Positions 1 to 64,000 of a stretch of DNA of 64,000 nucleotides are shown piece after piece. This DNA comes from Candidatus Rokuibacteriota bacterium (GTDB lineage Bacteria; Methylomirabilota; Methylomirabilia; Rokubacteriales; CSP1-6): NCBI GenBank assembly GCA_023248995.1, contig JAHFDN010000001.1, forward strand, positions 186,001-250,000, written 5' to 3'. The notes under the pieces were generated by a model that had not been told where the DNA came from, searched no databases, and saw nothing but the letters and a program-made list of their open reading frames with translations. Each line of letters starts with the position of its first letter. The first letter of the stretch is position 1. The translations under genes and the position numbers were made by a program.

Positions 1-375
1 AACGTAGGCAACCTGGTCCAGCTTCTGGAGGTGCTCCATCACGAGGTCGCCCAGCTCCAGGCTCGAGATCTCCTTCTCGGCCCGGTCGTGGAGGCGCGCC
101 TCGATGTCCGCCACCACGTCGTCCACGGCCTGGACCCCCACCGAGCGCTTCTCGCAAGCCTTGAGGATGGAGGAGCGGAGCTTCTGTCGGTCGAACGGCT
201 CCCGCCGCCCATCCCGCTTGACCACCATGGGGAGCACGTCCTCAATGTACTCGTAGGTCGTGTAGCGGCGGCGGCACTTGAGGCATTCCCGGCGCCGGCG
301 GATGAACTCGCCGTCCCGCCCCACGCGCGAGTCCACCACCCGGTCCTCCGAATGCCCGCAGAACGGGCACTTCAT
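1..375 (-). CDS. nrdR: Transcriptional repressor NrdR (partial, runs off the left edge)
   Basis: NrdR represses ribonucleotide reductase genes by binding NrdR boxes in response to ATP/dATP. Translating the minus strand from an ATG at 375 gives 125 residues without a stop; the family is usually about 150 long. The start shows the zinc ribbon (MKCPFCGH, then [12 protein letters not shown]), followed by the ATP-cone sequence ([16 protein letters not shown]). The start codon overlaps the glyA stop as ATGA, which supports it and implies translational coupling. The ORF track omits it because its stop lies outside the window. Confidence 0.95.
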
Positions 376-1619
376 CTGAGCCTCTCCGGGTAGAGGGGGA
401 AGCGCGACGTGAGCTCGTGGACCTCGACCCGCACCGCCGCCTCGACCGAGGCGTTTCCCAGATTCGCCAGCACCCGATCGATCAGCGCGGCGATCTGGAC
501 CATCTCGGGCTCCTTCATCCCCCGGGTCGTCACGGCCGGCGTGCCGATGCGAACCCCGCTGGTCACCATAGGGCTTCGCGTCTCGAAGGGGATCGTGTTC
601 TTGTTCACGGTGATCCAGGCCCGATCCAGCGCCTCCTGCGCCTCCTTCCCCGTGATCCCCCGGCTCGTCAGATCCACCAGCATGAGGTGGGTGTCGGTCC
701 CGTTGGACACGAGCCGGTACTCCCGGCCCATGAGCGCTTCAGCCAGGACCCGGGCGTTCTTCACGATCTGGTGCTGGTAGGCCCGCCACTCGGGCGTCAG
801 CGCCTCCTTCAGGGCGACCGCCTTGGCCGCGATGATGTGCATCAGGGGGCCGCCCTGCACCCCCGGCATCACGATCTTGTCGAGAGCCTGGGCGCGGGCG
901 GTCCGGCACATGACCATGCCGCCGCGCGGGCCGCGGAGCGTCTTGTGGGTCGTGGTGGTGGTGAAGTCGGCGTAGGGGATCGGCGAGGGGTGAAGGCCGG
1001 CGGCCACGAGCCCCGCCGGGTGAGCGATGTCGGCCATCAGCGCCGCCCCCGCCTCATCGGCGATCTCTCTGAACGCCTTGAAGTCGATGGCGCGTGGGAA
1101 GGCCGACCCCCCTGCGATGATCAGCTTGGGTCGGTGCTCACGGGCCAGATCGCGGATCTGGTCGAAATCGATCAGCTCGGTGTCCTTGCGGACGCCGTAG
1201 GGAATGATCTTGTAAAACTTCCCGGAGAAGTTGACAGGGCTCCCCATGGTGAGGTGGCCGCCGTGGGAGAGGTTCGGCCCCAGGACCGTGTCTCCCGGCT
1301 GAAGCAGGGCGAAGTAGACCGCCATGTTGGCCTGGGAGCCCGAGTGCGGCTGGACGTTGGCGTGCTCGCACCCGAAGAGCTCCTTCGCGCGCGCGATGGC
1401 CAGCTCCTCGGCGATGTCCACCACCTCGCAGCCGCCGTAGTAGCGCCGGCCCGGGTAGCCCTCGGCGTACTTGTTGGTCATGACCGAGCCCATCGCCTCC
1501 AGCACCGCCTCGGAGACGAAGTTCTCGGAGGCGATCAGCTCGAGGTTGCGCGCCTGGCGCTCGGTCTCCGCGCGCAGGGCCTTGGCGATGTCCGGGTCCA
1601 CCTGATCAAGCCGACCCAT
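372..1619 (-). CDS. glyA: Serine hydroxymethyltransferase
   Basis: This is the PLP enzyme that interconverts serine and glycine while charging tetrahydrofolate with a one-carbon unit. The protein is 415 residues, normal for a bacterial GlyA. The N-terminal half has the substrate and PLP region ([26 protein letters not shown]). The PLP lysine lies in the motif [15 protein letters not shown] near residue 230. The start overlaps the end of rpiB by 14 bp and the stop overlaps nrdR by 4 bp, so it is the middle gene of an rpiB-glyA-nrdR unit. Its one-carbon product feeds the purine cluster upstream in the window. Confidence 0.97.
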
Positions 1620-2085
1620 GGAAGTCCTCTTCCTTTCCCTGCAGGTAGCGCCGCTCGATCTGGACGATCTTGCCGATGCGCCGCTCGTGGCGACCGCCGG
1701 CGAAGGCGGTGACGAGCCACATCTGGAGGATCTCCAGCCCCAGCTCCCCGTCCATCAGTCGCCCGCCGAGGGTCAACACGTTGGCGTCGTTGTGCTCCCG
1801 GCTCATCCGGGCGGTAAACGGGTCCGAGCAGAGGGCCGCCCGCACGCCCGGGACCTTGTTGGCGCTCATCGCCATGCCGATCCCGGTGCCGCAGACTAGA
1901 ACGCCACGCTCAGCCTTGCCTGACGCCACGGATTCAGCCACCTGGAGCGCGTAGTCCGGGTAGTCAACGGATTCGGTGGAGTGGGTGCCGAAATCCAGGA
2001 TCTGGTGGCCGGTTTCGATCAGCCAGGCCTTGAGGGCTTCCTTCAGCTCCCAGCCGGCGTGGTCGGCCCCGAGAGCGATGACCAT
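1606..2085 (-). CDS. rpiB: Ribose-5-phosphate isomerase B
   Basis: RpiB interconverts ribose 5-phosphate and ribulose 5-phosphate. The family start pattern is present ([16 protein letters not shown]), as is the catalytic cysteine loop ([16 protein letters not shown]). The ORF track opens at a GTG at 2100. Two tandem ATGs at 2088 and 2085 match the family N-terminus better, and I use 2085. A GGGGAG lies just upstream, but a strong promoter places the expected transcript start at about 2092, which would exclude it. The protein carries a C-terminal tail of about 15 residues beyond the usual domain that overlaps glyA. Confidence 0.93.
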
Positions 2086-2098
2086 CATGACGCTCCCC

Positions 2099-2128
2099 AC
2101 GTTACGGCCGGGCTCACCACAAAGTCAA
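2099..2128 (-). promoter_or_regulatory. Sigma70-type promoter for rpiB-glyA-nrdR
   Basis: On the minus strand, TTGACT at 2123-2128 and TAACGT at 2099-2104 are separated by 18 bp. The expected transcription start near 2092 is only 3-7 nt ahead of the rpiB ATGs, so the transcript would be nearly leaderless. This is read from sequence only. Confidence 0.55.
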
Positions 2129-2165
2129 GTGGAAACCCGGCAAGCTCCCCCAACCCGTGGAGTGT

Positions 2166-3524
2166 CTAGACAACCGGGACCGTCGTTCCGGCTTCGGCCA
2201 CCGTCGCCGACCAGCCGAGGGCCTGGCTGATCTTTTCCCGGAGGGCGAGAGCGGCCTCGGGCTCGCCGTGGACGATGTAGGTCATCCGCGGCGGGCGCTT
2301 GAAGCCCTTGAGCCAGCGCAGAATCTCACCCTGATCGGCGTGGGCCGAGTAGGCGTCGCTCACCACCACCTGAGCGCGCACGGCCACTTCCTCGCCGAAG
2401 ATCCTGACCTCGCGCGCGCCGTCCTTGAGGAGCCGCCCCCGCGTGCCGGCCGCCTGATAGCCGACGAAGAGGACCGTGGTCCGCGGATCGGGGAGGCGGC
2501 GGCGCAGGTGATGGAGCACCCGGCCGCCGGTGGCCATCCCGCTCCCCGCGATCACGATGACGGGCCCGTCCACGTCATTGAGGGCCTTGGAATCCTGCAC
2601 GCTCCTGGCCAGGTGGAAGCGGCGCGGGACGAACGGGCCCGTCGCGGGGTCTTCCTCCTCGGGGTGCCGGGCGTAGATCGCCGTGGCCTCGATGGCCATG
2701 GGGCTATCCAGGTACACAGCCAGCGTCGGGATCCGCCCGGTCTCCTCGAGCTCGCGGAGCGTGTAGAGGACCTCCTGGCTCCGCCCCACGGCGAAAGCGG
2801 GGATCAGGAGCCACCCCTTCTCGTCCACCGCGCGCTGGACTGCCTGGACGAGCAGCGCCGCGGGGTCTTCCCGGGGATGGAGGCGGTTACCGTAGGTGGA
2901 TTCGACGAGGAGGACGTCCGCCTCCGGGACCGGCTCGGGGTCGGGCATGATCGGCACGTCGTAGCGCCCGAGGTCACCCGAGTGGACGAGGCGCGTCTCT
3001 CCCACCCTCACTTCCATGATCGCCGCTCCCAGGATGTGACCCGAGCGCACGAAGCGCGCGCTCACTCCCCGCCCCACGGCCACGGACGTGTTCACGGCCA
3101 CGGGCCTGACGAGCCCCAGCACCTTCTGCGCGTCGCCCACCGTGAAGAGTGGCAGGGCGGGTGTGTGCTTGGAGGTCCCGTGGCGGTTGGCGTACTCCGC
3201 CTCTTCCTCTTGGAGGTGGGCCGCGTCGGGGAGCATGATCCTGAGCAGCTCCGCCGTGCCGCTCGTGCAGTAGACAGGGCCCGTGAAACCCGTCCGCACG
3301 ACGCGGGGCAGATAGCCCGAGTGGTCAATGTGCGCGTGGCTCAGGAGAACGGCGGTGAGCCCGGCGGGGTCGAACGGCGGCGGCGCCCAGTTCCTGAGCC
3401 GAAGCTCCTTCAGCCCCTGGAAGAGCCCGCACTCGAGCAGAAGGCGCCCCTGACCCGTGTCGAGGAGGAACTTGGAGCCTGTGACGGTACCGGCAGCGCC
3501 AAGGAACGTGAGCGACGCTGTCAC
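2166..3524 (-). CDS. MBL-fold / beta-CASP RNA-processing nuclease
   Basis: This is a 452-residue metallo-beta-lactamase-fold protein of the beta-CASP (CPSF-73-like, YsiK-type) family, expected to cleave RNA with two zinc ions. The zinc-binding HAHIDH is at residues 63-68. The downstream histidine and aspartate motifs are SGHILGAA and HSGDLG, and the beta-CASP motif is GSGMATGGRV near residue 320. The final histidine motif is YIVHGEPEA. The start is GTG at 3524, inside a 44-bp repeat that also carries the last codons of thiI. In the presumed ancestral arrangement this GTG overlapped the thiI stop as GTGA. A TRAP cassette now separates the two genes. Confidence 0.92.
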   Translation of the reverse strand: MTASLTFLGAAGTVTGSKFLLDTGQGRLLLECGLFQGLKELRLRNWAPPPFDPAGLTAVLLSHAHIDHSGYLPRVVRTGFTGPVYCTSGTAELLRIMLPDAAHLQEEEAEYANRHGTSKHTPALPLFTVGDAQKVLGLVRPVAVNTSVAVGRGVSARFVRSGHILGAAIMEVRVGETRLVHSGDLGRYDVPIMPDPEPVPEADVLLVESTYGNRLHPREDPAALLVQAVQRAVDEKGWLLIPAFAVGRSQEVLYTLRELEETGRIPTLAVYLDSPMAIEATAIYARHPEEEDPATGPFVPRRFHLARSVQDSKALNDVDGPVIVIAGSGMATGGRVLHHLRRRLPDPRTTVLFVGYQAAGTRGRLLKDGAREVRIFGEEVAVRAQVVVSDAYSAHADQGEILRWLKGFKRPPRMTYIVHGEPEAALALREKISQALGWSATVAEAGTTVPVV

Positions 3525-3557
3525 GGAGAGAGCGACTCCTTCTCCGCGGCACGCGCC
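3514..3557. repeat. 44-bp perfect direct repeat, copy 1 (left flank of TRAP cassette)
   Basis: It is identical over 44 bases to 6897-6940 and in the same orientation; the flanking bases differ at both ends. On the minus strand it contains the last 12 thiI codons including the stop, plus the first codons of the beta-CASP gene. The two copies lie 3383 bp apart and bracket the TAXI/TRAP genes. Confidence 0.97.
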
Positions 3558-3636
3558 GCCTTAAAGGCCCTGAGTCTCCCTATGCAACGCACGTCCACGA
3601 TGGGCATGTCTTCCTCGTTGTGTCTCCTCCGTTCCC

Positions 3637-3664
3637 TCTTGGCGTCCTTGGCGTCTTGGCGGTC
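3637..3664. repeat. Short tandem repeat, unit TTGGCGTC
   Basis: Three imperfect units (TTGGCGTCC, TTGGCGTC, TTGGCGGTC) lie just past the TRAP permease stop codon. Nothing else recognisable is in the 113 bases between the permease and repeat copy 1. The array is non-coding and could be a remnant of the inserted segment. Confidence 0.6.
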
Positions 3665-3670
3665 GAGAAC

Positions 3671-5821
3671 TTAGGCGCCGCGCTGGAGCCGTTCGATGCG
3701 CTCCACGTCCAGCTCCACCGCCGCTCCATCGGTGCTGGCAGCCGCCGGGGCGGACGGAGCCGCGGCCGGTACCGGGGCCATCCACTGGGCCACCACCACC
3801 ACGCCCAGCAGGGCCAACCCTATCAGGTCCGTGATGTACCCGGGCACGATGAGCAGGATGGCCGCCACGAGGAGGACAGCCCGCTGCCACATCGAGGCCG
3901 GCCGCATAAGGTACCCGTGCAGGCTCGCGGCCAGGCAGGTCACCCCGATGGAGGCCGAGGCGATCGTGGTAATGATCTCTGCCCAGCTCCCCACGAACAG
4001 GAGCGAGGGGCCGTACACGAACATGAAGGGCACGATAAACCCCGTGGCCCCCAGCTGCACGGCGGCGATCCCGGTAGCCCAGAGGGGCGTCTTCCCGATG
4101 CCGGCGGCCGCGTACACGGCCATGGCCACCGGCGGGGTGATGGCCGAGATGATCGCGAAGTAGAAGACGAACATGTGGGCCGCGATGGGAACCACGCCAA
4201 GCTTGATGAGAGCCGGGATCAGGAGGGCTGCCTGCACGATGTAGGCGGCTGTGGTGGGCATCCCCATGCCCAGGATGATGCCGGCGGTCATGGTGAGGAC
4301 AAGGGCCGGGATCAGGCTGTCCCGGGCTGCCGCCAGGACGAGGCTGGTGAACTGGAGCCCCGCCCCCGTGAGGGCGATCACCCCGATCACTATCCCGGCA
4401 GAGGCGCAGGCCGCCGCCACCCCCAGCGTATTCTTGGCGCCGTCCACCAGGGCCGGACCGAACATCCCGAGACAATCCGGCTTGAGGCGCTCGCGGCCCG
4501 TCCGCGAGGCGATGCGGATGGCTGCCAGCGCCGCGAACCCGACCGTCAACACCAGGTTCGCGTTGCTGGCCAGCAGGAAGCGCTGCAGGAGGCCCGGAAG
4601 GGCTGTTCCGAAAGTCTCCCGCGCCGCCACGTGCATCTCGGGCAGGAGGTACTCGATCAGCAGGACGGGCAGCACGAGCCAGCTTAATCGCCCCAGCCAG
4701 GGGGACAACGCGGCCCCCACGATCCCCCACAGGGCCGCCATGGGCGCCGTATATCCGGCAAGCATCAGGTACACGATGATGAACACCGGCACGAAGAGGT
4801 GGCCACGCGCGCCGATGACCTCGCCCAGCCTGGGCAGCTCCGCGCGCGGCAGCCCCAGGAGCCCCGTGCGTCGCGCCTCGAAGTGGATGGCCATGAAGAG
4901 GGCCAGGTAGTAGAGGATGGCCGGGATAGCCGCGTGCTTGGCGACCTCGATATACGGGATCCCGAGGAACTCGGCCATGACGAAGGCGGCGGCCCCCATC
5001 ACGGGCGGCATGATCTGACCACCGGTGGATGCCACCGCCTCCACCGCCGCCGCGAAGTGGGGGCGAAAGCCCGTCCGCTTCATCAGCGGGATGGTGAGCC
5101 AGCCGTCCACCATCACGTTGGCCACGGCGCTCCCCGAGATGGTGCCGAAGAGCCCGCTGGAGATGCACGAGACCTTGCCCGGCCCCCCGGGGGTGTGGCC
5201 GGCCAGGGAGGACGCGAAATCCATGAAGAGCTTGCCCGCGCCCGACTGTTCCAGGAAGGCCCCGAAGATCACGAAGAGGATCACGTACGTGGCCGAGACG
5301 TCCAGCGGGATGCCGAAGATGCCGTCGGTGGTCAAATACATCTGGTCCAGGACGAGTTCCAGGGAAAACCCCCGGTGGCGCAGCGGGCCCGGCAGGTACG
5401 GCCCGCCCAGGGCGTAGACAAGGAAGACCAACGCCGTGATGGGCAGAGCCGGGCCGATGGTCCGCCGCGTCGCCTCGAGGACCACCAGGGTCAAGGCGGC
5501 AGCGAAGGCTATGTCGGACGCCGCGAGGGGGTCCACCCAGTTATACCGGGTGACGACATATTCGTAGTTCCAGAAGAGATAGCCGATGGCCGCAAGGGAA
5601 AAGGCCAGCGCCACCCAGTCGGCGGCGCTGGCCCGCTGGCGCGGGGAGCCATGCCCCGCCGGGAGCCAGAGGAAGATCAGGGCGAGGGCGAATGCCAGGT
5701 GCACGCCCCTGAAAAAGAGGGCCTCGGGCCGGCCGAAGGCGCCCGCGTAAATGTGATACACGGACATGGCCAGCGCCAGCCAGCGCACCAGACCGCCAAG
5801 CCGCCCGCTCAGCTCTCGCAC
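3671..5821 (-). CDS. TRAP transporter fused permease (DctQM-type, TAXI family)
   Basis: This 716-residue membrane protein combines the small (DctQ, about 4 helices) and large (DctM, about 12 helices) TRAP permease subunits in one chain, as is usual for TAXI-type systems. It would import a substrate captured by the periplasmic TAXI receptor, driven by an ion gradient. The N-terminal quarter has four hydrophobic segments; the large domain follows, with signature stretches such as GLFGTISGSAVANV, GGQIMPPVMGAAAF and GMGMPTTAAY. The start is GTG with GAGGGG about 6 nt upstream, and it follows the receptor gene by 40 bp. Substrate cannot be told from sequence; TAXI systems often carry dicarboxylates or amino acids. 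Confidence 0.93.
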   Translation of the reverse strand: MRELSGRLGGLVRWLALAMSVYHIYAGAFGRPEALFFRGVHLAFALALIFLWLPAGHGSPRQRASAADWVALAFSLAAIGYLFWNYEYVVTRYNWVDPLAASDIAFAAALTLVVLEATRRTIGPALPITALVFLVYALGGPYLPGPLRHRGFSLELVLDQMYLTTDGIFGIPLDVSATYVILFVIFGAFLEQSGAGKLFMDFASSLAGHTPGGPGKVSCISSGLFGTISGSAVANVMVDGWLTIPLMKRTGFRPHFAAAVEAVASTGGQIMPPVMGAAAFVMAEFLGIPYIEVAKHAAIPAILYYLALFMAIHFEARRTGLLGLPRAELPRLGEVIGARGHLFVPVFIIVYLMLAGYTAPMAALWGIVGAALSPWLGRLSWLVLPVLLIEYLLPEMHVAARETFGTALPGLLQRFLLASNANLVLTVGFAALAAIRIASRTGRERLKPDCLGMFGPALVDGAKNTLGVAAACASAGIVIGVIALTGAGLQFTSLVLAAARDSLIPALVLTMTAGIILGMGMPTTAAYIVQAALLIPALIKLGVVPIAAHMFVFYFAIISAITPPVAMAVYAAAGIGKTPLWATGIAAVQLGATGFIVPFMFVYGPSLLFVGSWAEIITTIASASIGVTCLAASLHGYLMRPASMWQRAVLLVAAILLIVPGYITDLIGLALLGVVVVAQWMAPVPAAAPSAPAAASTDGAAVELDVERIERLQRGA

Positions 5822-5861
5822 CCTACCCCTCGATTGCCAATGACCCGACGGCCGACTTCGC

Positions 5862-6812
5862 TTACTTGATGGCCCCCGTTTCCTTGTAGTACTTCAGCGC
5901 GCCCGGATGGTACGGCACGCCCACGTCCAGCGCCATCTCCGCCAGCGTCAGGTCCTTCACGTCCTTCACCACCGCCGCGAGAGCGGGGATGTTCGTTGCC
6001 AGGGCCTTGGTGATGCCGTACACCAAGTCGTCGCTCAGGTCGGCCCGCACGATGAGATGCGTGTACGTGCCGAAGGTAAGTATGTCTGTCTCCTGGAACC
6101 TATAGACCCCCTTCGCAATGGGGATCCTGCGGCGGGCATAGCCGGCGTTCAGCTTGAGGATGGCCTGATGCTTGTCGTCGGGGATGTCCAGCAGGCGGAT
6201 CTTGCGCGAGCTTCCCAGGTCCAGCAGGGCGGCGGCCGGGATAGTGCTGATGAAGGTGAAGGCCTGGATGTGGCCGTCCTTCATCAGGGCCACCGAATCG
6301 TTATAGGACCCGAAGTTCACCTTGGTCAAGTCCTTATAGGAGAGACCGTACACTTCCAAGATATGGCGTGTCATCTGTTCGCCTGTGTTCCCCCGAGGCT
6401 GGGTCCCGATGGCCTTCCCCTTGAGGTCGGCCACCGTCTTGATCCCGCTGTCGTCCAGGACAGCGATCTGGAAGTACTGGAGATACAGCGTGGCCAACTG
6501 ACGGACGTTCGTGGTGGGGGCTTTGAACGGGTCGCGGCCCACCACCCCGTCCGCCGTAGAGACGGCGTTGCCGAAGCCGATCTCGGCCTTGCCGGTCTCC
6601 ACCCCTTGCACGTTGATGATGCCGGCCCCCGGCTGCACGATGGCCGAGGCACCGGGCACATTCTTCTTGATCAGCTCGCCGATGGCCCCACCCAAGGGGT
6701 ACCACGAGCCGCCCTGCGGCCCCGTCATGATCCGGAGTTCCTCGGCCCCGACAGGCGCGGCGATCAACGCGAGAACCTCGAAAATCACCGCGATCAACAT
6801 CACACGTTTCAT
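5862..6812 (-). CDS. TAXI family TRAP transporter periplasmic receptor
   Basis: This is the extracytoplasmic solute-binding protein of a TRAP transporter. The ORF track extends upstream into the repeat, but the true start is the ATG at 6812. That start gives 316 residues, has a GGGGGG ribosome-binding site, and opens with a clean signal peptide (MKRVMLIAVIFEVLALIAAPVGA). The mature protein begins EELRIMTGPQGGSWYPLGGAIGE, the TAXI hallmark, and contains NTGEQM and the C-terminal PYHPGALKYYKETG. It is the first gene of the two-gene transport cassette lying inside the 44-bp repeats. Confidence 0.94.
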   Translation of the reverse strand: MKRVMLIAVIFEVLALIAAPVGAEELRIMTGPQGGSWYPLGGAIGELIKKNVPGASAIVQPGAGIINVQGVETGKAEIGFGNAVSTADGVVGRDPFKAPTTNVRQLATLYLQYFQIAVLDDSGIKTVADLKGKAIGTQPRGNTGEQMTRHILEVYGLSYKDLTKVNFGSYNDSVALMKDGHIQAFTFISTIPAAALLDLGSSRKIRLLDIPDDKHQAILKLNAGYARRRIPIAKGVYRFQETDILTFGTYTHLIVRADLSDDLVYGITKALATNIPALAAVVKDVKDLTLAEMALDVGVPYHPGALKYYKETGAIK

Positions 6813-6841
6813 GATTCCCCCCCGAGTTTCCGGGCGGCGCG

Positions 6842-6907
6842 TCAGGCGCCGCTCTGTTCCTTCAACGCCCGCAGCAGGATCTCCTCCAGCTCGAAGGACG
6901 CTGTCAC
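6842..6907 (-). CDS. Possible 21-residue micro-ORF at the cassette junction
   Basis: A GTG at 6907 overlaps the thiI stop as GTGA and opens a 21-codon frame ending at TGA 6842. It starts with the same four residues as the beta-CASP nuclease because it lies in repeat copy 2, then diverges (FELEEILLRALKEQ). It most likely marks a truncated remnant created by the insertion, perhaps fused to the tail of a gene brought in with the cassette. It could be translated by coupling to thiI, but no function can be assigned. Confidence 0.25.
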   Translation of the reverse strand: MTASFELEEILLRALKEQSGA

Positions 6908-6940
6908 GGAGAGAGCGACTCCTTCTCCGCGGCACGCGCC
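6897..6940. repeat. 44-bp perfect direct repeat, copy 2 (right flank of TRAP cassette)
   Basis: This is the exact second copy of 3514-3557. It lies at the native 3' end of thiI and encodes that protein's last residues (ARAAEKESLSP), its stop, and a few bases beyond. Confidence 0.97.
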
Positions 6941-8145
6941 CGGCGGGCTGACGGGTACGGTCCCGCTCCGGGCGGGAACTCGAACGTCTCGAGCACGGCT
7001 CCCTCCGACCCCTGCCGCACCAGGGCGTCCAGGTTCAGCCGTTCCTCCGCGCGCAGGATCTCGTCGGCCGACACGTGGGTCGCGGGATGCTTGGGAACGA
7101 AAAGCGTGCAGCAGTCCTGGTCGGGCTCGATGGAGATCTCGAACGTCCCGAGGTGCTGGGCCTGGGCGGTGATCTCCTGCTTATCCATGCCGATGAGGGG
7201 CCGGAGGATGGGGAGATCCGCCGCCTCGTCGATCCGCGCGAGGTTCGGGAGAGTCTGGGAGGCCACCTGGCCGAGGCTCTCCCCCGTCACGAGGGCCGGG
7301 GCGCCGGTCGCGCGGGCCAGGATCTCCGCGATCCGCACCATGAGCCGGCGGTAGACCACCACGCGGGCCGGCGGCGGCACCGAGAGCACGACCTCCCGCT
7401 GGATCTCGCCGAAGGGGACCAGGTAGAGACGCGAGAAGTACTGCCACTGGGTGAGGCGCTCCACCAGGGCGCGCGCCTTGGCCTGGGACGTCGGCCCGAG
7501 GTACGGGACGCTGTGGAAGTGCACGAACTCCACGCGGCAGCCGCGCTTCATCATCCGCCACGCGGCGACGGGAGAGTCGATCCCCCCCGACAGGAGGCTC
7601 ATCACCGTCCCGCTCGATCCGACCGGCAGCCCCCCGGGCCCGGGCTCGCGGTCGAAGTAGATGAAGGTCTCGTCGGGAAGCACCTCCACGTAGATCGTGA
7701 GCGCCGGGTCGTCGAGGTCCACCCGCGTCTTGACCCGCTCGAGGACGAAGGAGCCGAGCTCCCGGTTGAGCTCCATCGAGGTCAGCGGATACGTTTTGAA
7801 GGCCCGCCGCGCGCTGATCCTGAAAGACTCGAACTGCCGTCCCTCGACCAGCCGCCCGACCGCCGACTTGATCGAGTCCAGGCCGGACGGCACCCGCTGG
7901 GCGAGGGCCAGGTTCGCGATGCCGAAGACGCGGCCGACGCGCTCCCGGACCCTGTCGGGATCAGGGTTTCCCTCGAGGTCGAGCATGAGCCGCCCCGGGA
8001 ACTGGACGACCCCGACCGGCTGGAGGTCCGCCGTCGCCCGCTCCAGGTTCTGGCGGAGATGGCGCAGGAACATCGGTCGGTGCCCGGCCTTCAGGCTGAT
8101 CTCGTGATAGTGGAGGAGCAGGCAGGGCCGGAGGCGCGGCGTCAT
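6904..8145 (-). CDS. thiI: tRNA 4-thiouridine synthase ThiI (no rhodanese domain)
   Basis: ThiI adenylates U8 of tRNA for 4-thiouridine formation and in many bacteria supplies sulfur for thiamine synthesis. At 413 residues it has the NFLD/THUMP N-terminal half and the PP-loop SGGIDSPVA at 186-192. It ends soon after the QDCC motif near residue 345, so it lacks the C-terminal rhodanese domain of enterobacterial ThiI. Sulfur would therefore come directly from a cysteine desulfurase such as the IscS encoded at the right end of the window. The start ATG overlaps the stop of a 44-residue gene as ATGA. Confidence 0.95.
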   Translation of the reverse strand: MTPRLRPCLLLHYHEISLKAGHRPMFLRHLRQNLERATADLQPVGVVQFPGRLMLDLEGNPDPDRVRERVGRVFGIANLALAQRVPSGLDSIKSAVGRLVEGRQFESFRISARRAFKTYPLTSMELNRELGSFVLERVKTRVDLDDPALTIYVEVLPDETFIYFDREPGPGGLPVGSSGTVMSLLSGGIDSPVAAWRMMKRGCRVEFVHFHSVPYLGPTSQAKARALVERLTQWQYFSRLYLVPFGEIQREVVLSVPPPARVVVYRRLMVRIAEILARATGAPALVTGESLGQVASQTLPNLARIDEAADLPILRPLIGMDKQEITAQAQHLGTFEISIEPDQDCCTLFVPKHPATHVSADEILRAEERLNLDALVRQGSEGAVLETFEFPPGAGPYPSARRARAAEKESLSP

Positions 8146-8276
8146 TCCGCTCTCTCCAGGGGCTTCGGATGCTTCAGCCGACGCCGGTAGGCGGTCTTCG
8201 GCACCTCCACCTTCGGCGGCTTCCTCGGCATCGGCTTCCTCACCCTCGCGTGCGCGGGCTTCTTCTTCCGTCCCAT
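8142..8276 (-). CDS. Small highly basic protein of 44 residues, unknown function
   Basis: This gene is too short for the ORF track. ATG at 8276 reads 44 codons to a TGA at 8142 that overlaps the thiI ATG as ATGA, the same junction style as most neighbours. The product begins MGRKKKPAHARVRK and is rich in Lys, Arg and Pro, with an estimated net charge well above +10, suggesting nucleic-acid or ribosome binding. It follows the mobA stop by 21 bp and has no strong ribosome-binding site. I do not recognise a family; the overlap and composition are the evidence that it is real. Confidence 0.55.
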   Translation of the reverse strand: MGRKKKPAHARVRKPMPRKPPKVEVPKTAYRRRLKHPKPLERAE

Positions 8277-8297
8277 GCGAGCAGTATACGCCAGAGG

Positions 8298-8900
8298 CTA
8301 CTGGCCGTTGGGAGGTTCCACGAGGGCGCGCGCGCGGGAGAGCTCGTCAGGCGTGTTGACGTTCATGAAGCAGACGGCGGGATCGGCCAGGCGCGCCACC
8401 TCCGCTTCGGAAATCTCCAGGACCTTGACCTTCGGGAAAAAGCCGATGACCTTGAAGCGCTTGGCCCTGAGCATCTCCTCCATGTGGGGAAGGCAGCGCT
8501 TGGCGTAGAGGGCGTGGAGGGTCTCGTACTGGCCGCCGACCCGGGGGATCACGACGTCCGCCTCCCCGGCGCGGGAGACGACGAGCCTCACGACCTCGGG
8601 CTTGAGGAACGGCATGTCGCACGCCACCGTGAACGCGGCCTCTCCCTTGGCGGCCCGGAGCCCCGTGTAGATACCACCGAGCGAGCCGTGGTCAGGGAAC
8701 ACGTCGGGGACCATCGGGAGGCCCAGGAAGGCGTAGAGCTCCGGAGTGTTCGTCACGATCAGAAGATCTGAGAGAACCGACCTCAGGACCTCGACGATTC
8801 TCTCTATGATCAGCTTGCCGCCGAGCTCCATCAGAGCCTTGGGCTCGCCACCCATCCGGGTGCTCCTTCCCCCGGCCTGGATCACGCCGGTGACCATCAT
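8298..8900 (-). CDS. mobA: Molybdenum cofactor guanylyltransferase
   Basis: MobA transfers GMP to molybdopterin to make the guanine dinucleotide cofactor of DMSO-reductase-type enzymes. The 200-residue protein starts with the nucleotidyltransferase signature (QAGGRSTRMGGEPKAL), has the metal-binding VACDMPFL, and near the end the family motif NVNTPDEL. The first of two ATGs overlaps the stop of the Sua5 gene as ATGA, so I start at 8900. No other molybdopterin gene is present in the window. Confidence 0.93.
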   Translation of the reverse strand: MMVTGVIQAGGRSTRMGGEPKALMELGGKLIIERIVEVLRSVLSDLLIVTNTPELYAFLGLPMVPDVFPDHGSLGGIYTGLRAAKGEAAFTVACDMPFLKPEVVRLVVSRAGEADVVIPRVGGQYETLHALYAKRCLPHMEEMLRAKRFKVIGFFPKVKVLEISEAEVARLADPAVCFMNVNTPDELSRARALVEPPNGQ

Positions 8901-9529
8901 CGGCGCTCCAACTCTGGCAGGTCGAGGGCGCCCTTGCGGAGGAGCCGCGGCGGGGTCACCGTCACATCCACAATGGTCGAGGGCAAGCCACCCGTCGTCG
9001 GCCCGCCGTCCAGGATCAGCTCGACCTCACCGTTGAAGACTCGCCGAACCTCCTGAGCCGTCGTAGGTGGCGCCTCCCCGCTCGGGTTGGCGCTCGGCGC
9101 GGTGACGGGGAAGCCGGCAGCGTGGACCAGCTCGAACGCCACCGGCTGGCGCGGGATCCTAATCCCGACCGTCCCCGTCCCCGCCGTGAGCGTCTGGGGC
9201 AGTGAGGCGATGGCCTTGAACACCAGCGTCAGCGGTCCCGGCCAGTACTTGCTCATCAGATCCCGGGCGACGGCGGACACATCCCCGACCAACGACTCGG
9301 CCATCTTGACGGAGTCCACCAGGATCAGGAGGGGCTTGGATTCAGGGCGGCCCTTCACGCGGAAGATCCGGGACACGGCCTCGGCATCGAGAGCCTTTGC
9401 GCCGAGACCGTAGAAGGTCTCCGTGGGAAACGCGACGAGTCCGCCCCCTTCGAGGACGGCGACGGCCTCTCTCAGCAGCTTCGGTTGAGGATGGCGCGGG
9501 TCAACCCGGAGGAGGCGGGTGGTGGTCAC
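8897..9529 (-). CDS. L-threonylcarbamoyladenylate synthase (Sua5/YrdC/YwlC family)
   Basis: This enzyme makes threonylcarbamoyl-AMP, the precursor of t6A37 in ANN-decoding tRNAs. The ORF track begins far upstream inside purE; the GTG at 9529 overlaps the purE stop as GTGA and gives 210 residues. The RNA-binding and catalytic features are VAFPTETFYGLG, the KGRPESKPL segment, and the conserved TAPSANPSGEAPPTTAQEV. It has the short YrdC-type length without the extra Sua5 domain. It sits between purE and mobA in a tightly overlapped run. Confidence 0.93.
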   Translation of the reverse strand: MTTTRLLRVDPRHPQPKLLREAVAVLEGGGLVAFPTETFYGLGAKALDAEAVSRIFRVKGRPESKPLLILVDSVKMAESLVGDVSAVARDLMSKYWPGPLTLVFKAIASLPQTLTAGTGTVGIRIPRQPVAFELVHAAGFPVTAPSANPSGEAPPTTAQEVRRVFNGEVELILDGGPTTGGLPSTIVDVTVTPPRLLRKGALDLPELERR

Positions 9530-10044
9530 CGCTTCCGTCTGAGCTCGGCGGCCACCCGGCGCGACCGCTGCGCGACCTCGGCGGCCATCCCCTTCCTGAA
9601 GGCGGCCAGCCGCTTCCGCACGCCGGCGTCGCTCAAGGCGAGGATCTGGGCCGCCAGGATGCCGGCGTTGGCAGCACCCCACTTCCCCACCGCCACCGTC
9701 GCCACCGGCACGCCCCTGGGCATCTGGGCGATCGAGAGGAGCGAGTCGAGGCCATTCAGGGGCGTCGAGTTGATCGGCACTCCGATGATCGGAAGCGAGG
9801 TCAGCGAGGCCAGGAAGCCGGGGAGCGCCGCGGCGCCGCCGGCCCCGGCGATCAAGACGCGGATGCCCCGCCTCTCGGCCCGCGCCGCGTACCGGCGGGT
9901 CTGATCGGGCGTCCGATGGGCCGAGGCGACGACGACCTCGTGGGGGATCCCGAGCTCGTCCAGCACCTTGATCGTCTCGAGGAGGACCTCCAGGTCCGTG
10001 TCGCTCCCCATCACGATCCCTACGCGCGGGCGTGTTTTGCGCAT
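9526..10044 (-). CDS. purE: 5-(carboxyamino)imidazole ribonucleotide mutase
   Basis: PurE converts N5-CAIR to CAIR in purine synthesis. The start is the ATG at 10044, preceded by GGAGG about 9 nt upstream and only 4 bp beyond the purD stop; the longer ORF in the track is not supported. It has 172 residues, with the family loops VGIVMGSDTDLEVL and SAHRTPDQTRRYA. It is the last purine gene of the cluster. Class I PurE enzymes normally need PurK, which is not in the window. Confidence 0.95.
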   Translation of the reverse strand: MRKTRPRVGIVMGSDTDLEVLLETIKVLDELGIPHEVVVASAHRTPDQTRRYAARAERRGIRVLIAGAGGAAALPGFLASLTSLPIIGVPINSTPLNGLDSLLSIAQMPRGVPVATVAVGKWGAANAGILAAQILALSDAGVRKRLAAFRKGMAAEVAQRSRRVAAELRRKR

Positions 10045-10048
10045 CCCT

Positions 10049-11329
10049 TCACCTCCCTCGGTGCGCGAGCGCCTTCTTGCCGATGTCTTTTCTGAAATGC
10101 ATCCCATCGAAGCAGATTTTACCAACGGCCTCGTAAGCCCTGCCGATGGCCGCCCTGATATCCGCACCGATCGCTGTGACTCCCAGCACCCGTCCGCCAG
10201 CCGTGACGAGCTGGCCGTCCCTGAGTGCCGTGCCCGCGTGAAAAACCGTCACGCCCTCGACCTTTTCGGCGGCCTCGATGCCGGAGATAGGCTTGCCGGT
10301 CTCGTACTCGCCAGGATAACCGCCCGAGGCCATCACCACGCACACCGCGGCCTCCGGGCGCCAACTGACCGACGACGGCAAGCGTTCCCCCCGGGCGACA
10401 GCGTGAAGCAGCGGGAGGGGATTATCCTCTAGCCGCATCATGATGGGCTGATGCTCCGGATCGCCGAACCGGCAGTTGTACTCGAGCACCTTCGGACCCT
10501 CGCGCGTGAGCATGAGGCCGGCGTAGATGACCCCGCGGTACGGTCGCCCCTCGGCCGCCATCGCCCGCACCGTGGGACGGATGATCGTCTTCATCACCTG
10601 ATCGTGCACCGTGGCGTCAACGACGGGCGCCGGCGAGTAGGCGCCCATGCCGCCCGTGTTCGGTCCCCGGTCGTCGTCGAAGACCGTCTTGTGATCCTGG
10701 GCCGTCCCCAGGAAGAGCCCCGTCTCGCCGTCGGTCAGCGCGAAGAAAGACGCCTCCTCGCCGGACAGGAACTCCTCGACGACGATCTGCTCGCCCGCCT
10801 TGCCGAAGGCCCGCTCCTCCAGGCAGAGGGCGATGGCCCGGTCCGCCTCCTCCAGGGTCCGGCAGACGATGGCCCCCTTGCCGGCCGCGAGCCCGTCCGC
10901 CTTGACGACCAGCGGGGCGCCCATTTCGCGCGCGAACCGGCGCGCCGCCGTGGCGTCCTGGAACGTCTGAAAGCGCGCCGTCGGGATCCCGTGCTTGGCC
11001 ATGAGGTCCTTGGCGAAAACCTTGGAGCCCTCGAGGGCCGCAGCCCTTTGGCTCGGCCCGAAGATGGCGAGCCCCTTGGCCTCGAAGCGGTCCACGATCC
11101 CCAGAACCAGCGGCAGCTCCGGGCCGACCACGGTCAGATCGATCCGTTCCGTCTCGGCGAAGGCGAGGAGCTCCTCGATCGCGTCGCCCTTGATCGGCAC
11201 GCACCGGGCGGTTCGGGCCATCCCCGGGTTCCCCGGCGCCGCGAAGAGGGCCTTGACCGAGGGGCTCTGGGCGAGCCGCCAGACAAGGGCGTGCTCGCGT
11301 CCTCCGCTGCCGACGACCAGCACCCTCAT
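10049..11329 (-). CDS. purD: Phosphoribosylamine-glycine ligase
   Basis: PurD ligates glycine to phosphoribosylamine (GAR synthetase, an ATP-grasp enzyme). The start is the ATG at 11329, which overlaps the stop of the MerR-TPR gene as ATGA. The protein is then 426 residues, normal for the family. It opens with [19 protein letters not shown], has the ATP-grasp segment [15 protein letters not shown], and the C-terminal [12 protein letters not shown]. The first 98 residues of the track ORF are out-of-family and antisense-like, so I drop them. Confidence 0.97.
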
Positions 11330-12222
11330 TCCTCGGTCTCCTCGGCCTCGCCGAGATTGACGCGCGCGAGCTGGGCCCAGGGGCTCCCCTGGTCCAGCTC
11401 CAGGTATCGCCGCCAATGGATGGTGGCCTCTCGCGCTTGGCCGCACTTCGCCAGGACCCCGGCGAGATTGAAATGGGCGTCGGCGTAATCGGGCGCCAGC
11501 TCCAGCGACCGGCGGTACCAGCCGATGGCTCCCGGAAGATCGCCCAGGTCCTCCCGGAGCGAGCCCAGGTTGTACGCCCCCTGGTAGCACGAGGGGTCGG
11601 CCTCGAGGGCCGCCCGGTAGCACGCTTCGGCTTTTTCGTACCGCCCCATGCGGTGGTGGAGGAGCCCCAGGTTATTCCACCCCGCCGCGAAGGCGGGGTC
11701 CAGGGCCAGCACCTGCTCGTAGGCGGAGACTGCGCTCTCCCACTGGGCCGGATCCTGGTCGAGCTCGGCCGCGCGCTCGAACCAGACCTGGGCGCGGTCG
11801 GCCGGCCGCACGAGCGGCCGGACCAGCCCCCGCGCCAGAGTTGCTCGCGCCTGGCGTTCCAGGTCGCCGACGTCAAGCGTCAGGAGAGTCTGTCCGGTGC
11901 GCGGGTCGAAGCTCACGCCGCCGCTCTCGACGAGGATGCGGTCGCCCTCGATCTTGAGCCTCAGCTCGGCGAGCGGGGACTCGGACTCGGGGACGAGGCG
12001 TCTGACATCCTCGAGGGCGCGGCGGACCTGGCGCACCGTGGCGCCGCCTTCCAGGAGTCCCCGCGCCACGCGCACGCCCACGACGTCCCTGAAGCGATAC
12101 CCCTGCCCTTCGGCCTTCAGCAGGCCCAGCCGTCTCAGCTGGGCAACCCGTTGGGGCATCAGGCTCAGAAGGCCGACGACCTCGCGCTCGCTCAAGAGCC
12201 AGACCTTCGACTCCGCAGTCAA
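11326..12222 (-). CDS. MerR-like HTH protein with tetratricopeptide repeats
   Basis: This 298-residue protein joins an N-terminal MerR-type winged-helix segment (SEREVVGLL to [35 protein letters not shown], about 10-75) to three or four TPRs from about residue 150 (for example [31 protein letters not shown]). There is no effector-binding cysteine domain of classical MerR proteins. The start is TTG, overlapping the purH stop as TTGA; no later start keeps the HTH intact. It overlaps purD as ATGA. Its position inside a purine operon suggests a DNA-binding or scaffold role there, but this is inference. Confidence 0.85.
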
Positions 12223-13805
12223 TGCCGGAAATGCCTCATCCCGGTCAGGACCATGGCCATCCCGTGCTCGTTCGCCGCCTGGAGGGCTTCCGCGTCGCGC
12301 ACCGAGCCCCCCGGATGAATGACCGCCGTGGCGCCGGCCTCCGCCACGACGTCCAGGCCGTCCCGGAAGGGGAAAAAGGCGTCGGAGGCGCAGACGGTGC
12401 CCCGCGTCTCGAGCCCGGTCGCGCGCGCGCGCATTACGGCAATCTTGGCCGAGTCAACCCGGCTCATCTGGCCGGCGCCCACGCCCACGAGTTGCTCGGC
12501 CGTCGCCAGGACGATGGCGTTCGACTTGACGTGCTTCGCCACGCGCCAGGCGAAGCGGAGCGCGCTCCACTCCGCCTGGGTCGGCTCGCGCCTGGAAACG
12601 ACGCGCAGCGCCCCTTCGTCCAGGTCGGCCTGGTCCGCCTCCTGGACCAGCAGCCCGCCGAGGACGCTCCGGTACTCCGAGAGCCGCGGCGAGAGGGCAC
12701 GCCGATCGCACGGAACCTCGAGCACCCGGCAGCGTTTCTTCGAGCGCCCGAGCTCCTCCAGGACGTCGGGAGCGAACGCGGGGGCGAACAGGATCTCGAT
12801 CAGAATGCCGGTGAGCTCCCTGACGACGTCCATCTCCAGGGGCCGGTTCACCCCCACGATGCCGCCGTAGATCGAGACGGGATCCGACGCCTTCGCCCGT
12901 CTCATGGCGCCGGCCAGGGTGGCGCCGGTCGCAGCGCCGCACGGGTTCGTGTGCTTAACGACGACCGCCGACGGCTCGCTGAACTCGAGGAGTAGAGCGA
13001 GCGCCGCGGAAAGATCCAGGAGGTTGTTGTAGGAAAGCTCTGGCCCGTGGAGCTGCCGGGCCGCGGCCAGACCCCAGCGCGGGGCACCGATCAACCGGTA
13101 GAACGCCGCCTGCTGATGCGGGTTCTCGCCGTATCGGAGCGACTGCACCAGCTCCGCCTCCACCCGCACGAGCGGCGGAAACACCGCCCCGCCCCCGGCG
13201 GGAGGTCGCGACGTCGCCTCCGGGCTTCTCAGATACGCCGCGATGGCCGCGTCGTACTGGGCTGTCCTGCGGAAGGCCTCACGCGCGAGTCGCTGCCGCG
13301 TCTCATGGGAGAGCTTTCCCTCCTCCCGCTTCAGCTCGTCCAGCACCAGGCCGTACTGGGAAGGGTCCACCAGCACCGCGACGGATTCCCAGTTCTTGGC
13401 GCCGGCCCGGATCATCGCCGGACCGCCGATATCGATCTGCTCGAGCGCCTCCTCCGGCGTCGCTCCCGGCCGGGCCACGGTCTCCTCGAACGGATAAAGC
13501 GTGACGGCCACGAGGTCAATGAGCGGGATGCCCTGGGCCTGGAGCTGCCTCAGGTGCTCGGGCCGGTCGCGACGGGCAAGGATGCCGCCGTGGATCCTGG
13601 GATGCAGCGTCTTCACCCGTCCGTCGAGGAGCTCGGCGGAACCCGTCACCTCGGAAACGTCCCGGACCGGCACGCCGGAGTCCCGCAGGAGCTTCGCCGT
13701 CCCGCCCGTCGAGACAACCTCGACCCCGAGCGCCGCGAGCCCCCGGGCGAACTCCACCACGCCGGACTTGTCGTGCACGCTCACGAGCGCCCGTCTGACG
13801 GTCAT
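12219..13805 (-). CDS. purH: Bifunctional AICAR transformylase / IMP cyclohydrolase
   Basis: PurH performs the last two steps to IMP. It has 528 residues: the N-terminal MGS-like cyclohydrolase domain ([35 protein letters not shown]) and the C-terminal transformylase domain with the catalytic Lys-His in [12 protein letters not shown] and the late FFPFRDGLD motif. The ATG overlaps the purN stop by one base (TGATG), and its own stop overlaps the next gene as TTGA. Confidence 0.98.
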
Positions 13806-14428
13806 CAGTCCTCCCGAACGACAACGCGCCGACCGACCAGCGCGAGCCGCCCTTCGGCGAAGAGCCGGATCGCGCGCGGGTAGAGCTGGTGCTCCTCGGC
13901 GAGGATCCGGGCCGCCAGCGTCTCCTCGGTGTCGCCCTCCCTCACAGGCACGGGAACCTGGCAGATGATGGGGCCCGAATCCACGCCTTCATCCACGAAG
14001 TGGACCGTGGCGCCCGCGACTTTGACGCCGTACTGGAGGGCCTGGCGCTGGGCGTGGAGCCCGGGAAAGGCGGGCAGCAGTGCCGGATGGATGTTCATGA
14101 TCTGGCCCGGCAGCGCCCGGACGAAGGAAGCTCCCAGAACCCGCATGTAGCCGGCCAGGCAGACGAGCTCGACGCGGTGCTCCGCGAGCACCCCGAGCAT
14201 GGCCTGGTCGAAGGCCTCCCGGTCGCCGTACGCCCTCGGGTCGAGGAACACCGCCTTCGCGCCGTGCTTGCGCGCCCGCTCCAGGGCCTGGGCGTCAGCC
14301 CGATCGGAGACGACGACAGGCAGACGGCAATCGAGCCGACCGGCCTCGATCGCGTCGATGATCGCCTGAAGGTTGGACCCCCGCCCGGACGCGAGCACCC
14401 CGATCCGGAGCGACTCGCTCCGGATCAT
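13805..14428 (-). CDS. purN: Phosphoribosylglycinamide formyltransferase
   Basis: PurN formylates GAR using 10-formyltetrahydrofolate. The ATG at 14428 overlaps the purM stop as ATGA and gives 207 residues, as expected. Motifs are GVLASGRGSNLQAIIDAI (phosphoribosyl binding), the catalytic Asn-His in IMNIHPALLPAFPG, and the aspartate in FVDEGVDSGPII. The longer ORF in the track runs back into purM and is rejected. Confidence 0.97.
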   Translation of the reverse strand: MIRSESLRIGVLASGRGSNLQAIIDAIEAGRLDCRLPVVVSDRADAQALERARKHGAKAVFLDPRAYGDREAFDQAMLGVLAEHRVELVCLAGYMRVLGASFVRALPGQIMNIHPALLPAFPGLHAQRQALQYGVKVAGATVHFVDEGVDSGPIICQVPVPVREGDTEETLAARILAEEHQLYPRAIRLFAEGRLALVGRRVVVRED

Positions 14429-15465
14429 GGGCGCCCGCCGACGTACTGGACGCCGCGCGAGCCCGCGCGGATCTCGCCGATCATCGAGACGGTTTCCCCG
14501 AACGACGCCAGGAGTCTCCGGGCGTGATCGGCGTGCTCGGGCGCGACGACGATGACGAGGCCGATCCCCATGTTGAACGTCCTGAACATCTCCTCCTGGG
14601 CGACGTGCCCGCCCTCCTGGATGAGCGCGAAGATCGCCGGCATCGTCCACGTCCCCCGGTCAACCACCGCCCGGCACCCTTCGGGCAGCACGCGGGGGAG
14701 ATTGCCCGTCAGCCCCCCGCCCGTGATGTGCGCCATGGCGCGGACGGGGAGCGTTTTCAGAAGGGCGAGGACCGGCCTCACATAGATGCGGGCGGGCGTC
14801 AGGAGCTCGTCCGCAACCGTCCGACCGAGCCCGGGCAGCGGGTCGCCGACCTTGAGGCCCATCGCCCCAAAGACGACCCTGCGCGCCAGCGAGTAGCCGT
14901 TCGCATGGAGTCCCGAGGAGTGAAGCCCCAGGAGCCGGTCGCCGGGCGCCACCGTCGAGCCGTCCACGAGCCGGCTTCGCTCCGCCACACCCACGGCGAA
15001 GCCCGCCAGGTCGTACTCGGCCGGGGGGTAGAAGTCCGGTAGCTCGGCGGTCTCACCGCCCACCAGGGCGCAACCCGCCTGCCGACATCCTTCGGCGATC
15101 CCCCTGACAATGGTCTCGATCCGCTCGGGCACGACCTTGCCCACCGCCACATAGTCGAGAAAGAAGAGCGGCTCGGCGCCGTGGACGAGGACGTCGTTCA
15201 CTCCCATGGCCACTAGATCGATCCCCACCGTGTCGTGGCGGTCGGCGAGGAAAGCGACCTTGAGCTTCGATCCGACGCCGTCGGTGGAGGAGACCAGGAC
15301 GGGCTCCCGGTAGCCGGTGGGGACCTTCACGAAGCCGGCGAAGGCCCCGAGCTCGCCCAGCACCTCGGGGCGGTAGGTGGAGCGGACAAGGGGACCGAGG
15401 CGGCGGACGGCGTCGTCAGCAGCCTCGATGTTCACGCCGGACTGCTTGTACGTCAGCGGATCCAT
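14425..15465 (-). CDS. purM: Phosphoribosylformylglycinamidine cyclo-ligase
   Basis: PurM closes the imidazole ring to give AIR. The 346-residue protein starts MDPLTYKQSGVNIEAADDAV, has the typical VSSTDGVGSKLKVA and GGETAELPDFY, and ends in the C-terminal domain HITGGGLTGNLPRVLP. It begins 12 bp after the purF stop, with no strong ribosome-binding site, consistent with coupled translation. It belongs to the same ATP-binding superfamily as PurL upstream. Confidence 0.98.
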   Translation of the reverse strand: MDPLTYKQSGVNIEAADDAVRRLGPLVRSTYRPEVLGELGAFAGFVKVPTGYREPVLVSSTDGVGSKLKVAFLADRHDTVGIDLVAMGVNDVLVHGAEPLFFLDYVAVGKVVPERIETIVRGIAEGCRQAGCALVGGETAELPDFYPPAEYDLAGFAVGVAERSRLVDGSTVAPGDRLLGLHSSGLHANGYSLARRVVFGAMGLKVGDPLPGLGRTVADELLTPARIYVRPVLALLKTLPVRAMAHITGGGLTGNLPRVLPEGCRAVVDRGTWTMPAIFALIQEGGHVAQEEMFRTFNMGIGLVIVVAPEHADHARRLLASFGETVSMIGEIRAGSRGVQYVGGRP

Positions 15466-15477
15466 TGAGGCCGGGGC

Positions 15478-16917
15478 TCAGGTGGGAGGGTCGAAGAGAC
15501 TGAGCTGGGGCATCGCCTCGCGCTCGAAACCCACCCGGTAGTCCCCCGTGAAGCAGGCGTGGCAGAAGTGGCCCGGATTGGCGCCGGTGGACTTCAGCAT
15601 CCCGTCGAGGGAGAGGTATCCCAGGCTGTCGGCCTCCAGGTAGCGGCGGATCTCCTCTACCTGGTGGCTCGAGGCGATCAGCTCCTTGCGAGTGGGCGTG
15701 TCGATCCCGTAGTAGCAGGGCCAGTGGATGGGCGGCGAGGAGATTCTGACGTGCACCTCGCGGGCGCCGGCGTTCCGGAGCATCTTGACGATTTTCCGGC
15801 TGGTGGTGCCACGGACGATCGAGTCGTCCACCACGACGACCCGCCGCCCGTCCAGCGTCTCCCGCACCGGGTTCAGCTTCACCTTGACGCCGAAGTGGCG
15901 GATCCCCTGCCGCGGCTCGATGAAGGTGCGCCCCACGTAGTGGTTGCGGATCAGCCCCACCTGGAAAGAGATCCCCGACTCCTCGGAGAATCCGAGCGCG
16001 GCGCCCATCCCGGAGTCGGGAACTGGGATCACGATGTCGGCCTCGGCCGGCTGCTCCCGGGCGAGCTGGTGGCCCAGGGCCTTCCGCACGCCGAGGACGT
16101 TCCGCCCCCAGAGGAGCGAGTCCGGCCGGGAGAAATAGACGTACTCGAAGACGCACTGGAGCCGCTCCTTGGGCGGGAACGGCTTGAACGACCTGAGACC
16201 CTGTTCGTTGATGAACAGGACCTCTCCCGGCTCGATGTCGCGCACGAACGTTGCCTCCAGGAGGTCCAGGGCGCAGGTCTCGGAGGCGACGATCCAGGTG
16301 TCCCCGAGCTTTCCCAGGGAGAGCGGGCGGAAGCCGTTGGGGTCCCGGACCGCCACCACCGCGTCGGGCGTGAGCATCAAGAGCGAGTACGCCCCCGCCA
16401 CGCGCGCGAGCGCCTGGGGGAGCTGCTCCTCCAGGCTCGCGCCCGACGCCCGCGCCAGCAAGTGGAGGATCACCTCGGTGTCCGAGTTGGACTGGAACAC
16501 CGCCCCCCCCTGCTCGAGCTCGGCCCGGAGCGCCTCGGCGTTGACCAGGTTACCGTTGTGGGCGAGGGCAACGGGCCCGCGCCCGGTGGTGGCCGTGATG
16601 GGCTGCGCGTTCTTGAGCGTCGAGGTCCCCGCTGTAGAGTAGCGCACGTGCCCGATGGCGCGCGTGCCCGGCAGGCGCCTCAGGCGCTCGCGGCCGAAGA
16701 CGTCGGCCACCCATCCCATCGCCTTCTCCACGTGGAAAGCCTGGCCGTCGGTCGCCGCGATCCCAGCCGACTCCTGGCCGCGGTGCTGGAGGGCATAGAG
16801 GCCCAGGGAGGTGAGGTTGGCGGCTTCGGGGTGGTTCCAGATCCCGAAGATCCCGCACTCGTCGTGGAATCCATCCCGGAGCAGGGCTTCGCCCCCCTTA
16901 GACCAGATATCGCTCAA
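15478..16917 (-). CDS. purF: Amidophosphoribosyltransferase
   Basis: PurF makes phosphoribosylamine from PRPP and glutamine, the committed step. I choose the TTG at 16917, with GGAGG 7 nt upstream, over the TTG at 16941; this gives 479 residues. After a propeptide of about 21 residues comes the catalytic cysteine in [13 protein letters not shown]. The PRPP loop is [16 protein letters not shown]. Four cysteines match the Bacillus-type [4Fe-4S] ligands ([31 protein letters not shown]), so an oxygen-sensitive Fe-S form is likely. It overlaps the end of purL by 20 bp. Confidence 0.96.
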
Positions 16918-19123
16918 AGCCCGTCCTCCAGGCGTGGGCAATCCGCTCGACCGGAACGTTGATGACCACTTCCCCCCCGACTCTGAGCGTGAAGCGATTA
17001 CCCCCCACCGTCCCGATGAATCGCCAGGGCACCCGCCACTCCCGCATCAGGCTCTCGAAATGACGCTCTGCAGCCGGGGGGACCGACGCTAGGATTCGCG
17101 ACGGCCCCTCGCCGAACAGCACCAGGTCGAGCCGGCCCCCCGACGGGAGCGCCACCTCCACGCCCAGCTCTTCCGGCCCGCTGATCGCCGCCTCAGCCAG
17201 CGCCACGGCCAGTCCCCCTTCGGCAGAGTCGTGGGCCGAGGCGACCAGCCCGGCCTCGATCGCCGCCCGGCAGGCCGACTGGACATCCCGCTCGAGCCGG
17301 AGGTCCAGGGGCGCGAGCCGCCCGCCCAGGCGCCGCCCGAAGGTCGCCAGATACTCGCTCCCGCCCAGGCTGACGGCCTCGGGCCCGATGAGAGCAATCC
17401 GGTCCCCGGCGTTCTTCAACCACTGGGTCGTGCGCCACTCGGCCTCCTCCAGGAGCCCCGCCATGCCGATGATCGGCGTGGGGAGGATCGCTCGACCCTC
17501 CGTCTCATTGTAAAAGGAGACGTTGCCGCTCACCACCGGGATTTCCAGGGCCTGGCACGCCTGGGAGATCCCGCGGATCGCCTCGCCGAACTGCCAGAGG
17601 ATCTCCGGGCGCTCGGGCGAGCCGAAGTTCAGGCAGTCGGTGACGGCCAAGGGCCGCGCCCCCGAGCAGGTCAGATTCCTGGCCGCTTCGGCCACGGCGA
17701 GGGCCGCGCCCTGACACGGATCCAGAAGGACGTAGCGGCCGTTGCCGTCGGTCGTGAGGGCGATCGCCTTCCGCGTCCCCTTGATCCTGAGCACCCCCGC
17801 GTCGGACCCGGGCAGCACGAGGGTGTTGATCCCCACCTGCTGGTCGTACTGCCGGTAGACCCAGTGCTTCGAGGCGACGGTCGGCGCGGCCAGGATCTCG
17901 AGGAGCGCCCGCTCGTAATCACGAGGCGCGGGGAGCGACAGGGGATCGAACGCCACCAGGGCGTCCAGCCACCCCGGGCGCGCGGTCGGTTTTTCGTAGA
18001 CCGGCGCGTCTTCGGTGAGGGCCCTGACGGGCACCTCGGCGACGAGCCGGCCCTCGATCCTCACCCGGAGCATCCCGTCGGCGGTGACCCGGCCGATCTC
18101 CACCGCGTCGAGGTCCCACTTGGCGAAGATCTCCCGCACCTCCGCCTCGCGTCCGCGCGCCACGACCAGGAGCATCCGCTCCTGGGACTCGGAGAGCATG
18201 ATCTCGTACGGCGTCATCCCCGTCTCCCGCCGGGGGACCCGCGAGAGTTCGACCTCCATGCCGGTCCCGGCGCGGGCGGGCATCTCCGAGGAGCAGCAGG
18301 CCAGGCCGGCGGCGCCCATGTCCTGGATCCCCACGACGGCTCCCGTCTCCAACGCCCCGAGACAGGCCTCCAGGAGGAGTTTTTCGGTAAACGGATCGCC
18401 CACCTGGACGGTCGGACGCCGCTCCTCGGCACCCTCCTCGAAGACGGCCGAGGCCATCGTCGCGCCGTGGATGCCGTCCCGGCCCGTCTTGGCCCCGACG
18501 TAGAACACCGGGTTCCCGGGTCCCTCCGCCCGCGCGCGGAAGATGCGATCGTGCCGAACCAGGCCGACGCACATGACGTTCACCAGGGGGTTTCCCCCGT
18601 ACTCGGGGGCGAAGGCGACCTCGCCACCGACGTTGGGAACGCCGAAGCAGTTACCGTACCAGGAGATCCCGGCGACGACGCCCCCCAGCAGGTAGCGGGT
18701 CTTGGGATCCTCGGGGTCGCCGAACCTGAGCGAATCGAGCGTGGCGATGGGGCGGGCCCCCATCGTGAAGATGTCGCGCAGAATCCCGCCCACCCCGGTC
18801 GCGGCCCCCTGGAACGGCTCGATGAAGGAGGGGTGGTTGTGGCTCTCCATCTTGAGCACGAGGGCCAAGCCGTCGCCCAGGTCCACGATGCCGGCGTTTT
18901 CACCCGGGCCCTGGAGGACGTGGGGCGCCCGAGTCGGCAGCTGGCGGAGAAACACCTTCGAGTGCTTGTAGGCGCAGTGCTCGGACCAGAGGGCGGAGAA
19001 GAGGCCGAGCTCGGTGAAGGTGGGCTCCCGGCCGAGGATCCGGATGATCCGGTCGTACTCCTCGGCTGTCAGACCGTGGGCCTGGGCGAGGTCCAGCGTG
19101 ACCTTAGGTTCGGCCCCGCTCAC
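16898..19123 (-). CDS. purL: Phosphoribosylformylglycinamidine synthase subunit PurL
   Basis: This is the ATP-dependent synthase subunit that works with PurQ and PurS to make FGAM. At 741 residues it is the small Bacillus-type PurL, not the fused 1300-residue form. It contains [15 protein letters not shown] near residue 45, METHNH-like [23 protein letters not shown], and [12 protein letters not shown]. The start is GTG preceded by GGGGAGAG. It follows purQ by 28 bp. Confidence 0.97.
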
Positions 19124-19151
19124 CTCTCCCCGTCCCCATGGCTCCCCGCGT

Positions 19152-19865
19152 CTACCGCTTCAGGAAACTGCCGTCCTCGACCAGGCTGCCGATGAGCGAA
19201 TGGAAGAGCAGGAGCCCGTCGGTCCCGCCGACCGCGGCCTCCGCGGCGCGCTCCGGATGAGGCATGAGCCCGAGCACCGTTCCCTCCTCGTTCACGACGC
19301 CCGCAATGTTCTCCACGGAGCCGTTGGGGTTGGCCTCTTTCGTCACCTCGCCCGCCTCGGTGCAGTAGCGGAACACGATCTGGCTGCGCGCCTTGAGATG
19401 CCGCAACGTTTCAAGGTCGGCGTAGTATTTGCCCTCGCCGTGGGAAATGGGCAGCTTGAGGACCTGGCCGGGGCGGAGGCCGCGAGTGAACGGGAGCTCG
19501 GCATTCTCCACGACGACATGCGTGGACTGGCAGCGATACTGCAGGCACTCGTTGCGCATGAGAGCGCCGGGGAGAAGCGTCGCCTCGCACAGGATCTGAA
19601 AGCCGTTGCAGGAGCCGAGGACGAGTCCCCCGCGGGCGACGAAGTCGCCAAGCGCCCCGACCACGGGCGAGCGGCCGGCGACCGCGCCGGCGCGCAGGTA
19701 GTCGCCGTAGGAGAAGCCGCCGGGAAGGATCACGCAGTCGTATTCGGACAAGTCGGTATCCCGGTGCCAGACGTATCTGACCGGCTGGTGCAGCACTTCC
19801 CCGATCACGTAGTGAAAATCGCAGTCGCTCCAGGTGCCCGGGAAAATCACGACCCCGAATTTCAT
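19152..19865 (-). CDS. purQ: Phosphoribosylformylglycinamidine synthase subunit PurQ
   Basis: PurQ is the glutaminase subunit that supplies ammonia to PurL. It has 237 residues with the class I amidotransferase features: oxyanion strand [16 protein letters not shown], nucleophile cysteine in [14 protein letters not shown], and the catalytic His/Glu in [18 protein letters not shown] ribosome-binding region lies upstream of the ATG. The 56-bp gap from purS contains no recognisable promoter. Confidence 0.97.
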
Positions 19866-19921
19866 AGGCTCAGATCCTCCCCCTTTCGTCCGGCTACCCT
19901 CATCTTAAACGCTGGCCGCGT

Positions 19922-20188
19922 CTATGGCAAGTTCGGGCGGGTGCCCTCCTCCACGATCTCCACCGTGAAGTCTTCGGTCACCGGGTTGGCGAGGAGCCGC
20001 CGGCACATCTCCTCGAGTCGGCCGCGGGCCTGGGCCGACGCGGCGCCGTCCAGCTCCAGCTCCAGCAGCTTGCCCACGCGGAGATCCCGGACCTCCCGGT
20101 ATCCCAGGCCCTCGAGCGCGCGCTTGACGGCGCTCCCCTGCGGGTCCAGGATGCCGCGCTTCAGTCTGACGACGACGCGCGCGCGCAC
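19922..20188 (-). CDS. purS: Phosphoribosylformylglycinamidine synthase subunit PurS
   Basis: PurS is the small structural subunit that bridges PurQ and PurL. The track only shows it inside a longer ORF; the GTG at 20188, 2 bp after the purB stop, gives 88 residues of typical PurS sequence (ARVVVRLKRGILDPQGSAVKRALEGLGY, then TEDFTVEIVE). Its presence confirms the three-component FGAM synthase. Confidence 0.94.
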   Translation of the reverse strand: MRARVVVRLKRGILDPQGSAVKRALEGLGYREVRDLRVGKLLELELDGAASAQARGRLEEMCRRLLANPVTEDFTVEIVEEGTRPNLP

Positions 20189-20190
20189 GG

Positions 20191-21489
20191 TCAGGACGAA
20201 AGCCCGAGCCGGCGGTAGATGGCGTCCACGTTCCGGAGGTACCAGGCGGGATCGAAGCACGTCCGGATCTCCTCCGGCCCAAGGCGCGCCGCCACCTCGC
20301 GGTCCTGGGCGAGCAGGCTCAGGAAGCTCCTCTGCTCCCGCCAGGCCGTCATCGCGATGCGCTGGACGAGCTCGTAGGCCTGCTGGCGGGGCATCCCCGT
20401 CTCGGCCAGCTTGAGCAGCACGCGCTGGGAGTAGACGAGCCCGTAGCTCCGCTCGAAGTTCTCCCGGAGCCGCTCCGGGTAGACCTGGAGCCCTTCCAGG
20501 ATGCGTGCCATCTGGTGGAGCATGTAGTCCACCAGAATCGTGGAATCGGGGAGGATTACCCGCTCGACGGAGGAGTGACTGATGTCCCGCTCGCCCCAGA
20601 GCGCCACGTTCTCGAGGGCGGCCAGCGCGTTCGCCCTGACGAGCCGCGCGAGCCCTGAGAGCTGCTCGCACGACACCGGGTTCCGCTTGTGGGGCATGGC
20701 GCTCGAGCCCTTCTGGCCCTCGGCGAAGGGCTCCTCCACCTCCAGGATCTCGGTCCGCTGGAGCGTGCGGATCTCGGTGGCGACCTTCTCCAGCGAGGCA
20801 GCCACAATCGCGAGCGTCGCCGCGTACTCGGCGTGGCGGTCGCGCTGGATGACCTGGGTGGAGACGAGCGCGGGCTCCAGCCCGAGCGCGCGGCAGACTT
20901 CCGCCTCGACGTCGGGCTCCACGTGGGCGAAGGTCCCGACGGCCCCGGAGATCTTCCCCACGCGGACGGTCTCCCTGGCCCGCCGGAGCCGTTCCAGGTT
21001 GCGCCCTGCCTCCGCGTACCAGACGGCCACCTTGAGCCCGAAGGTGATCGGCTCGGCGTGCACGCCGTGGGTGCGTCCGACGGCCAGGGTCTCCTTGTGC
21101 TTCAGGGCGAGGTCTCGCAGCACCGCTTGGAGTCGCTCGAGCCCCTCGAGCAGGAGCTCCGAGGCCCGCTGGAGCTGGAGCGCCAGCGCCGTGTCGAGGA
21201 CGTCGGAGGCCGTCAGGCCCACGTGGACGTAGCGCGAGTCGGCGCCCAGGACCTCCTCCAGCTGCGTCAGGAACGCGATGACGTCGTGGCGGACGCGCGC
21301 CTCGATGGCATCAATCCGGCCTGCGTCCACGCGCGCTCCGGCCTTGATCCGGGCCAGCGCGTCGGCGGGGATGTGTCCCCGGCGTCCGTAGGCCTCGCAC
21401 ACCGCCAGTTCCACCCTGAGCCAGGCCGAGTACTTCTCCGCCTGACTCCACACCCGGCCCATCTCGGGGCGCGTGTACCGGTCGATCAT
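20191..21489 (-). CDS. purB: Adenylosuccinate lyase
   Basis: PurB acts twice in purine synthesis, releasing fumarate from SAICAR and from adenylosuccinate. The 432-residue protein starts MIDRYTRPEMGRVWSQAEKY, has the histidine motif VGRTHGVHAEPITFG, and carries the superfamily signature SSAMPHKRNPVSCEQL near residue 265. It begins 4 bp after the stop of the M16 protease gene, so the purine cluster appears to be transcribed from further upstream rather than from its own promoter. Confidence 0.98.
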   Translation of the reverse strand: MIDRYTRPEMGRVWSQAEKYSAWLRVELAVCEAYGRRGHIPADALARIKAGARVDAGRIDAIEARVRHDVIAFLTQLEEVLGADSRYVHVGLTASDVLDTALALQLQRASELLLEGLERLQAVLRDLALKHKETLAVGRTHGVHAEPITFGLKVAVWYAEAGRNLERLRRARETVRVGKISGAVGTFAHVEPDVEAEVCRALGLEPALVSTQVIQRDRHAEYAATLAIVAASLEKVATEIRTLQRTEILEVEEPFAEGQKGSSAMPHKRNPVSCEQLSGLARLVRANALAALENVALWGERDISHSSVERVILPDSTILVDYMLHQMARILEGLQVYPERLRENFERSYGLVYSQRVLLKLAETGMPRQQAYELVQRIAMTAWREQRSFLSLLAQDREVAARLGPEEIRTCFDPAWYLRNVDAIYRRLGLSS

Positions 21490-21493
21490 GGGC

Positions 21494-22759
21494 TCAGCGT
21501 CGCGCCAGCTCCCGTGGCAGTCGGCGCCGGTCCAGCGGGCCCAGCGTCAGGATCGAGAGCTGCTCCTCGTCCAGCAACCGGTGGATCAGCGCCTGGACGG
21601 CTTCCTCCCGGACGGCATCGATGTCCGCCAGCATCTGATCGAGCGAGAAAAAGGAGCCGAAGTAGATCTCCTGCTTCGCCAACCGGCTCATGCGGCTCGC
21701 CGTGGATTCCAGCGAGAGCATCAGGCTCCCCTTCAGGTGGTCCTTGGCGCGCCGGAGCTCGGCGGCAGTGACGCCATCCTTCTTGAGGGCGCGGATCTCC
21801 TTGAGGATCAGCTTGAGGGTTTTGGCGAAGCTCTCGCCTTCCGTGGCCGCGTAAATGTAGAGGAGCCCGGTATCGTGGTAGGCCTGGGTGCCCGAGTGGA
21901 TCGAGTACACGAGCCCCTGGCGCTCCCGCACCTCCTGGAAAAGACGCGAGGACATGCTTCCACCGATGATGTCGTTCAGCAGGTAGAGCGCGTGGCGCTC
22001 CGGGGCGGTATGGGTGAGCCCGGGGAAGCCCGCGACCATGTGCACCTGCTCCAGGGTCTTCTCGACGATGTCCACCGCCACCCGCCGGGCGGGCGCGGCT
22101 CCCTCCCGCTCGACCGCTCCCCCGGCAAGCCCTTCGACGCGCGGCGCCAGGAGCTCGAGCACCTGCTCGTGCTCGGAATGCCCGGCCACCGCCACGGTGA
22201 TCCGGGCGGGAGCGTACTCCTGCCGGAAGTGGCGGCAAATCGTCTCCCGGCTCAGGCTCTGCACGACCTCGCGGCGCCCGAGAATAGGCCGACCCAGAGG
22301 GTCGTCGGGCCAGAGGCGCTCGGCGAAGAGGTCGTGAATCAGGTCGTCCGGCGTGTCCTCCACCATCTTGATCTCCTGGAGGACGACCGACTTCTCCTTC
22401 TCGATGTCCTCGGCCGCGAAGAGGGGGTGGAGGAGGATGTCGGTCAGCAGGTCCACCGCCAGCGGCAGGTGCTCGTCCAGGACACTGACAAAGAAGCAGG
22501 TGTGCTCCTTGGAGGTGAAGGCGTCCATGTGGCCGCCCACCGAATCCATGGTCCGGGCGATCTCCGCGGCGCTGCGGGACTCGGTGCCTTTGAAGACCAG
22601 GTGCTCGATCAGGTGGGAGATCCCGCCGCGCTCCAGAGGCTCGTGGCGTGAGCCGGTGTCCACCCAGACGCCGATCGCGACCGAGCGGACGTGGGGCATC
22701 CGCTCGGTGATCAGGCGGATGCCGTCGGGGAGGATGCTCTTCCGGTACGCTTCCGTCAC
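21494..22759 (-). CDS. M16 family zinc metallopeptidase (processing-peptidase-like)
   Basis: This is a 421-residue pitrilysin-family protease with the inverted zinc motif HLIEH near residue 50 and the distal glutamate in EKSVVLQEIKM. It matches the single-chain bacterial MPP-beta/YmxG type, the gene commonly placed next to pnp. The C-terminal domain has the expected SSRLFQEVRERQGLVYSI. The start is GTG 10 bp after pnp. The substrate is unknown; other family members degrade signal or small unfolded peptides. Confidence 0.93.
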   Translation of the reverse strand: MTEAYRKSILPDGIRLITERMPHVRSVAIGVWVDTGSRHEPLERGGISHLIEHLVFKGTESRSAAEIARTMDSVGGHMDAFTSKEHTCFFVSVLDEHLPLAVDLLTDILLHPLFAAEDIEKEKSVVLQEIKMVEDTPDDLIHDLFAERLWPDDPLGRPILGRREVVQSLSRETICRHFRQEYAPARITVAVAGHSEHEQVLELLAPRVEGLAGGAVEREGAAPARRVAVDIVEKTLEQVHMVAGFPGLTHTAPERHALYLLNDIIGGSMSSRLFQEVRERQGLVYSIHSGTQAYHDTGLLYIYAATEGESFAKTLKLILKEIRALKKDGVTAAELRRAKDHLKGSLMLSLESTASRMSRLAKQEIYFGSFFSLDQMLADIDAVREEAVQALIHRLLDEEQLSILTLGPLDRRRLPRELARR

Positions 22760-22769
22760 CGGCCGATCC

Positions 22770-24884
22770 TCAGGCGTTCTTCCGCTTCTCCTTGTCGGCG
22801 AGCGCCGGCTGCTCCCTGAGCGCCATCTTGCGCGACAGCCGGATCTTGCCGTTGGGATCCACCTCGATCACCTTCACCAGGACCTCGTCCCCCTCCGCCA
22901 GGACGTCGGTCACGGCCTTGATCCGCGTCTCGGCGATCTGGGAGATGTGGAGCAGGCCCTCGGTCCCGGGCATCACCTCCACGAAGGCCCCGAACTCGAC
23001 GATCTTCTTGACCTTGCCGACGCAGATCCGATCCACCTCGACCTCGCGCACGATGTCCTGGATGATGGCGACAGCCTTCTGGACAGCGTTGTTGTCGGCC
23101 GAGAAGACCGTGACGCGCCCGTCGTCCTCCACGTCGATCTTGACCCCGGTCTGCTCCTGGATTCCCCGGATCACCTTGCCGCCCGGCCCGATGACCTCCC
23201 GGATCTTTTCGGGCCGGATCCGGATCGTGACGAAGCGCGGGGCGTAGGGGCTGAGCTCGGGGCGCGGCTTCTCGATGGTCTCCCGCATCTTCGCCAGCAC
23301 GTGCAGGCGCCCCTCGCGCGCCTGGGCCAGCGCGCGGCCCATGATCTCGGTCGAGACCCCGTTAATCTTGATGTCCATCTGGAGCGAGGTCACGCCCGCC
23401 TCCGTACCGGCCACCTTGAAGTCCATGTCGCCGTAATGGTCCTCGGTCCCCATGATGTCCGTCAGGATCGCCACCCGGTCCCCTTCCTTGATCAGCCCCA
23501 TGGCGATCCCCGCCACGGGCCCCTTGATGGGCACCCCGGCGTCCATAAGGGCGAGGCTTGCGCCGCAGACGGTAGCCATGGAGGAGGAGCCGTTGGACTC
23601 CAGGATGTCGGAGACGATGCGGATCGTGTAGGGGAAGGCCTCCTTGGGTGCCAGCACTGCTTCCACCGCGCGCTCCGCCAAGGCGCCGTGCCCGATCTCG
23701 CGCCGGCCCGGCCCCCCGAAACGCCGCACCTCGCCGACGGAGAACGACGGGAAGTTATAGTGGAGCATGAAGTGACGGTAGGATTCGCCAGTCAGGTCTT
23801 CTATTTTCTGTTCGTTCTCCCGCGTCCCCAGCGTCACGGTCACCAGGGCCTGGGTCTCCCCCCGGGTGAAAAGTGCGGAGCCGTGGGCGCGCGGCAGGTA
23901 GCCGACCTCCGAGCTGATCGCGCGGGTTTCCGTGGCGCGGCGCCCGTCCACCCGCACCCCTTTGTCGAGGACCATGCGGCGCACCTGGGCCTTCTCGACC
24001 TTCTCGAAGGCCTCCCTGCCCGGCCCCTTCAAGGTCGGGTCCGCCCCCAGCGCCTGGAACACGTCCTCGAAGATCTGGTTGATCGCCTGCGCCCGCGTCT
24101 GCTTTTCGTGGACGGACAGCGCCTGCGCGATCTTCTCGGCCGCGAGCTCGCGCACGCGCGTCTCCAGGGCGGGGTCCGCCGCCGCTTGAGCCAACGGCCA
24201 GGCCGGCTTCCCCGCGACGGCCCGCAGGTCCTTCTGGATCTTCGCCAGCGCCCGGCACTGCTCTTGGCCGAAGGCGATGGCCCGGAGTATCATCTCCTCC
24301 GGCACTTCCCTCGCCCCCGCCTCGACCATCAAGACCGCCTCTTCGGTTCCCGCGATGACGAGATCCAGCGAGGACACGTCGCGCTGGGCCTCGGTCGGGT
24401 TGGCGATCAGCAGGCCGTCCACCAGCCCGACGCGGACCGCGCCCACGGGGCCGTTGAAGGGAATGCCCGACACAACCAGCGCGGCGGAAGAGCCTACGAC
24501 GGCGAGGACGTCGGGGTCGTTCTCCTGATCGCCCGAGATTACCAGGTCGAGGATCTGCACCTCGTGCTTGAAGGCCTTCGGGAAGAGCGGACGGAGGGGG
24601 CGGTCGATCAGGCGGGAGGTCAGGATCTCCTTTTCCACCGGCCGGCCTTCCCGCTTGAAGAAGCCGCCGGGGATACGCCCCCCGGCATACGCGCGCTCGC
24701 GATAGTCCACGGTGAGCGGAAAGAAATCGACCCCCTCGAGGGGGGTCTTGGTCGCCACCACGGTGGCGAGCACCATGGTCCCACCGTAACGCACCATCAC
24801 CGCGCCGTCCGCCTGCCGGGCGACGCGCCCGGTCTCGAGCGTCAGGGTTCGGCCACCAATCTCAGTCGTCGTTGAATGCGCCAT
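22770..24884 (-). CDS. pnp: Polyribonucleotide nucleotidyltransferase (PNPase)
   Basis: PNPase is a trimeric 3'-to-5' phosphorolytic RNA exonuclease. At 704 residues it has both RNase PH domains (VDYRERAYAGGRIPGGFFKREGRP; ALFTRGETQALVTVTLG), the KH domain with GPGGKVIRGIQEQTGVKIDVEDDG near residue 560, and a C-terminal S1 domain (GKVKKIVEFGAFVEVMPGTEGLLHISQI). GGAGG lies 12 nt before the ATG. It follows rpsO by 99 bp, the widespread rpsO-pnp order. Confidence 0.98.
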   Translation of the reverse strand: MAHSTTTEIGGRTLTLETGRVARQADGAVMVRYGGTMVLATVVATKTPLEGVDFFPLTVDYRERAYAGGRIPGGFFKREGRPVEKEILTSRLIDRPLRPLFPKAFKHEVQILDLVISGDQENDPDVLAVVGSSAALVVSGIPFNGPVGAVRVGLVDGLLIANPTEAQRDVSSLDLVIAGTEEAVLMVEAGAREVPEEMILRAIAFGQEQCRALAKIQKDLRAVAGKPAWPLAQAAADPALETRVRELAAEKIAQALSVHEKQTRAQAINQIFEDVFQALGADPTLKGPGREAFEKVEKAQVRRMVLDKGVRVDGRRATETRAISSEVGYLPRAHGSALFTRGETQALVTVTLGTRENEQKIEDLTGESYRHFMLHYNFPSFSVGEVRRFGGPGRREIGHGALAERAVEAVLAPKEAFPYTIRIVSDILESNGSSSMATVCGASLALMDAGVPIKGPVAGIAMGLIKEGDRVAILTDIMGTEDHYGDMDFKVAGTEAGVTSLQMDIKINGVSTEIMGRALAQAREGRLHVLAKMRETIEKPRPELSPYAPRFVTIRIRPEKIREVIGPGGKVIRGIQEQTGVKIDVEDDGRVTVFSADNNAVQKAVAIIQDIVREVEVDRICVGKVKKIVEFGAFVEVMPGTEGLLHISQIAETRIKAVTDVLAEGDEVLVKVIEVDPNGKIRLSRKMALREQPALADKEKRKNA

Positions 24885-24983
24885 ACGTGCGTTATGCCTC
24901 CTGCTTCGGACGGGAATCGGGGAGTGGGTGAGATGAGGGGGAGCAGCGGCCGTGCTCGACGCCGGAACGCTCGGGACGCGCCC

Positions 24984-25253
24984 TCACCCGCGGATCCCGA
25001 GCTTTTCGGTCACGGCCCGGTAGCGCTCCCGATCTTTCTTTCGAAGATATTCCAGAAGGCTGCGGCGCTGCCCGATGAGCTTCAGGAGACCACGCCGGGA
25101 GTGGTGATCCTTCGTGTGGAGCTTGAAGTGATCGGAGAGCCCGTTGACGCGCTCCGACAGGAGCGCGATCTGGACTTCCGGCGAGCCGGTGTCCCCTTCG
25201 TGGATGCGGAACTGTTCGATGAGGCTCTTCTTCCTTTCGACGGCAACCGGCAT
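24984..25253 (-). CDS. rpsO: 30S ribosomal protein S15
   Basis: S15 binds the central domain of 16S rRNA early in small-subunit assembly. The 89-residue protein is full length, with the signature [21 protein letters not shown] and the conserved [16 protein letters not shown]. It is preceded by a leader of about 100 nt and a candidate promoter. In other bacteria S15 represses its own mRNA through such leaders. Confidence 0.98.
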
Positions 25254-25394
25254 GTGCCGACTCCTCCAGGGGTCCCGACCCCTAATCGCCCTACCCCCGA
25301 GCCTAGGCCCGCAGAGGCGGGTTCCAAAAACGCTTGTTACTCAAGTGCTTACCGTTGTCACGCTAGCACAGGCGCGAGGGAAAGTAAAGGTGAA
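25254..25394 (-). promoter_or_regulatory. rpsO leader and candidate promoter
   Basis: On the minus strand TTTACT at 25383-25388 and TAGCGT at 25360-25365 are 17 bp apart, a weak sigma70-type pair just past the ribF stop. The transcript would start near 25353 and carry a leader of about 100 nt. Small inverted repeats in it (GTGCT...AGCAC, CTTG...CAAG, CCCGC...GCGGG) could form an S15-responsive structure. The assignment rests on position and AT content only. Confidence 0.35.
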
Positions 25395-26333
25395 TCACGA
25401 GGGGGAGAGCCGAACGCCCAGGAGCCGAGCGGCCGTCGCGACATCGCGCGCGACCTGGGCTTGGAGCGCCTCCGCATCCGGGAACTTCTGCTCGGACCTG
25501 AGCCGCTCGAGGAAGGCCAGCGTGAGCAGCTTGTCGTACAGGTCATCTGAGAATTCGAGAAGATGCGCCTCGACCCAGAACTCTCCCTCGCCGAAGGTCG
25601 GGCGGACGCCCACGTTGACCACGGCGCCCGCCTCGCCCTCCGCCCAACGGGCGCGCGCCGCGTAGACGCCCGGGGCGAGGATGAGCTCCCGCTCGGGCTT
25701 GAAGTTGGCGGTCGGAAAGCCGAGCCGCCGGCCGCGCCCCTTGCCCCGGGCCACCCGTCCGCGAACCGTGTACGGATGGCCCAGGAGCTGTCGCGCGCGG
25801 GCCACGTCTCCGACCGCGATGGCGTCGCGGATCGCGGACGAGGAGACGATCACGCCATCCACCGCGAGCGGCGGAATGACGTGGGCGACGAGGCCGTACC
25901 GGGGACCCACCTCGGCCAGCAACTGAGCGTTCCCCCGGGCGTCGCGGCCAAAGGTATGGTTGAATCCGACGACGACCTCCCGCGCTTTCAGCCGCCGCGA
26001 GAGCACATCTTGCACGAACGCCTCGGGCTCGATCCGGGAGAACTCCAGGGTGAACGGGATGATCACGGTCACGTCCATGCCCTCAGCCGCAATGCGGTCG
26101 AGGTTCTCGGACGGCGCGGTGATCGGAACCGGCGCCCTGTCGGGCCGGAGCACCGCGAGCGGATGGGGCTCGAACGTCAGCGCCAGCGCGACGAGCCCGA
26201 GGCTTCGCGCGCGCTCTCGGGCGGTGGCGAGGATCTTCTGATGGGCGAGATGGATCCCGTCGAAGGCGCCGAGAGCCACGACGCTGGCAGGGCTCTCAGA
26301 CGGGTAGGACTCGAGGCCTCGGACGATCTCCAT
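25395..26333 (-). CDS. ribF: Bifunctional riboflavin kinase / FAD synthetase
   Basis: RibF phosphorylates riboflavin to FMN and adenylates it to FAD. The 312-residue chain has the N-terminal nucleotidyltransferase (VVALGAFDGIHLAHQKIL; GFNHTFGRDARGN) and the C-terminal flavokinase (GRVARGKGRGRRLGFPTANF; GVYAARA; NVGVRPTFG; VEAHLLEFSDDLY). Its ATG lies 38 bp inside truB, an unusually long but in-family overlap; the N-terminal match argues against a later start. Confidence 0.96.
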   Translation of the reverse strand: MEIVRGLESYPSESPASVVALGAFDGIHLAHQKILATARERARSLGLVALALTFEPHPLAVLRPDRAPVPITAPSENLDRIAAEGMDVTVIIPFTLEFSRIEPEAFVQDVLSRRLKAREVVVGFNHTFGRDARGNAQLLAEVGPRYGLVAHVIPPLAVDGVIVSSSAIRDAIAVGDVARARQLLGHPYTVRGRVARGKGRGRRLGFPTANFKPERELILAPGVYAARARWAEGEAGAVVNVGVRPTFGEGEFWVEAHLLEFSDDLYDKLLTLAFLERLRSEQKFPDAEALQAQVARDVATAARLLGVRLSPS

Positions 26334-27219
26334 AGAGGATCCGCTCGGGTTTCACCCGCGCCCCTTCCTCCAGCACCCGCCCCACCCCGAGAAACTCCCC
26401 TCCGGCCCCGTACAGGCGGACCAACCCCCGCGGGGGAGCGCCGGCGGGCGGCACCGGCACCGTGCCCCCGTTGAGGAGCGCCTCGGCGGCGGCCGCGTCC
26501 AGCGTCACCGCGGAGCGATCGGCGAGGGCGCTCTCGGCGGGGAGGAGGTGCTCTCCGAGGAAGGCGCCGTCGCGGGCGTCGCGCAGCCGGGACCACGGGA
26601 TCGCGCGCTCCAGCGTGTACGGTCCCACGCGCGTGCGAACCAGCTTCTCCAGCGCGCCGCCTGGGCCCAGCGCGGCGCCGATATCGGCGGCGAGCGTCCG
26701 GACGTACGTCCCCCGCCCGCAGACGACGCGGAGCGTGAACGTGGGCAGCGCTACCGCTTCCAGGGCGAGGGAGTACACCCGCACTTCGCGCGGCTCCCGC
26801 TCCACCTCGACCCCCCGCCGCGCGAGCTCGTACAGACGGCTGCCGCCGTGGTGCAACGCCGAGTACATGGGCGGAACCTGTCGGATCACACCCACGAAGC
26901 GTCTCAGGGCATCTTGGATCTGGTCAGCGGCCAGGGCTGGAACGGGAGACGTCCGGAGGACCGCGCCCGCCAGGTCCTGGGTGTCCGTGACGACCCCCAG
27001 GCGGATCGTCGCGAGGTATTCCTTGTCGTGATCCACGAGGTACGGCATGAGCTTGGTCGCTTCGTTCACGAGAATCGGGAGTACCCCGGTCGCGTCCGGA
27101 TCGAGCGTGCCGCCGTGCCCGACCTTGTGGGCGCGGAGGAGCCGCCGGAGGTGGGCCACCGCATGGAAGGAGCTGATCCCCGGCCCCTTCTCGATCACGA
27201 GGATCCCCGATCGTCCCAC
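26296..27219 (-). CDS. truB: tRNA pseudouridine-55 synthase
   Basis: TruB makes pseudouridine 55 in the T-loop of tRNAs. The 307-residue protein has the catalytic aspartate in KVGHGGTLDPDATGVLPI near residue 40, the substrate-binding GVIRQVPPMYSALHHGG, and a C-terminal PUA-like tail. It lies between nrnA and ribF as in many nusA-infB operons. Confidence 0.97.
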   Translation of the reverse strand: MGRSGILVIEKGPGISSFHAVAHLRRLLRAHKVGHGGTLDPDATGVLPILVNEATKLMPYLVDHDKEYLATIRLGVVTDTQDLAGAVLRTSPVPALAADQIQDALRRFVGVIRQVPPMYSALHHGGSRLYELARRGVEVEREPREVRVYSLALEAVALPTFTLRVVCGRGTYVRTLAADIGAALGPGGALEKLVRTRVGPYTLERAIPWSRLRDARDGAFLGEHLLPAESALADRSAVTLDAAAAEALLNGGTVPVPPAGAPPRGLVRLYGAGGEFLGVGRVLEEGARVKPERILYGDRPRPRVLPV

Positions 27220-27228
27220 GCCGGGTCT

Positions 27229-28176
27229 CTACCGCCTGGCCAGGGCATCGGCCACGGACCGCAGGAGGAGCTCGCGCGCCTGGTCGAGACTCGCCCCGAT
27301 CGTGCAACCCGCGGCATTGGCGTGCCCGCCGCCACCGAAGGCCGCCGCGATCGCCCCGACGTTGACGTCCCCCTTGGCGCGCAGACTCACCTTCACCCGG
27401 CCGCCCCCCACCTCGCGGAGCAAGATGGCCACTTTCACGCTCCGGATGGAGCGGGGGTAGGTCACGAGGTCCTCGGCCTCCAGGAAGGCATCGGGAACGC
27501 TGCCCTCGGAGAGGGCCAGCCAGGCCACCAGGCCATCGGAGCTCACCTCGACACGGCCGAGGAGTTCCCCCAGCCGCTTCAGGTCCTCGGGCCTCCGGCC
27601 TTCGTAGAGCGCCCCGGCCACCAGGGCCGGCTGGGCCCCGTGCGCGACAAGGTCCGCGGCGATTCGGAGGCTCCTCGGGCTGGTGTTGGAATAGCGGAAG
27701 GAACCCGTATCCGCGTGGATCGAAGTGAACAAGTTCGTCGCGATCTCGGGCGTCAACTTGAAGCCGGCGGCGTGGATCAGCTCGTAGACCAGTTCCCCGG
27801 TCGCCGAGGCCTCAGGGTCAACCCAATTGAGGTCGCCGTACCGCTTGTTGTCGGGGTGGTGGTCAATGTTCACCACGCGCGTCCCCGCGCCGCGGACGCC
27901 CTCGAGAAGCCCATCGGTCCGGGACGGATCCGGACAGTCGCCAAGGATGACGAGGTCGAAAGGTCCGGGGGCCGTTCGCCACCACTGGATCAGCGGGGCC
28001 CCAGGCAGGAACCCGAAGAGCGCGGGGACGGGATGCGGTCCGGCGAGCGTCACCGGCGTCCCGGCGTCGAGAAGCGCGAGCCCCAGCGCGAGCTCGGCGC
28101 CCAGCAGATCGCCGTCGGGCTGCACGGTCCCCAGGATGAGCACGCTCCCCCGCGGCCGGGAGAGCAGCTCCACCAC
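27229..28176 (-). CDS. DHH-family phosphoesterase, NrnA-like nanoRNase/pAp phosphatase
   Basis: NrnA-type enzymes degrade 2-5-mer RNA and dephosphorylate pAp. The 315-residue protein has motif II (LGDCPDP, D80), the DHH motif (NIDHHPDN, 105-107), motif IV (HADTGSFRYSNTSP) and the DHHA1 glycine-rich end (FGGGGHANAAG). The first metal-binding motif, normally HxxPDGD, reads TVQPDGD, so the usual histidine ligand is threonine. The GTG at 28176 is the earliest start in frame and abuts GGGAGG, so a second GTG at 28173 is equally possible. Confidence 0.9.
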   Translation of the reverse strand: MVELLSRPRGSVLILGTVQPDGDLLGAELALGLALLDAGTPVTLAGPHPVPALFGFLPGAPLIQWWRTAPGPFDLVILGDCPDPSRTDGLLEGVRGAGTRVVNIDHHPDNKRYGDLNWVDPEASATGELVYELIHAAGFKLTPEIATNLFTSIHADTGSFRYSNTSPRSLRIAADLVAHGAQPALVAGALYEGRRPEDLKRLGELLGRVEVSSDGLVAWLALSEGSVPDAFLEAEDLVTYPRSIRSVKVAILLREVGGGRVKVSLRAKGDVNVGAIAAAFGGGGHANAAGCTIGASLDQARELLLRSVADALARR

Positions 28177-28201
28177 CTCCCTCGGAACCTTCGCCGCGAC
28201 G

Positions 28202-28594
28202 TCAAGCCTCCTCAGGGCTGCTTCCTTCCTCGGTCTTGAGTTCGGCCAGAAGCCCCTGAATGCGGGCGGCGTGCGCCATCGAGCGGTCGGGGCGGAATTG
28301 GAGCGTCGGAGTCACCCGGAGAGACAGATGCTGCCGGAGCCAGTTGTGGATGAACCCCCTGGCACTGTCCAAGACGGCGAGAGAGGCCTTCCACTGCTCC
28401 TCGCTGCCGAGGATGGAGACGTACACTTTGGCGAGACGCAGGTCCTTGGTGATGTCCACGCCCGTCACGGTGACGAACCCGAGGCGCGGGTCCTTCAACT
28501 CGCGCTGGAGAACGCGCGAGATCTCCTCCCTCACCAGCTGGTTCAACCGCTCGATGCGCTTGGCTTGCACGTCACAGGATCTCGGTCTGGACAT
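28202..28594 (-). CDS. rbfA: 30S ribosome-binding factor A
   Basis: RbfA assists late 16S rRNA maturation. The 130-residue KH-like protein has the family opening (KRIERLNQLVREEISRVLQREL) and core (DPRLGFVTVTGVDITKDLRLAKVYVSILG). The track uses a TTG at 28597; the adjacent ATG at 28594 is more likely, and a GTG nine codons in, just after the ylxP stop, is a further option. It overlaps ylxP by 23 bp. Confidence 0.94.
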   Translation of the reverse strand: MSRPRSCDVQAKRIERLNQLVREEISRVLQRELKDPRLGFVTVTGVDITKDLRLAKVYVSILGSEEQWKASLAVLDSARGFIHNWLRQHLSLRVTPTLQFRPDRSMAHAARIQGLLAELKTEEGSSPEEA

Positions 28595-28862
28595 CAATGA
28601 CGTGGCCGTCCACCGTCGACTCGATGAAGGCCAGTGCCTTGGACACGACCTCGTTCGCGTGTCGGGAGTCCTCGGACACGCACGCGACGGCCAGCGTGGC
28701 GCGCTGCCAGGCGTCCTGGTGGTCCACCTCCGCCACCGAGACCTCGAAGCGCTGCCGGACCCTTTCCTTGAGCCCCTTGAGGACGTGCCGCTTCCCCTTG
28801 AGGGAATCCACGCCCGGGAGGTGGAGCTCCACCGTTCCTACCGCCACCCGGGCTCGACTCAC
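28572..28862 (-). CDS. DUF503 / YlxP-family protein
   Basis: This 96-residue protein belongs to the YlxP (DUF503) family, a small ferredoxin-like fold protein conserved in nusA-infB operons and implicated in ribosome assembly. The recognised pattern is VELHLPGVDSLKGKRHVLKGLKERVRQRF followed by SVAEVDHQDAWQRATLAVACVS. It starts with GTG 27 bp after infB. Its exact biochemical role is not established. Confidence 0.92.
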   Translation of the reverse strand: MSRARVAVGTVELHLPGVDSLKGKRHVLKGLKERVRQRFEVSVAEVDHQDAWQRATLAVACVSEDSRHANEVVSKALAFIESTVDGHVIDVQTEIL

Positions 28863-28889
28863 CGCTTGTCCTCCGGCCGCCGACCACCG

Positions 28890-31334
28890 CTACAGGGACC
28901 GGGCGACCTCCTCCGTCGTGTAGGCCTCGATCACGTCGCCGACCTGGACCCCGCTGACGCCGTCCATCCCGATGCCGCACTCGAGCCCCTGGAGCACTTC
29001 CCGCACATCGTCCTTGAAGCGCCTGAGGGAGCCGATGGTGCCCTCCCCCACCAGGGTGCCGTCGCGCTTCACCCGCACCTTGGCGCTCCGCTGGATCTTC
29101 CCTTCCAGAACGTAGGAGCCGAGGATCGTCCCCACCTTGGAGATGGGAAAGAGCTGGCGGACCTGCGCCTTGCCCAGCGCCACCTCGCGGATCTCCGGCG
29201 CCAGCAGGCCGGAGAGCGCCGCCCGCACGTCGTTGATCGCTTCGTAGATGACGTTGTAGGTGCGGACGTCCACGCCCTCGGTCTGGGCCTGGCTCGCTGC
29301 CTTGGCCTCGGGCGGCACGTTGAAGCCGAGCACGATGGCGTTGGAGGCGGACGCCAGCATGACGTCGCTCTCCGTGATGGTGCCCACGGAGCCGTGAATC
29401 ACCTTGAGCTTGACCTCACCGGTCGAGAGTCCCTCGAGGGACTCGGTCAGCGCCTCCACCGAGCCGTGGACGTCGGCCTTCAGGATCAGTCGGAGTTCCT
29501 TGACCTCCCCAGACGCGATCTGCTGGTGGAGGTCCTCGAGCGTCACGCGGGTGGGGCCCTTGGCGCGCTGCCGCTCGCGATCCTGGCGCACCGTGGCGAT
29601 CTGGCGGGCCTTGCGCTCGTCGTCCACTGCCACCAGCGTGTCCCCCGCCTGGGGGACGCCCGAGAGCCCGAGGATCTCCACCGGGTCCGACGGGCCGCCG
29701 GTCTTCACCTTCCTGCCGCGGTCGCTGAACAGGGCGCGCACGCGGCCCGAGTGCTGGCCCACCACCACCGCGTCCCCTTCCTTCAACGTGCCCTGCTGGA
29801 TCAGCACCGTGGCCACCGGGCCCCGGCCTCGATCCAGGCGCCCCTCGATGATGACGCCCTTGGCGGCCCGGTTAGGGTTGGCCTTGAGCTCGAGGATTTC
29901 CGCCTGAAGCGCCGTCATCTCCAGGAGGTTGTCGATGCCACTGCCCTTTTTCGCAGACGTCTCGACGAAGATCGTCTGGCCCCCCCACTCCTCGGGCACG
30001 AGGCCCAGGTTGGACAGGTCGCGCTTCACCCGCTCGGGATCGGCCCCAGGCTTGTCGATCTTGTTGATCGCCACGATGATGGGCACGCTGGCCGCCTTGG
30101 CGTGGTTGATCGCCTCCACGGTCTGGGGCTTGACGCCGTCGTCGGCCGCCACGACCAGGATCACGATGTCGGTCGCCTGCGCCCCGCGCGCCCGCATGGC
30201 GGTGAACGCTTCGTGGCCCGGCGTGTCGAGAAACGTGACGTTGCCGTGGGAGGTCTCGACTTGGTACGCCCCGATGTGCTGGGTGATGCCGCCGAACTCC
30301 TTTTCCGCTACCTTGGTTCGCCGAATGACGTCCAGCAACGAGGTCTTCCCGTGATCCACGTGGCCCATCACCGTCACCACGGGCGAGCGGAGGCGGAGCT
30401 GCGATGGATCCACCTCTTCCTCCCTGAGCTCCTCCCCCTCGAGCGTCCGCACCTCGACGTCGCAGTGGAACTTGTCGGCGACCAGCTTGGCGGCGGTCGG
30501 GTCGAGGATCTCGTTGACGCTCGCCATGACTCCCATCTCGACGAGGGCCTTGATCACCTCTCCGGCCTTCCGCCGCATCGCGATCGCCAGCTCGCCGACC
30601 GTGACGGATTCTGGTAGCCGGATCAACTCGCGCTTGACCTCCGCGGGCGTGGGCACCTCCGCCGGAGGTAGAGCGGGTGCCACCGGCGGGGAAGGGGGTG
30701 GCGGAGCCAGAACCACGACCGCCGGGGGCTCCACGGGCTTGCGCGGCGGCGCCACCACCGCCGCCGGACGCGGAACCGCCGGTGGAGGCGGCGGCGTGGC
30801 GCGGACCGGTGGGCGAGCCACGGGGGCTCCAGCCACTTTGGGGGGCGGAGCCGGTGACGGGAGCGGCACAGCAGGGCGGATCGGCACCACCCTGGCGGCC
30901 TCCTGCGGCCGCGGAGGAGCGGGCTTCATGGCGGCAGGGACTTTGACCTCGACCTTGGGCGGGGCGGCTTTGATCTCGACCGGGCGCGGCGCGAGCGGCG
31001 GGGCAGGGGCGATCGCCATAGCTTTCACCTCGAGGAGGGGACCCGCCTTCTCTTTCTTACCGCCAGCGACCTTCCCGGCGCGAGCCTTCTCCGCGGCAGG
31101 CTTCTCTTTGGCCGCGGGCGCCTTGGGGGCAGCTTTGGCCTTCTTGGGTTTGGGCTCTTCGGGAACCTCGCGGCCGCGCCCCAACTTGACACGGAGCTCG
31201 TGGGCCGTGTCGGCGTCCAGGGGACTCTGGGTCCTAACATTCTTGCGCCCCATCGCTTCGAGGGCCACGATCAGATCCTTGCTGGTCACCCCGAGCTCCT
31301 TCGCCACATCAATCACCTTCAGCCGCGAAGCCAT
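28890..31334 (-). CDS. infB: Translation initiation factor IF-2
   Basis: IF-2 is the GTPase that recruits initiator tRNA and joins ribosomal subunits. The 814-residue protein has an IF2_N helix bundle ([23 protein letters not shown]), then a Pro/Ala/Lys-rich linker (about 60-230) and a second IF2_N-like segment. The G domain follows ([30 protein letters not shown]), then the C-terminal domains that bind fMet-tRNA. The linker is low complexity and translates cleanly in one frame. Confidence 0.98.
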
Positions 31335-31341
31335 CGCCCCC

Positions 31342-31590
31342 TCACCTCCCCAGACTCATCAATTCGACCGACGCGAGAGCCTTCCCCCTGAACGCCCTCG
31401 CCAACCGTCCCCGTTTCAGGGCCTCCTCCACGCACTGACGCTCAGCGCAGACGTACGCGCCCCGCCCCGGCGCGGCGGCCGTCCGATCGACGACGACCAC
31501 GCCGTCGGGACCGCGGACGAGGCGGACCAACTGCGCCCGGGATCGCACCTGCCGGCATCCGATGCAGGTGCGCTGGGGCTCACGCCTCAC
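31342..31590 (-). CDS. YlxR-family (DUF448) RNA-binding protein
   Basis: The track ORF begins far inside nusA; the GTG at 31590 overlaps the nusA stop as GTGA and gives 82 residues of YlxR sequence. Motifs are RTCIGCRQVRSRAQLVRLV and PGRGAYVC. YlxR proteins are small basic RNA-binding proteins found between nusA and infB; some members affect transcription or RNase P. The four-base overlap fixes the start. Confidence 0.93.
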   Translation of the reverse strand: MRREPQRTCIGCRQVRSRAQLVRLVRGPDGVVVVDRTAAAPGRGAYVCAERQCVEEALKRGRLARAFRGKALASVELMSLGR

Positions 31591-32975
31591 GCGGGCGGCG
31601 CCGCCCTCTCGTCGGGCAGCACCCCGGCCTCCTGGCCCTCCGGCGGCGACGCGGCGAGCACGCCCTCGCCCGGCGTCGGGACAGACGGATGAGCGGCCAG
31701 CCACTCCTGGGCCGCCGCCAGGATCTTCTCCGCCTTCTTCTCCCCCACCCCCGGAACTTCCAGGAGCTGCGGCAGACCGGCCCTGACGATTCGGAGCGGC
31801 GAGAACAGCCCGTCCCTGACCAGCTTCTCGACGAGCTGCGGGCCGACCCCCGGGAACTCCTCGATAGCGGCCCGCCCCTGGGTCCGCTCCTCCTCCTGCC
31901 GCCGCCGCTCGTCCTCCAGCTCGGACTCGCTCTTGATGTCCACCCGCATGCCGGTCAGCTTGGCCGCCAGGCGGGCATTCTGGCCCTTTTTGCCGATCGC
32001 GAGCGAAAGCTGGTTGTCGGGCACCACGACGAGGACCGACCGCTCCATCGAGCCATCCTCGGCTCGACGGCCCTCATGAATGGTGACAGAGGCCACCTTG
32101 GCCGGCGACAGCGCGCGGGCCACGAACGTCGCTGGATCCGCCGCCCATTCGACGATGTCAATCTTTTCCCCGCGCAGTTCACGACTGATCACCTGGATGC
32201 GGGTCCCGCGCAGGCCCACGCACGCCCCGATCGGATCCACGCCCCGCTTCGTGGAGGCCACGGCCACCTTCGCCCGCTCGCCCGCCTCCCGCGCCGCTGC
32301 CCGGACCTGCACGATCCCTTCGGCGATCTCGGGGATCTCGGTTTCGAAGAGTCGCGCCAGGAAGCCCGGGTGGGTCCGGGACAGGGTGATCTGCGGCCCC
32401 TTGGCCGTCTTCTTCACTTCGAGGACGTACGCGCGGATCCGGTCCCCCGGATTCATCCGTTCGCCCAGAATCTGCTCACGCTCGGGCAGGAACCCCTCGG
32501 CCTTGCCGAGCTCCACGATCACGTTCCGCTTCTCGATCCGGTGGACGACGCCGCGGACGATCTGCCCTTCCTTGTGAATGAACTCGGAGTAGATGCCTTC
32601 GCGCTCGGCGTCGCGGACGCGCTGGAGAATGACCTGCTTGGCCGTCTGCGCCGCGATGCGCCCCAGCTCCCGCGGCACCAGCTCCTGCTCTACCTCGTCG
32701 TCCAGCTGGGCATCGGGCACGAGGGCGCGGGTCTCCTCGAGCGTCAGCTCGATCCTGGGATCGGTGACCTTAAGGACGACCCGCTTCCTGGCCCAGACCT
32801 TGAGCGTGCCGGTCTCGCGGTCCAGGTGCAGGCGCACGTTGTCGGCGGCGCCCATGTCGGTGGTCTTCTTGAAGGCCGACAGCAAGGCAGACTCCACCGC
32901 CTCGAAAAGGACCTCCTTGTCGATGCCCTTCTCGCGCGCGATCTGCTCGGTGACCAGTATCAGCTCTCGGTTCAT
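31587..32975 (-). CDS. nusA: Transcription termination/antitermination factor NusA
   Basis: NusA modulates RNA polymerase pausing and termination. The 462-residue protein has the N-terminal polymerase-binding domain ([34 protein letters not shown]), the S1 domain, and two KH domains ([50 protein letters not shown]). A C-terminal pair of helix-hairpin-helix segments ([30 protein letters not shown]) goes beyond the minimal Gram-positive form. It follows rimP by 12 bp. Confidence 0.98.
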
Positions 32976-32987
32976 CGGCCTCGGTAC

Positions 32988-33464
32988 TCATTTCGAACGG
33001 GGAAAGTCCAGGTCCAGCCGCGCCTTCGTGACGCTCCTGCGCTCGAGCTCCTTTGACGCGCCGTCCACCGCCTGAAGCCTGAGGACTCGGTCGGTGACCT
33101 CCACGAGCCGCCCTGTAAGCTCCGTCGGGCCGTCGGGCGAGCCGGCGAACCAGCACCTGATATTCCTGCCCTGCGCCCAGCGCCACTCGCGCTCCGTCTT
33201 GAGCTCCCGGGTGAGGCCCGGCGAGGAGACCTCGAGATCATAGCGCTCCGGGATCAGGTCCGAGGCGTCCAGCACGTCCCCCACCTCGTGGCTGAACCCT
33301 TGACAGTCGGCGACGCCCACGCCGCCCGCCTTGTCCACGTAGAACCGGAGCACCCAGCGCCGCCCCTCCCGGCGCCACTGGAGATCCACCAGGAAGAGTC
33401 CGTGCGCCTCGAGCACCGGGGAGACAACCGCCTCGATCCTGGCCAGTCGTTCCGGAGCGTCCAA
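32988..33464 (-). CDS. rimP: Ribosome maturation factor RimP
   Basis: RimP is needed for 30S subunit maturation. Typical sequences are VVSPVLEAHGLFLVDLQWRREG, the RFYVDKAGGVGVADCQGFS segment, and ERYDLEVSSPGLTRELKTERE. The track starts at a GTG (33506) that lies inside a terminator hairpin. The TTG at 33464 fits the family length better (158 residues) and has GGGGG 8 nt upstream. However, the nearby promoter would start transcription at about 33509-33512, so leaderless initiation at 33506 cannot be excluded. Confidence 0.9.
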   Translation of the reverse strand: MDAPERLARIEAVVSPVLEAHGLFLVDLQWRREGRRWVLRFYVDKAGGVGVADCQGFSHEVGDVLDASDLIPERYDLEVSSPGLTRELKTEREWRWAQGRNIRCWFAGSPDGPTELTGRLVEVTDRVLRLQAVDGASKELERRSVTKARLDLDFPRSK

Positions 33465-33485
33465 ACCTCCCACCCCCGGGGCAAG

Positions 33486-33511
33486 AAAAAAGTGGGCAGC
33501 GCCCACTTTTT
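33486..33511 (-). terminator. Rho-independent terminator after proS (bidirectional shape)
   Basis: An 11-bp perfect stem with a 3-nt loop (AAAAAGTGGGC-AGC-GCCCACTTTTT on the plus strand) is followed on the minus strand by six T. It lies about 50 bp past the proS stop and just ahead of rimP, so it should end the upstream operon. Confidence 0.85.
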
Positions 33512-33515
33512 CGGG

Positions 33516-33544
33516 AGTTTAGCACACCCCGTCTTCCCCGGCAA
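33516..33544 (-). promoter_or_regulatory. Candidate promoter for the rimP-nusA-infB operon
   Basis: TTGCCG at 33539-33544 and TAAACT at 33516-33521 are separated by 17 bp on the minus strand, in the short space between the proS stop and the terminator. Transcription would begin at the base of the hairpin, leaving it at the extreme 5' end of the mRNA. Confidence 0.5.
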
Positions 33545-33563
33545 GGGGAAGTCGGACCACCCG

Positions 33564-35258
33564 TTATCCGGCGCTCAACTCCCGGGCCAGCTCCTTGACT
33601 GTGACCGTGACGTCTCGCCTCGGCACCCGGCGGTCGCGGCGGTCCTTGCGCGACCGGACTTCCACCGCCCCCTCCTTGATGAGGGCGTTGCCCACCGTGA
33701 TCCGGATGGGCAGGCCGATGAGGTCCGCGTCCTTGAACTTGACCCCCGGGCGCTCTTCGCGGTCGTCGAACAGCACCTCGAAGCCAGCGCCGAGCAGCTC
33801 CTGGTAGATCTCCTCGGCCGTTCGCCCCTGCTCCGGATCCTTGGTGTTCACCGCCAGGACGTGGACATGCAGGGGGGCAATGCTCCAGGGCCAGACGATT
33901 CCGTCGCCGTCGTGCCGCTGCTCCACGGCCGCCGCGGCGATCCGCGCCGGGCCGATCCCGTAGCTCCCCATCACGATGGGCCGCTCCTGGCCGCCCTCGT
34001 CCAGAACGAGGGCTCCCAGCGAAACGGAATACTTGGTCCCCAGCTTGAAGATGTTCCCGACCTCGATGACCCGCTCCACCGTGAGGGGGGCCCCGCACTG
34101 CCCGCACCCTTCGCCTGTCTGGGTCACGTGCAGGTCGGCGAACCGGCAGGAGAACTCCCGGCCCGGCCGAACCCCCCTCAGATGGAAACCCTCCTTGTTG
34201 CCGCCGACGACGTAGAGCCCGTCCCGCAGCGACTCGTCGGCGACGATGGGAACCCGGGCACCCACCGGGCCCACCGACCCGACAGGCGCGCCCAGCGCCG
34301 CCTTGACCTCGTCTGGATGGGCGGGGCGGAACTCTCCCACCACCCGCGCGAGCTTCTTGTCGTGGAGCGTCTGATCGCCCCGCACCAGGACGAGCACCGG
34401 CCCGGTCTTGGCGACGTAGAGCAGAGACTTGATCGCGAGGCTGGGCGCGATCCCCAGGAGAGTCGCCACCTCGGCAATGGTGCGGGCGTTGGGCGTGGGG
34501 ACTTCCTCCAGCTTCCAATCGGGAAACTCCGGCGGGGGCGGCACGCCGCGGGCCAGCTCGACGTTGGCCGCGTAGGCGCAGCGCTCGCAGATGGCCACCT
34601 CGTCCTCCCCCGAGGGGCTCGGAGCCATGAACTCGTGGGAGCCCGAGCCGCCCATCATCCCGGGGTCCGACTCGACCACGTAATACCGGAGGCCGCACCG
34701 GTCGAAGATTCGGCAGTACGCCTCCCGGTGCGCGTCGTAGGCCTTGGCCAGCCCCGCCTCGTCCAGATCCAGTGTGTAGGAGTCCTTCATGAGGAACTCT
34801 CGCGTCCGGAGGACGCCGGAGCGTGGGCGGGCCTCGTCGCGCTCCTTGGTCTGAATCTGGTACCAGACCTGAGGCAGGTCGCGGTAGGAGCGGAGCTCCT
34901 TGGAGGCGATCCACGCGACGACCTCCTCGTGGGTCATGCCGAGGCACATGTCGCGCGCGTTCCTGTCCTTGAGCCTGAACATCTCGTCGCCGATCGCCTG
35001 CCAGCGCCCCGACTGCTGCCAGATCTCGGCCGGATGGAGCACGGGCAGGGTGACCTCCTGACCGCCGATCCGGTTCATCTCCTCCCGGAGGATGCCGTTG
35101 ATCTTGTCCAAGACGCGCTGGCCCAGGGGCAGGTAGACGTAGATGCCGGCGGCCAGCTGGCGCACCAGCCCGGCCCTGACCATGAGCTTGTGGCTCACGG
35201 CTAGGGCGTCGGCAGGGTCCTCCCGGAGGGTCGGGACGAGCGACCGGGTCCAGCGCAC
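33564..35258 (-). CDS. proS: Prolyl-tRNA synthetase (bacterial type with editing domain)
   Basis: ProS charges tRNA-Pro. The GTG at 35258, 4 bp after the ferredoxin stop, gives 564 residues; the 50 extra residues in the track are frame-shifted ferredoxin sequence. Class II motifs are present: motif 1 region VYLPLGQRVLDKINGILREEM, motif 2 YQIQTKERDEARPRSGVLRTREFLMKDSYTLD, and motif 3 GSYGIGPARI. A YbaK-like editing insertion lies between motifs 2 and 3 (about 225-400). A terminator follows. Confidence 0.97.
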   Translation of the reverse strand: MRWTRSLVPTLREDPADALAVSHKLMVRAGLVRQLAAGIYVYLPLGQRVLDKINGILREEMNRIGGQEVTLPVLHPAEIWQQSGRWQAIGDEMFRLKDRNARDMCLGMTHEEVVAWIASKELRSYRDLPQVWYQIQTKERDEARPRSGVLRTREFLMKDSYTLDLDEAGLAKAYDAHREAYCRIFDRCGLRYYVVESDPGMMGGSGSHEFMAPSPSGEDEVAICERCAYAANVELARGVPPPPEFPDWKLEEVPTPNARTIAEVATLLGIAPSLAIKSLLYVAKTGPVLVLVRGDQTLHDKKLARVVGEFRPAHPDEVKAALGAPVGSVGPVGARVPIVADESLRDGLYVVGGNKEGFHLRGVRPGREFSCRFADLHVTQTGEGCGQCGAPLTVERVIEVGNIFKLGTKYSVSLGALVLDEGGQERPIVMGSYGIGPARIAAAAVEQRHDGDGIVWPWSIAPLHVHVLAVNTKDPEQGRTAEEIYQELLGAGFEVLFDDREERPGVKFKDADLIGLPIRITVGNALIKEGAVEVRSRKDRRDRRVPRRDVTVTVKELARELSAG

Positions 35259-35262
35259 TCGG

Positions 35263-35604
35263 CTACGCCTTCTTGTCGGCCTTGATGATCTTGTTGGGGC
35301 CGGGGACCCCGGGGGCGTAAAGGAGCCGCCTGACCGGCGCCCCGCCCAGGAGGTGGGCTTCAAGGATTTCCTGAAGGTCAGACTCCTGGACTCCGCCGTA
35401 CCAAACATTTTCCGGGTAGACGACCATCATAGGGCCGTTGCCACACTGGGAAAAGCAGCCGGCCTTGTTGATCCTGATCTCCCGGTGTCTACCGGCCTGG
35501 GCTACCCCGGCGCGTAGGATCTTCACGTACTTCTCCGTGTCGCCCTGGGTCGGGCAGGTGTCCCCGCCGGTGCACACGAACACGTGGAGCTGATACTGCG
35601 CCAT
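35263..35604 (-). CDS. Thioredoxin-like [2Fe-2S] ferredoxin
   Basis: This is a 113-residue protein of the thioredoxin-fold [2Fe-2S] ferredoxin family (NuoE-like, Aquifex Fd1 type). The four ligands are visible as CTGGDTC and GCFSQCGNGP, followed by the characteristic PMMVVYPENVWYGGV. The start is the ATG at 35604, preceded by GGGG. It lies between ispG and proS. Because IspG is a [4Fe-4S] enzyme needing reduced ferredoxin, this protein is a plausible electron donor, but that is inference. Confidence 0.92.
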   Translation of the reverse strand: MAQYQLHVFVCTGGDTCPTQGDTEKYVKILRAGVAQAGRHREIRINKAGCFSQCGNGPMMVVYPENVWYGGVQESDLQEILEAHLLGGAPVRRLLYAPGVPGPNKIIKADKKA

Positions 35605-35688
35605 GTCCCCGGAGCGGGGCGCGAGCCCCCCTCCGGCATCTCCCCCCGAGACCAAGTTGCACCGGCCAAGCCGGCGCTCGAACACCCC

Positions 35689-36783
35689 TTAATCGTCGAC
35701 GTTGACGGCCCCGGACGTCTTCTTTTCGGCGATGAAGCGCTCGACCTCCTCCCAAAGCGCATCAATGATCTGCGACTCGGGCACCTTGCGCACGACCTCG
35801 CCCTTGCGGAAGATGAGGCCGATCCCCTTGCCGCCTGCCACGCCGATGTCGGCCGCCCGCGCCTCGCCGGGGCCGTTGACCTCGCACCCCATGACGGCGA
35901 CGTGAACCTCCTCCGTCACGCCCTTCAAGCGCTCCTCGGCAGCCTTGGCCAGCTCGATCAGATCCACATCAGCCCTGCCGCAGGAGGGACAGGCGACGAA
36001 CGTCAGCCCCTGTTTACGGAGCCCGAGCGCCTTGAGAATCTCGATCCCCACCCGGACCTCCTCCACGGGGTCCGCCGCCAGGGACACGCGGATCGTGTCG
36101 CCAATCCCCTCGGCGAGGAGGGTCCCGAGCCCGACCGCGGATTTGATCGTCCCCGCCGTCGGCGTCCCGGCCTCGGTGACCCCGAGGTGGAAGGGGTATT
36201 CGACCTGGTCCGCCAGCATCCGATAGGCCTCGATCATCATGGCCGGATCGGAGGCTTTCAGCGAGATCTTCATCTCCGGGTAGCCGCAGTCCTCAAGGAT
36301 CCGGATGTGCCGCTGGGCGGATTCCACCATGCCTTGGGCCGTGGGGCCGTTGTGTTTGGCGAGGAGGTCTTTCTCCAGAGACCCGGCGTTGACCCCGATC
36401 CTGATGGGAATGCGCCGCTCCTGCGCCAGCTTCACCACTGCCGTCACGAACGGCTTGCCGCCGATGTTGCCAGGGTTGAGGCGGAGCCCGTCCACGCCCT
36501 GGTCCAGCGCCATCAGCGCCAGCTTGTAATTGAAGTGAATGTCGGCCACCAGCGGGATGCGGATCTGCTTCTTGATCTCCCCGAGCTTCTCGGCCGCTTC
36601 TTTGACCGGCACGGCCAAGCGGACGATGTCACAGCCGGCAGCCTCGAGCGCCCAGATTTGGAGGAGTGTGGCCTCCACGTCGCGCGTGTCAGTCTTGGTC
36701 ATCGACTGGACGGTGATCGGCGCGTTGCCGCCGACCTTGACGGGGCCCAACTGGATCTGTGTCGTCTTCCGCCGTGCCGTCAT
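35689..36783 (-). CDS. ispG: 4-hydroxy-3-methylbut-2-en-1-yl diphosphate synthase
   Basis: IspG converts MEcPP to HMBPP in the MEP isoprenoid pathway. The 364-residue protein has the TIM-barrel start (IQLGPVKVGGNAPITVQSMTKTDTRDVEAT), the barrel motif LADIHF-like VADIHFNYKLAL, and the [4Fe-4S] cysteines (FVACPSCGRADVDL and GCEVNGPGEA). It is one of three isoprenoid genes in this block with dxr and uppS. Confidence 0.98.
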   Translation of the reverse strand: MTARRKTTQIQLGPVKVGGNAPITVQSMTKTDTRDVEATLLQIWALEAAGCDIVRLAVPVKEAAEKLGEIKKQIRIPLVADIHFNYKLALMALDQGVDGLRLNPGNIGGKPFVTAVVKLAQERRIPIRIGVNAGSLEKDLLAKHNGPTAQGMVESAQRHIRILEDCGYPEMKISLKASDPAMMIEAYRMLADQVEYPFHLGVTEAGTPTAGTIKSAVGLGTLLAEGIGDTIRVSLAADPVEEVRVGIEILKALGLRKQGLTFVACPSCGRADVDLIELAKAAEERLKGVTEEVHVAVMGCEVNGPGEARAADIGVAGGKGIGLIFRKGEVVRKVPESQIIDALWEEVERFIAEKKTSGAVNVDD

Positions 36784-36811
36784 CTGATTCGCTCCCGTCT
36801 CCGGCCCGGTT

Positions 36812-38173
36812 TCATTTCAGGAAGTGGAAGAAGTCTAGCCGGGTCAAGTCATTGTATACGGCGAAGACCATCAGAAGCATCAACAGGAAGAGCCCGACCT
36901 GCTGGGCCACTTCGCGCTTTCTGAGCGACAGGGGCCGGCCCTGGATAGCCTCGATGACGAAGAAGAAAAGGTGCCCACCATCCAGCATCGGCACCGGGAG
37001 CAGGTTCAAAAGGGCCAGGTTGACGCTGATGACGGCGGTGAAGAACGCGAGGCTCGTGACCCCCTGTTTGGCCTGCTCCCCGGCCACCAGAGCGATCTGG
37101 ATCGGCCCGCCGATGGTCGAGGCCGGCAGCTGGCGCGTGACGAGCTTCCAGAGCCCCACCGCGGTCAGGCCGGTGAAATCCCAGGTCCGGACGAGCCCCT
37201 GCCACGCCGCGCGCGGGGGATTCAGGCGAACGTAGGACACGGCGGCGGCCGGGGCGATCCCGATGCGCCCGACTTCCTGCTCCTCGCCCGAGGAGGGGTC
37301 CCGGTCCTTCACCGCCTGCGGCACGAGAGTCACGGTCAGCCGCTGGCCCTCCCGCTGGAGCGTCAATTCCGTCGGCCTCCCCGGCCGCTTTTGAATCGCC
37401 TCCGCCAGCTCGTCCCAGGACAGAACCACGGCCCCCTCCAGGGCCACGACCGTATCACCCGACTTGAGGCCGGCCTTGGCGGCCGGATATCCCCTCAGCA
37501 CCTCGCCGATCGTAGGCGGGGCGAACGGCCGGGCCCCGAGGTCCCACGCCTCCTTTTCGTCGCCGAAGACGTCTCGCACCTTGATTCGCGCGGGGGTCAG
37601 CGCCGTGCGCTGCTCGTGGCCGCCGCGCACGTAGGTGATCTGCCGGGTCTCGCCCCCGGCCGCCTGAATCAGGTCGAACAGGTCCTCCCAAGTCGCCACC
37701 GACGCGCCGTCCACGGCCGTGATCCGGTCTCCCGTGCGAAGTCCGGCCCGCGCGGCGGGGCCGCCCTCCTTGATGCGGCCGAGCGCTGACGGCAGCACCG
37801 GGCGCCCGACGATCATGAACACGGAGGCGAAGATGGCCGCAGCCAGGACGAAGTTCATCCCCGGACCGGCGAACACGATGGCAAACCGTGCCGGGAGGGG
37901 CTTGAGGGCGAACGACTTCGCCGGGTCCACCGTCCCGCTCCCCCCGCCTTCCACGGAACTCTCCTCCCCCATCATCTTGACGTAGCCGCCCATGGGGATG
38001 GCGGAGAGACAGTACTCGGTTTCCTTTCCCCGCCAGCGCAGCAGCACCGGGCCGAAGCCGATCGAGAAGCGCTCGACGCCGACGCCCGTCCACCGCGCCA
38101 CGACGAAGTGGCCGAGCTCGTGGATGAGGATCAGGACGCCGATCACGACGACAAACGACACCACAGTGGTCAC
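36812..38173 (-). CDS. rseP: RIP metalloprotease RseP (site-2 protease)
   Basis: This is an intramembrane zinc protease that cleaves membrane anti-sigma factors or remnant signal peptides. It has 453 residues with HELGH at 18-22 in the first transmembrane helix. Two PDZ domains follow (about 125-200 and 210-290; GPAARAGLRTGDRITAVDG and YPAAKAGLKSGDTVVALEG). The second active-site motif is NLLPVPMLDGGHLFFF near residue 395. The dxr-rseP order is common. Confidence 0.97.
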   Translation of the reverse strand: MTTVVSFVVVIGVLILIHELGHFVVARWTGVGVERFSIGFGPVLLRWRGKETEYCLSAIPMGGYVKMMGEESSVEGGGSGTVDPAKSFALKPLPARFAIVFAGPGMNFVLAAAIFASVFMIVGRPVLPSALGRIKEGGPAARAGLRTGDRITAVDGASVATWEDLFDLIQAAGGETRQITYVRGGHEQRTALTPARIKVRDVFGDEKEAWDLGARPFAPPTIGEVLRGYPAAKAGLKSGDTVVALEGAVVLSWDELAEAIQKRPGRPTELTLQREGQRLTVTLVPQAVKDRDPSSGEEQEVGRIGIAPAAAVSYVRLNPPRAAWQGLVRTWDFTGLTAVGLWKLVTRQLPASTIGGPIQIALVAGEQAKQGVTSLAFFTAVISVNLALLNLLPVPMLDGGHLFFFVIEAIQGRPLSLRKREVAQQVGLFLLMLLMVFAVYNDLTRLDFFHFLK

Positions 38174-38191
38174 GGAACGATCTCTCCCCCC

Positions 38192-39373
38192 TCAGCTCGC
38201 GCCGGTGGCCACAAACGCGCCCAGACGCAGAATCTCCCCCGCCACGCGCCGGGCCTCCTGGTCCACGGCCACGCACGCCTCGAGCGTGGACAGCTCCCGC
38301 GCCGGGACCCGATCCAGCGCCTCGGCGATCAGTTCGGGGATCTGCGTGAAGCGGAGATGGCCATCGAGAAACGCCGCGACCGCGACCTCGTTGGCCGCGT
38401 TGAGCACGACGGGCGCCGACCCGCCCCGGGCGAGCGCCTGCCGCGCGAGCGTGAGGCAGGGAAACTTCTCCACGTCCGCTTCGTGGAACGTGAGCTGTCC
38501 CACCTCCGTCAGGCTCAGCGCGGGAGCCGGACAGGGGCGCCGCTCCGGATAGGTCAGCGCGTAGAGAATCGGGATCCCCATGTCGGCCACGCCGAGCTGG
38601 GCGATCACCGAGCCGTCCACGTACTCCACCATGGAATGCACGATGGATTGCGGGTGGACCACCACCGCGATCTGCTCCGGAGCCAGGTCGAAGAGCCAGC
38701 GCGCCTCGATGATCTCGAGCCCCTTGTTCATGAGCGTCGCCGAATCCGTGGTGATCTTCGCCCCCATCTTCCACGTTGGGTGCCTGAGGGCGTCGGCCAC
38801 GGTCACGTGCGCGAGCGCCTCCCTGGACAGCTGACGGAACGGCCCACCCGACGCGGTGAGAATGACGCGGCGGACGTCCGATCGCTTGTGCCCCTGGAGG
38901 CACTGGAAGATGGCGCTGTGCTCCGAATCCACCGGAAGGAGGGAGACCTTGTGGGCGCGAGCGGCGGAGGTCATCAGGCTCCCGGCCATCACGAGCGTCT
39001 CTTTGTTCGCCAGCGCGATGTTCTTCCCGGCCCGGATCGCGGCCATGGTCGGCAGCAGCCCCGCGCCTCCCACGAGAGCCGAGACCACGATGTCGGCCTG
39101 TGTCTCGGCCGCCAGCGTCACGAGCCCCTCCGGACCGCGCAAGAGCTCCGGCCGCGGATGCGGCAGAATGCGGGCCAGCTCGTCCGCCGCCGCGGGATCC
39201 AACACCGCCACGGCTTTCGGCCGGTGGCGCTGGCACAGCTCCGCCAGGAGCGCCACGTTGGAGCCCCGCGCCGCCAGTCCCTCGACGCCGAGCGCGTCCG
39301 GAAAGGCGGAGACCAGCTCCAGCGTTCTCCTGCCCACCGAGCCCGTCGCGCCGAGCAGCGTGATTCGTTTCAT
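38192..39373 (-). CDS. dxr: 1-deoxy-D-xylulose-5-phosphate reductoisomerase
   Basis: Dxr is the first committed enzyme of the MEP pathway. The 393-residue protein begins with the NADPH-binding LLGATGSVGRRTLELV, has the catalytic region LLPVDSEHSAIFQCL near residue 150, GGPFRQL, and the substrate loop HPTWKMGAKITTDSATLMNKGLE. It follows cdsA by 7 bp. Confidence 0.98.
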   Translation of the reverse strand: MKRITLLGATGSVGRRTLELVSAFPDALGVEGLAARGSNVALLAELCQRHRPKAVAVLDPAAADELARILPHPRPELLRGPEGLVTLAAETQADIVVSALVGGAGLLPTMAAIRAGKNIALANKETLVMAGSLMTSAARAHKVSLLPVDSEHSAIFQCLQGHKRSDVRRVILTASGGPFRQLSREALAHVTVADALRHPTWKMGAKITTDSATLMNKGLEIIEARWLFDLAPEQIAVVVHPQSIVHSMVEYVDGSVIAQLGVADMGIPILYALTYPERRPCPAPALSLTEVGQLTFHEADVEKFPCLTLARQALARGGSAPVVLNAANEVAVAAFLDGHLRFTQIPELIAEALDRVPARELSTLEACVAVDQEARRVAGEILRLGAFVATGAS

Positions 39374-39380
39374 GGCGGCG

Positions 39381-40235
39381 TCAGGTTGCGATAAACCGCG
39401 CGTAGTAGTAGAGGGCGGGGGTGTTGAACAAGAGGCTGTCCAGACGATCGAGCAGCCCCCCGTGGCCCGGGATCAGAGCACCCGCGTCCTTCGTGCGGGC
39501 GCCGCGCTTCAGCCAGGACTCCGCGAGGTCTCCAACCTGCCCCACGACCGCCAGCATGGTCCCGACGACGAGGGCGTCCCGGATCGAGCACGCGGGGAAA
39601 AACCAGGCCCGCCCGACCAACGCCGCGACGGGGGACACGGCGAGCTGCGCCAGGGCCCCTTCCACCGTTTTGGCCGGGCTGATCCGCGGTGCCAGCCGAT
39701 GGCGCCCCAGCGTGGATCCGACGAAATACGCCGCCGACTCTCCGACCCAGGTCACCCACACGAGCAAGAAGATCCAATCGATCCCCTGCGGAAGCGTCCG
39801 GAGCCAGATCGCGTGGCCGAGGAGCCAGTTGACGTACAGGACGCCGAGGAGCGTGAGGGCCGCTGCCTCGCACCGGGGCGGGAATTCCCGTGTGTGGCAC
39901 AAGCCCGCGCCGAGGAGCCCGGCCACCACCAGGGTCAGGACCCAAGGAGCGGCGCCCGCGAGGCCAAAGCTCGCCGTCAATCCGGCGCCGGTCACGAGGC
40001 CGAGCCACACGTAGACCGGCACACCGATTTGGCGGAACATTCGCGTGAACTCCCACTGCCCCACCACCCCGAGCACGATCACGAAACCCGAAAACGCCCA
40101 GCTCGGGGCGTGAGCCGTGAGCCAGATGAAAAACGGGATGAACAGCACCCCGCTGCCGATCCGCTTGGCGAGCGTCGTGCCCGATGCGGACCGGCGGAGG
40201 TCTGTGGCCAGAGGGGTCGCTCCCACGCCCGTCAC
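39381..40235 (-). CDS. cdsA: Phosphatidate cytidylyltransferase
   Basis: CdsA makes CDP-diacylglycerol for phospholipid synthesis in the inner membrane. The GTG at 40235 overlaps the uppS stop as GTGA and gives 284 residues with about eight hydrophobic segments. The family signature is near the end (RISPAKTVEGALAQL; DLAESWLKRGARTKDAGALIPGHGGLLDRLDSLLF). The 27 extra N-terminal residues of the track ORF come from reading uppS in another frame. Confidence 0.95.
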   Translation of the reverse strand: MTGVGATPLATDLRRSASGTTLAKRIGSGVLFIPFFIWLTAHAPSWAFSGFVIVLGVVGQWEFTRMFRQIGVPVYVWLGLVTGAGLTASFGLAGAAPWVLTLVVAGLLGAGLCHTREFPPRCEAAALTLLGVLYVNWLLGHAIWLRTLPQGIDWIFLLVWVTWVGESAAYFVGSTLGRHRLAPRISPAKTVEGALAQLAVSPVAALVGRAWFFPACSIRDALVVGTMLAVVGQVGDLAESWLKRGARTKDAGALIPGHGGLLDRLDSLLFNTPALYYYARFIAT

Positions 40236-41017
40236 GAGACGCCACCGAACCGGCGCTCGCGACGCTGATACTCCGCGATCGCCAGGTGGAGGTCCCGCGG
40301 GCCGAAGTCCGGCCATAGCGTCGGGGTGACCACCAGTTCCGTGTAGGCGATCTGCCAGAGGAGAAAGTTGGACACTCGCATCTCGCCGCTCGTGCGGATC
40401 AGGAGATCCGGGTCGGGAACTCCCTGGGTGTAGAGCGCCTGCTCGACACGCGCCTCGTCGATCTCTTCAGGCCGAATCTCACCCGCCTGCACCTGGCAGG
40501 CGAGCGCCCGACAGGCGTCCACCAGCTCATCTCGACCCCCGTAGTTGAAAGCCATGCAGAGGGTGAGACCGGTATTCCCCGCGGTGGCGGCCTCCGCCCG
40601 CGCGATCCCCTCCCTCACCGACCGAGGGACACCCTGAGCCCGGCCGATGATCTTGAGGCGGACGTTCTTGGCCTGGAGTTCCGGCAGCTCCTGATCGATG
40701 GAGCGCTCGAGCAGGGACATGAGCGTGCTCACCTCGAAGGAAGGCCGGGACCAGTTCTCCGAGGAAAAGGCGTAGAGCGTGAGGAAGCGGATCCCCACCT
40801 CGTGGGCCGCGCGGACGACGGCGCGGGCCGCCTTGACGCCCTCGCGGTGCCCCGCCACCCGGTTCAAGCCGCGCTGGACCGCCCACCGCCCGTTGCCATC
40901 CATGATCACGGCCACGTGCCGGGGCACCGGGAGCGCTTTGACCCGCGCGAGGAGTTCCGCGTCCTCCAGGGACGCGAGTTCCTCGGTGGGCAGGCTCGGC
41001 AGTCGTTGGAGGGCCAT
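40232..41017 (-). CDS. uppS: Isoprenyl (undecaprenyl) diphosphate synthase
   Basis: UppS makes the C55 lipid carrier for cell-wall polymers by cis-prenyl elongation. The 261-residue protein has the conserved HVAVIMDGNGRWAVQRGLNRVAGHREG, LTLYAFSSENWSRP, the LCMAFNYGGRDELVDA segment and the C-terminal PDLLIRTSGEMRVSNFLLWQIAYTEL. An N-terminal stretch of about 30 residues precedes the domain. It sits between frr and cdsA, a widespread order. Confidence 0.97.
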   Translation of the reverse strand: MALQRLPSLPTEELASLEDAELLARVKALPVPRHVAVIMDGNGRWAVQRGLNRVAGHREGVKAARAVVRAAHEVGIRFLTLYAFSSENWSRPSFEVSTLMSLLERSIDQELPELQAKNVRLKIIGRAQGVPRSVREGIARAEAATAGNTGLTLCMAFNYGGRDELVDACRALACQVQAGEIRPEEIDEARVEQALYTQGVPDPDLLIRTSGEMRVSNFLLWQIAYTELVVTPTLWPDFGPRDLHLAIAEYQRRERRFGGVS

Positions 41018-41031
41018 ATCCCGGTATCGTA

Positions 41032-41586
41032 TCAGAAGGTTAGAATTTCCTGCTCCTTCTTCTTGAGGAGCTCGTCCACCCGCTGGATGAACTTGTTCGT
41101 GATCTTCTGAATCTGGTCCTGGCCGCGGCGTCCGTCGTCCTCGGAGATCTTCTTGTCCTTCTCCATGGTCTTGAGCTTCTTGTTGGCCTCGTGGCGGATA
41201 TTGCGGACCGCGACGCGCGCGTCCTCGGCCAGCTTGCCCACCACCTTGGCCAGTTGCTTCCGGCGCTCCTCCGTCAGCGGTGGCATCACCAGGCGGATGA
41301 CCTTACCGTCGTTGGCGGGGGTGAGCCCCAGATCTGATTTCATGATGGCCTTCTCGATGGCCGGCAGGAGGCTCTGGTCCCAGGGCTGGATGAGGAGAGT
41401 CTTCGCGTCCGGCACGGACAGGGAGGCCACTTGGGGGACCGGCGTGGGCGTCCCGTAGTAGTCGACCCGAATCCCCTCCAGCAAACCCGTCGTCGCGCGC
41501 CCTGTCCTGACGCCGACAAACTCGCGGCCCAGCTGGTCGATGGCCCCTTGCATGCGCGTTTCAGCGTCTTTGAGCACCGTCTGCAT
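41032..41586 (-). CDS. frr: Ribosome recycling factor
   Basis: RRF splits post-termination ribosomes together with EF-G. The 184-residue protein is full length, with GVRTGRATTGLLEGIRVDYYGTPTPVPQVASLSVPDAKTL and the LTEERRKQLAKVVGKLAEDARVAVRNIR helix. It lies 6 bp after pyrH in the rpsB-tsf-pyrH-frr series. Confidence 0.98.
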   Translation of the reverse strand: MQTVLKDAETRMQGAIDQLGREFVGVRTGRATTGLLEGIRVDYYGTPTPVPQVASLSVPDAKTLLIQPWDQSLLPAIEKAIMKSDLGLTPANDGKVIRLVMPPLTEERRKQLAKVVGKLAEDARVAVRNIRHEANKKLKTMEKDKKISEDDGRRGQDQIQKITNKFIQRVDELLKKKEQEILTF

Positions 41587-41592
41587 GGTCGG

Positions 41593-42953
<1,361 letters not shown>

Positions 42954-42962
42954 CTGTTCCCC

Positions 42963-43730
42963 CTAGGAAGTCGCCTCGGCCGGCTCGCCCATCTCGGGTT
43001 CGTCCTCCATGGAGGGCTCGACGGGGGCTGTCGCCGGCTCTTCCTTGGCAAGCGTGCCCCGGCCTTCGATGATGGCATCCGCGAGGCGCGAGGTGATCAG
43101 TCGGACCGCGCGGATCGCGTCGTCGTTCCCCGGGATCGGATAGTCGATGCCCGTGGGATCGCAGTTGGTGTCCACGATCGCCACGATCGGGATGCCCAGG
43201 CGCTGAGCTTCGGCCACCGCAATCCGTTCCTTCTTGGGATCGATGATGAACACGGCCGACGGCAGCCGATCCATGGTCTTGATGCCCACCAGAGACTTTT
43301 CCAGCTTCTGCCGCTCCCGCTCCAGCCCGAGGACCTCCTTCTTGGGCAGCTGCTCGTACTCGCCGGTCTCCCGCATCTCGTCGAGCCGCTTGAGCCGGGT
43401 GATGGAGCGGTTGATGGTGGCGAAATTCGTCAGGGTCCCGCCCAACCACCGCTGGTTGGCGTAGAACATGCCGCAGCGGGTGGCCTCTTCGAACACCGTC
43501 TCCTGGGCCTGCCTCTTCGTCCCCACCACGAGGACGGTCCCGCCACCGGCGGCCAAGTCCCGCAGGAACGCGTGGGCCTCCCGGAACTTCTTCAGGGTCT
43601 TTTGCAGGTCGATGATGTAGATACCGTTGCGCTCCCCGAAGATGTACTTCTGCATCTTGGGGTTCCAGCGTTTGGTCTGGTGGCCGAAGTGAACGCCGGC
43701 CTCCAGGAGCTCCTTCATCGTCACCGTCAC
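42963..43730 (-). CDS. rpsB: 30S ribosomal protein S2
   Basis: S2 is a small-subunit protein. The 255-residue sequence has [41 protein letters not shown] and [12 protein letters not shown], full length. The GTG at 43730 has GGAGG with ideal spacing. A Glu/Pro/Ala-rich C-terminal tail of about 30 residues is added. Confidence 0.98.
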
Positions 43731-43832
43731 CGTTTCCTCCTTCGGTTCGCCTCCGCCCTCCTATCCCTCGCCGGGACACCGAAGCCGGGGGGCGTGCAGT
43801 AGTGGGAGGGGCTCGCCGCCGCCTCCATCGGT
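43731..43832 (-). other. Intergenic spacer argJ-rpsB
   Basis: These 102 bases hold the rpsB ribosome-binding site (AAGGAGGAAA). I see no TTGACA-like promoter or convincing terminator, so rpsB is probably read through from argJ. Confidence 0.4.
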
Positions 43833-45047
43833 TCAGGTCGTGTACGTGGCGTTGATCCGCACATACTCTTCGGAAAGATCGCAGGTCCAGACCTCGGCCT
43901 GTCCAGTCCCGAGCCCGAGGTCAATCGAGAGCGTGAACTCCGGGCGGCCCATGATCTCGCGCACTCGATCCAGCCGGGCCCCCGGTGCCTGCTGGCCGCC
44001 GGCCACCACGGGCTCGTCGTCGAACCAGATCGCGACCCGGCCGGCCTGCACGACGGCGGGCGACTTCCCCAGGGCCATCATGATCCGGCCCCAGTTGGGA
44101 TCCTGACCGTTGATCGCGGTCTTGACCAAGAGCGAGGTGGCCACCGAGCGCGCCGCGTGCCGGGCCTCGCGATGGTTCTTCGCACCCTTGACGTGAATCG
44201 TCACCAGCTTGGTGGCGCCTTCGCCGTCCTTCACGAGCAGCTTCGCCAGTCGCTCGGCGATCGCCTCGAGTCCCTGGGTGAACTGGCGGAGGCTCCGGCT
44301 GCCCTTTTCGAGCACCTGGTTCTCCGCCAATCCATTGGCCAGGATGGCAACCGTGTCGCTCGTGGATTGGTCCCCGTCCACGGTAATCCGGTTGAAGCTC
44401 CGCTCCACGGACCGGTGCAGCGCCCAGTCCAGCGCCTCCCGGGAGACCGCCGCATCGGTTGTAAGAAAGCAGAACATTGTCGCCAGGTGAGGCTCGATCA
44501 TCCCCACACCCTTGGCGATTCCCCCGATCGTCACCGGCCGGCCGGCCACCTCGAGGCGGAGCGCCGCCTCCTTCGGGCCCCTGTCGGTGGTCAGGATCCC
44601 CTCCGCCGCATTCCTCCCCCCCTGCGGGGAGAGGGACTTGACCAGCTTCGGAAGCCCGGCCCGGATCTTGTCCATCGGCAGCGGGCGCCCGATGACGCCC
44701 GTGGAAGCCACCAGGACGTGGCGCGCCGGGACGTGGAGCAGCTCACCCACGATCGTGGTCATCTCACGCGCGTCGCTGAGCCCTCGCTCGCCTGTGCAAA
44801 CGTTGGAGCATCCGCTCGAGGCGACGATCGCCTGGATCGTCCCTTCCTTGATGTGCTCCATCGAAACCTGGACCGGCGCGCCCTTGACCTGATTGCTGGT
44901 GAAGACGGCCGCAGCTCGCGCGGGGGTGGAAGAATAGATCAGAGCCAGGTCTTTCTTCCCGCTCGACTTGATGCCACAGTGGATGCCGGACGCCAGAATC
45001 CCCGGAACCGACGTGATCCCGCCCCCCAGCCACTCGAGCCCGCCCAT
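43833..45047 (-). CDS. argJ: Bifunctional ornithine acetyltransferase / N-acetylglutamate synthase
   Basis: ArgJ recycles the acetyl group from acetylornithine to glutamate in arginine synthesis and may also use acetyl-CoA. The 404-residue precursor is self-cleaved before a threonine; the site is visible in EPHLATMFCFLTTDA. Other motifs are NVCTGERGLSDAREM and the C-terminal TVDGDQSTSDTVAIL. It begins 4 bp after argC. Confidence 0.96.
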   Translation of the reverse strand: MGGLEWLGGGITSVPGILASGIHCGIKSSGKKDLALIYSSTPARAAAVFTSNQVKGAPVQVSMEHIKEGTIQAIVASSGCSNVCTGERGLSDAREMTTIVGELLHVPARHVLVASTGVIGRPLPMDKIRAGLPKLVKSLSPQGGRNAAEGILTTDRGPKEAALRLEVAGRPVTIGGIAKGVGMIEPHLATMFCFLTTDAAVSREALDWALHRSVERSFNRITVDGDQSTSDTVAILANGLAENQVLEKGSRSLRQFTQGLEAIAERLAKLLVKDGEGATKLVTIHVKGAKNHREARHAARSVATSLLVKTAINGQDPNWGRIMMALGKSPAVVQAGRVAIWFDDEPVVAGGQQAPGARLDRVREIMGRPEFTLSIDLGLGTGQAEVWTCDLSEEYVRINATYTT

Positions 45048-45051
45048 GCAG

Positions 45052-46101
45052 CTAGGGGTAGACCGGGGGAGCGTCCAGGCCCGTCCGCTCGTCCCACCCG
45101 TACATCAGGTTGAGATTCTGAACGCCGTTGGCGGCGCCGCCCTTCCCCAGGTTGTCAATGGCCGAGAGACACACGGCCCGCCTCGTCCGAGCATCCGCGA
45201 CGACCGCCACGTCACAGAAGTTCGACCCCACGACTGCACGCGTGGCAGGGAGCGTGCCTTCGGGCAGCACCCGGACGAAAGGTTCCCCCGCGTAGAATTC
45301 CCGATAGCGATCGAGGAGCTCCTTCGTGCCGGCCGTCCTGACGAGTGGCACGGAGGCCGTGGTGAAAAGCCCGCGGTTGAGCGGCATCAGGTGGGGGGTG
45401 AACCCGACGGTCACGGGGTGGCCGGCCAGGCCCGAGAGTTCCTGCTCGATCTCCGGGGTGTGGCGGTGCGTGGCGACGCCGTACGCCTGGAGGTTCTCGT
45501 TCGCCTCGGTGTAGAGGTACATCGGGTCGACCTTCCGCCCCTGGGCCCCCGCGCCCGTGACGCCGGACTTGCCGTCAATGACGATCCCTTCCCCGCTGGA
45601 AAATCCAGACTTCAGGAGCGGCGCGATCGCCAGGACGGCGCCGACCGGATAGCAGCCGGGGTTCGCGACGACGGACGCCGACACGATGGCCTTCCGGTGG
45701 AGCTCGGGCAGGCCATAGACCGCCTCGGCCAGGCCGTCGCCGTCAATGTGGGGCGCCTTGTACCAGGTGGCGTACAGGCTCGCGTCCCTGAGCCGGTAGT
45801 CGGCGGAGAGGTCGATCACCCTCAGCCCGCGACGCCTGAGGACCGGGACCACCTTCTGCGACTCCATGTGAGGCAGCGCCAGAAAGACGCACTCGGCCGC
45901 TCGGGCGAGCCCCTCCGGGTCGAGCGCGTCGAACGTCAGCCGGGTGAGCCCTCTGAGGTGGGGGTAGACGTCGGCGAGCGGCTCGCCGGCCAGACGTTCC
46001 GAGGTGACGGATACGACCTGGGCGCGGGGATGAACCAGGAGCAGGCGCAGCAGCTCGGCGCCCATGTACCCGCTGGCCCCCGCCACCGCAACCTTCAGCA
46101 T
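45052..46101 (-). CDS. argC: N-acetyl-gamma-glutamyl-phosphate reductase
   Basis: ArgC reduces acetylglutamyl phosphate to the semialdehyde. The 349-residue protein has the NADP-binding start KVAVAGASGYMGAELLRLL and the catalytic cysteine in VANPGCYPVGAVLAI near residue 147. The C-terminal part shows NLMYGWDERTGL. With argJ it forms an arginine pair embedded between ribosomal protein genes. Confidence 0.97.
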   Translation of the reverse strand: MLKVAVAGASGYMGAELLRLLLVHPRAQVVSVTSERLAGEPLADVYPHLRGLTRLTFDALDPEGLARAAECVFLALPHMESQKVVPVLRRRGLRVIDLSADYRLRDASLYATWYKAPHIDGDGLAEAVYGLPELHRKAIVSASVVANPGCYPVGAVLAIAPLLKSGFSSGEGIVIDGKSGVTGAGAQGRKVDPMYLYTEANENLQAYGVATHRHTPEIEQELSGLAGHPVTVGFTPHLMPLNRGLFTTASVPLVRTAGTKELLDRYREFYAGEPFVRVLPEGTLPATRAVVGSNFCDVAVVADARTRRAVCLSAIDNLGKGGAANGVQNLNLMYGWDERTGLDAPPVYP

Positions 46102-46123
46102 CGTCCGCAGACCAGACGCGCGC

Positions 46124-46519
46124 CTACCGCTTGGAATACTGGAACTTCTGTCGGGCGCCCGGCTGGCCGTACTTCTTCCGCTCGCGCATCCGCGGATCCC
46201 GCGTCAGGAGTCCGGCCTTCTTCAAGGGGACTCGAAGCTTGTCGTCGAACGCGAGGAGGGCCCGGGCGATGCCGTGACGGACGGCCCCCGCCTGACCCGC
46301 GGGGCCGCCGCCGCCGACGTTCACCAGGATGTCCATCTGCCCTAGGACGTTGGCGAGCTGGAGGGGCTGGCAGATGATCATGCGGAGCGTCTCTCGGGGG
46401 AAGTAGTCTTCGAAGGGACGCCGGTTGACCGTAATGCCCCCCGCCCCGGGCCAGAGCCAGACCCGCGCCACGGATGTCTTCCGCCGGCCGGTACCGTAAA
46501 ACCGCGTCGCGTCAGCCAT
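46124..46519 (-). CDS. rpsI: 30S ribosomal protein S9
   Basis: S9 has a C-terminal tail that reaches the ribosomal P site. The 131-residue protein has [16 protein letters not shown] at the start and ends in the classic basic tail [18 protein letters not shown]. It follows rplM by 9 bp. Confidence 0.98.
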
Positions 46520-46528
46520 GTCGCTCCT

Positions 46529-46975
46529 CTAGGAGGCTTTCGCTGAACCCACCACGAGCGGGACGGGCTTCTGGGACTCGTGAGGATGCTCGGGCCCACG
46601 GTACACCTTGAGCTTCCTCACCATCGCCCTGCCCAGCCGCCCTTTGGGAAGCATCCCCTGGACCGCCCACTCGATGACGCGCTCCGGACGCGTCCGAAGC
46701 ATCTTCTCCGCACTGACCTCCCGGAGACCGCCGATGTACCCAGTGTGCCAGCGGTACATCTTATCGGTGAGCTTCCTGCCCGTCAGGTGAACCTTTTCTG
46801 CGTTCACCACGACCACGTGATCGCCCATGTCCAGGTGGGGAGCGAAGTCAGGCTTGTGCTTGCCACGAAGTATCGTCGCGACCCGGGTCGCCAGGCGGCC
46901 CAACACCTTCCCCTCGGCATCCACCAGGTACCACTTCCGGGCACTTGCCTCGACCTTCGGCTGAGATGTCGCCAT
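46529..46975 (-). CDS. rplM: 50S ribosomal protein L13
   Basis: L13 is an early assembly protein of the large subunit. The ATG at 46975 is preceded by GGGAGG and gives 148 residues; the track's 41 extra residues come from the leader. Motifs are [28 protein letters not shown], the [20 protein letters not shown] segment and [26 protein letters not shown]. It is the first gene of the long operon that continues to proS. Confidence 0.98.
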
Positions 46976-46991
46976 GGCCTCCCGCCCTGAA

Positions 46992-47007
46992 TCTACTCCT
47001 GAGTAGA
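46992..47007 (-). promoter_or_regulatory. Hairpin in the rplM leader
   Basis: A 7-bp perfect inverted repeat with a 2-nt loop (TCTACTC-CT-GAGTAGA) lies 17 bases upstream of the rplM ATG. It may be a ribosomal-protein autoregulatory element, but it is too simple to assign. Confidence 0.4.
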
Positions 47008-47036
47008 GCTTCACCCGTGAAAAGTCGCAACCTGAT

Positions 47037-47065
47037 ACATTACGGGAAAGTGCTTGAAGTGTCAA
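47037..47065 (-). promoter_or_regulatory. Strong sigma70-type promoter for rplM-rpsI
   Basis: On the minus strand a perfect TTGACA (47060-47065, overlapping the nth stop codon) is followed after 17 bp by TAATGT (47037-47042). The expected start near 47030 leaves a leader of about 55 nt carrying the hairpin above. Confidence 0.75.
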
Positions 47066-47721
47066 GCAAAAGCCCGCGTCTTCCCCGGCCACGGGCACAG
47101 CGCCAGCACGGGACAGTCAGGGCACGCCGGGCTCCGAGCCGTGCACACCCGCCGCCCGTGGGTCGTCAGGAGATGAGACACGCGGGTCCACTTGGCCCTG
47201 GCAATCACCTGGCAGAGCTGATCGTGCACCTTTTCGGGATCCTCGGACTTGGCCAACCCGAGCCGCTGAGACACGCGGAAGACGTGGGTGTCCACGGCGA
47301 TCGCTGGCTGGCCGTACGCATTGCCGAGGACGACGTTGGCCGTCTTCCGGCCGACGCCCGGCAGGGCGGTCAGCTCCCCGAGGCTCCGGGGCACCTGTCC
47401 CCCGTGTTTGGCGACGAGGTCCTTCGCCATCCCGATGATGGCGCGCGCCTTGGCCTTGAAGAACCCGGTGGAATACACCTCGCGCTCGAGCGCCGCCAGA
47501 TCGGCCTTGGCGTAGGCCTCGGCAGTCCGGTACTTCTTGAAGAGCCCCTGCGTGACCTGGTTGACCCGTTCGTCGGTGCACTGGGCGGCGAGGATCGTGG
47601 CGACCAAGAGTTCCAGCGGGTTAGAGAACGTGAGCGCGATCCTGGCGTCCGGATACGTGCGCTCCAGGCGCCGGACCAAGGCGCGGGCGCGCGCTTTTCT
47701 ACGCTCGAGAGACTCGGCCAT
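47062..47721 (-). CDS. nth: Endonuclease III
   Basis: Nth removes oxidised pyrimidines and nicks abasic sites. The 219-residue protein has the catalytic-lysine helix-hairpin-helix ([39 protein letters not shown], including the catalytic Asp) and the C-terminal [4Fe-4S] cysteines ([18 protein letters not shown]-x6-C-x2-C-x5-C). It follows the glycosyltransferase gene by 11 bp. Confidence 0.97.
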
Positions 47722-47732
47722 CGGCTCCTCTC

Positions 47733-49910
47733 CTACGGCGTGCGGGACACGACGATGCGTTCGGGCTCCACGCGGATCGGGGCAAGTTCCACCGTCACCG
47801 GCAATCGGGCGAGGCGCGGGCCAGGGTCGTACTGACGGAAGACCCAGTGGACTAACAGCCGGGGGAGCGGGATCCCTCCCAGGCTCAGCCCTTCCGCACG
47901 AAGCTGAAGCGGCTGGTTTCCGCGCCCGTTTTCGACCCTCACACGACCGGCCACGTCCGGGCCCCGTTGGGACAACCGCACGGTGATGGCTCCTTCCTCC
48001 AGACGAAACCCGAGGCCCTGAAACCCTCGGAGCCCGGCGAAAAAGCCCTGGAGGTCCTCCCGGGTGACGACGAGGTGATCCACGCGGAGACGTTCAAGCG
48101 CGAGCAGCTCGATCTCACCGGAGGCGAGCAAGCGATAAGGATTGACGACAAGGCCCTCAAGGGTGAGTCGAACATCCCGGATCCGAAGCTGGGCGCCCTT
48201 CCGGGAGAACTCGGCCACTCGCGCACTCCGTGCCGCAATGCGCACCTGCCGGATCTGCCCCCCGAGAACGGCCCGGGGTGCGTAGCCGAGCTCCAGCTCG
48301 AGCCCCTCGACATCCCGCGCGAAGGGTTCGAGGAAGCGCCGGAACCCGCCCTCGAACCGGGCGGCTAGGACGGACGGGCTCACGCCCGTGACCGGCGCGA
48401 GCCGCCGCTGCCTCACGGTCGCCACGCTCCCGTCCGGGAGCGGGCCCTCCCAGACCACGGGGAACGCGCGCTCGAAGGCCGGGTCGCCAGCCGCGAGGCG
48501 CTCCATGATGCGCCTGGCCTTCGCGACCGAGAAGGCCGGCCCCTGGCCGCCCGTCTTGAGGACGACGAAGTCCACCCCCAGCGGGGACTCATCCCACGCG
48601 CGGACCATTCGGAGCGGAAGCCGGTCCCGGACCGCGTAATAGCGGAAGTTGGCCACCGAAAAGTAGTTGTCGTTCGGCACGACGCTCACCGTGGCCCCCG
48701 ACGCACCAGCCTCGCGGACGATCACGGCCAGGATCCGGTCGTGCGGCCACTCGACGGGCGATGGCGGGAACGAAAAGATGAGGGGGAAATGGAGGGCCGC
48801 CCAACGTGGCGGCGGCGGGACCGCGAAGGCCGCACCGCCGACCTGGACCACCGACACGACGAGGACGGCGATCGTCACGACGCGGCGCCACGCCTCCGGA
48901 AGGGCGCGAAGAGCTGCGGCCGCGATCAGGGCAGACACGGGCAGGAGCGGCAGCACGTAGCGCAGGTTTTTATTCTGGATCAGCAGAAACAACGCAAACG
49001 GCACGACCGATGCGCTCCAGAGGAGGCCGCGGACGGCCGCCTGGCGGGTAAGCGCCCACAACCCCCAGGCGAAGAGAAGCCCGGCCAGGATCCCGAACAT
49101 GGGCAGGAGCGCCCGGGGATAGAACGCGAGCGAGGAGCTCGTGAACGTCCCGGGATAGCCCGACTCGGCGGCCTGCTTGAACGCGCGGTTGCCAATCTGC
49201 ATGGGCAGGCCGAATACGCGCAGGCCGTACCAGGGCAGGCTCAGCGCCGAGCCCCCGAGGAGGGCCAGCGCGAGGTTGCCGACGCGCTTTCCGCGGTCAG
49301 CACCCCGCCACGCCCGCCAGCTCACGAGGGCAAGGGGTGGGAAGAGATAGATGGCGAAGGGCGGCTTGACCAGCATCCCGAGTGCCAGGGTCAAGCCCAG
49401 GACGACGGACCACGACCGTCGTGAAAAGTCCTCTGTCAGGACGAGGACGAGGAGCGCAAAGCTCACCACGGAAGCCAGCGGGAGGTCCAGCTGAAAATTG
49501 GTGCACGAGTAGACCACGAACGGAGCGGTGCCCAGGAAGAGCCCCGCCGCGAGGCCGGTCGGGGCGTCGAACAGCCGTCGCCCGAGCAGGAAGACGGACA
49601 CCAGCGCCAGCCCCAAGAAGGCGAGCATGATCGACTGCGAGGTCAGCGGCGCGATCGGGAACACGGAGTACAGGAGGGCGGCCGAGCACGGGACCACCGG
49701 AGGGTAGAACGAAGACATTTCGAGGATCTCCCCCAGGCCGCTCCACCCCTGCTCCGACAGGATCTGATGGCACACGGCCGCCCGCTCCAGGTGATTCGCG
49801 TGGTCCCACTCGGGCGGTCGGCGGTCCTGCGTCACCCAGGTCCCGACCACGAGGACGAGGCCGAGGAAGAGGCCGGCCAGGAGGAGCCAATGCTTCGCGG
49901 CGGCTGTCAT
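47733..49910 (-). CDS. GT39-type membrane glycosyltransferase fused to a DUF2993/LmeA-like domain
   Basis: This is a 725-residue protein. Residues 1 to about 340 form a multi-helix membrane domain of the ArnT/PMT (GT39, RgtA-like) type, with the catalytic-loop acidic residues near PPEWDHANHLERAA. Such enzymes use polyprenyl-phosphate sugars to modify lipids or glycans at the periplasmic face. A soluble stretch follows. From about residue 500 the sequence resembles DUF2993/LmeA-type lipid-binding beta-domains (FARDVEGLELELGYAPRAVLGG to LPVTVELAPIRVEPERI). The fusion is continuous with no frameshift. Neighbouring GT2 and methyltransferase genes suggest a lipid-linked glycan role. Confidence 0.8.
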   Translation of the reverse strand: MTAAAKHWLLLAGLFLGLVLVVGTWVTQDRRPPEWDHANHLERAAVCHQILSEQGWSGLGEILEMSSFYPPVVPCSAALLYSVFPIAPLTSQSIMLAFLGLALVSVFLLGRRLFDAPTGLAAGLFLGTAPFVVYSCTNFQLDLPLASVVSFALLVLVLTEDFSRRSWSVVLGLTLALGMLVKPPFAIYLFPPLALVSWRAWRGADRGKRVGNLALALLGGSALSLPWYGLRVFGLPMQIGNRAFKQAAESGYPGTFTSSSLAFYPRALLPMFGILAGLLFAWGLWALTRQAAVRGLLWSASVVPFALFLLIQNKNLRYVLPLLPVSALIAAAALRALPEAWRRVVTIAVLVVSVVQVGGAAFAVPPPPRWAALHFPLIFSFPPSPVEWPHDRILAVIVREAGASGATVSVVPNDNYFSVANFRYYAVRDRLPLRMVRAWDESPLGVDFVVLKTGGQGPAFSVAKARRIMERLAAGDPAFERAFPVVWEGPLPDGSVATVRQRRLAPVTGVSPSVLAARFEGGFRRFLEPFARDVEGLELELGYAPRAVLGGQIRQVRIAARSARVAEFSRKGAQLRIRDVRLTLEGLVVNPYRLLASGEIELLALERLRVDHLVVTREDLQGFFAGLRGFQGLGFRLEEGAITVRLSQRGPDVAGRVRVENGRGNQPLQLRAEGLSLGGIPLPRLLVHWVFRQYDPGPRLARLPVTVELAPIRVEPERIVVSRTP

Positions 49911-49932
49911 GGGACAATGCCCGGGGGCGCCG

Positions 49933-50652
49933 TCAGCGACGCGCGACCATCAGGACAGACACACCGAACGGGAAGTTCGCCCGGCGGAGCCAGCCCGACT
50001 CCGAGGAAAAGATGCGGGTCAGGAGCGCGTTGAGGAAGGGCGGGACCCGCGTGAGGTCGTGATCCCGGGCATGGCGCCTGCGCCTCAGGAGACGGAAGCC
50101 GGCAATGGGAAGGGCGAGGAGCGCGTTGAAGTAGGTCACCCGCAACGGGCGGAGGCCGGCCTCGCCCGCGAGCCGCCGCAACCCACGGGCGGTGTACCGG
50201 CGCCGGTGCCCCAGGACCTCGTCGTGTGAGCTCCAGAGCCACTGGTAGGCGGGCACCGTGCAGATCACCAGCCCTCCGGGCTTGAGGAGTCCCGCCACCG
50301 CCCGGAGCGCCTCCCGATCATCCTCGATGTGCTCCAACACATCGAAGAGCAGCGCCACGTCGCAGGACCCCGCAGCCAACGGGATCCGATCGGGGAGCGA
50401 GCCCTCAAGAACCGTGAAGCCGCGCCGGCGGGCGACCTCCAGGAACTCCGGCGAGGCCTCGATCCCCACGACCCTTCCGAACTCGGCGGCAATCGGCAGA
50501 AACGACCCGCCCCCACAGCCGATCTCGACGAGGCTCAACGCGCCCGGCGGGATCGTCGCCCGCAGGACACTCTGGAGCACCACCCGCCGCCCGACCAACC
50601 ACCAATGACGCTCGTCCTCTTCCAGATGACGAGCGACGTAACCCAGATCCAT
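49933..50652 (-). CDS. Class I SAM-dependent methyltransferase
   Basis: This 239-residue protein has the SAM-binding glycine motif LVEIGCGGGSFLPIAAEF near residues 41-58, motif II DVALLFDVLEHIEDD, and GLVICTVPAYQWLWSSHDEVLGHRRRY. It most resembles methyltransferases found in polysaccharide or lipid glycosylation clusters. Substrate is unknown. It begins 5 bp after the aminotransferase gene. Confidence 0.88.
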   Translation of the reverse strand: MDLGYVARHLEEDERHWWLVGRRVVLQSVLRATIPPGALSLVEIGCGGGSFLPIAAEFGRVVGIEASPEFLEVARRRGFTVLEGSLPDRIPLAAGSCDVALLFDVLEHIEDDREALRAVAGLLKPGGLVICTVPAYQWLWSSHDEVLGHRRRYTARGLRRLAGEAGLRPLRVTYFNALLALPIAGFRLLRRRRHARDHDLTRVPPFLNALLTRIFSSESGWLRRANFPFGVSVLMVARR

Positions 50653-50657
50653 CCGGG

Positions 50658-51842
50658 CTAGCGGCCGGCCGGAGACCGCCCACCGTCGAGTTCAGCGAGG
50701 AACCGACCGATCCGCTCCAGCCCCTCGCGGATCCGCGGGAGCGAATTCGCGTACGAGAACCGGAGATATCCTTCCGCGTTCTGGCCGAAATCGATCCCCG
50801 GCGTGACCCCCACGTGAGCGGTTTCGAGGATCCGGAAGGCGAACTCGTAGGAGTTTCCGGTGAAGCGCCGGGCGTTCGCGAGCACGTAGAAGGCGCCCGT
50901 CGGCTCGGTCCCCACGCCCAGCCCGATCTGGCGAAGGCCGGCGATCATCGCGCGGCGACGGTCGTCGAAGATCCGCCGGAACCGGGCCACGTCCTCGGCC
51001 GCCTCCTTGAGCGCCGCGACGCCCGCCCACTGGACGAACTCATTCGTCGAGATGAAGAAGTTCTGGTAGCTCTTCTGCAGCGTCCGGATGAACGGTCGGG
51101 GAACGATGAGGTAGCCGAGCCGCCACCCGGTCATGGCGAAGGCCTTGGAGAACCCGTTCAGCACGAACGCGCGGTCCGTGAACTCGAGGATCGAATGCTC
51201 CTCGCCCACGTAGGTCAGGCCGTGATAGATCTCGTCCGACACCACCCACGGGCCCAGGCGGGCAATCTCCGCCAGTCGGTCGGGGGACAGGAGGGTTCCC
51301 GTGGGGTTCGCGGGCGAGTTGACCAGAATCGCCCTCACGCGCGGCGACAGCCGCTCGCGGATGTCGTCCGGGCGGTACTGGAAACCGTCGGCTTCGTCCA
51401 CGTTGACGTACACCGGCTCCGCCTCGGCGTACCGCAGCACGTTGGGGTAGCAGGCGTAGTGAGGGTCGGACAGGATCACCTGGTCGCCGGGATTCAGGAG
51501 GGCGCCGAAGAGGAGCAGCATGGCCGGCGAGGTCCCGGCCGTGACCAGGATCTGCTCCGGGGAGACCTCGACGCCGTACCGCGCGTGGTAGTGCTCGGCG
51601 ATCGCCTCCCGGAGCGGCAGGATCCCGAGGCTCTCGGCGTACTTCGTGCGGCCGTCCTTGATCGCCTTCTGGGCGGCCTCCTGAATGACCGGCGGCGTCT
51701 CGAAGTCGGGCTCACCGAACTCGAAATGGACGACATCAATCCCCTGCCGCTCCAGCGCCTGCGCCCGGTCGCTCACCTCCACGGCGAGGAACGGCTTGAT
51801 GTCCCGAACGCGGCGCGCCACGGGGAAGTCAGCGTCGGTCAT
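50658..51842 (-). CDS. Class I/II PLP-dependent aminotransferase (aspartate aminotransferase family)
   Basis: The ATG at 51842, 2 bp from the GT2 stop, gives 394 residues; the track's extra 19 residues are not in the family. Key motifs are FEFGEPDFETPP, the aspartate/tyrosine region VNSPANPTGTLLSP and VVSDEIYHGLTY. The PLP lysine is in VLNGFSKAFAMTGWRLGYL near residue 235, and the C-terminal arginine motif YLRFSYANS. The substrate is likely aspartate, alanine or an aromatic amino acid; sequence alone does not decide. Confidence 0.92.
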   Translation of the reverse strand: MTDADFPVARRVRDIKPFLAVEVSDRAQALERQGIDVVHFEFGEPDFETPPVIQEAAQKAIKDGRTKYAESLGILPLREAIAEHYHARYGVEVSPEQILVTAGTSPAMLLLFGALLNPGDQVILSDPHYACYPNVLRYAEAEPVYVNVDEADGFQYRPDDIRERLSPRVRAILVNSPANPTGTLLSPDRLAEIARLGPWVVSDEIYHGLTYVGEEHSILEFTDRAFVLNGFSKAFAMTGWRLGYLIVPRPFIRTLQKSYQNFFISTNEFVQWAGVAALKEAAEDVARFRRIFDDRRRAMIAGLRQIGLGVGTEPTGAFYVLANARRFTGNSYEFAFRILETAHVGVTPGIDFGQNAEGYLRFSYANSLPRIREGLERIGRFLAELDGGRSPAGR

Positions 51843-51844
51843 CG

Positions 51845-52585
51845 TCAGCGACTCAGGCGTCCCCTGGCGAGGGAGAGGCGCGCGGAGAGGATTTGCCACA
51901 GCATGCGCGGGCCGTCCGCCAGCACGCTGACCTTGCTCCCGGGCCGATCAGCCCAGTTGATCGCCACCTCGGTGACCGTATACCCGCGGCGCTGAGCCAA
52001 GAGGAGGAGCTCCACGTCGAAACCGAACCCATCAGTGGTCACGGACCGGAAGAGATCTTCCGCCGCCGGAGCCCGGAAGCACTTGAAGCCGCACTGCGAG
52101 TCTCTGATCCGACGAAGCCCCAGCCGCGCCACCAGCCAGTTGAAAACCCTCCCCGCCCACACCCGATGCGGCTTCGCCCGCACCGTCACGTCCGGATCCA
52201 CGAGCACCCGAGACCCGATGGCGACGTCGGCCCCCGCCTCGAGCGCCGGCAGGAGCCGCTTCACCTCTGCGATCGGCGTCGCGCCGTCGGCATCCGTGAA
52301 CAGGCGAAAATCCCCTCGGGCGTTCACCATGCCGATCCTGACGGCGTACCCCTTCCCGCGGTTCTGGGGAAGCTCGATGAGCCTCAGCCGGGCGTGGGTG
52401 GCCTGAAGCTCACGCACCCGCCTGGCCGTGGTGTCCCGGCTCCCGTCGTTCACCACGATGATCTCGTAGGGCACGCCCCATCCCTCGAAGAATGCCACCA
52501 CCTCCCCCAGATAGCCCGGCAGGCGCTCCGCCTCGTCGTAGGCGGGAATCACAATGGACCAGGTGACCCCTTCGGCCTCGCTCAT
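51845..52585 (-). CDS. Family 2 glycosyltransferase (ALG5/DPM1-like)
   Basis: This 246-residue GT-A enzyme starts WSIVIPAYDEAERLPGYL and has YEIIVVNDGSRDTT, the DxD-like LFTDADGATPIAEVKRL and the acceptor-site segment DSQCGFKCFRAPAAEDLF. That pattern matches polyprenyl-phosphate glucosyl- or mannosyltransferases. It could make the lipid-linked sugar donor used by the GT39 protein three genes on. That link is inference from operon membership. Confidence 0.9.
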   Translation of the reverse strand: MSEAEGVTWSIVIPAYDEAERLPGYLGEVVAFFEGWGVPYEIIVVNDGSRDTTARRVRELQATHARLRLIELPQNRGKGYAVRIGMVNARGDFRLFTDADGATPIAEVKRLLPALEAGADVAIGSRVLVDPDVTVRAKPHRVWAGRVFNWLVARLGLRRIRDSQCGFKCFRAPAAEDLFRSVTTDGFGFDVELLLLAQRRGYTVTEVAINWADRPGSKVSVLADGPRMLWQILSARLSLARGRLSR

Positions 52586-52603
52586 ATCGCAGGCACCCGC
52601 CGG

Positions 52604-54040
52604 CTAGAAAAGGGCGGGGATCTCCAGCCGCCGCCGACGCCGGGCCACGCCGGTCTCGAGAGCGGCGCCGGCCACCGCCTGGGCCACGGCCGGGGCGACC
52701 TTCTTGTTGAACACGCTCGGAATGATGTACTCCGCGCTCAACTCATTTCGCTCCACGCACGCGGCGATGGCCCGCGCCGCTGCGATCTTCATCTCGTCGT
52801 TGACGACGCGCGCCCGACAGTCGAGCAGCCCGCGGAAGAAGCCCGGAAAGCAGAGGACATTGTTGATCTGGTTTGGATAGTCCGAGCGGCCGGTGGCCAT
52901 GACGGTCACGTGACGCACAGCAACCTCGGGGCGGATCTCGGGCACCGGGTTGGCCATGGCAAACACGATGGGGCGTCTCGCCATGCTCTTGACATCCCTG
53001 ACCGTCAGCACCCCGGGAACCGACAGCCCGATGAACACGTCCGCCCCCGCTATCGCGTCGGACAGCCGCCCGCGGACGTTCCGCGGGTTCGTAGCGCCGG
53101 CCACCCACCGTTTCATGAAGTCCATCCCGACCTCGCGTCCCCGGAAGAGCGTCCCATGCTCGTCGACACCGATAATGTGCCGCACCCCGGTCGCCAGCAG
53201 AATCTTGACGGTGGCCGTCCCGGCCGCGCCGACCCCCGACACCACCACCTTGATCTTCCTCGGGTCCTTCTTCACGATGCGCAGCGCGTTGAGCAACGCC
53301 GCCAGGACGACCACGGCGGTGCCGTGCTGGTCGTCGTGGAAGACCGGGATCTCCAGTTCCTTGCGCAGGCGCTCCTCCACCTCGAAGCAGCGCGGCGCGG
53401 AGATGTCCTCCAGGTTGATCCCGCCGAACGGCGGGGCGATCAGCTTCACGGTTTCGACGATCTTGTCGGGGTCCTTGGTGGCCAGGCAGATCGGGAATGC
53501 GTCAACCCCCGCGAACTCTTTGAAGAGCATCGCTTTGCCTTCCATGACCGGAAGCGCCGCTTCCGGACCGATGTCCCCCAGCCCGAGCACCGCGCTCCCG
53601 TCGGTGACGACCGCGACCGCGTTCTGCTTGATCGTCAGCGCAAAGGTCCGCTCGCGATCCTCCTTGATGGCGAGGCAGACGCGTGCCACGCCTGGCGTGT
53701 AAGCCATCGAGAGGTCGTCGCGCGACCGGATGGGAACCTTGTTCCGCACCTCGATCTTGCCGCCCGCATGCATGAGGAAGGTACGGTCCGCGACGCTCAC
53801 GATCCGCACACCCCCGATGCCGCGAATCCGGTTCACGATCTCCTGCCCGTGCTCGCTGTCGCGGGCGTTGATCGTCATGTCCCGCACCACCCGGTCGCGG
53901 GTCATCTCCACGATGTCCACGGCCCCGATGTCGCCGCCAGCCGACCCGATGACGGACGTCACCCGTCCCAGCATGCCGGGGCGGTTCTTGATCTCGAGTC
54001 GGGCGGTCAGGCTGTAGCTCGCGCTCGGGGCGATCGCCAT
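52604..54040 (-). CDS. NAD(P)-dependent malic enzyme with N-terminal ACT domain
   Basis: Malic enzyme decarboxylates malate to pyruvate. The 478-residue protein has an ACT regulatory domain (about 10-85; [30 protein letters not shown]). The malic core follows: [34 protein letters not shown], the metal-binding [14 protein letters not shown], and the nucleotide-binding [17 protein letters not shown]. It ends without a phosphotransacetylase domain. The ACT fusion suggests allosteric control by a small ligand. Confidence 0.95.
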
Positions 54041-54049
54041 GAGGAACCC

Positions 54050-54628
54050 TTACCGGCGGCCCCGCCACTGGACCGCGCCCTTCCCCTCGACGGCTTCCTG
54101 ATACCGGGCCAGGACGAACAGCAGGTCGGCGAGACGGTTCAGGTACTTGAGCACCTCCGGATTATCGAGGAGACCCGCTTCGCGGAGCTCAACCACGCGT
54201 CGCTCGCCGCGGCGCGCCACCGCCCGGCTCCAGTCGAGTAGAGCGGGAATGTAGGAGGACGAGCCGGGGATGATGAAGGCGCGCGGAAGCTCGATCTTGG
54301 CGAGTCGCTCGTCGATCAGCGATTCCAGCCGGGCCGTGTGCTCCGACGTGATCTGCTGGACGGAGAACCGCGCGCGGTCTTCGGGCGCGGTGGCCAACTC
54401 CGCGCCGAGGAGGAAGAGATCCTCCTGGATCGAGTGAATGACCGTTTTGAGGTCGGGATCCTGCTTGAGGTCGGCATCCTGGGCGGCGGCCCGGACCACG
54501 CCCAGGATCGAGCACACCTCGTCAAGGCTCCCGTACGCCTCGGGGCGCGGGTCCGATTTGGAGACCCGCTGCCCCCCGAAGAGGCTCGTTTGCCCTTCGT
54601 CGCCTTTCTTCGTGTAAATCTTCACCAT
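54050..54628 (-). CDS. Cob(I)alamin adenosyltransferase, PduO type
   Basis: This enzyme transfers adenosyl from ATP to cob(I)alamin. The 192-residue protein has the PduO/CobO2 N-terminus VKIYTKKGDEGQTSLFGGQRVSK, then YGSLDEVCSILGVVRA and FIIPGSSSYIPALLDWSRAVARRGERRVVEL with the conserved arginines. Its ATG has no ribosome-binding site, and the promoter just upstream leaves a leader of under 11 nt. It heads the operon running through malic enzyme towards nth. Confidence 0.95.
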   Translation of the reverse strand: MVKIYTKKGDEGQTSLFGGQRVSKSDPRPEAYGSLDEVCSILGVVRAAAQDADLKQDPDLKTVIHSIQEDLFLLGAELATAPEDRARFSVQQITSEHTARLESLIDERLAKIELPRAFIIPGSSSYIPALLDWSRAVARRGERRVVELREAGLLDNPEVLKYLNRLADLLFVLARYQEAVEGKGAVQWRGRR

Positions 54629-54642
54629 GGCAGGCAGTTTTG

Positions 54643-54671
54643 ACGATAAATCCCGCCTCCGGGGCTGTCAA
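54643..54671 (-). promoter_or_regulatory. Consensus promoter for the cobalamin adenosyltransferase operon
   Basis: A perfect TTGACA (54666-54671), 17-bp spacer and TATCGT (54643-54648) lie on the minus strand. The expected start near 54636 is about 8 nt before the ATG at 54628. Confidence 0.75.
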
Positions 54672-54716
54672 CCAAATTCCCCTAAGACGGCTGCCTCGGC
54701 ACGATCGGGTGGAAGG

Positions 54717-54745
54717 TTGACCGTCCCGGGCTCTCGTGGTATCAG
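54717..54745 (+). promoter_or_regulatory. Promoter for yceI-like gene
   Basis: TTGACC (54717-54722), 17-bp spacer and TATCAG (54740-54745) lie on the plus strand. The start would be near 54752, giving a leader of about 21 nt with no clear ribosome-binding site. It is divergent from the adenosyltransferase promoter. Confidence 0.55.
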
Positions 54746-54772
54746 GAGAACACTTCGACAGACAATCGCGCG

Positions 54773-55348
54773 ATGCGCCGGCTCCTCTTCCTCTTCGCTT
54801 TCCTCTGCGCTCCTGTTTCGGCCGCTCCGGAGCCGACGTCCTACGTCGTCGTAGGGGAGCGGAGCCAGGTCGCGTTCGACGCGACGTTTCCCCTCGGCGA
54901 TTTCTCCGGCACGACCGACAGGGTTGCAGGGGAGTTCCGGTTGGACCCCGCCGACGTCCCGCACGGCGTCCTCGGCAGTGCCAGCGTCAACCCCGCGTGG
55001 CTCAAAACCGGCCTCGAGGGGCGCGACCGGGACCTCAAGCAGACGCTGGAGGTGAACGCGCATCCGGAGATCAGCTTCCAAGTGGAAGAAGTCCGATCCT
55101 CCTTTCCGTCCCTCACCGAGCGAGCGGACGTGGCCCTTCACATCAGCGGGGTGATGCGGATCCGCAGCGTGGAGCGTCCCGTCGCGTGGACGGGCCGGGC
55201 GCGCATCGAGGAAGGATGGCTCTGGGTCCGCGGCGAGGCGCAGATCCGACTGAGCGACTTCGGGATCACGCCCCCCAGGAAGTTCTTCCTGGCCGTCGGC
55301 GACCTCGTGCGCGTGAGCTTCGATCTCCGGCTGGCCCCCAGAAGGTGA
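54773..55348 (+). CDS. YceI-family periplasmic lipid-binding-like protein
   Basis: This 191-residue secreted protein of the YceI/TTHA0802 family has a lipocalin-like barrel that binds polyprenoid chains in known members. A signal peptide is clear (MRRLLFLFAFLCAPVSAAPE). The mature part starts SYVVVGERSQVAFDATFPLGDFSGTTDRVAGEF and ends NLRVSF-like DLVRVSFDLRL. It is one of only five plus-strand genes and converges on cinA, with 7 bp between the stops. Confidence 0.88.
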   Translation: MRRLLFLFAFLCAPVSAAPEPTSYVVVGERSQVAFDATFPLGDFSGTTDRVAGEFRLDPADVPHGVLGSASVNPAWLKTGLEGRDRDLKQTLEVNAHPEISFQVEEVRSSFPSLTERADVALHISGVMRIRSVERPVAWTGRARIEEGWLWVRGEAQIRLSDFGITPPRKFFLAVGDLVRVSFDLRLAPRR

Positions 55349-55355
55349 GGGCCGC

Positions 55356-56570
55356 TCAGGCCGGGCGCGCCAGCGTTCGTCGGAGGAGGTCCAGCGCCAG
55401 CGTGGCGGCGCGGATTCTTATCGAGGGCGCATCCCCCCCGAAGCGGTGCTCCCGGCTCTCCAGGTATCCATCGCGCGCCGCCGCGAGCCCCACCACGGTC
55501 ACGCGGGGGTAAGCGGCCGGATCCTCTTCAAAGACCGTGGCGGCGCCAGCCGGAACGCCCTGCCACGCCCGAATTCCCTCCGCGAGGATTCGCGCCTTCG
55601 CCTCGGGGGTGGTTTCCGCCCCCAGCTCCACTCCCACCTGCCGCGCGGCCGCTGCTTCGGCCAAGACGACCCCCCCGGCAAATCCCCGCCCAAGGCCGGC
55701 CGACAGGCGCTCGGCCAACACCCCCGCGCTCCCCAACTCGGCCACGGCCACCCGCAGCCCGAGCCGCTCGATCTGGGCTGAGATCACCCCTTCGAGGGTC
55801 TCCTCATCGGCGCCGAAAATGAGATCTCCCAGCTGCTGCCGGATGGCGGCTTCGACGGGTTCGATCAAACGCTGGGCCGCCTCGGCATCGGCGCCCTTGG
55901 CGGCGATCCGGACATCAACCTGACCCAAATGGGCGAGAGTGCCCACCGTCGGGTTCCGCCCTTTCTCCATGAACTCGACCAGTAACTCGCCCACCCGGCT
56001 CTCTCCCAGCCCCACCACCTTGAGCACGCGCAGGCGGATCTCCCCCTTGAGGCCATAACGCTCACGGAGATACGGTAGGATACGCGTCAGGAGAAGGTGC
56101 TCCATCTCGTGCGGCACGCCCGGCAGGGTGGCGACGCACCGGTCTCCCACCGGGACGATGAATGCCGGGGCGCTCCCGACCGGGTTTTCAATCGGAATCG
56201 CCCCCCGCGGAACAAAGGCCTGGCGGCGGTTAGAGGGCGACAGCGAGAGTCCGCGGGCCCGGAAGAACCCCTCGATCTGCCCCATCAAGCGCTCCGAGAA
56301 GACCAGCTCCCGGCCGGTGGCCAGGGCCACCGCCTCGCGGGTCACGTCATCGGCGGTGGGGCCGATTCCGCCCGTGGTGATGACGACTTCCGACCGCTCC
56401 AATGCCTGGCGGAGGACCGCCACCAGGCGGCCCAGGTTGTCCCCCACGGTGGTCTTGTAATAGAGGTCGAGGCCTGTGGCGGCCAGGTGGCGGGCGATGA
56501 CCGCGGAGTTAGTGTCCACGATCTGACCCAGAAGGAGCTCGGACCCGATCGTAACGATTTCGGCCTGCAT
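55356..56570 (-). CDS. CinA-family protein with degenerate C-terminal amidase domain
   Basis: CinA proteins join an N-terminal COG1058/MoaB-like ADP-ribose pyrophosphatase-type domain to a C-terminal nicotinamide-nucleotide amidase. The ATG at 56570 starts MQAEIVTIGSELLLGQIVDTNS, the family N-terminus, giving 404 residues. The MoaB motif VITTGGIGPTADDVTREAVA is intact. In the C-terminal domain the usual ESCTGG nucleophile motif reads AELGSAGVLAERL, so amidase activity is probably lost. A TATAAT lies 9 bases upstream of the ATG. Confidence 0.9.
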   Translation of the reverse strand: MQAEIVTIGSELLLGQIVDTNSAVIARHLAATGLDLYYKTTVGDNLGRLVAVLRQALERSEVVITTGGIGPTADDVTREAVALATGRELVFSERLMGQIEGFFRARGLSLSPSNRRQAFVPRGAIPIENPVGSAPAFIVPVGDRCVATLPGVPHEMEHLLLTRILPYLRERYGLKGEIRLRVLKVVGLGESRVGELLVEFMEKGRNPTVGTLAHLGQVDVRIAAKGADAEAAQRLIEPVEAAIRQQLGDLIFGADEETLEGVISAQIERLGLRVAVAELGSAGVLAERLSAGLGRGFAGGVVLAEAAAARQVGVELGAETTPEAKARILAEGIRAWQGVPAGAATVFEEDPAAYPRVTVVGLAAARDGYLESREHRFGGDAPSIRIRAATLALDLLRRTLARPA

Positions 56571-56579
56571 CGACGCCCC

Positions 56580-56585
56580 ATTATA
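56580..56585 (-). promoter_or_regulatory. Candidate -10 box for cinA
   Basis: A perfect TATAAT on the minus strand would start transcription about 3 nt before the cinA ATG. No good -35 hexamer is found at 16-18 bp, so this is tentative. Confidence 0.3.
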
Positions 56586-56764
56586 GACCACCCCTTGCAT
56601 GAATAGGGGGGGCGAGCCTCGCGTCTCAGGTGGGAACGATTTCGGCCGGCAACTCGTTGTCGATAAGAGGGGACAGGCCGAATCCCCCCGGCTGAAAAAC
56701 CCATCACAAACAGTGGATTCAGGCCCCCGGATGGGGGTGCGGGCACAGGAAGGAAACCCGGAAC
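56586..56764 (+). other. rpoD upstream region
   Basis: This gap between divergent cinA and rpoD has no convincing -35/-10 pair for rpoD. It holds a CCCCC-GGAT-GGGGG hairpin near 56720-56740 and an AGGAAGG about 11 nt before the rpoD ATG as the likely ribosome-binding site. Confidence 0.35.
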
Positions 56765-58186
56765 ATGAGCTTCAATGAGCTGATCACGGATCGCCCGGAC
56801 GGAACGACGGTGGAGCCCACCGAGGCCCCAGCCGCCCCCGTGCCTTCTCACATCGAGGACCCGGTGCGCCTGTACCTGAAGGAAATCGGGCAGGTCTCCC
56901 TCTTGAGGGCCGAGCAGGAAATCGAGATCGGCCGGCGGATCGAGGCCGCCCAGACTGAGTTGCGGCGCGCCTTGGCCGGGGTCCCGCGGGCGGTCCGGGC
57001 GCTCCTGGTGGTCGCCGACCGCGTGCGCGCCCAGGAACTGTCACTGGATGAACTCATCCTCCTCCCCGAAGGGGGAGAGCCGAAACCCGACGAACTCAAA
57101 CCCATTCTGGGCGCCTTCAGCCGCATCCGCCGGCTCGAGCGCGAGATCGGTCGGCTCGAGGCGGCGCTCAGGGACCGTCGCCGCTCGAAGAGCACGCGCG
57201 CGACCTACCGGCGCTGGATCGCCCACAACCGGGAGCAGATCCAGGCGATCGTCGGCAGCCTGCCCCTCAAGCCCGCCCTCATTCATGAGCTGGTGGTGGA
57301 CCTCCGGAAGCAGGTCGCCCGTCTCAAAGAGCTGGACGCGGAACGAAAGGCGAGCCGCAGCTCGGAGGCCGGTCGGAAGATTCCCGCGCTGGAGGCCGAG
57401 CTGGGCCTCCCTCGCCGCGATCTCTTCGAGCGCGCCAGCCAGATCGACGCGCGGGACCGGACTGTCCGCGAGGCCAAGCGCGAGCTGATGGAGGCCAACC
57501 TGCGGCTGGTGGTTTCGGTCGCCAAGCGCTACCTCGGAGGCGACCTTTCCCTCCTCGACCTGATCCAGGAGGGAAACCTGGGGCTGATGAAGGCCGTGGA
57601 CCGCTTCCAGTACCGGCGCGGCTTCAAGTTCTCCACCTACGCGACCTGGTGGATCCGTCAGGCCATCACACGCGCCATCGCCGACCATGCGCGCACGATC
57701 CGTATCCCCGTCCACATGGTGGAAACGCTGAACCGGATCTCGCGGGTGAGTCGGAATCTGGCGCATCAGATGGGACGTGAGCCCACGGCCGAGGAGCTGG
57801 CCCAGCGCACGGGGGTCCCTGCCCGCAAGGTGAGGCTCGTCCTGGAATCTTCGCGGCGGCCGCTGTCCCTGGAAACGCCGATCGGCGAGGATTCGGAGCT
57901 CGGGGACTTCCTCGAGGACAAAACCGTCGATTCCCCCAACGACTCCCTGCTCAGCAAGGACCTAGAAGCTCACGTGGAGCGGGCCCTGGCCACGCTCTCC
58001 CCCAAGGAGGCGAAGATCCTACGGCTCCGCTTCGGCATCGGGGAAGGGGCAGAGCACACCCTGCAGGAAGTGGGAGAACGCTTCGCGGTGACGCGGGAGC
58101 GGATCCGCCAGATCGAGGCGAAGGCGCTCCGGAAGCTCCGCCACCCGCTGCGCGGGCGGGCCCTCAGGGCCTTCGTCGAGAACTGA
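56765..58186 (+). CDS. rpoD: RNA polymerase primary sigma factor (RpoD/SigA-like)
   Basis: This is a sigma70 family factor of 473 residues. Region 1.2 is [30 protein letters not shown] short non-conserved region follows. Region 2 has [65 protein letters not shown], which recognises -10 elements. Region 3 starts [15 protein letters not shown]. Region 4 ends with [30 protein letters not shown], the -35 recognition helix. Region 1.1 is essentially missing, as in smaller SigA proteins. The TTGACA/TAnnnT promoters seen here fit this factor. Confidence 0.95.
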
Positions 58187-58189
58187 GAA

Positions 58190-58346
58190 GACAAACGCCC
58201 CGGGCTTTCGGAATGCTCTCGACGTCGGCCGTCCGTCAGCCTTTCGAGATCGTTCCTCGGGGGGCCTGGCATCCCAAGCCCGCCCTCTCCCGACCTCAAC
58301 CGACCGTTGGATAGCGACTGCCGGCAACCCCGAAGCCGCCCAGGGC
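58190..58346 (-). ncRNA. Candidate structured small RNA, 6S RNA-like
   Basis: A consensus promoter directs transcription from about 58346 through this gap. The RNA folds as a long rod. The outer stem is 58346-58338 with 58205-58197 (9 bp), then 58334-58330 with 58211-58207, then 58329-58324 with 58216-58212 (one bulge). A central bubble of 19 and 18 nt follows. The inner stem is 58304-58291 with 58252-58235 (14 bp plus a GAAA bulge), and an apical 8-bp hairpin (58281-58274/58269-58262) has a GAUG loop. A U-rich GUUUGUCUUCU follows the closing stem. A closed rod with a large central bubble is the 6S RNA shape. No protein frame here looks real. Confidence 0.6.
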
Positions 58347-58352
58347 GATCTG

Positions 58353-58381
58353 AGGTTATTCCCGGCCTGAACGCCTGTCAA
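58353..58381 (-). promoter_or_regulatory. Consensus promoter for the candidate small RNA
   Basis: A perfect TTGACA (58376-58381), 17-bp spacer and TAACCT (58353-58358) lie on the minus strand. The predicted start, G at 58346, is the first base of the RNA's closing stem. A small CCCCG/CGGGG hairpin lies just upstream at 58382-58397. Confidence 0.65.
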
Positions 58382-58405
58382 CCCCGAAACTGCGGGGGCC
58401 CCTCT

Positions 58406-58621
58406 TCACTCCAAGAGCGCCACGGTGTCCCCTTCCTGGACCGTCTGCCCCTCTCGCGCTCTTATTTCGGCCACGGTCCCGTTGCGCGGGGCCTCGACGG
58501 GAATCTCCATTTTCATGGACTCGAGGACGACGATCGGATCCCCGGCCCCGACTTTGTCGCCGGGCCGGGCCACTACTTGGAAGACGACCCCGGCGATCTG
58601 AGCCTTCACCTCCTCGGGCAT
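58406..58621 (-). CDS. Stand-alone biotin carrier (biotinyl/lipoyl attachment) protein
   Basis: This 71-residue protein is a single biotinyl domain with the biotinylation lysine in VVLESMKMEIPVEAPRNGTV near residue 37. It is far shorter than AccB and lacks its N-terminal region, so it resembles carrier subunits of acyl-CoA or oxoacid carboxylases or the short BCCP of acetone/propionyl-type enzymes. No carboxylase gene is in the window. It follows dinB by 22 bp. Confidence 0.92.
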   Translation of the reverse strand: MPEEVKAQIAGVVFQVVARPGDKVGAGDPIVVLESMKMEIPVEAPRNGTVAEIRAREGQTVQEGDTVALLE

Positions 58622-58643
58622 GAAGGGCTCCTCCCGGGGCCTG

Positions 58644-59828
58644 TCACTGTCTTCGGGATGGACGCGCGAGGAGGCTTGCCGCGATCACGGCCCGCTCGCC
58701 GAATCGCCGGCTCAGCGCATCCACCGCCCGGGCCAACCGCGCGCGGCGCGCTTCGAAGTCGGAGAAGAAGGAAAGCTGGGCGGCTTCGGTCGCCCCAAGC
58801 CGAGACACGGACACCCCGATCAGCCGCACCGCGGCGACCAGCCGGAGCCCTCCGAAAAGCCCCCGCGCCCGGCGGAAAATCTCGAGCCCGTCCTGCGTGG
58901 GTTCCCCCGTCAGGCTGCGCGTGATGGTCCGGAAGTCGGCAAACCGGATCTTCAGCGTCACGGTTCGGCCGGCATACCCCTCGACACGAAGCTCCCGCCC
59001 GATCCTCTCGCACTGAGCCAAGAGCGCCCGCTGGAGCCGGTCGGGATCTCGGAGATCCCGCGGGAACGTCTCTTCCGCCCCCATGGACTTCGGCGGAGCC
59101 AAGGGCTCGACCGGGCGATCGTCCCTCCCCCGCGCCAGCTCCAGGAGGAACGTGCCCGTCTTGCCGAACCGCTTCACGAGCAGGCCGCCGGGAAGCCGAG
59201 CGAGCTGCCCGATGGTTTCGACGCCCATGGCCCGCAGCTCGCGGGCGGTAGCGGGGCCGACGCCCCACAGCCGATCGACCGGGAGATCACGGAGGAAGTC
59301 CACTTCATCGCCGGGGTTGACCTCCACCAGCCCGTCGGGCTTTTCAAGGTCCGAGGCGAGCTTGGCGAGGAACTTGTTGGGCGCCACGCCGGCGGAGGCC
59401 GTTAGCCCCACCTCGGCTCGAAGGCGCCCCTTGATGGCCCTGGCGATGGCGAGTGGCGGGCCGAATAGCCGCACGCTTGCCGTGACATCGAGGAAGGCTT
59501 CGTCCACGGAGATCGGCTCGACCAGCGGCGAGTACCCCGCCAGGATCGCCATGATCGCCGCGGACGCGCGCGCATACTTGTCCCTGTCCACGGGGAGGAA
59601 CGCGGCGTGGGGGCAGAGGGCCGCAGCTTTTCGGATGGGCATGGCGGAGCAAACCCCGAAGGCCCTCGCCTCGTATGAGGCGGCGGCGACCACCCCCCGC
59701 CCTCTCGGATCGGCCCCCACGATGACCGGCCGCCCGCGGAGCTCCGGGCGGTCACGCTGCTCGACGGACGCGTAGAAGGCGTCCATGTCCACGTGGATGA
59801 TAGAGCGACTGGGGGGGGTGGCCTCCAC
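58644..59828 (-). CDS. dinB: DNA polymerase IV
   Basis: This is a Y-family translesion polymerase. The 394-residue protein has the metal-binding HVDMDAFYASVEQRDRPELRGRPVIVG, SYEARAFGVCSAMPIRKA, the catalytic SVDEAFLDVT and ASAGVAPNKFLAKLASDLEKPDG. The little-finger domain follows (about 240-350). The GTG at 59828 leaves a short N-terminal tail before the conserved start. The end lacks the QLSLF-type clamp motif, but LSFFSDFEA near residue 360 is a possible beta-clamp peptide. Confidence 0.96.
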   Translation of the reverse strand: MEATPPSRSIIHVDMDAFYASVEQRDRPELRGRPVIVGADPRGRGVVAAASYEARAFGVCSAMPIRKAAALCPHAAFLPVDRDKYARASAAIMAILAGYSPLVEPISVDEAFLDVTASVRLFGPPLAIARAIKGRLRAEVGLTASAGVAPNKFLAKLASDLEKPDGLVEVNPGDEVDFLRDLPVDRLWGVGPATARELRAMGVETIGQLARLPGGLLVKRFGKTGTFLLELARGRDDRPVEPLAPPKSMGAEETFPRDLRDPDRLQRALLAQCERIGRELRVEGYAGRTVTLKIRFADFRTITRSLTGEPTQDGLEIFRRARGLFGGLRLVAAVRLIGVSVSRLGATEAAQLSFFSDFEARRARLARAVDALSRRFGERAVIAASLLARPSRRQ

Positions 59829-59959
59829 GGGGCCGGCCTCGGCGCGGGTCTCGGCGGGGTCGATCAGCGGGGGAAAGCGACCGGGATCGCTAGGAACGCC
59901 TCGTCTCGCGTTGCCGACGCCAACGGAATGATCCGCTCAGAGGTCATGCGGAGGCTGGG
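59829..59959. other. Spacer between cysE and dinB
   Basis: These 131 bases show no promoter, terminator or RNA gene that I can support. Confidence 0.35.
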
Positions 59960-60631
59960 TCACAGGCGTCCGACCCTGGTCTCCTCGACCACCTTCCGCA
60001 GCGTTGCCAGCTCTGATTCCAGGTGACGAATCCGCTCCAGCAGTTGCTCGATGGCCTTGGCGACGGGATCGGGCAGGTCGATCTGGTTCAGATCGATCTC
60101 CCCGCCAACCCGGTGGCCATCCCTGTGCGTGACCCGCCCCGGCACGCCGACCACGACCGAGTTCGGTGGGACCTCGCGCACGACCACGGATCCGGCGCCG
60201 ATCCGGCTCCCATCGCCGATCTTGAATGCCCCGAGAATCTTCGCCCCCGCGCCGACCACCACGTTGTTCCCAAGGGTGGGGTGGCGCTTCTCGCGCTTGA
60301 GGCTCGTCCCGCCCAGCGTGACCCCGTGGAGCAGGGTCACGTTCTCCCCGACCTCGGCGGTTTCTCCGATGACTACGCCCATCCCATGGTCGATGAAGAG
60401 TCCCGGCCCGAGCTTTGCCGCCGGATGGATCTCGATCCCGGTCACGAAGCGGTTCAGGTGGGACACGAGCCGGCCGGGGGTCAGCCACCCCCAGTTCCAG
60501 AGCCGGTGGGCGACGCGGTGAAACCAGACGGCATGAACGCCGGGGTAACAGAGCACGACTTCCAACAGAGACCGCGCCGCCGGGTCGCGATCGAGAGCCG
60601 CCCGGATGTCACGCCGGATGAGATCAAACAT
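59960..60631 (-). CDS. cysE: Serine O-acetyltransferase
   Basis: CysE acetylates serine to make the precursor of cysteine. The 223-residue protein has the helical N-terminal part and the left-handed beta-helix with [45 protein letters not shown] (catalytic Asp and His) and the ending VVGVPGRV. It overlaps iscU by 8 bp, so cysteine supply is linked to the cysteine desulfurase that consumes it. Confidence 0.96.
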
Positions 60632-61028
60632 GCTCGCTCTCCTTCGCCTGGGACGGGCTCCCGCGCCGCGTCAGCGAGTCTCGGGCCGCCGCCCGAAGCG
60701 CCCCCGCTACGACCTGGGCCGCATGGGCGCGCTCCGCAGGGAGGCCGTCCACAGCCTCCGTGATCTCCGCCTCGCCCAGCGTGAGCAACTCCGTGACGGG
60801 ACGGCCGGACGCGAGTTCGGTGCCAGCGCTCGAAGCCGCAATGGTGGGGCCACAGCCGTAAGTTTGAAAACGAACCTCCGCGACCCGCCCGTCGACCACC
60901 CTCAGGTAAAAGCGAGCCAGGTCGCCGCACCCGTCGAAGCTCTCTTCCCCTACCCCGTCCGGGTGCCGCATCATTCCCGCATTCCGCGGCCTCCTGAAGT
61001 GGTCAATCAGGATCTGGCTGTAGTTCAT
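60624..61028 (-). CDS. iscU: Fe-S cluster assembly scaffold, IscU/NifU N-terminal type (third cysteine replaced)
   Basis: This is the scaffold that assembles [2Fe-2S] clusters with IscS. The 134-residue protein has the expected start [18 protein letters not shown], the first ligand in GCGD (C34, D36) and the second in [12 protein letters not shown] (C59). The third ligand, normally in an HCS motif, reads HAA (H102, A103). The start overlaps the iscS stop as ATGA. It may be an altered scaffold or may bind clusters with only two cysteines plus His and Asp. Confidence 0.88.
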
Positions 61029-62182
61029 GCGACCGACGCCGGCGACAGTTCCCGGATCCGGCGCACCAGGGGCGAGAGGACCTCGAGCACGTAATCAATG
61101 TCCGCCTCGGTGGTCCCGCGGCCGAGGCTGGCGCGCACGGATCCCATGGCCCAGTCAACCGGCACCCCCATCGCCACGAGGACGTATGAGGGTTCCACGC
61201 TGCCAGACGTGCAAGCCGAGCCGGCCGAGACGGCCACGCCCTTGAGGTCGAGACCCAGGACGACGGACTCGGACTCCACATGCCTGAAGCACATATTGAG
61301 CGTGCCCGGCAACCGCCGCGTCGGATGGCCGTTCAGCCTGACCTCGGGGACGCTGGCGCTCACGCCCGCCCAGAACCGATGCCGGAGCCCCGTCAGACGG
61401 GCCGCTTCGGCCTCCATCTCACGCCCCCGGATCTCCACGGCCCTGCCGAACCCCACAATGCCCGCCACATTCTCGGTCCCCGCCCGCCGACGGCGCTCAT
61501 GCTCCCCTCCATGCTGGACGGCCACCATCTTGGTGCCCTTCCGGATGTACAGGCCCGCCACGCCCTTCGGCCCGTAGATCTTGTGGCTCGAAAACGACAG
61601 GAGGTCGATCCCGAAGCGAGCGAGATCGACGGGAACCTTGCCGAAGGTCTGGACGGCGTCCACATGAAACGGGATGCCCCGCTCACGCACCATCGGCCCG
61701 ATGGCCTCCACGGGCTGGATCGTTCCCACCTCGCTGTTGGCGTGCATGATCGTGACGAGGATCGTGTCGGGCCTGATGGCCCGACGGACGTCGTCGGGGC
61801 TCACCAGGCCGTCCCCGTCCACCGGGAGGTAGGTCACCTCGAAGCCCTGGCCCTCGAGGAACTGGCAGGCGCGGAGCACCGCGTGATGCTCGATCTGGGA
61901 GGTCACGATGTGCCCGCCGCCCCGGGCAAGGGCCACACCCTTGACCGCCAGGTTGTCGGACTCGGTCCCGCCGGAGGTGAAGACGATCTCCTCCTTGCTG
62001 ACGCGGAGGAAGTCGGACATCCGCCCCCGGGCAACTTCCATCCCGTCCCGAGCCTCTCGCCCGAATGTGTGCACGCTGGACGGATTGCCGAAGCGCTCCT
62101 GGAAGTACGGGAGCATGGCGGCTACCACGTCCGGATGCACCGGGGTGGAGGCGTTGTGGTCTAGGTAGACTCGGCGGCTCAT
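61025..62182 (-). CDS. iscS: Cysteine desulfurase (IscS/NifS family)
   Basis: This PLP enzyme releases sulfur from cysteine as a persulfide for Fe-S clusters, tRNA thiolation and other uses. It has 385 residues, with YLDHNASTPVHPDVV at the start, FTSGGTESDNLAVKG, and the PLP lysine in LLSFSSHKIYGPKGVAGLY near residue 200. The catalytic cysteine loop VSAGSACTSGSVEPSYVL is near residue 325. It is expected to serve ThiI as well. The promoter leaves a leader of 0-2 nt. Confidence 0.96.
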   Translation of the reverse strand: MSRRVYLDHNASTPVHPDVVAAMLPYFQERFGNPSSVHTFGREARDGMEVARGRMSDFLRVSKEEIVFTSGGTESDNLAVKGVALARGGGHIVTSQIEHHAVLRACQFLEGQGFEVTYLPVDGDGLVSPDDVRRAIRPDTILVTIMHANSEVGTIQPVEAIGPMVRERGIPFHVDAVQTFGKVPVDLARFGIDLLSFSSHKIYGPKGVAGLYIRKGTKMVAVQHGGEHERRRRAGTENVAGIVGFGRAVEIRGREMEAEAARLTGLRHRFWAGVSASVPEVRLNGHPTRRLPGTLNMCFRHVESESVVLGLDLKGVAVSAGSACTSGSVEPSYVLVAMGVPVDWAMGSVRASLGRGTTEADIDYVLEVLSPLVRRIRELSPASVA

Positions 62183-62190
62183 TTCACACC

Positions 62191-62219
62191 ACCTTATGAG
62201 AATGGGCTGAGTGTGTCAA
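62191..62219 (-). promoter_or_regulatory. Consensus promoter for iscS-iscU-cysE
   Basis: TTGACA (62214-62219), 17-bp spacer and TAAGGT (62191-62196) lie on the minus strand. The expected start near 62184 is 0-2 nt before the iscS ATG. I see no IscR-type site with confidence. Confidence 0.8.
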
Positions 62220-62247
62220 GGTTTCCTCCGTCCGGGGCGCCCATTCG

Positions 62248-62276
62248 TTGACACCCCCGGAGGCCGATGCTAAGCT
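62248..62276 (+). promoter_or_regulatory. Consensus promoter for the dsrE/F/H-like genes
   Basis: TTGACA (62248-62253), 17-bp spacer and TAAGCT (62271-62276) lie on the plus strand, divergent from and 28 bp away from the iscS promoter. The start would be 0-3 nt before the ATG at 62286. Confidence 0.75.
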
Positions 62277-62285
62277 CAACTCGCC

Positions 62286-62609
62286 ATGGATCTGACGGGA
62301 CGGAAGCTCGGCCTCCTTCTCTCGACGAAGCCAGAGCACCCCAACCTGCACACCGCGCTCGGTCTGGCGCGTGCGGGGCTCGAGCGCGGCGCCGACCTCT
62401 ACCTCTATCTGATCGACGACGCCGTGCTGGCCAAGGATCGCCCCGAGTTCCAGGAACTCGCCCAGCGCGGCGCCAAGCTCTTCGTCTGTGCCTACGGTTG
62501 CCAAAAGCGGAACGTTCCGCTCTCCGACCCGGACCGGTTCAACTACTGCGGGCTGGTGGTGCTCGCCGACCTGATCAACGGCTGCGAGCGGTTCGTCGCG
62601 CTGAACTAG
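62286..62609 (+). CDS. DsrE/TusD-like sulfur relay protein
   Basis: This 107-residue DsrE-family protein accepts or passes persulfide sulfur in known members. It begins KLGLLLSTKPEHPNLHTALGLARAGLERGADLYLYLIDD. The candidate sulfur-carrying cysteine is in LFVCAYGCQKRNVPL near residue 67-71, at the place of the TusD active cysteine. It is the first gene of a three-gene plus-strand unit. I cannot tell whether it serves tRNA 2-thiolation (Tus) or sulfur oxidation/reduction (Dsr). Confidence 0.85.
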   Translation: MDLTGRKLGLLLSTKPEHPNLHTALGLARAGLERGADLYLYLIDDAVLAKDRPEFQELAQRGAKLFVCAYGCQKRNVPLSDPDRFNYCGLVVLADLINGCERFVALN

Positions 62610-62613
62610 CCTC

Positions 62614-62973
62614 GTGCACGACGCGCGCCCCGTCGCGGTCCTCATCTCCGAGGATCCCCGCACCTCCCATCGAGCCAACGAGGCCATGCGAATCGCCCTC
62701 GGGATCGCCGCCGGGGAAAATGACGTGACGATCATGCTCTCCGGTCCGGCGGTCCATCTCCTGGACGCCGACACGGACGACCTGGTGGACGGCGACGACA
62801 TCGTCAGGTATCGGGGGGCACTCCGGAAAATGGGGATCCCCTTCCACATCGAAAAGTCGTCCATCCCCACCGACGCGCAGGAGTGGAACGAGGAAGGCCA
62901 CGCGGTCATCGCCGTCTCTCCGGACGGGATCGCGGAGCTCATCGCACGCTCCCGACGCTGTCTCGTGTTCTGA
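62614..62973 (+). CDS. DsrE/F (TusC)-like protein
   Basis: This 119-residue protein of the DsrE/DsrF fold has the pattern VAVLISEDPRTSHRANEAMRIALGIAAGENDVTIMLSGPAVHLL. Its only cysteine is near the C-terminus (RRCLVF). It starts with GTG 4 bp after the first gene and ends by a one-base overlap (TGATG) with the third. It is most likely the TusC/DsrF partner of a heterohexamer. Confidence 0.8.
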   Translation: MHDARPVAVLISEDPRTSHRANEAMRIALGIAAGENDVTIMLSGPAVHLLDADTDDLVDGDDIVRYRGALRKMGIPFHIEKSSIPTDAQEWNEEGHAVIAVSPDGIAELIARSRRCLVF

Positions 62974-63218
62974 TGCCCCACGTCCTGCACCTGATCAAGC
63001 CACCGGTTTCCGCCCAAGCGCTCGCTACCATCCGGCGGCAGAGTCGCGAGCCCGGCACCACCCTGACGGTGGTCCTCACCCAGGGCGTCCCCGCTTTGCC
63101 TCTGCCCGACGGGGTCCCTATTCTCCGCCTCGCCGACCAATCTCTCGCTCCCGGCGCCCTCACGTACCCCCAACTCCTCGACCTGCTCTTTGCGGCCGAT
63201 CAGGTCGTCTCCTGGTAG
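62973..63218 (+). CDS. DsrH/TusB-like protein
   Basis: The ATG at 62973 overlaps the previous stop as TGATG and gives 81 residues; the track ORF starts too early. The start MPHVLHLIKPPVSAQALATIRR and the end LTYPQLLDLLFAADQVVSW match the DsrH/TusB pattern (hydrophobic first strand, terminal W). It lacks the cysteine found near position 20 in TusB, so a structural role is likely. Confidence 0.8.
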   Translation: MPHVLHLIKPPVSAQALATIRRQSREPGTTLTVVLTQGVPALPLPDGVPILRLADQSLAPGALTYPQLLDLLFAADQVVSW

Positions 63219-63263
63219 CCAGGCCGCGAGTTCCCCGGTGTCGCTGCCGGCGGAACACACCCC

Positions 63264-63470
63264 CTAGCGGTTCCGAACTTCCTCGAGCCAGGCCATCTGG
63301 ATGGCTTCCAGAATCCCCTCGTTCGAAGCCTTCGGATCATCCGAGAAACCCTCGAGCTCCATGACCCACTTGCGCAGATCGGTGAACCGCACCCCCAAGG
63401 GGTCCATGTCGGGGAACTTCCCGGCGAGCGCCATCGCGATGTCCTCGGCGTCCTTCCACGTCAGCCCCAT
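63264..63470 (-). CDS. iscX: Fe-S cluster assembly protein IscX
   Basis: IscX is a small acidic protein that binds IscS and iron and modulates cluster assembly. The 68-residue sequence is typical: MGLTWKDAEDIAMALAGKFPDMDPLGVRFTDLRKWVMELEGF then DDPKASNEGILEAIQMAWLEE. It follows fdx by 13 bp in the usual hscA-fdx-iscX order and converges on the dsrH-like gene. Confidence 0.95.
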   Translation of the reverse strand: MGLTWKDAEDIAMALAGKFPDMDPLGVRFTDLRKWVMELEGFSDDPKASNEGILEAIQMAWLEEVRNR

Positions 63471-63483
63471 GCGAGATCCTCGC

Positions 63484-63837
63484 TCAGTGACTCGGAGCGA
63501 CGAAGCCGCCGCGCCCGGATGGCGGGATTTCCACCACCACGTCTCCGCTCACCACCGCCTGGCAGCCCAACCGAGAATGCAGCGTGAGCCCCTCGGCAGT
63601 ATCAAGGCGATCTTCCTCGTCCTCCTCCATTTTCGACAGGTTCTCCCCGCCTTGCTTCACGATCACGTGGCAGGTGGTGCAGGCGCACTTGCCCCCGCAA
63701 TTGTGCTGGAGCGGGATGTCGTTTCCGAGCGCGATGTCCAAAATGGAGCCGGGAAGCCCGTCCTCCTGGAGGGGGAACTTCTCGGGGTCCACCTCGACCG
63801 TGATGTTCTGCGGGAGAAACGTTACCTTGTACGTCAT
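63484..63837 (-). CDS. fdx: Isc-type [2Fe-2S] ferredoxin
   Basis: This is the adrenodoxin-like ferredoxin that supplies electrons for cluster assembly. The 117-residue protein has the ligands C-x5-C-x2-C in HNCGGKCACTTCHV and the distal cysteine in SRLGCQAVV. A MEEDEEDRLDTAEGLT acidic segment, where partners bind, follows the third ligand. The ATG overlaps the upstream stop as ATGA. Confidence 0.96.
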   Translation of the reverse strand: MTYKVTFLPQNITVEVDPEKFPLQEDGLPGSILDIALGNDIPLQHNCGGKCACTTCHVIVKQGGENLSKMEEDEEDRLDTAEGLTLHSRLGCQAVVSGDVVVEIPPSGRGGFVAPSH

Positions 63838-64000
63838 GACTCGGTCTTTTCCAGGACTTCCGTCACCGGCTTCGACGCCAGCGCCTCCTTCAGCGCCGCA
63901 TCCATCAGCGCCTCGGCCAGGTGAAGCGTGGCCTGGTTGAGCCGTTCCGTCGCCCCGCGAATCGCGTCCCGGTCGTTTCCGTCCCTCACGCCCAGGAGCG
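63834..64000 (-). CDS. hscA: Chaperone HscA, C-terminal end (partial, runs off the right edge)
   Basis: The frame ending at 63834 and reading back to the window edge gives about 55 residues without a start: LLGVRDGNDRDAIRG then ATERLNQATLHLAEALMDAAL and a short tail. This resembles the helical lid end of the Hsp70-type chaperone HscA, which works with IscU. Its stop overlaps the fdx ATG, and the gene order agrees. It is absent from the ORF track because its start lies outside. Confidence 0.75.
   Translation of the reverse strand, partial: LLGVRDGNDRDAIRGATERLNQATLHLAEALMDAALKEALASKPVTEVLEKTES

Follow-up and report, generated by a model that had tools for sequence, protein, structure and literature searches.

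A GT-C glycosyltransferase of Candidatus Rokuibacteriota is continued at its C-terminus by an LmeA/DUF2993-like domain, and this architecture is conserved among orthologs and recurs in distant bacteria. The protein is encoded in the 64,000-nucleotide stretch of DNA analyzed here (referred to as the window), at 47733–49910 on the minus strand. The intact open reading frame begins with ATG and comprises 725 codons and a stop codon with no internal stops, exactly at the coordinates noted in a preliminary description. The gene is present in one copy in the 2.34-Mb host genome. Both halves belong to known families, and no earlier report of their combination was found in the open literature searched. 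PMC12419801 was considered as a precedent in the search for TULIP-glycosyltransferase fusions and was set aside; there, TULIP is joined to Lipocone domains rather than to a GT-C enzyme.

Conservation of the Fused Gene

The window protein was aligned with 28 full-length orthologs (n = 29), which are 34–68% identical to it. All named relatives are from Candidatus Rokubacteria/Rokuibacteriota, a group with soil and groundwater bacteria. When the 29 aligned proteins were compared with Pfam one by one, PMT_2 was found in all 29, LmeA in 24 (E ≤ 0.001), and PMT (PF02366) in six. The fusion architecture proposed in the preliminary description is right and conserved. In close ortholog pairs, dN/dS is 0.17–0.40 in the C-terminal domain versus 0.13–0.31 in the enzyme part; the values for the C-terminal domain indicate that the tail is under purifying selection. 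These values and the 29 full-length proteins, all with PMT_2 and 24 with LmeA, rule out a fusion made by chance or by assembly.

Interrupted copies were also observed. A candidate split gene in L042/G021 (L042, 9471–9999) was rejected, as its break is a frameshift within the conserved GVELEARA stretch. In L003/L023, a single in-frame TGA in a loop, near position 9966 of L023, interrupts the fusion. Both cases look like draft-assembly errors or decay confined to single genomes.

Glycosyltransferase Part

Residues 1–362 (48825–49910, minus strand) form a GT-C membrane core with approximately 11 transmembrane helices. PMT_2 matches residues 70–200 (E = 3.1e-12; 47.4 bits against a cut-off of 26.1), and there is a weak Pfam match to Glyco_transf_22. 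The residues invariant across the 29-sequence alignment include W35-D36, Y69-P70, D142, and K182. The full-length AlphaFold2 (AF2) model built from the 29 sequences (mean pLDDT 90.2, pTM 0.88) consists of bundled membrane helices up to residue 362, an alpha/beta domain at residues 390–501, and the C-terminal domain at residues 512–722. The alpha/beta domain (48408–48743, minus strand) has the motif LPDGS at its end, and the alignment with L081, L120, and L118 shows that tail-less relatives also have it. The approximately 11 transmembrane segments, which are predicted helices with suitable hydropathy, precede the soluble part; therefore, both C-terminal domains would be periplasmic, as in ArnT.

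In a Foldseek search against PDB, the best matches are ArnT (5ezm, 4.8e-8; 5f15, 6.8e-8), followed by STT3, ALG12, AglB, PglB, and PMT4. AF2, Foldseek, and the alignment together reveal the hallmark of GT-C enzymes, a multi-transmembrane fold and juxtamembrane helices with an acidic residue, the invariant D36, in the first loop. Based on this fold, PMT_2, and D36, residues 1–500 are a GT-C (GT-CA) glycosyltransferase. The catalytic aspartate of PimE (D58), ArnT, ALG6, and PglB sits in the first loop (PMC12041525). From the same position, and by analogy to PimE D58 and ArnT, we infer that D36 would be the catalytic aspartate.

The enzyme had been labeled GT39-type. The presence of PMT_2 in all the aligned proteins and of PMT in some agrees with this label, but it is approximate, as the nearest solved fold is ArnT. 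No MIR domain was found by Pfam in the window protein. The profile of the 29 orthologs gave no sequence match to PDB chains, ArnT included, at E ≤ 1.

C-Terminal Domain

Residues 504–725 (47736–48401, minus strand) are, as judged from sequence profiles, an LmeA/DUF2993-like domain. Pfam LmeA (PF11209) matches residues 532–721 of the window protein (E = 3.7e-9; 37.4 bits against a cut-off of 27.3). With the domain alone, the E-value is 2.1e-10, and the scores of both runs are 37.4–41.5 bits. The domain was also aligned by hhalign over 199 columns with stand-alone LmeA proteins (L101, L102, and L104, from two genomes of another family), with a probability of 99 and E = 2.7e-18. DUF2993 carries a TULIP domain, which is a lipid-binding family (PMC6791001).

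Modeled alone by AF2, the domain has a pLDDT of 93. In the full-length model, it is composed of one helix and long antiparallel strands, and the high pTM of that model suggests a confident placement of the tail against the enzyme. Foldseek found nothing significant for the domain model in PDB or among BFVD viral models, and no LmeA structure was found in PDB by sequence. Because no solved structure matches the domain, its homology to LmeA rests on the Pfam and hhalign profiles, and it is at this level that the kinship with DUF2993/LmeA claimed in the preliminary description stands. A crude amphipathicity test, which asked whether the strands have one hydrophobic face, gave no significant result (p = 0.15). 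The layout is unlike that of typical LmeA, which is a stand-alone secreted protein with an N-terminal anchor; in the window protein, the domain instead forms the C-terminal end of a GT-C enzyme.

Distribution

The domain was counted with the Rokubacterial C-terminal domain profile, since the PF11209 scan under-reports and missed the window's own copy. At least 45 of the 60 Rokubacteriales genomes searched contain the domain, and it was not found in any other genome searched in the phylum; the genome scans have a coarse first look, and these counts are therefore lower bounds. All matches in Rokubacteriales are in a long fused frame, except for the frameshifted copy in L042/G021 and matches truncated by a contig end or break. 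These genomes showed no genuine stand-alone LmeA gene.

A full-profile search of 388 genomes revealed the same GT-C family elsewhere with varied tails or none, and found some distant fusions that the domain-profile scan had missed. L081, L120, and L118 are tail-less. The protein of L081 (6210–7979, minus strand), from another family of the same class, has no LmeA tail and stops at the LPDGS motif, which is the domain border; it is a likely pre-fusion form. C-terminal TPR-like repeats are seen in L109 (4787–7273, plus strand) and L116 (4024–6672, plus strand), and other domains form the tail in L110 and L111. The periplasmic tail of this GT-C family is thus a swap site for domains.

Outside the phylum, four genomes, which represent three distant families, have an LmeA-like tail attached to the same GT-C family. 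The protein of L108 is complete (810 aa), that of L105 has 772 aa, and those of L106 and L107 are cut by the contig. The tails of L105, L106, and L108 score 13.6–18.4 bits, below the PF11209 cut-off, and that of L107 has no Pfam LmeA match. Against the Rokubacterial domain profile, the local E-values are 2e-16 for L107 and 2e-5 for L108. As a group, the distant tails match this profile with E = 7.9e-10 and the stand-alone LmeA set with E = 2.6e-11. In trees of the enzyme part, the Rokubacterial and the other fused proteins each form a clade; the two are joined with support 34/9, and the trees do not settle whether the joining event was single or repeated.

The host has LpxC and LptD, and hence very probably LPS. 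LmeA-like domains are now seen also in uncultured LPS-bearing diderms, beyond the actinobacteria, cyanobacteria, some firmicutes, and plastid lineages to which the distribution listed in PMC6791001 is limited.

Gene Neighborhood

On the minus strand, the genes for malic enzyme, GT2, aminotransferase, methyltransferase, and GT-C/LmeA, then nth and the genes from rplM to cdsA, follow one another with short gaps. The housekeeping genes, as read from their translations, are presumably nth, rplM, rpsI, argC, argJ, rpsB, tsf, pyrH, frr, uppS, and cdsA, in this order. The gene for a class I SAM methyltransferase (49933–50652, minus strand; Pfam Methyltransf_11/23) is 22 bp upstream of the fusion gene, and the two are probably on the same transcript. 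A methyltransferase beside the fusion is kept in most relatives. In the relocated loci of L026 and, by similar sequence, L087, a different methyltransferase adjoins the fusion; a methyltransferase gene, the kind of neighbor pointed out earlier, is next to the enzyme at these loci too. The class I/II aminotransferase gene (50658–51899, minus strand; Pfam Aminotran_1_2) is conserved in position, and is probably a neutral neighbor.

The GT2 gene (51845–52585, minus strand) is three genes upstream of the fusion. Its product is like a polyprenyl-phosphate-sugar synthase and is the proposed donor maker; it resembles dolichol-phosphate mannose synthase (DPMS), ArnC, and GtrB. Of 26 public Rokubacterial loci with sufficient flanking sequence, 25 preserve the gene order, including the place of GT2. 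By itself, this synteny offers weak support for a functional link, because the region is a housekeeping superoperon and the association could be passive. In the distant L105 and L107, a GT2 counterpart is located directly downstream of the fusion in quite different surroundings. This recurrence is more telling than the Rokubacterial synteny, and bears out the link with GT2 proposed in the preliminary description.

In L107, the fusion is among heptose (rfaE I and II) and Kdo (kdsB) genes, and in L108 it is near three GT9 heptosyltransferases. A gene for a DUF3108 protein (L107, 3304–4062, plus strand) is close downstream of the fusion, inside the heptose/Kdo cluster. In a Rokubacterial subgroup, the fusion is outside the housekeeping cluster and is followed by a convergent fatty-acid desaturase-like gene (L087, 10316–11050; L086, 11563–12375; L026, 8309–9040; all minus strand), assigned by Pfam in L087 and by similar sequence in the others. 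Not far from the GT2/GT-C cluster, the window also contains a gene for a YceI-family secreted protein (54773–55348, plus strand), which the closest relatives (L022–L025 and L041) share. The YceI family has polyisoprenoid-binding members. No flippase gene of GtrA or MATE type was recognized among the immediate neighbors of the fusion, and no arn operon was seen at the locus.

Proposed Function

The enzyme very probably attaches sugars outside the cytoplasm. On the leading reading, which is about as likely as not, the protein is an inner-membrane, periplasm-facing GT-CA enzyme with a polyprenyl-P-sugar donor and a lipid-anchored acceptor, and its tail grips the lipid or stabilizes the enzyme. 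Three-component pathways of GT2, flippase, and GT-C have been described (PMC11127046). As its family and gene association suggest, the neighboring GT2 would charge polyprenyl phosphate with a sugar at the cytoplasmic face, and a flippase would turn the polyprenyl-P-sugar across the membrane. The GT-C core, of which the fold and residues are seen, would move the sugar to an outer-leaflet acceptor with Asp36 as the base. The LmeA-like domain, next to the active site in the periplasm, might grip the lipid moiety of an acceptor or product that is lipid-anchored; lipid A-core, an undecaprenyl-linked glycan, and other outer-membrane-bound glycolipids are candidates. The effect could be more processivity or product hand-over, and/or enzyme stability as LmeA gives MptA. 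Binding of the acceptor lipid by the tail, as proposed in the preliminary description, is plausible, and a stabilizing role of the kind seen with MptA fits as well. The putative acceptor could be a protein or polymer instead of a lipid-anchored glycan. Whether the tail handles the substrate, alone or together with stabilization, appears evenly poised.

The mycobacterial enzyme MptA has a GT-C fold. It depends on polyprenyl-P-mannose, and LmeA is needed to maintain it at the protein level; in an M. smegmatis lmeA mutant under stress, MptA protein drops and mptA mRNA does not (PMC7643837). The tail here might be just such a structural stabilizer or assembly module, protecting or positioning the GT-C enzyme without handling substrate lipid. 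The same GT-C family is seen with TPR, other tails, or none, so catalysis in general does not require the tail. However, mycobacterial LmeA, a periplasmic protein encoded separately from MptA, is described as binding phospholipids (PMC7643837; for M. smegmatis LmeA, from its reference 23), and TULIP is a lipid-binding family (PMC6791001). Stabilization without substrate handling is rather unlikely.

It is improbable that the enzyme is a PMT-like protein O-glycosyltransferase, with a tail that anchors it to lipids of the envelope or to lipoprotein substrates. PMT4 and STT3 are among the structural matches, in line with PMT_2 in 29 and PMT in six of the 29 proteins, but PMT_2 is common to many lipid and polysaccharide GT-C enzymes, ArnT is the best structural match, and the neighbors at the distant loci are LPS-core and polysaccharide genes. 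Least probable is a lipid exporter module that couples sugar addition to periplasmic delivery and mainly transfers the product rather than binding the acceptor: Rahlwes et al. speculate that LmeA couples mannan elongation to LM transfer (PMC7643837), and domains of the TULIP and Chorein types serve as modules for lipid transfer (PMC6791001), but a single small domain attached to the inner membrane has a short reach compared with the width of the periplasm.

In mycobacteria, the GT-C enzyme MptA is sustained by LmeA, and the fusion therefore serves as Rosetta-stone evidence for an LmeA–GT-C partnership; two parts known elsewhere only as separate partners are joined here in one chain. This suggests a direct physical partnership of LmeA-like domains with GT-C enzymes. 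The occurrence of the fusion in two deeply separated genome sets bears on the means by which LmeA supports MptA and the elongation of lipomannan, and the fusion provides a single polypeptide for testing the idea. Much more tentatively, LmeA-type domains might be general partners of GT-C enzymes on lipid-anchored glycans, with the fusion as a single-chain machine whose TULIP-like clamp would keep the lipid acceptor close to the active site and couple glycosylation to release of the glycolipid or its transport toward the outer membrane. If true, this principle would also account for the support that separate LmeA gives to MptA and mannan elongation in mycobacteria.

Comparison with Known Systems

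The GtrA/GtrB/GT-C and GT136 systems (PMC11127046) also combine a gene for GT2 polyprenyl-P-sugar synthase with a GT-C enzyme. Unlike these systems, the fusion locus has no recognized flippase of either type, and the enzyme has a lipid-binder-like tail. The GT39/PMT protein O-mannosyltransferases share Pfam PMT_2, PMT in some orthologs, and the GT-C fold with the fusion, which differs in being without MIR domains and in having neighbors that do not point to a protein acceptor. ArnT (GT83), the lipid A aminoarabinose transferase, is similar in its GT-C fold, acidic first-loop residue, and predicted periplasmic C-terminal domain, and a putative polyprenyl-P donor maker of ArnC/GtrB type is near the fusion. 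The differences are the lack of a significant sequence match, the extra LmeA-like domain, and a locus without the arn operon. In the case of LmeA (Rv0817c of M. tuberculosis and its M. smegmatis ortholog) and MptA, an LmeA/DUF2993 domain is functionally tied to an outer-face membrane glycosyltransferase dependent on polyprenyl-phosphate-sugar, as is proposed for the fusion. Mycobacteria have two proteins, whereas here a single chain contains the domain together with a PMT_2/ArnT-like enzyme, in a distant LPS-bearing diderm.
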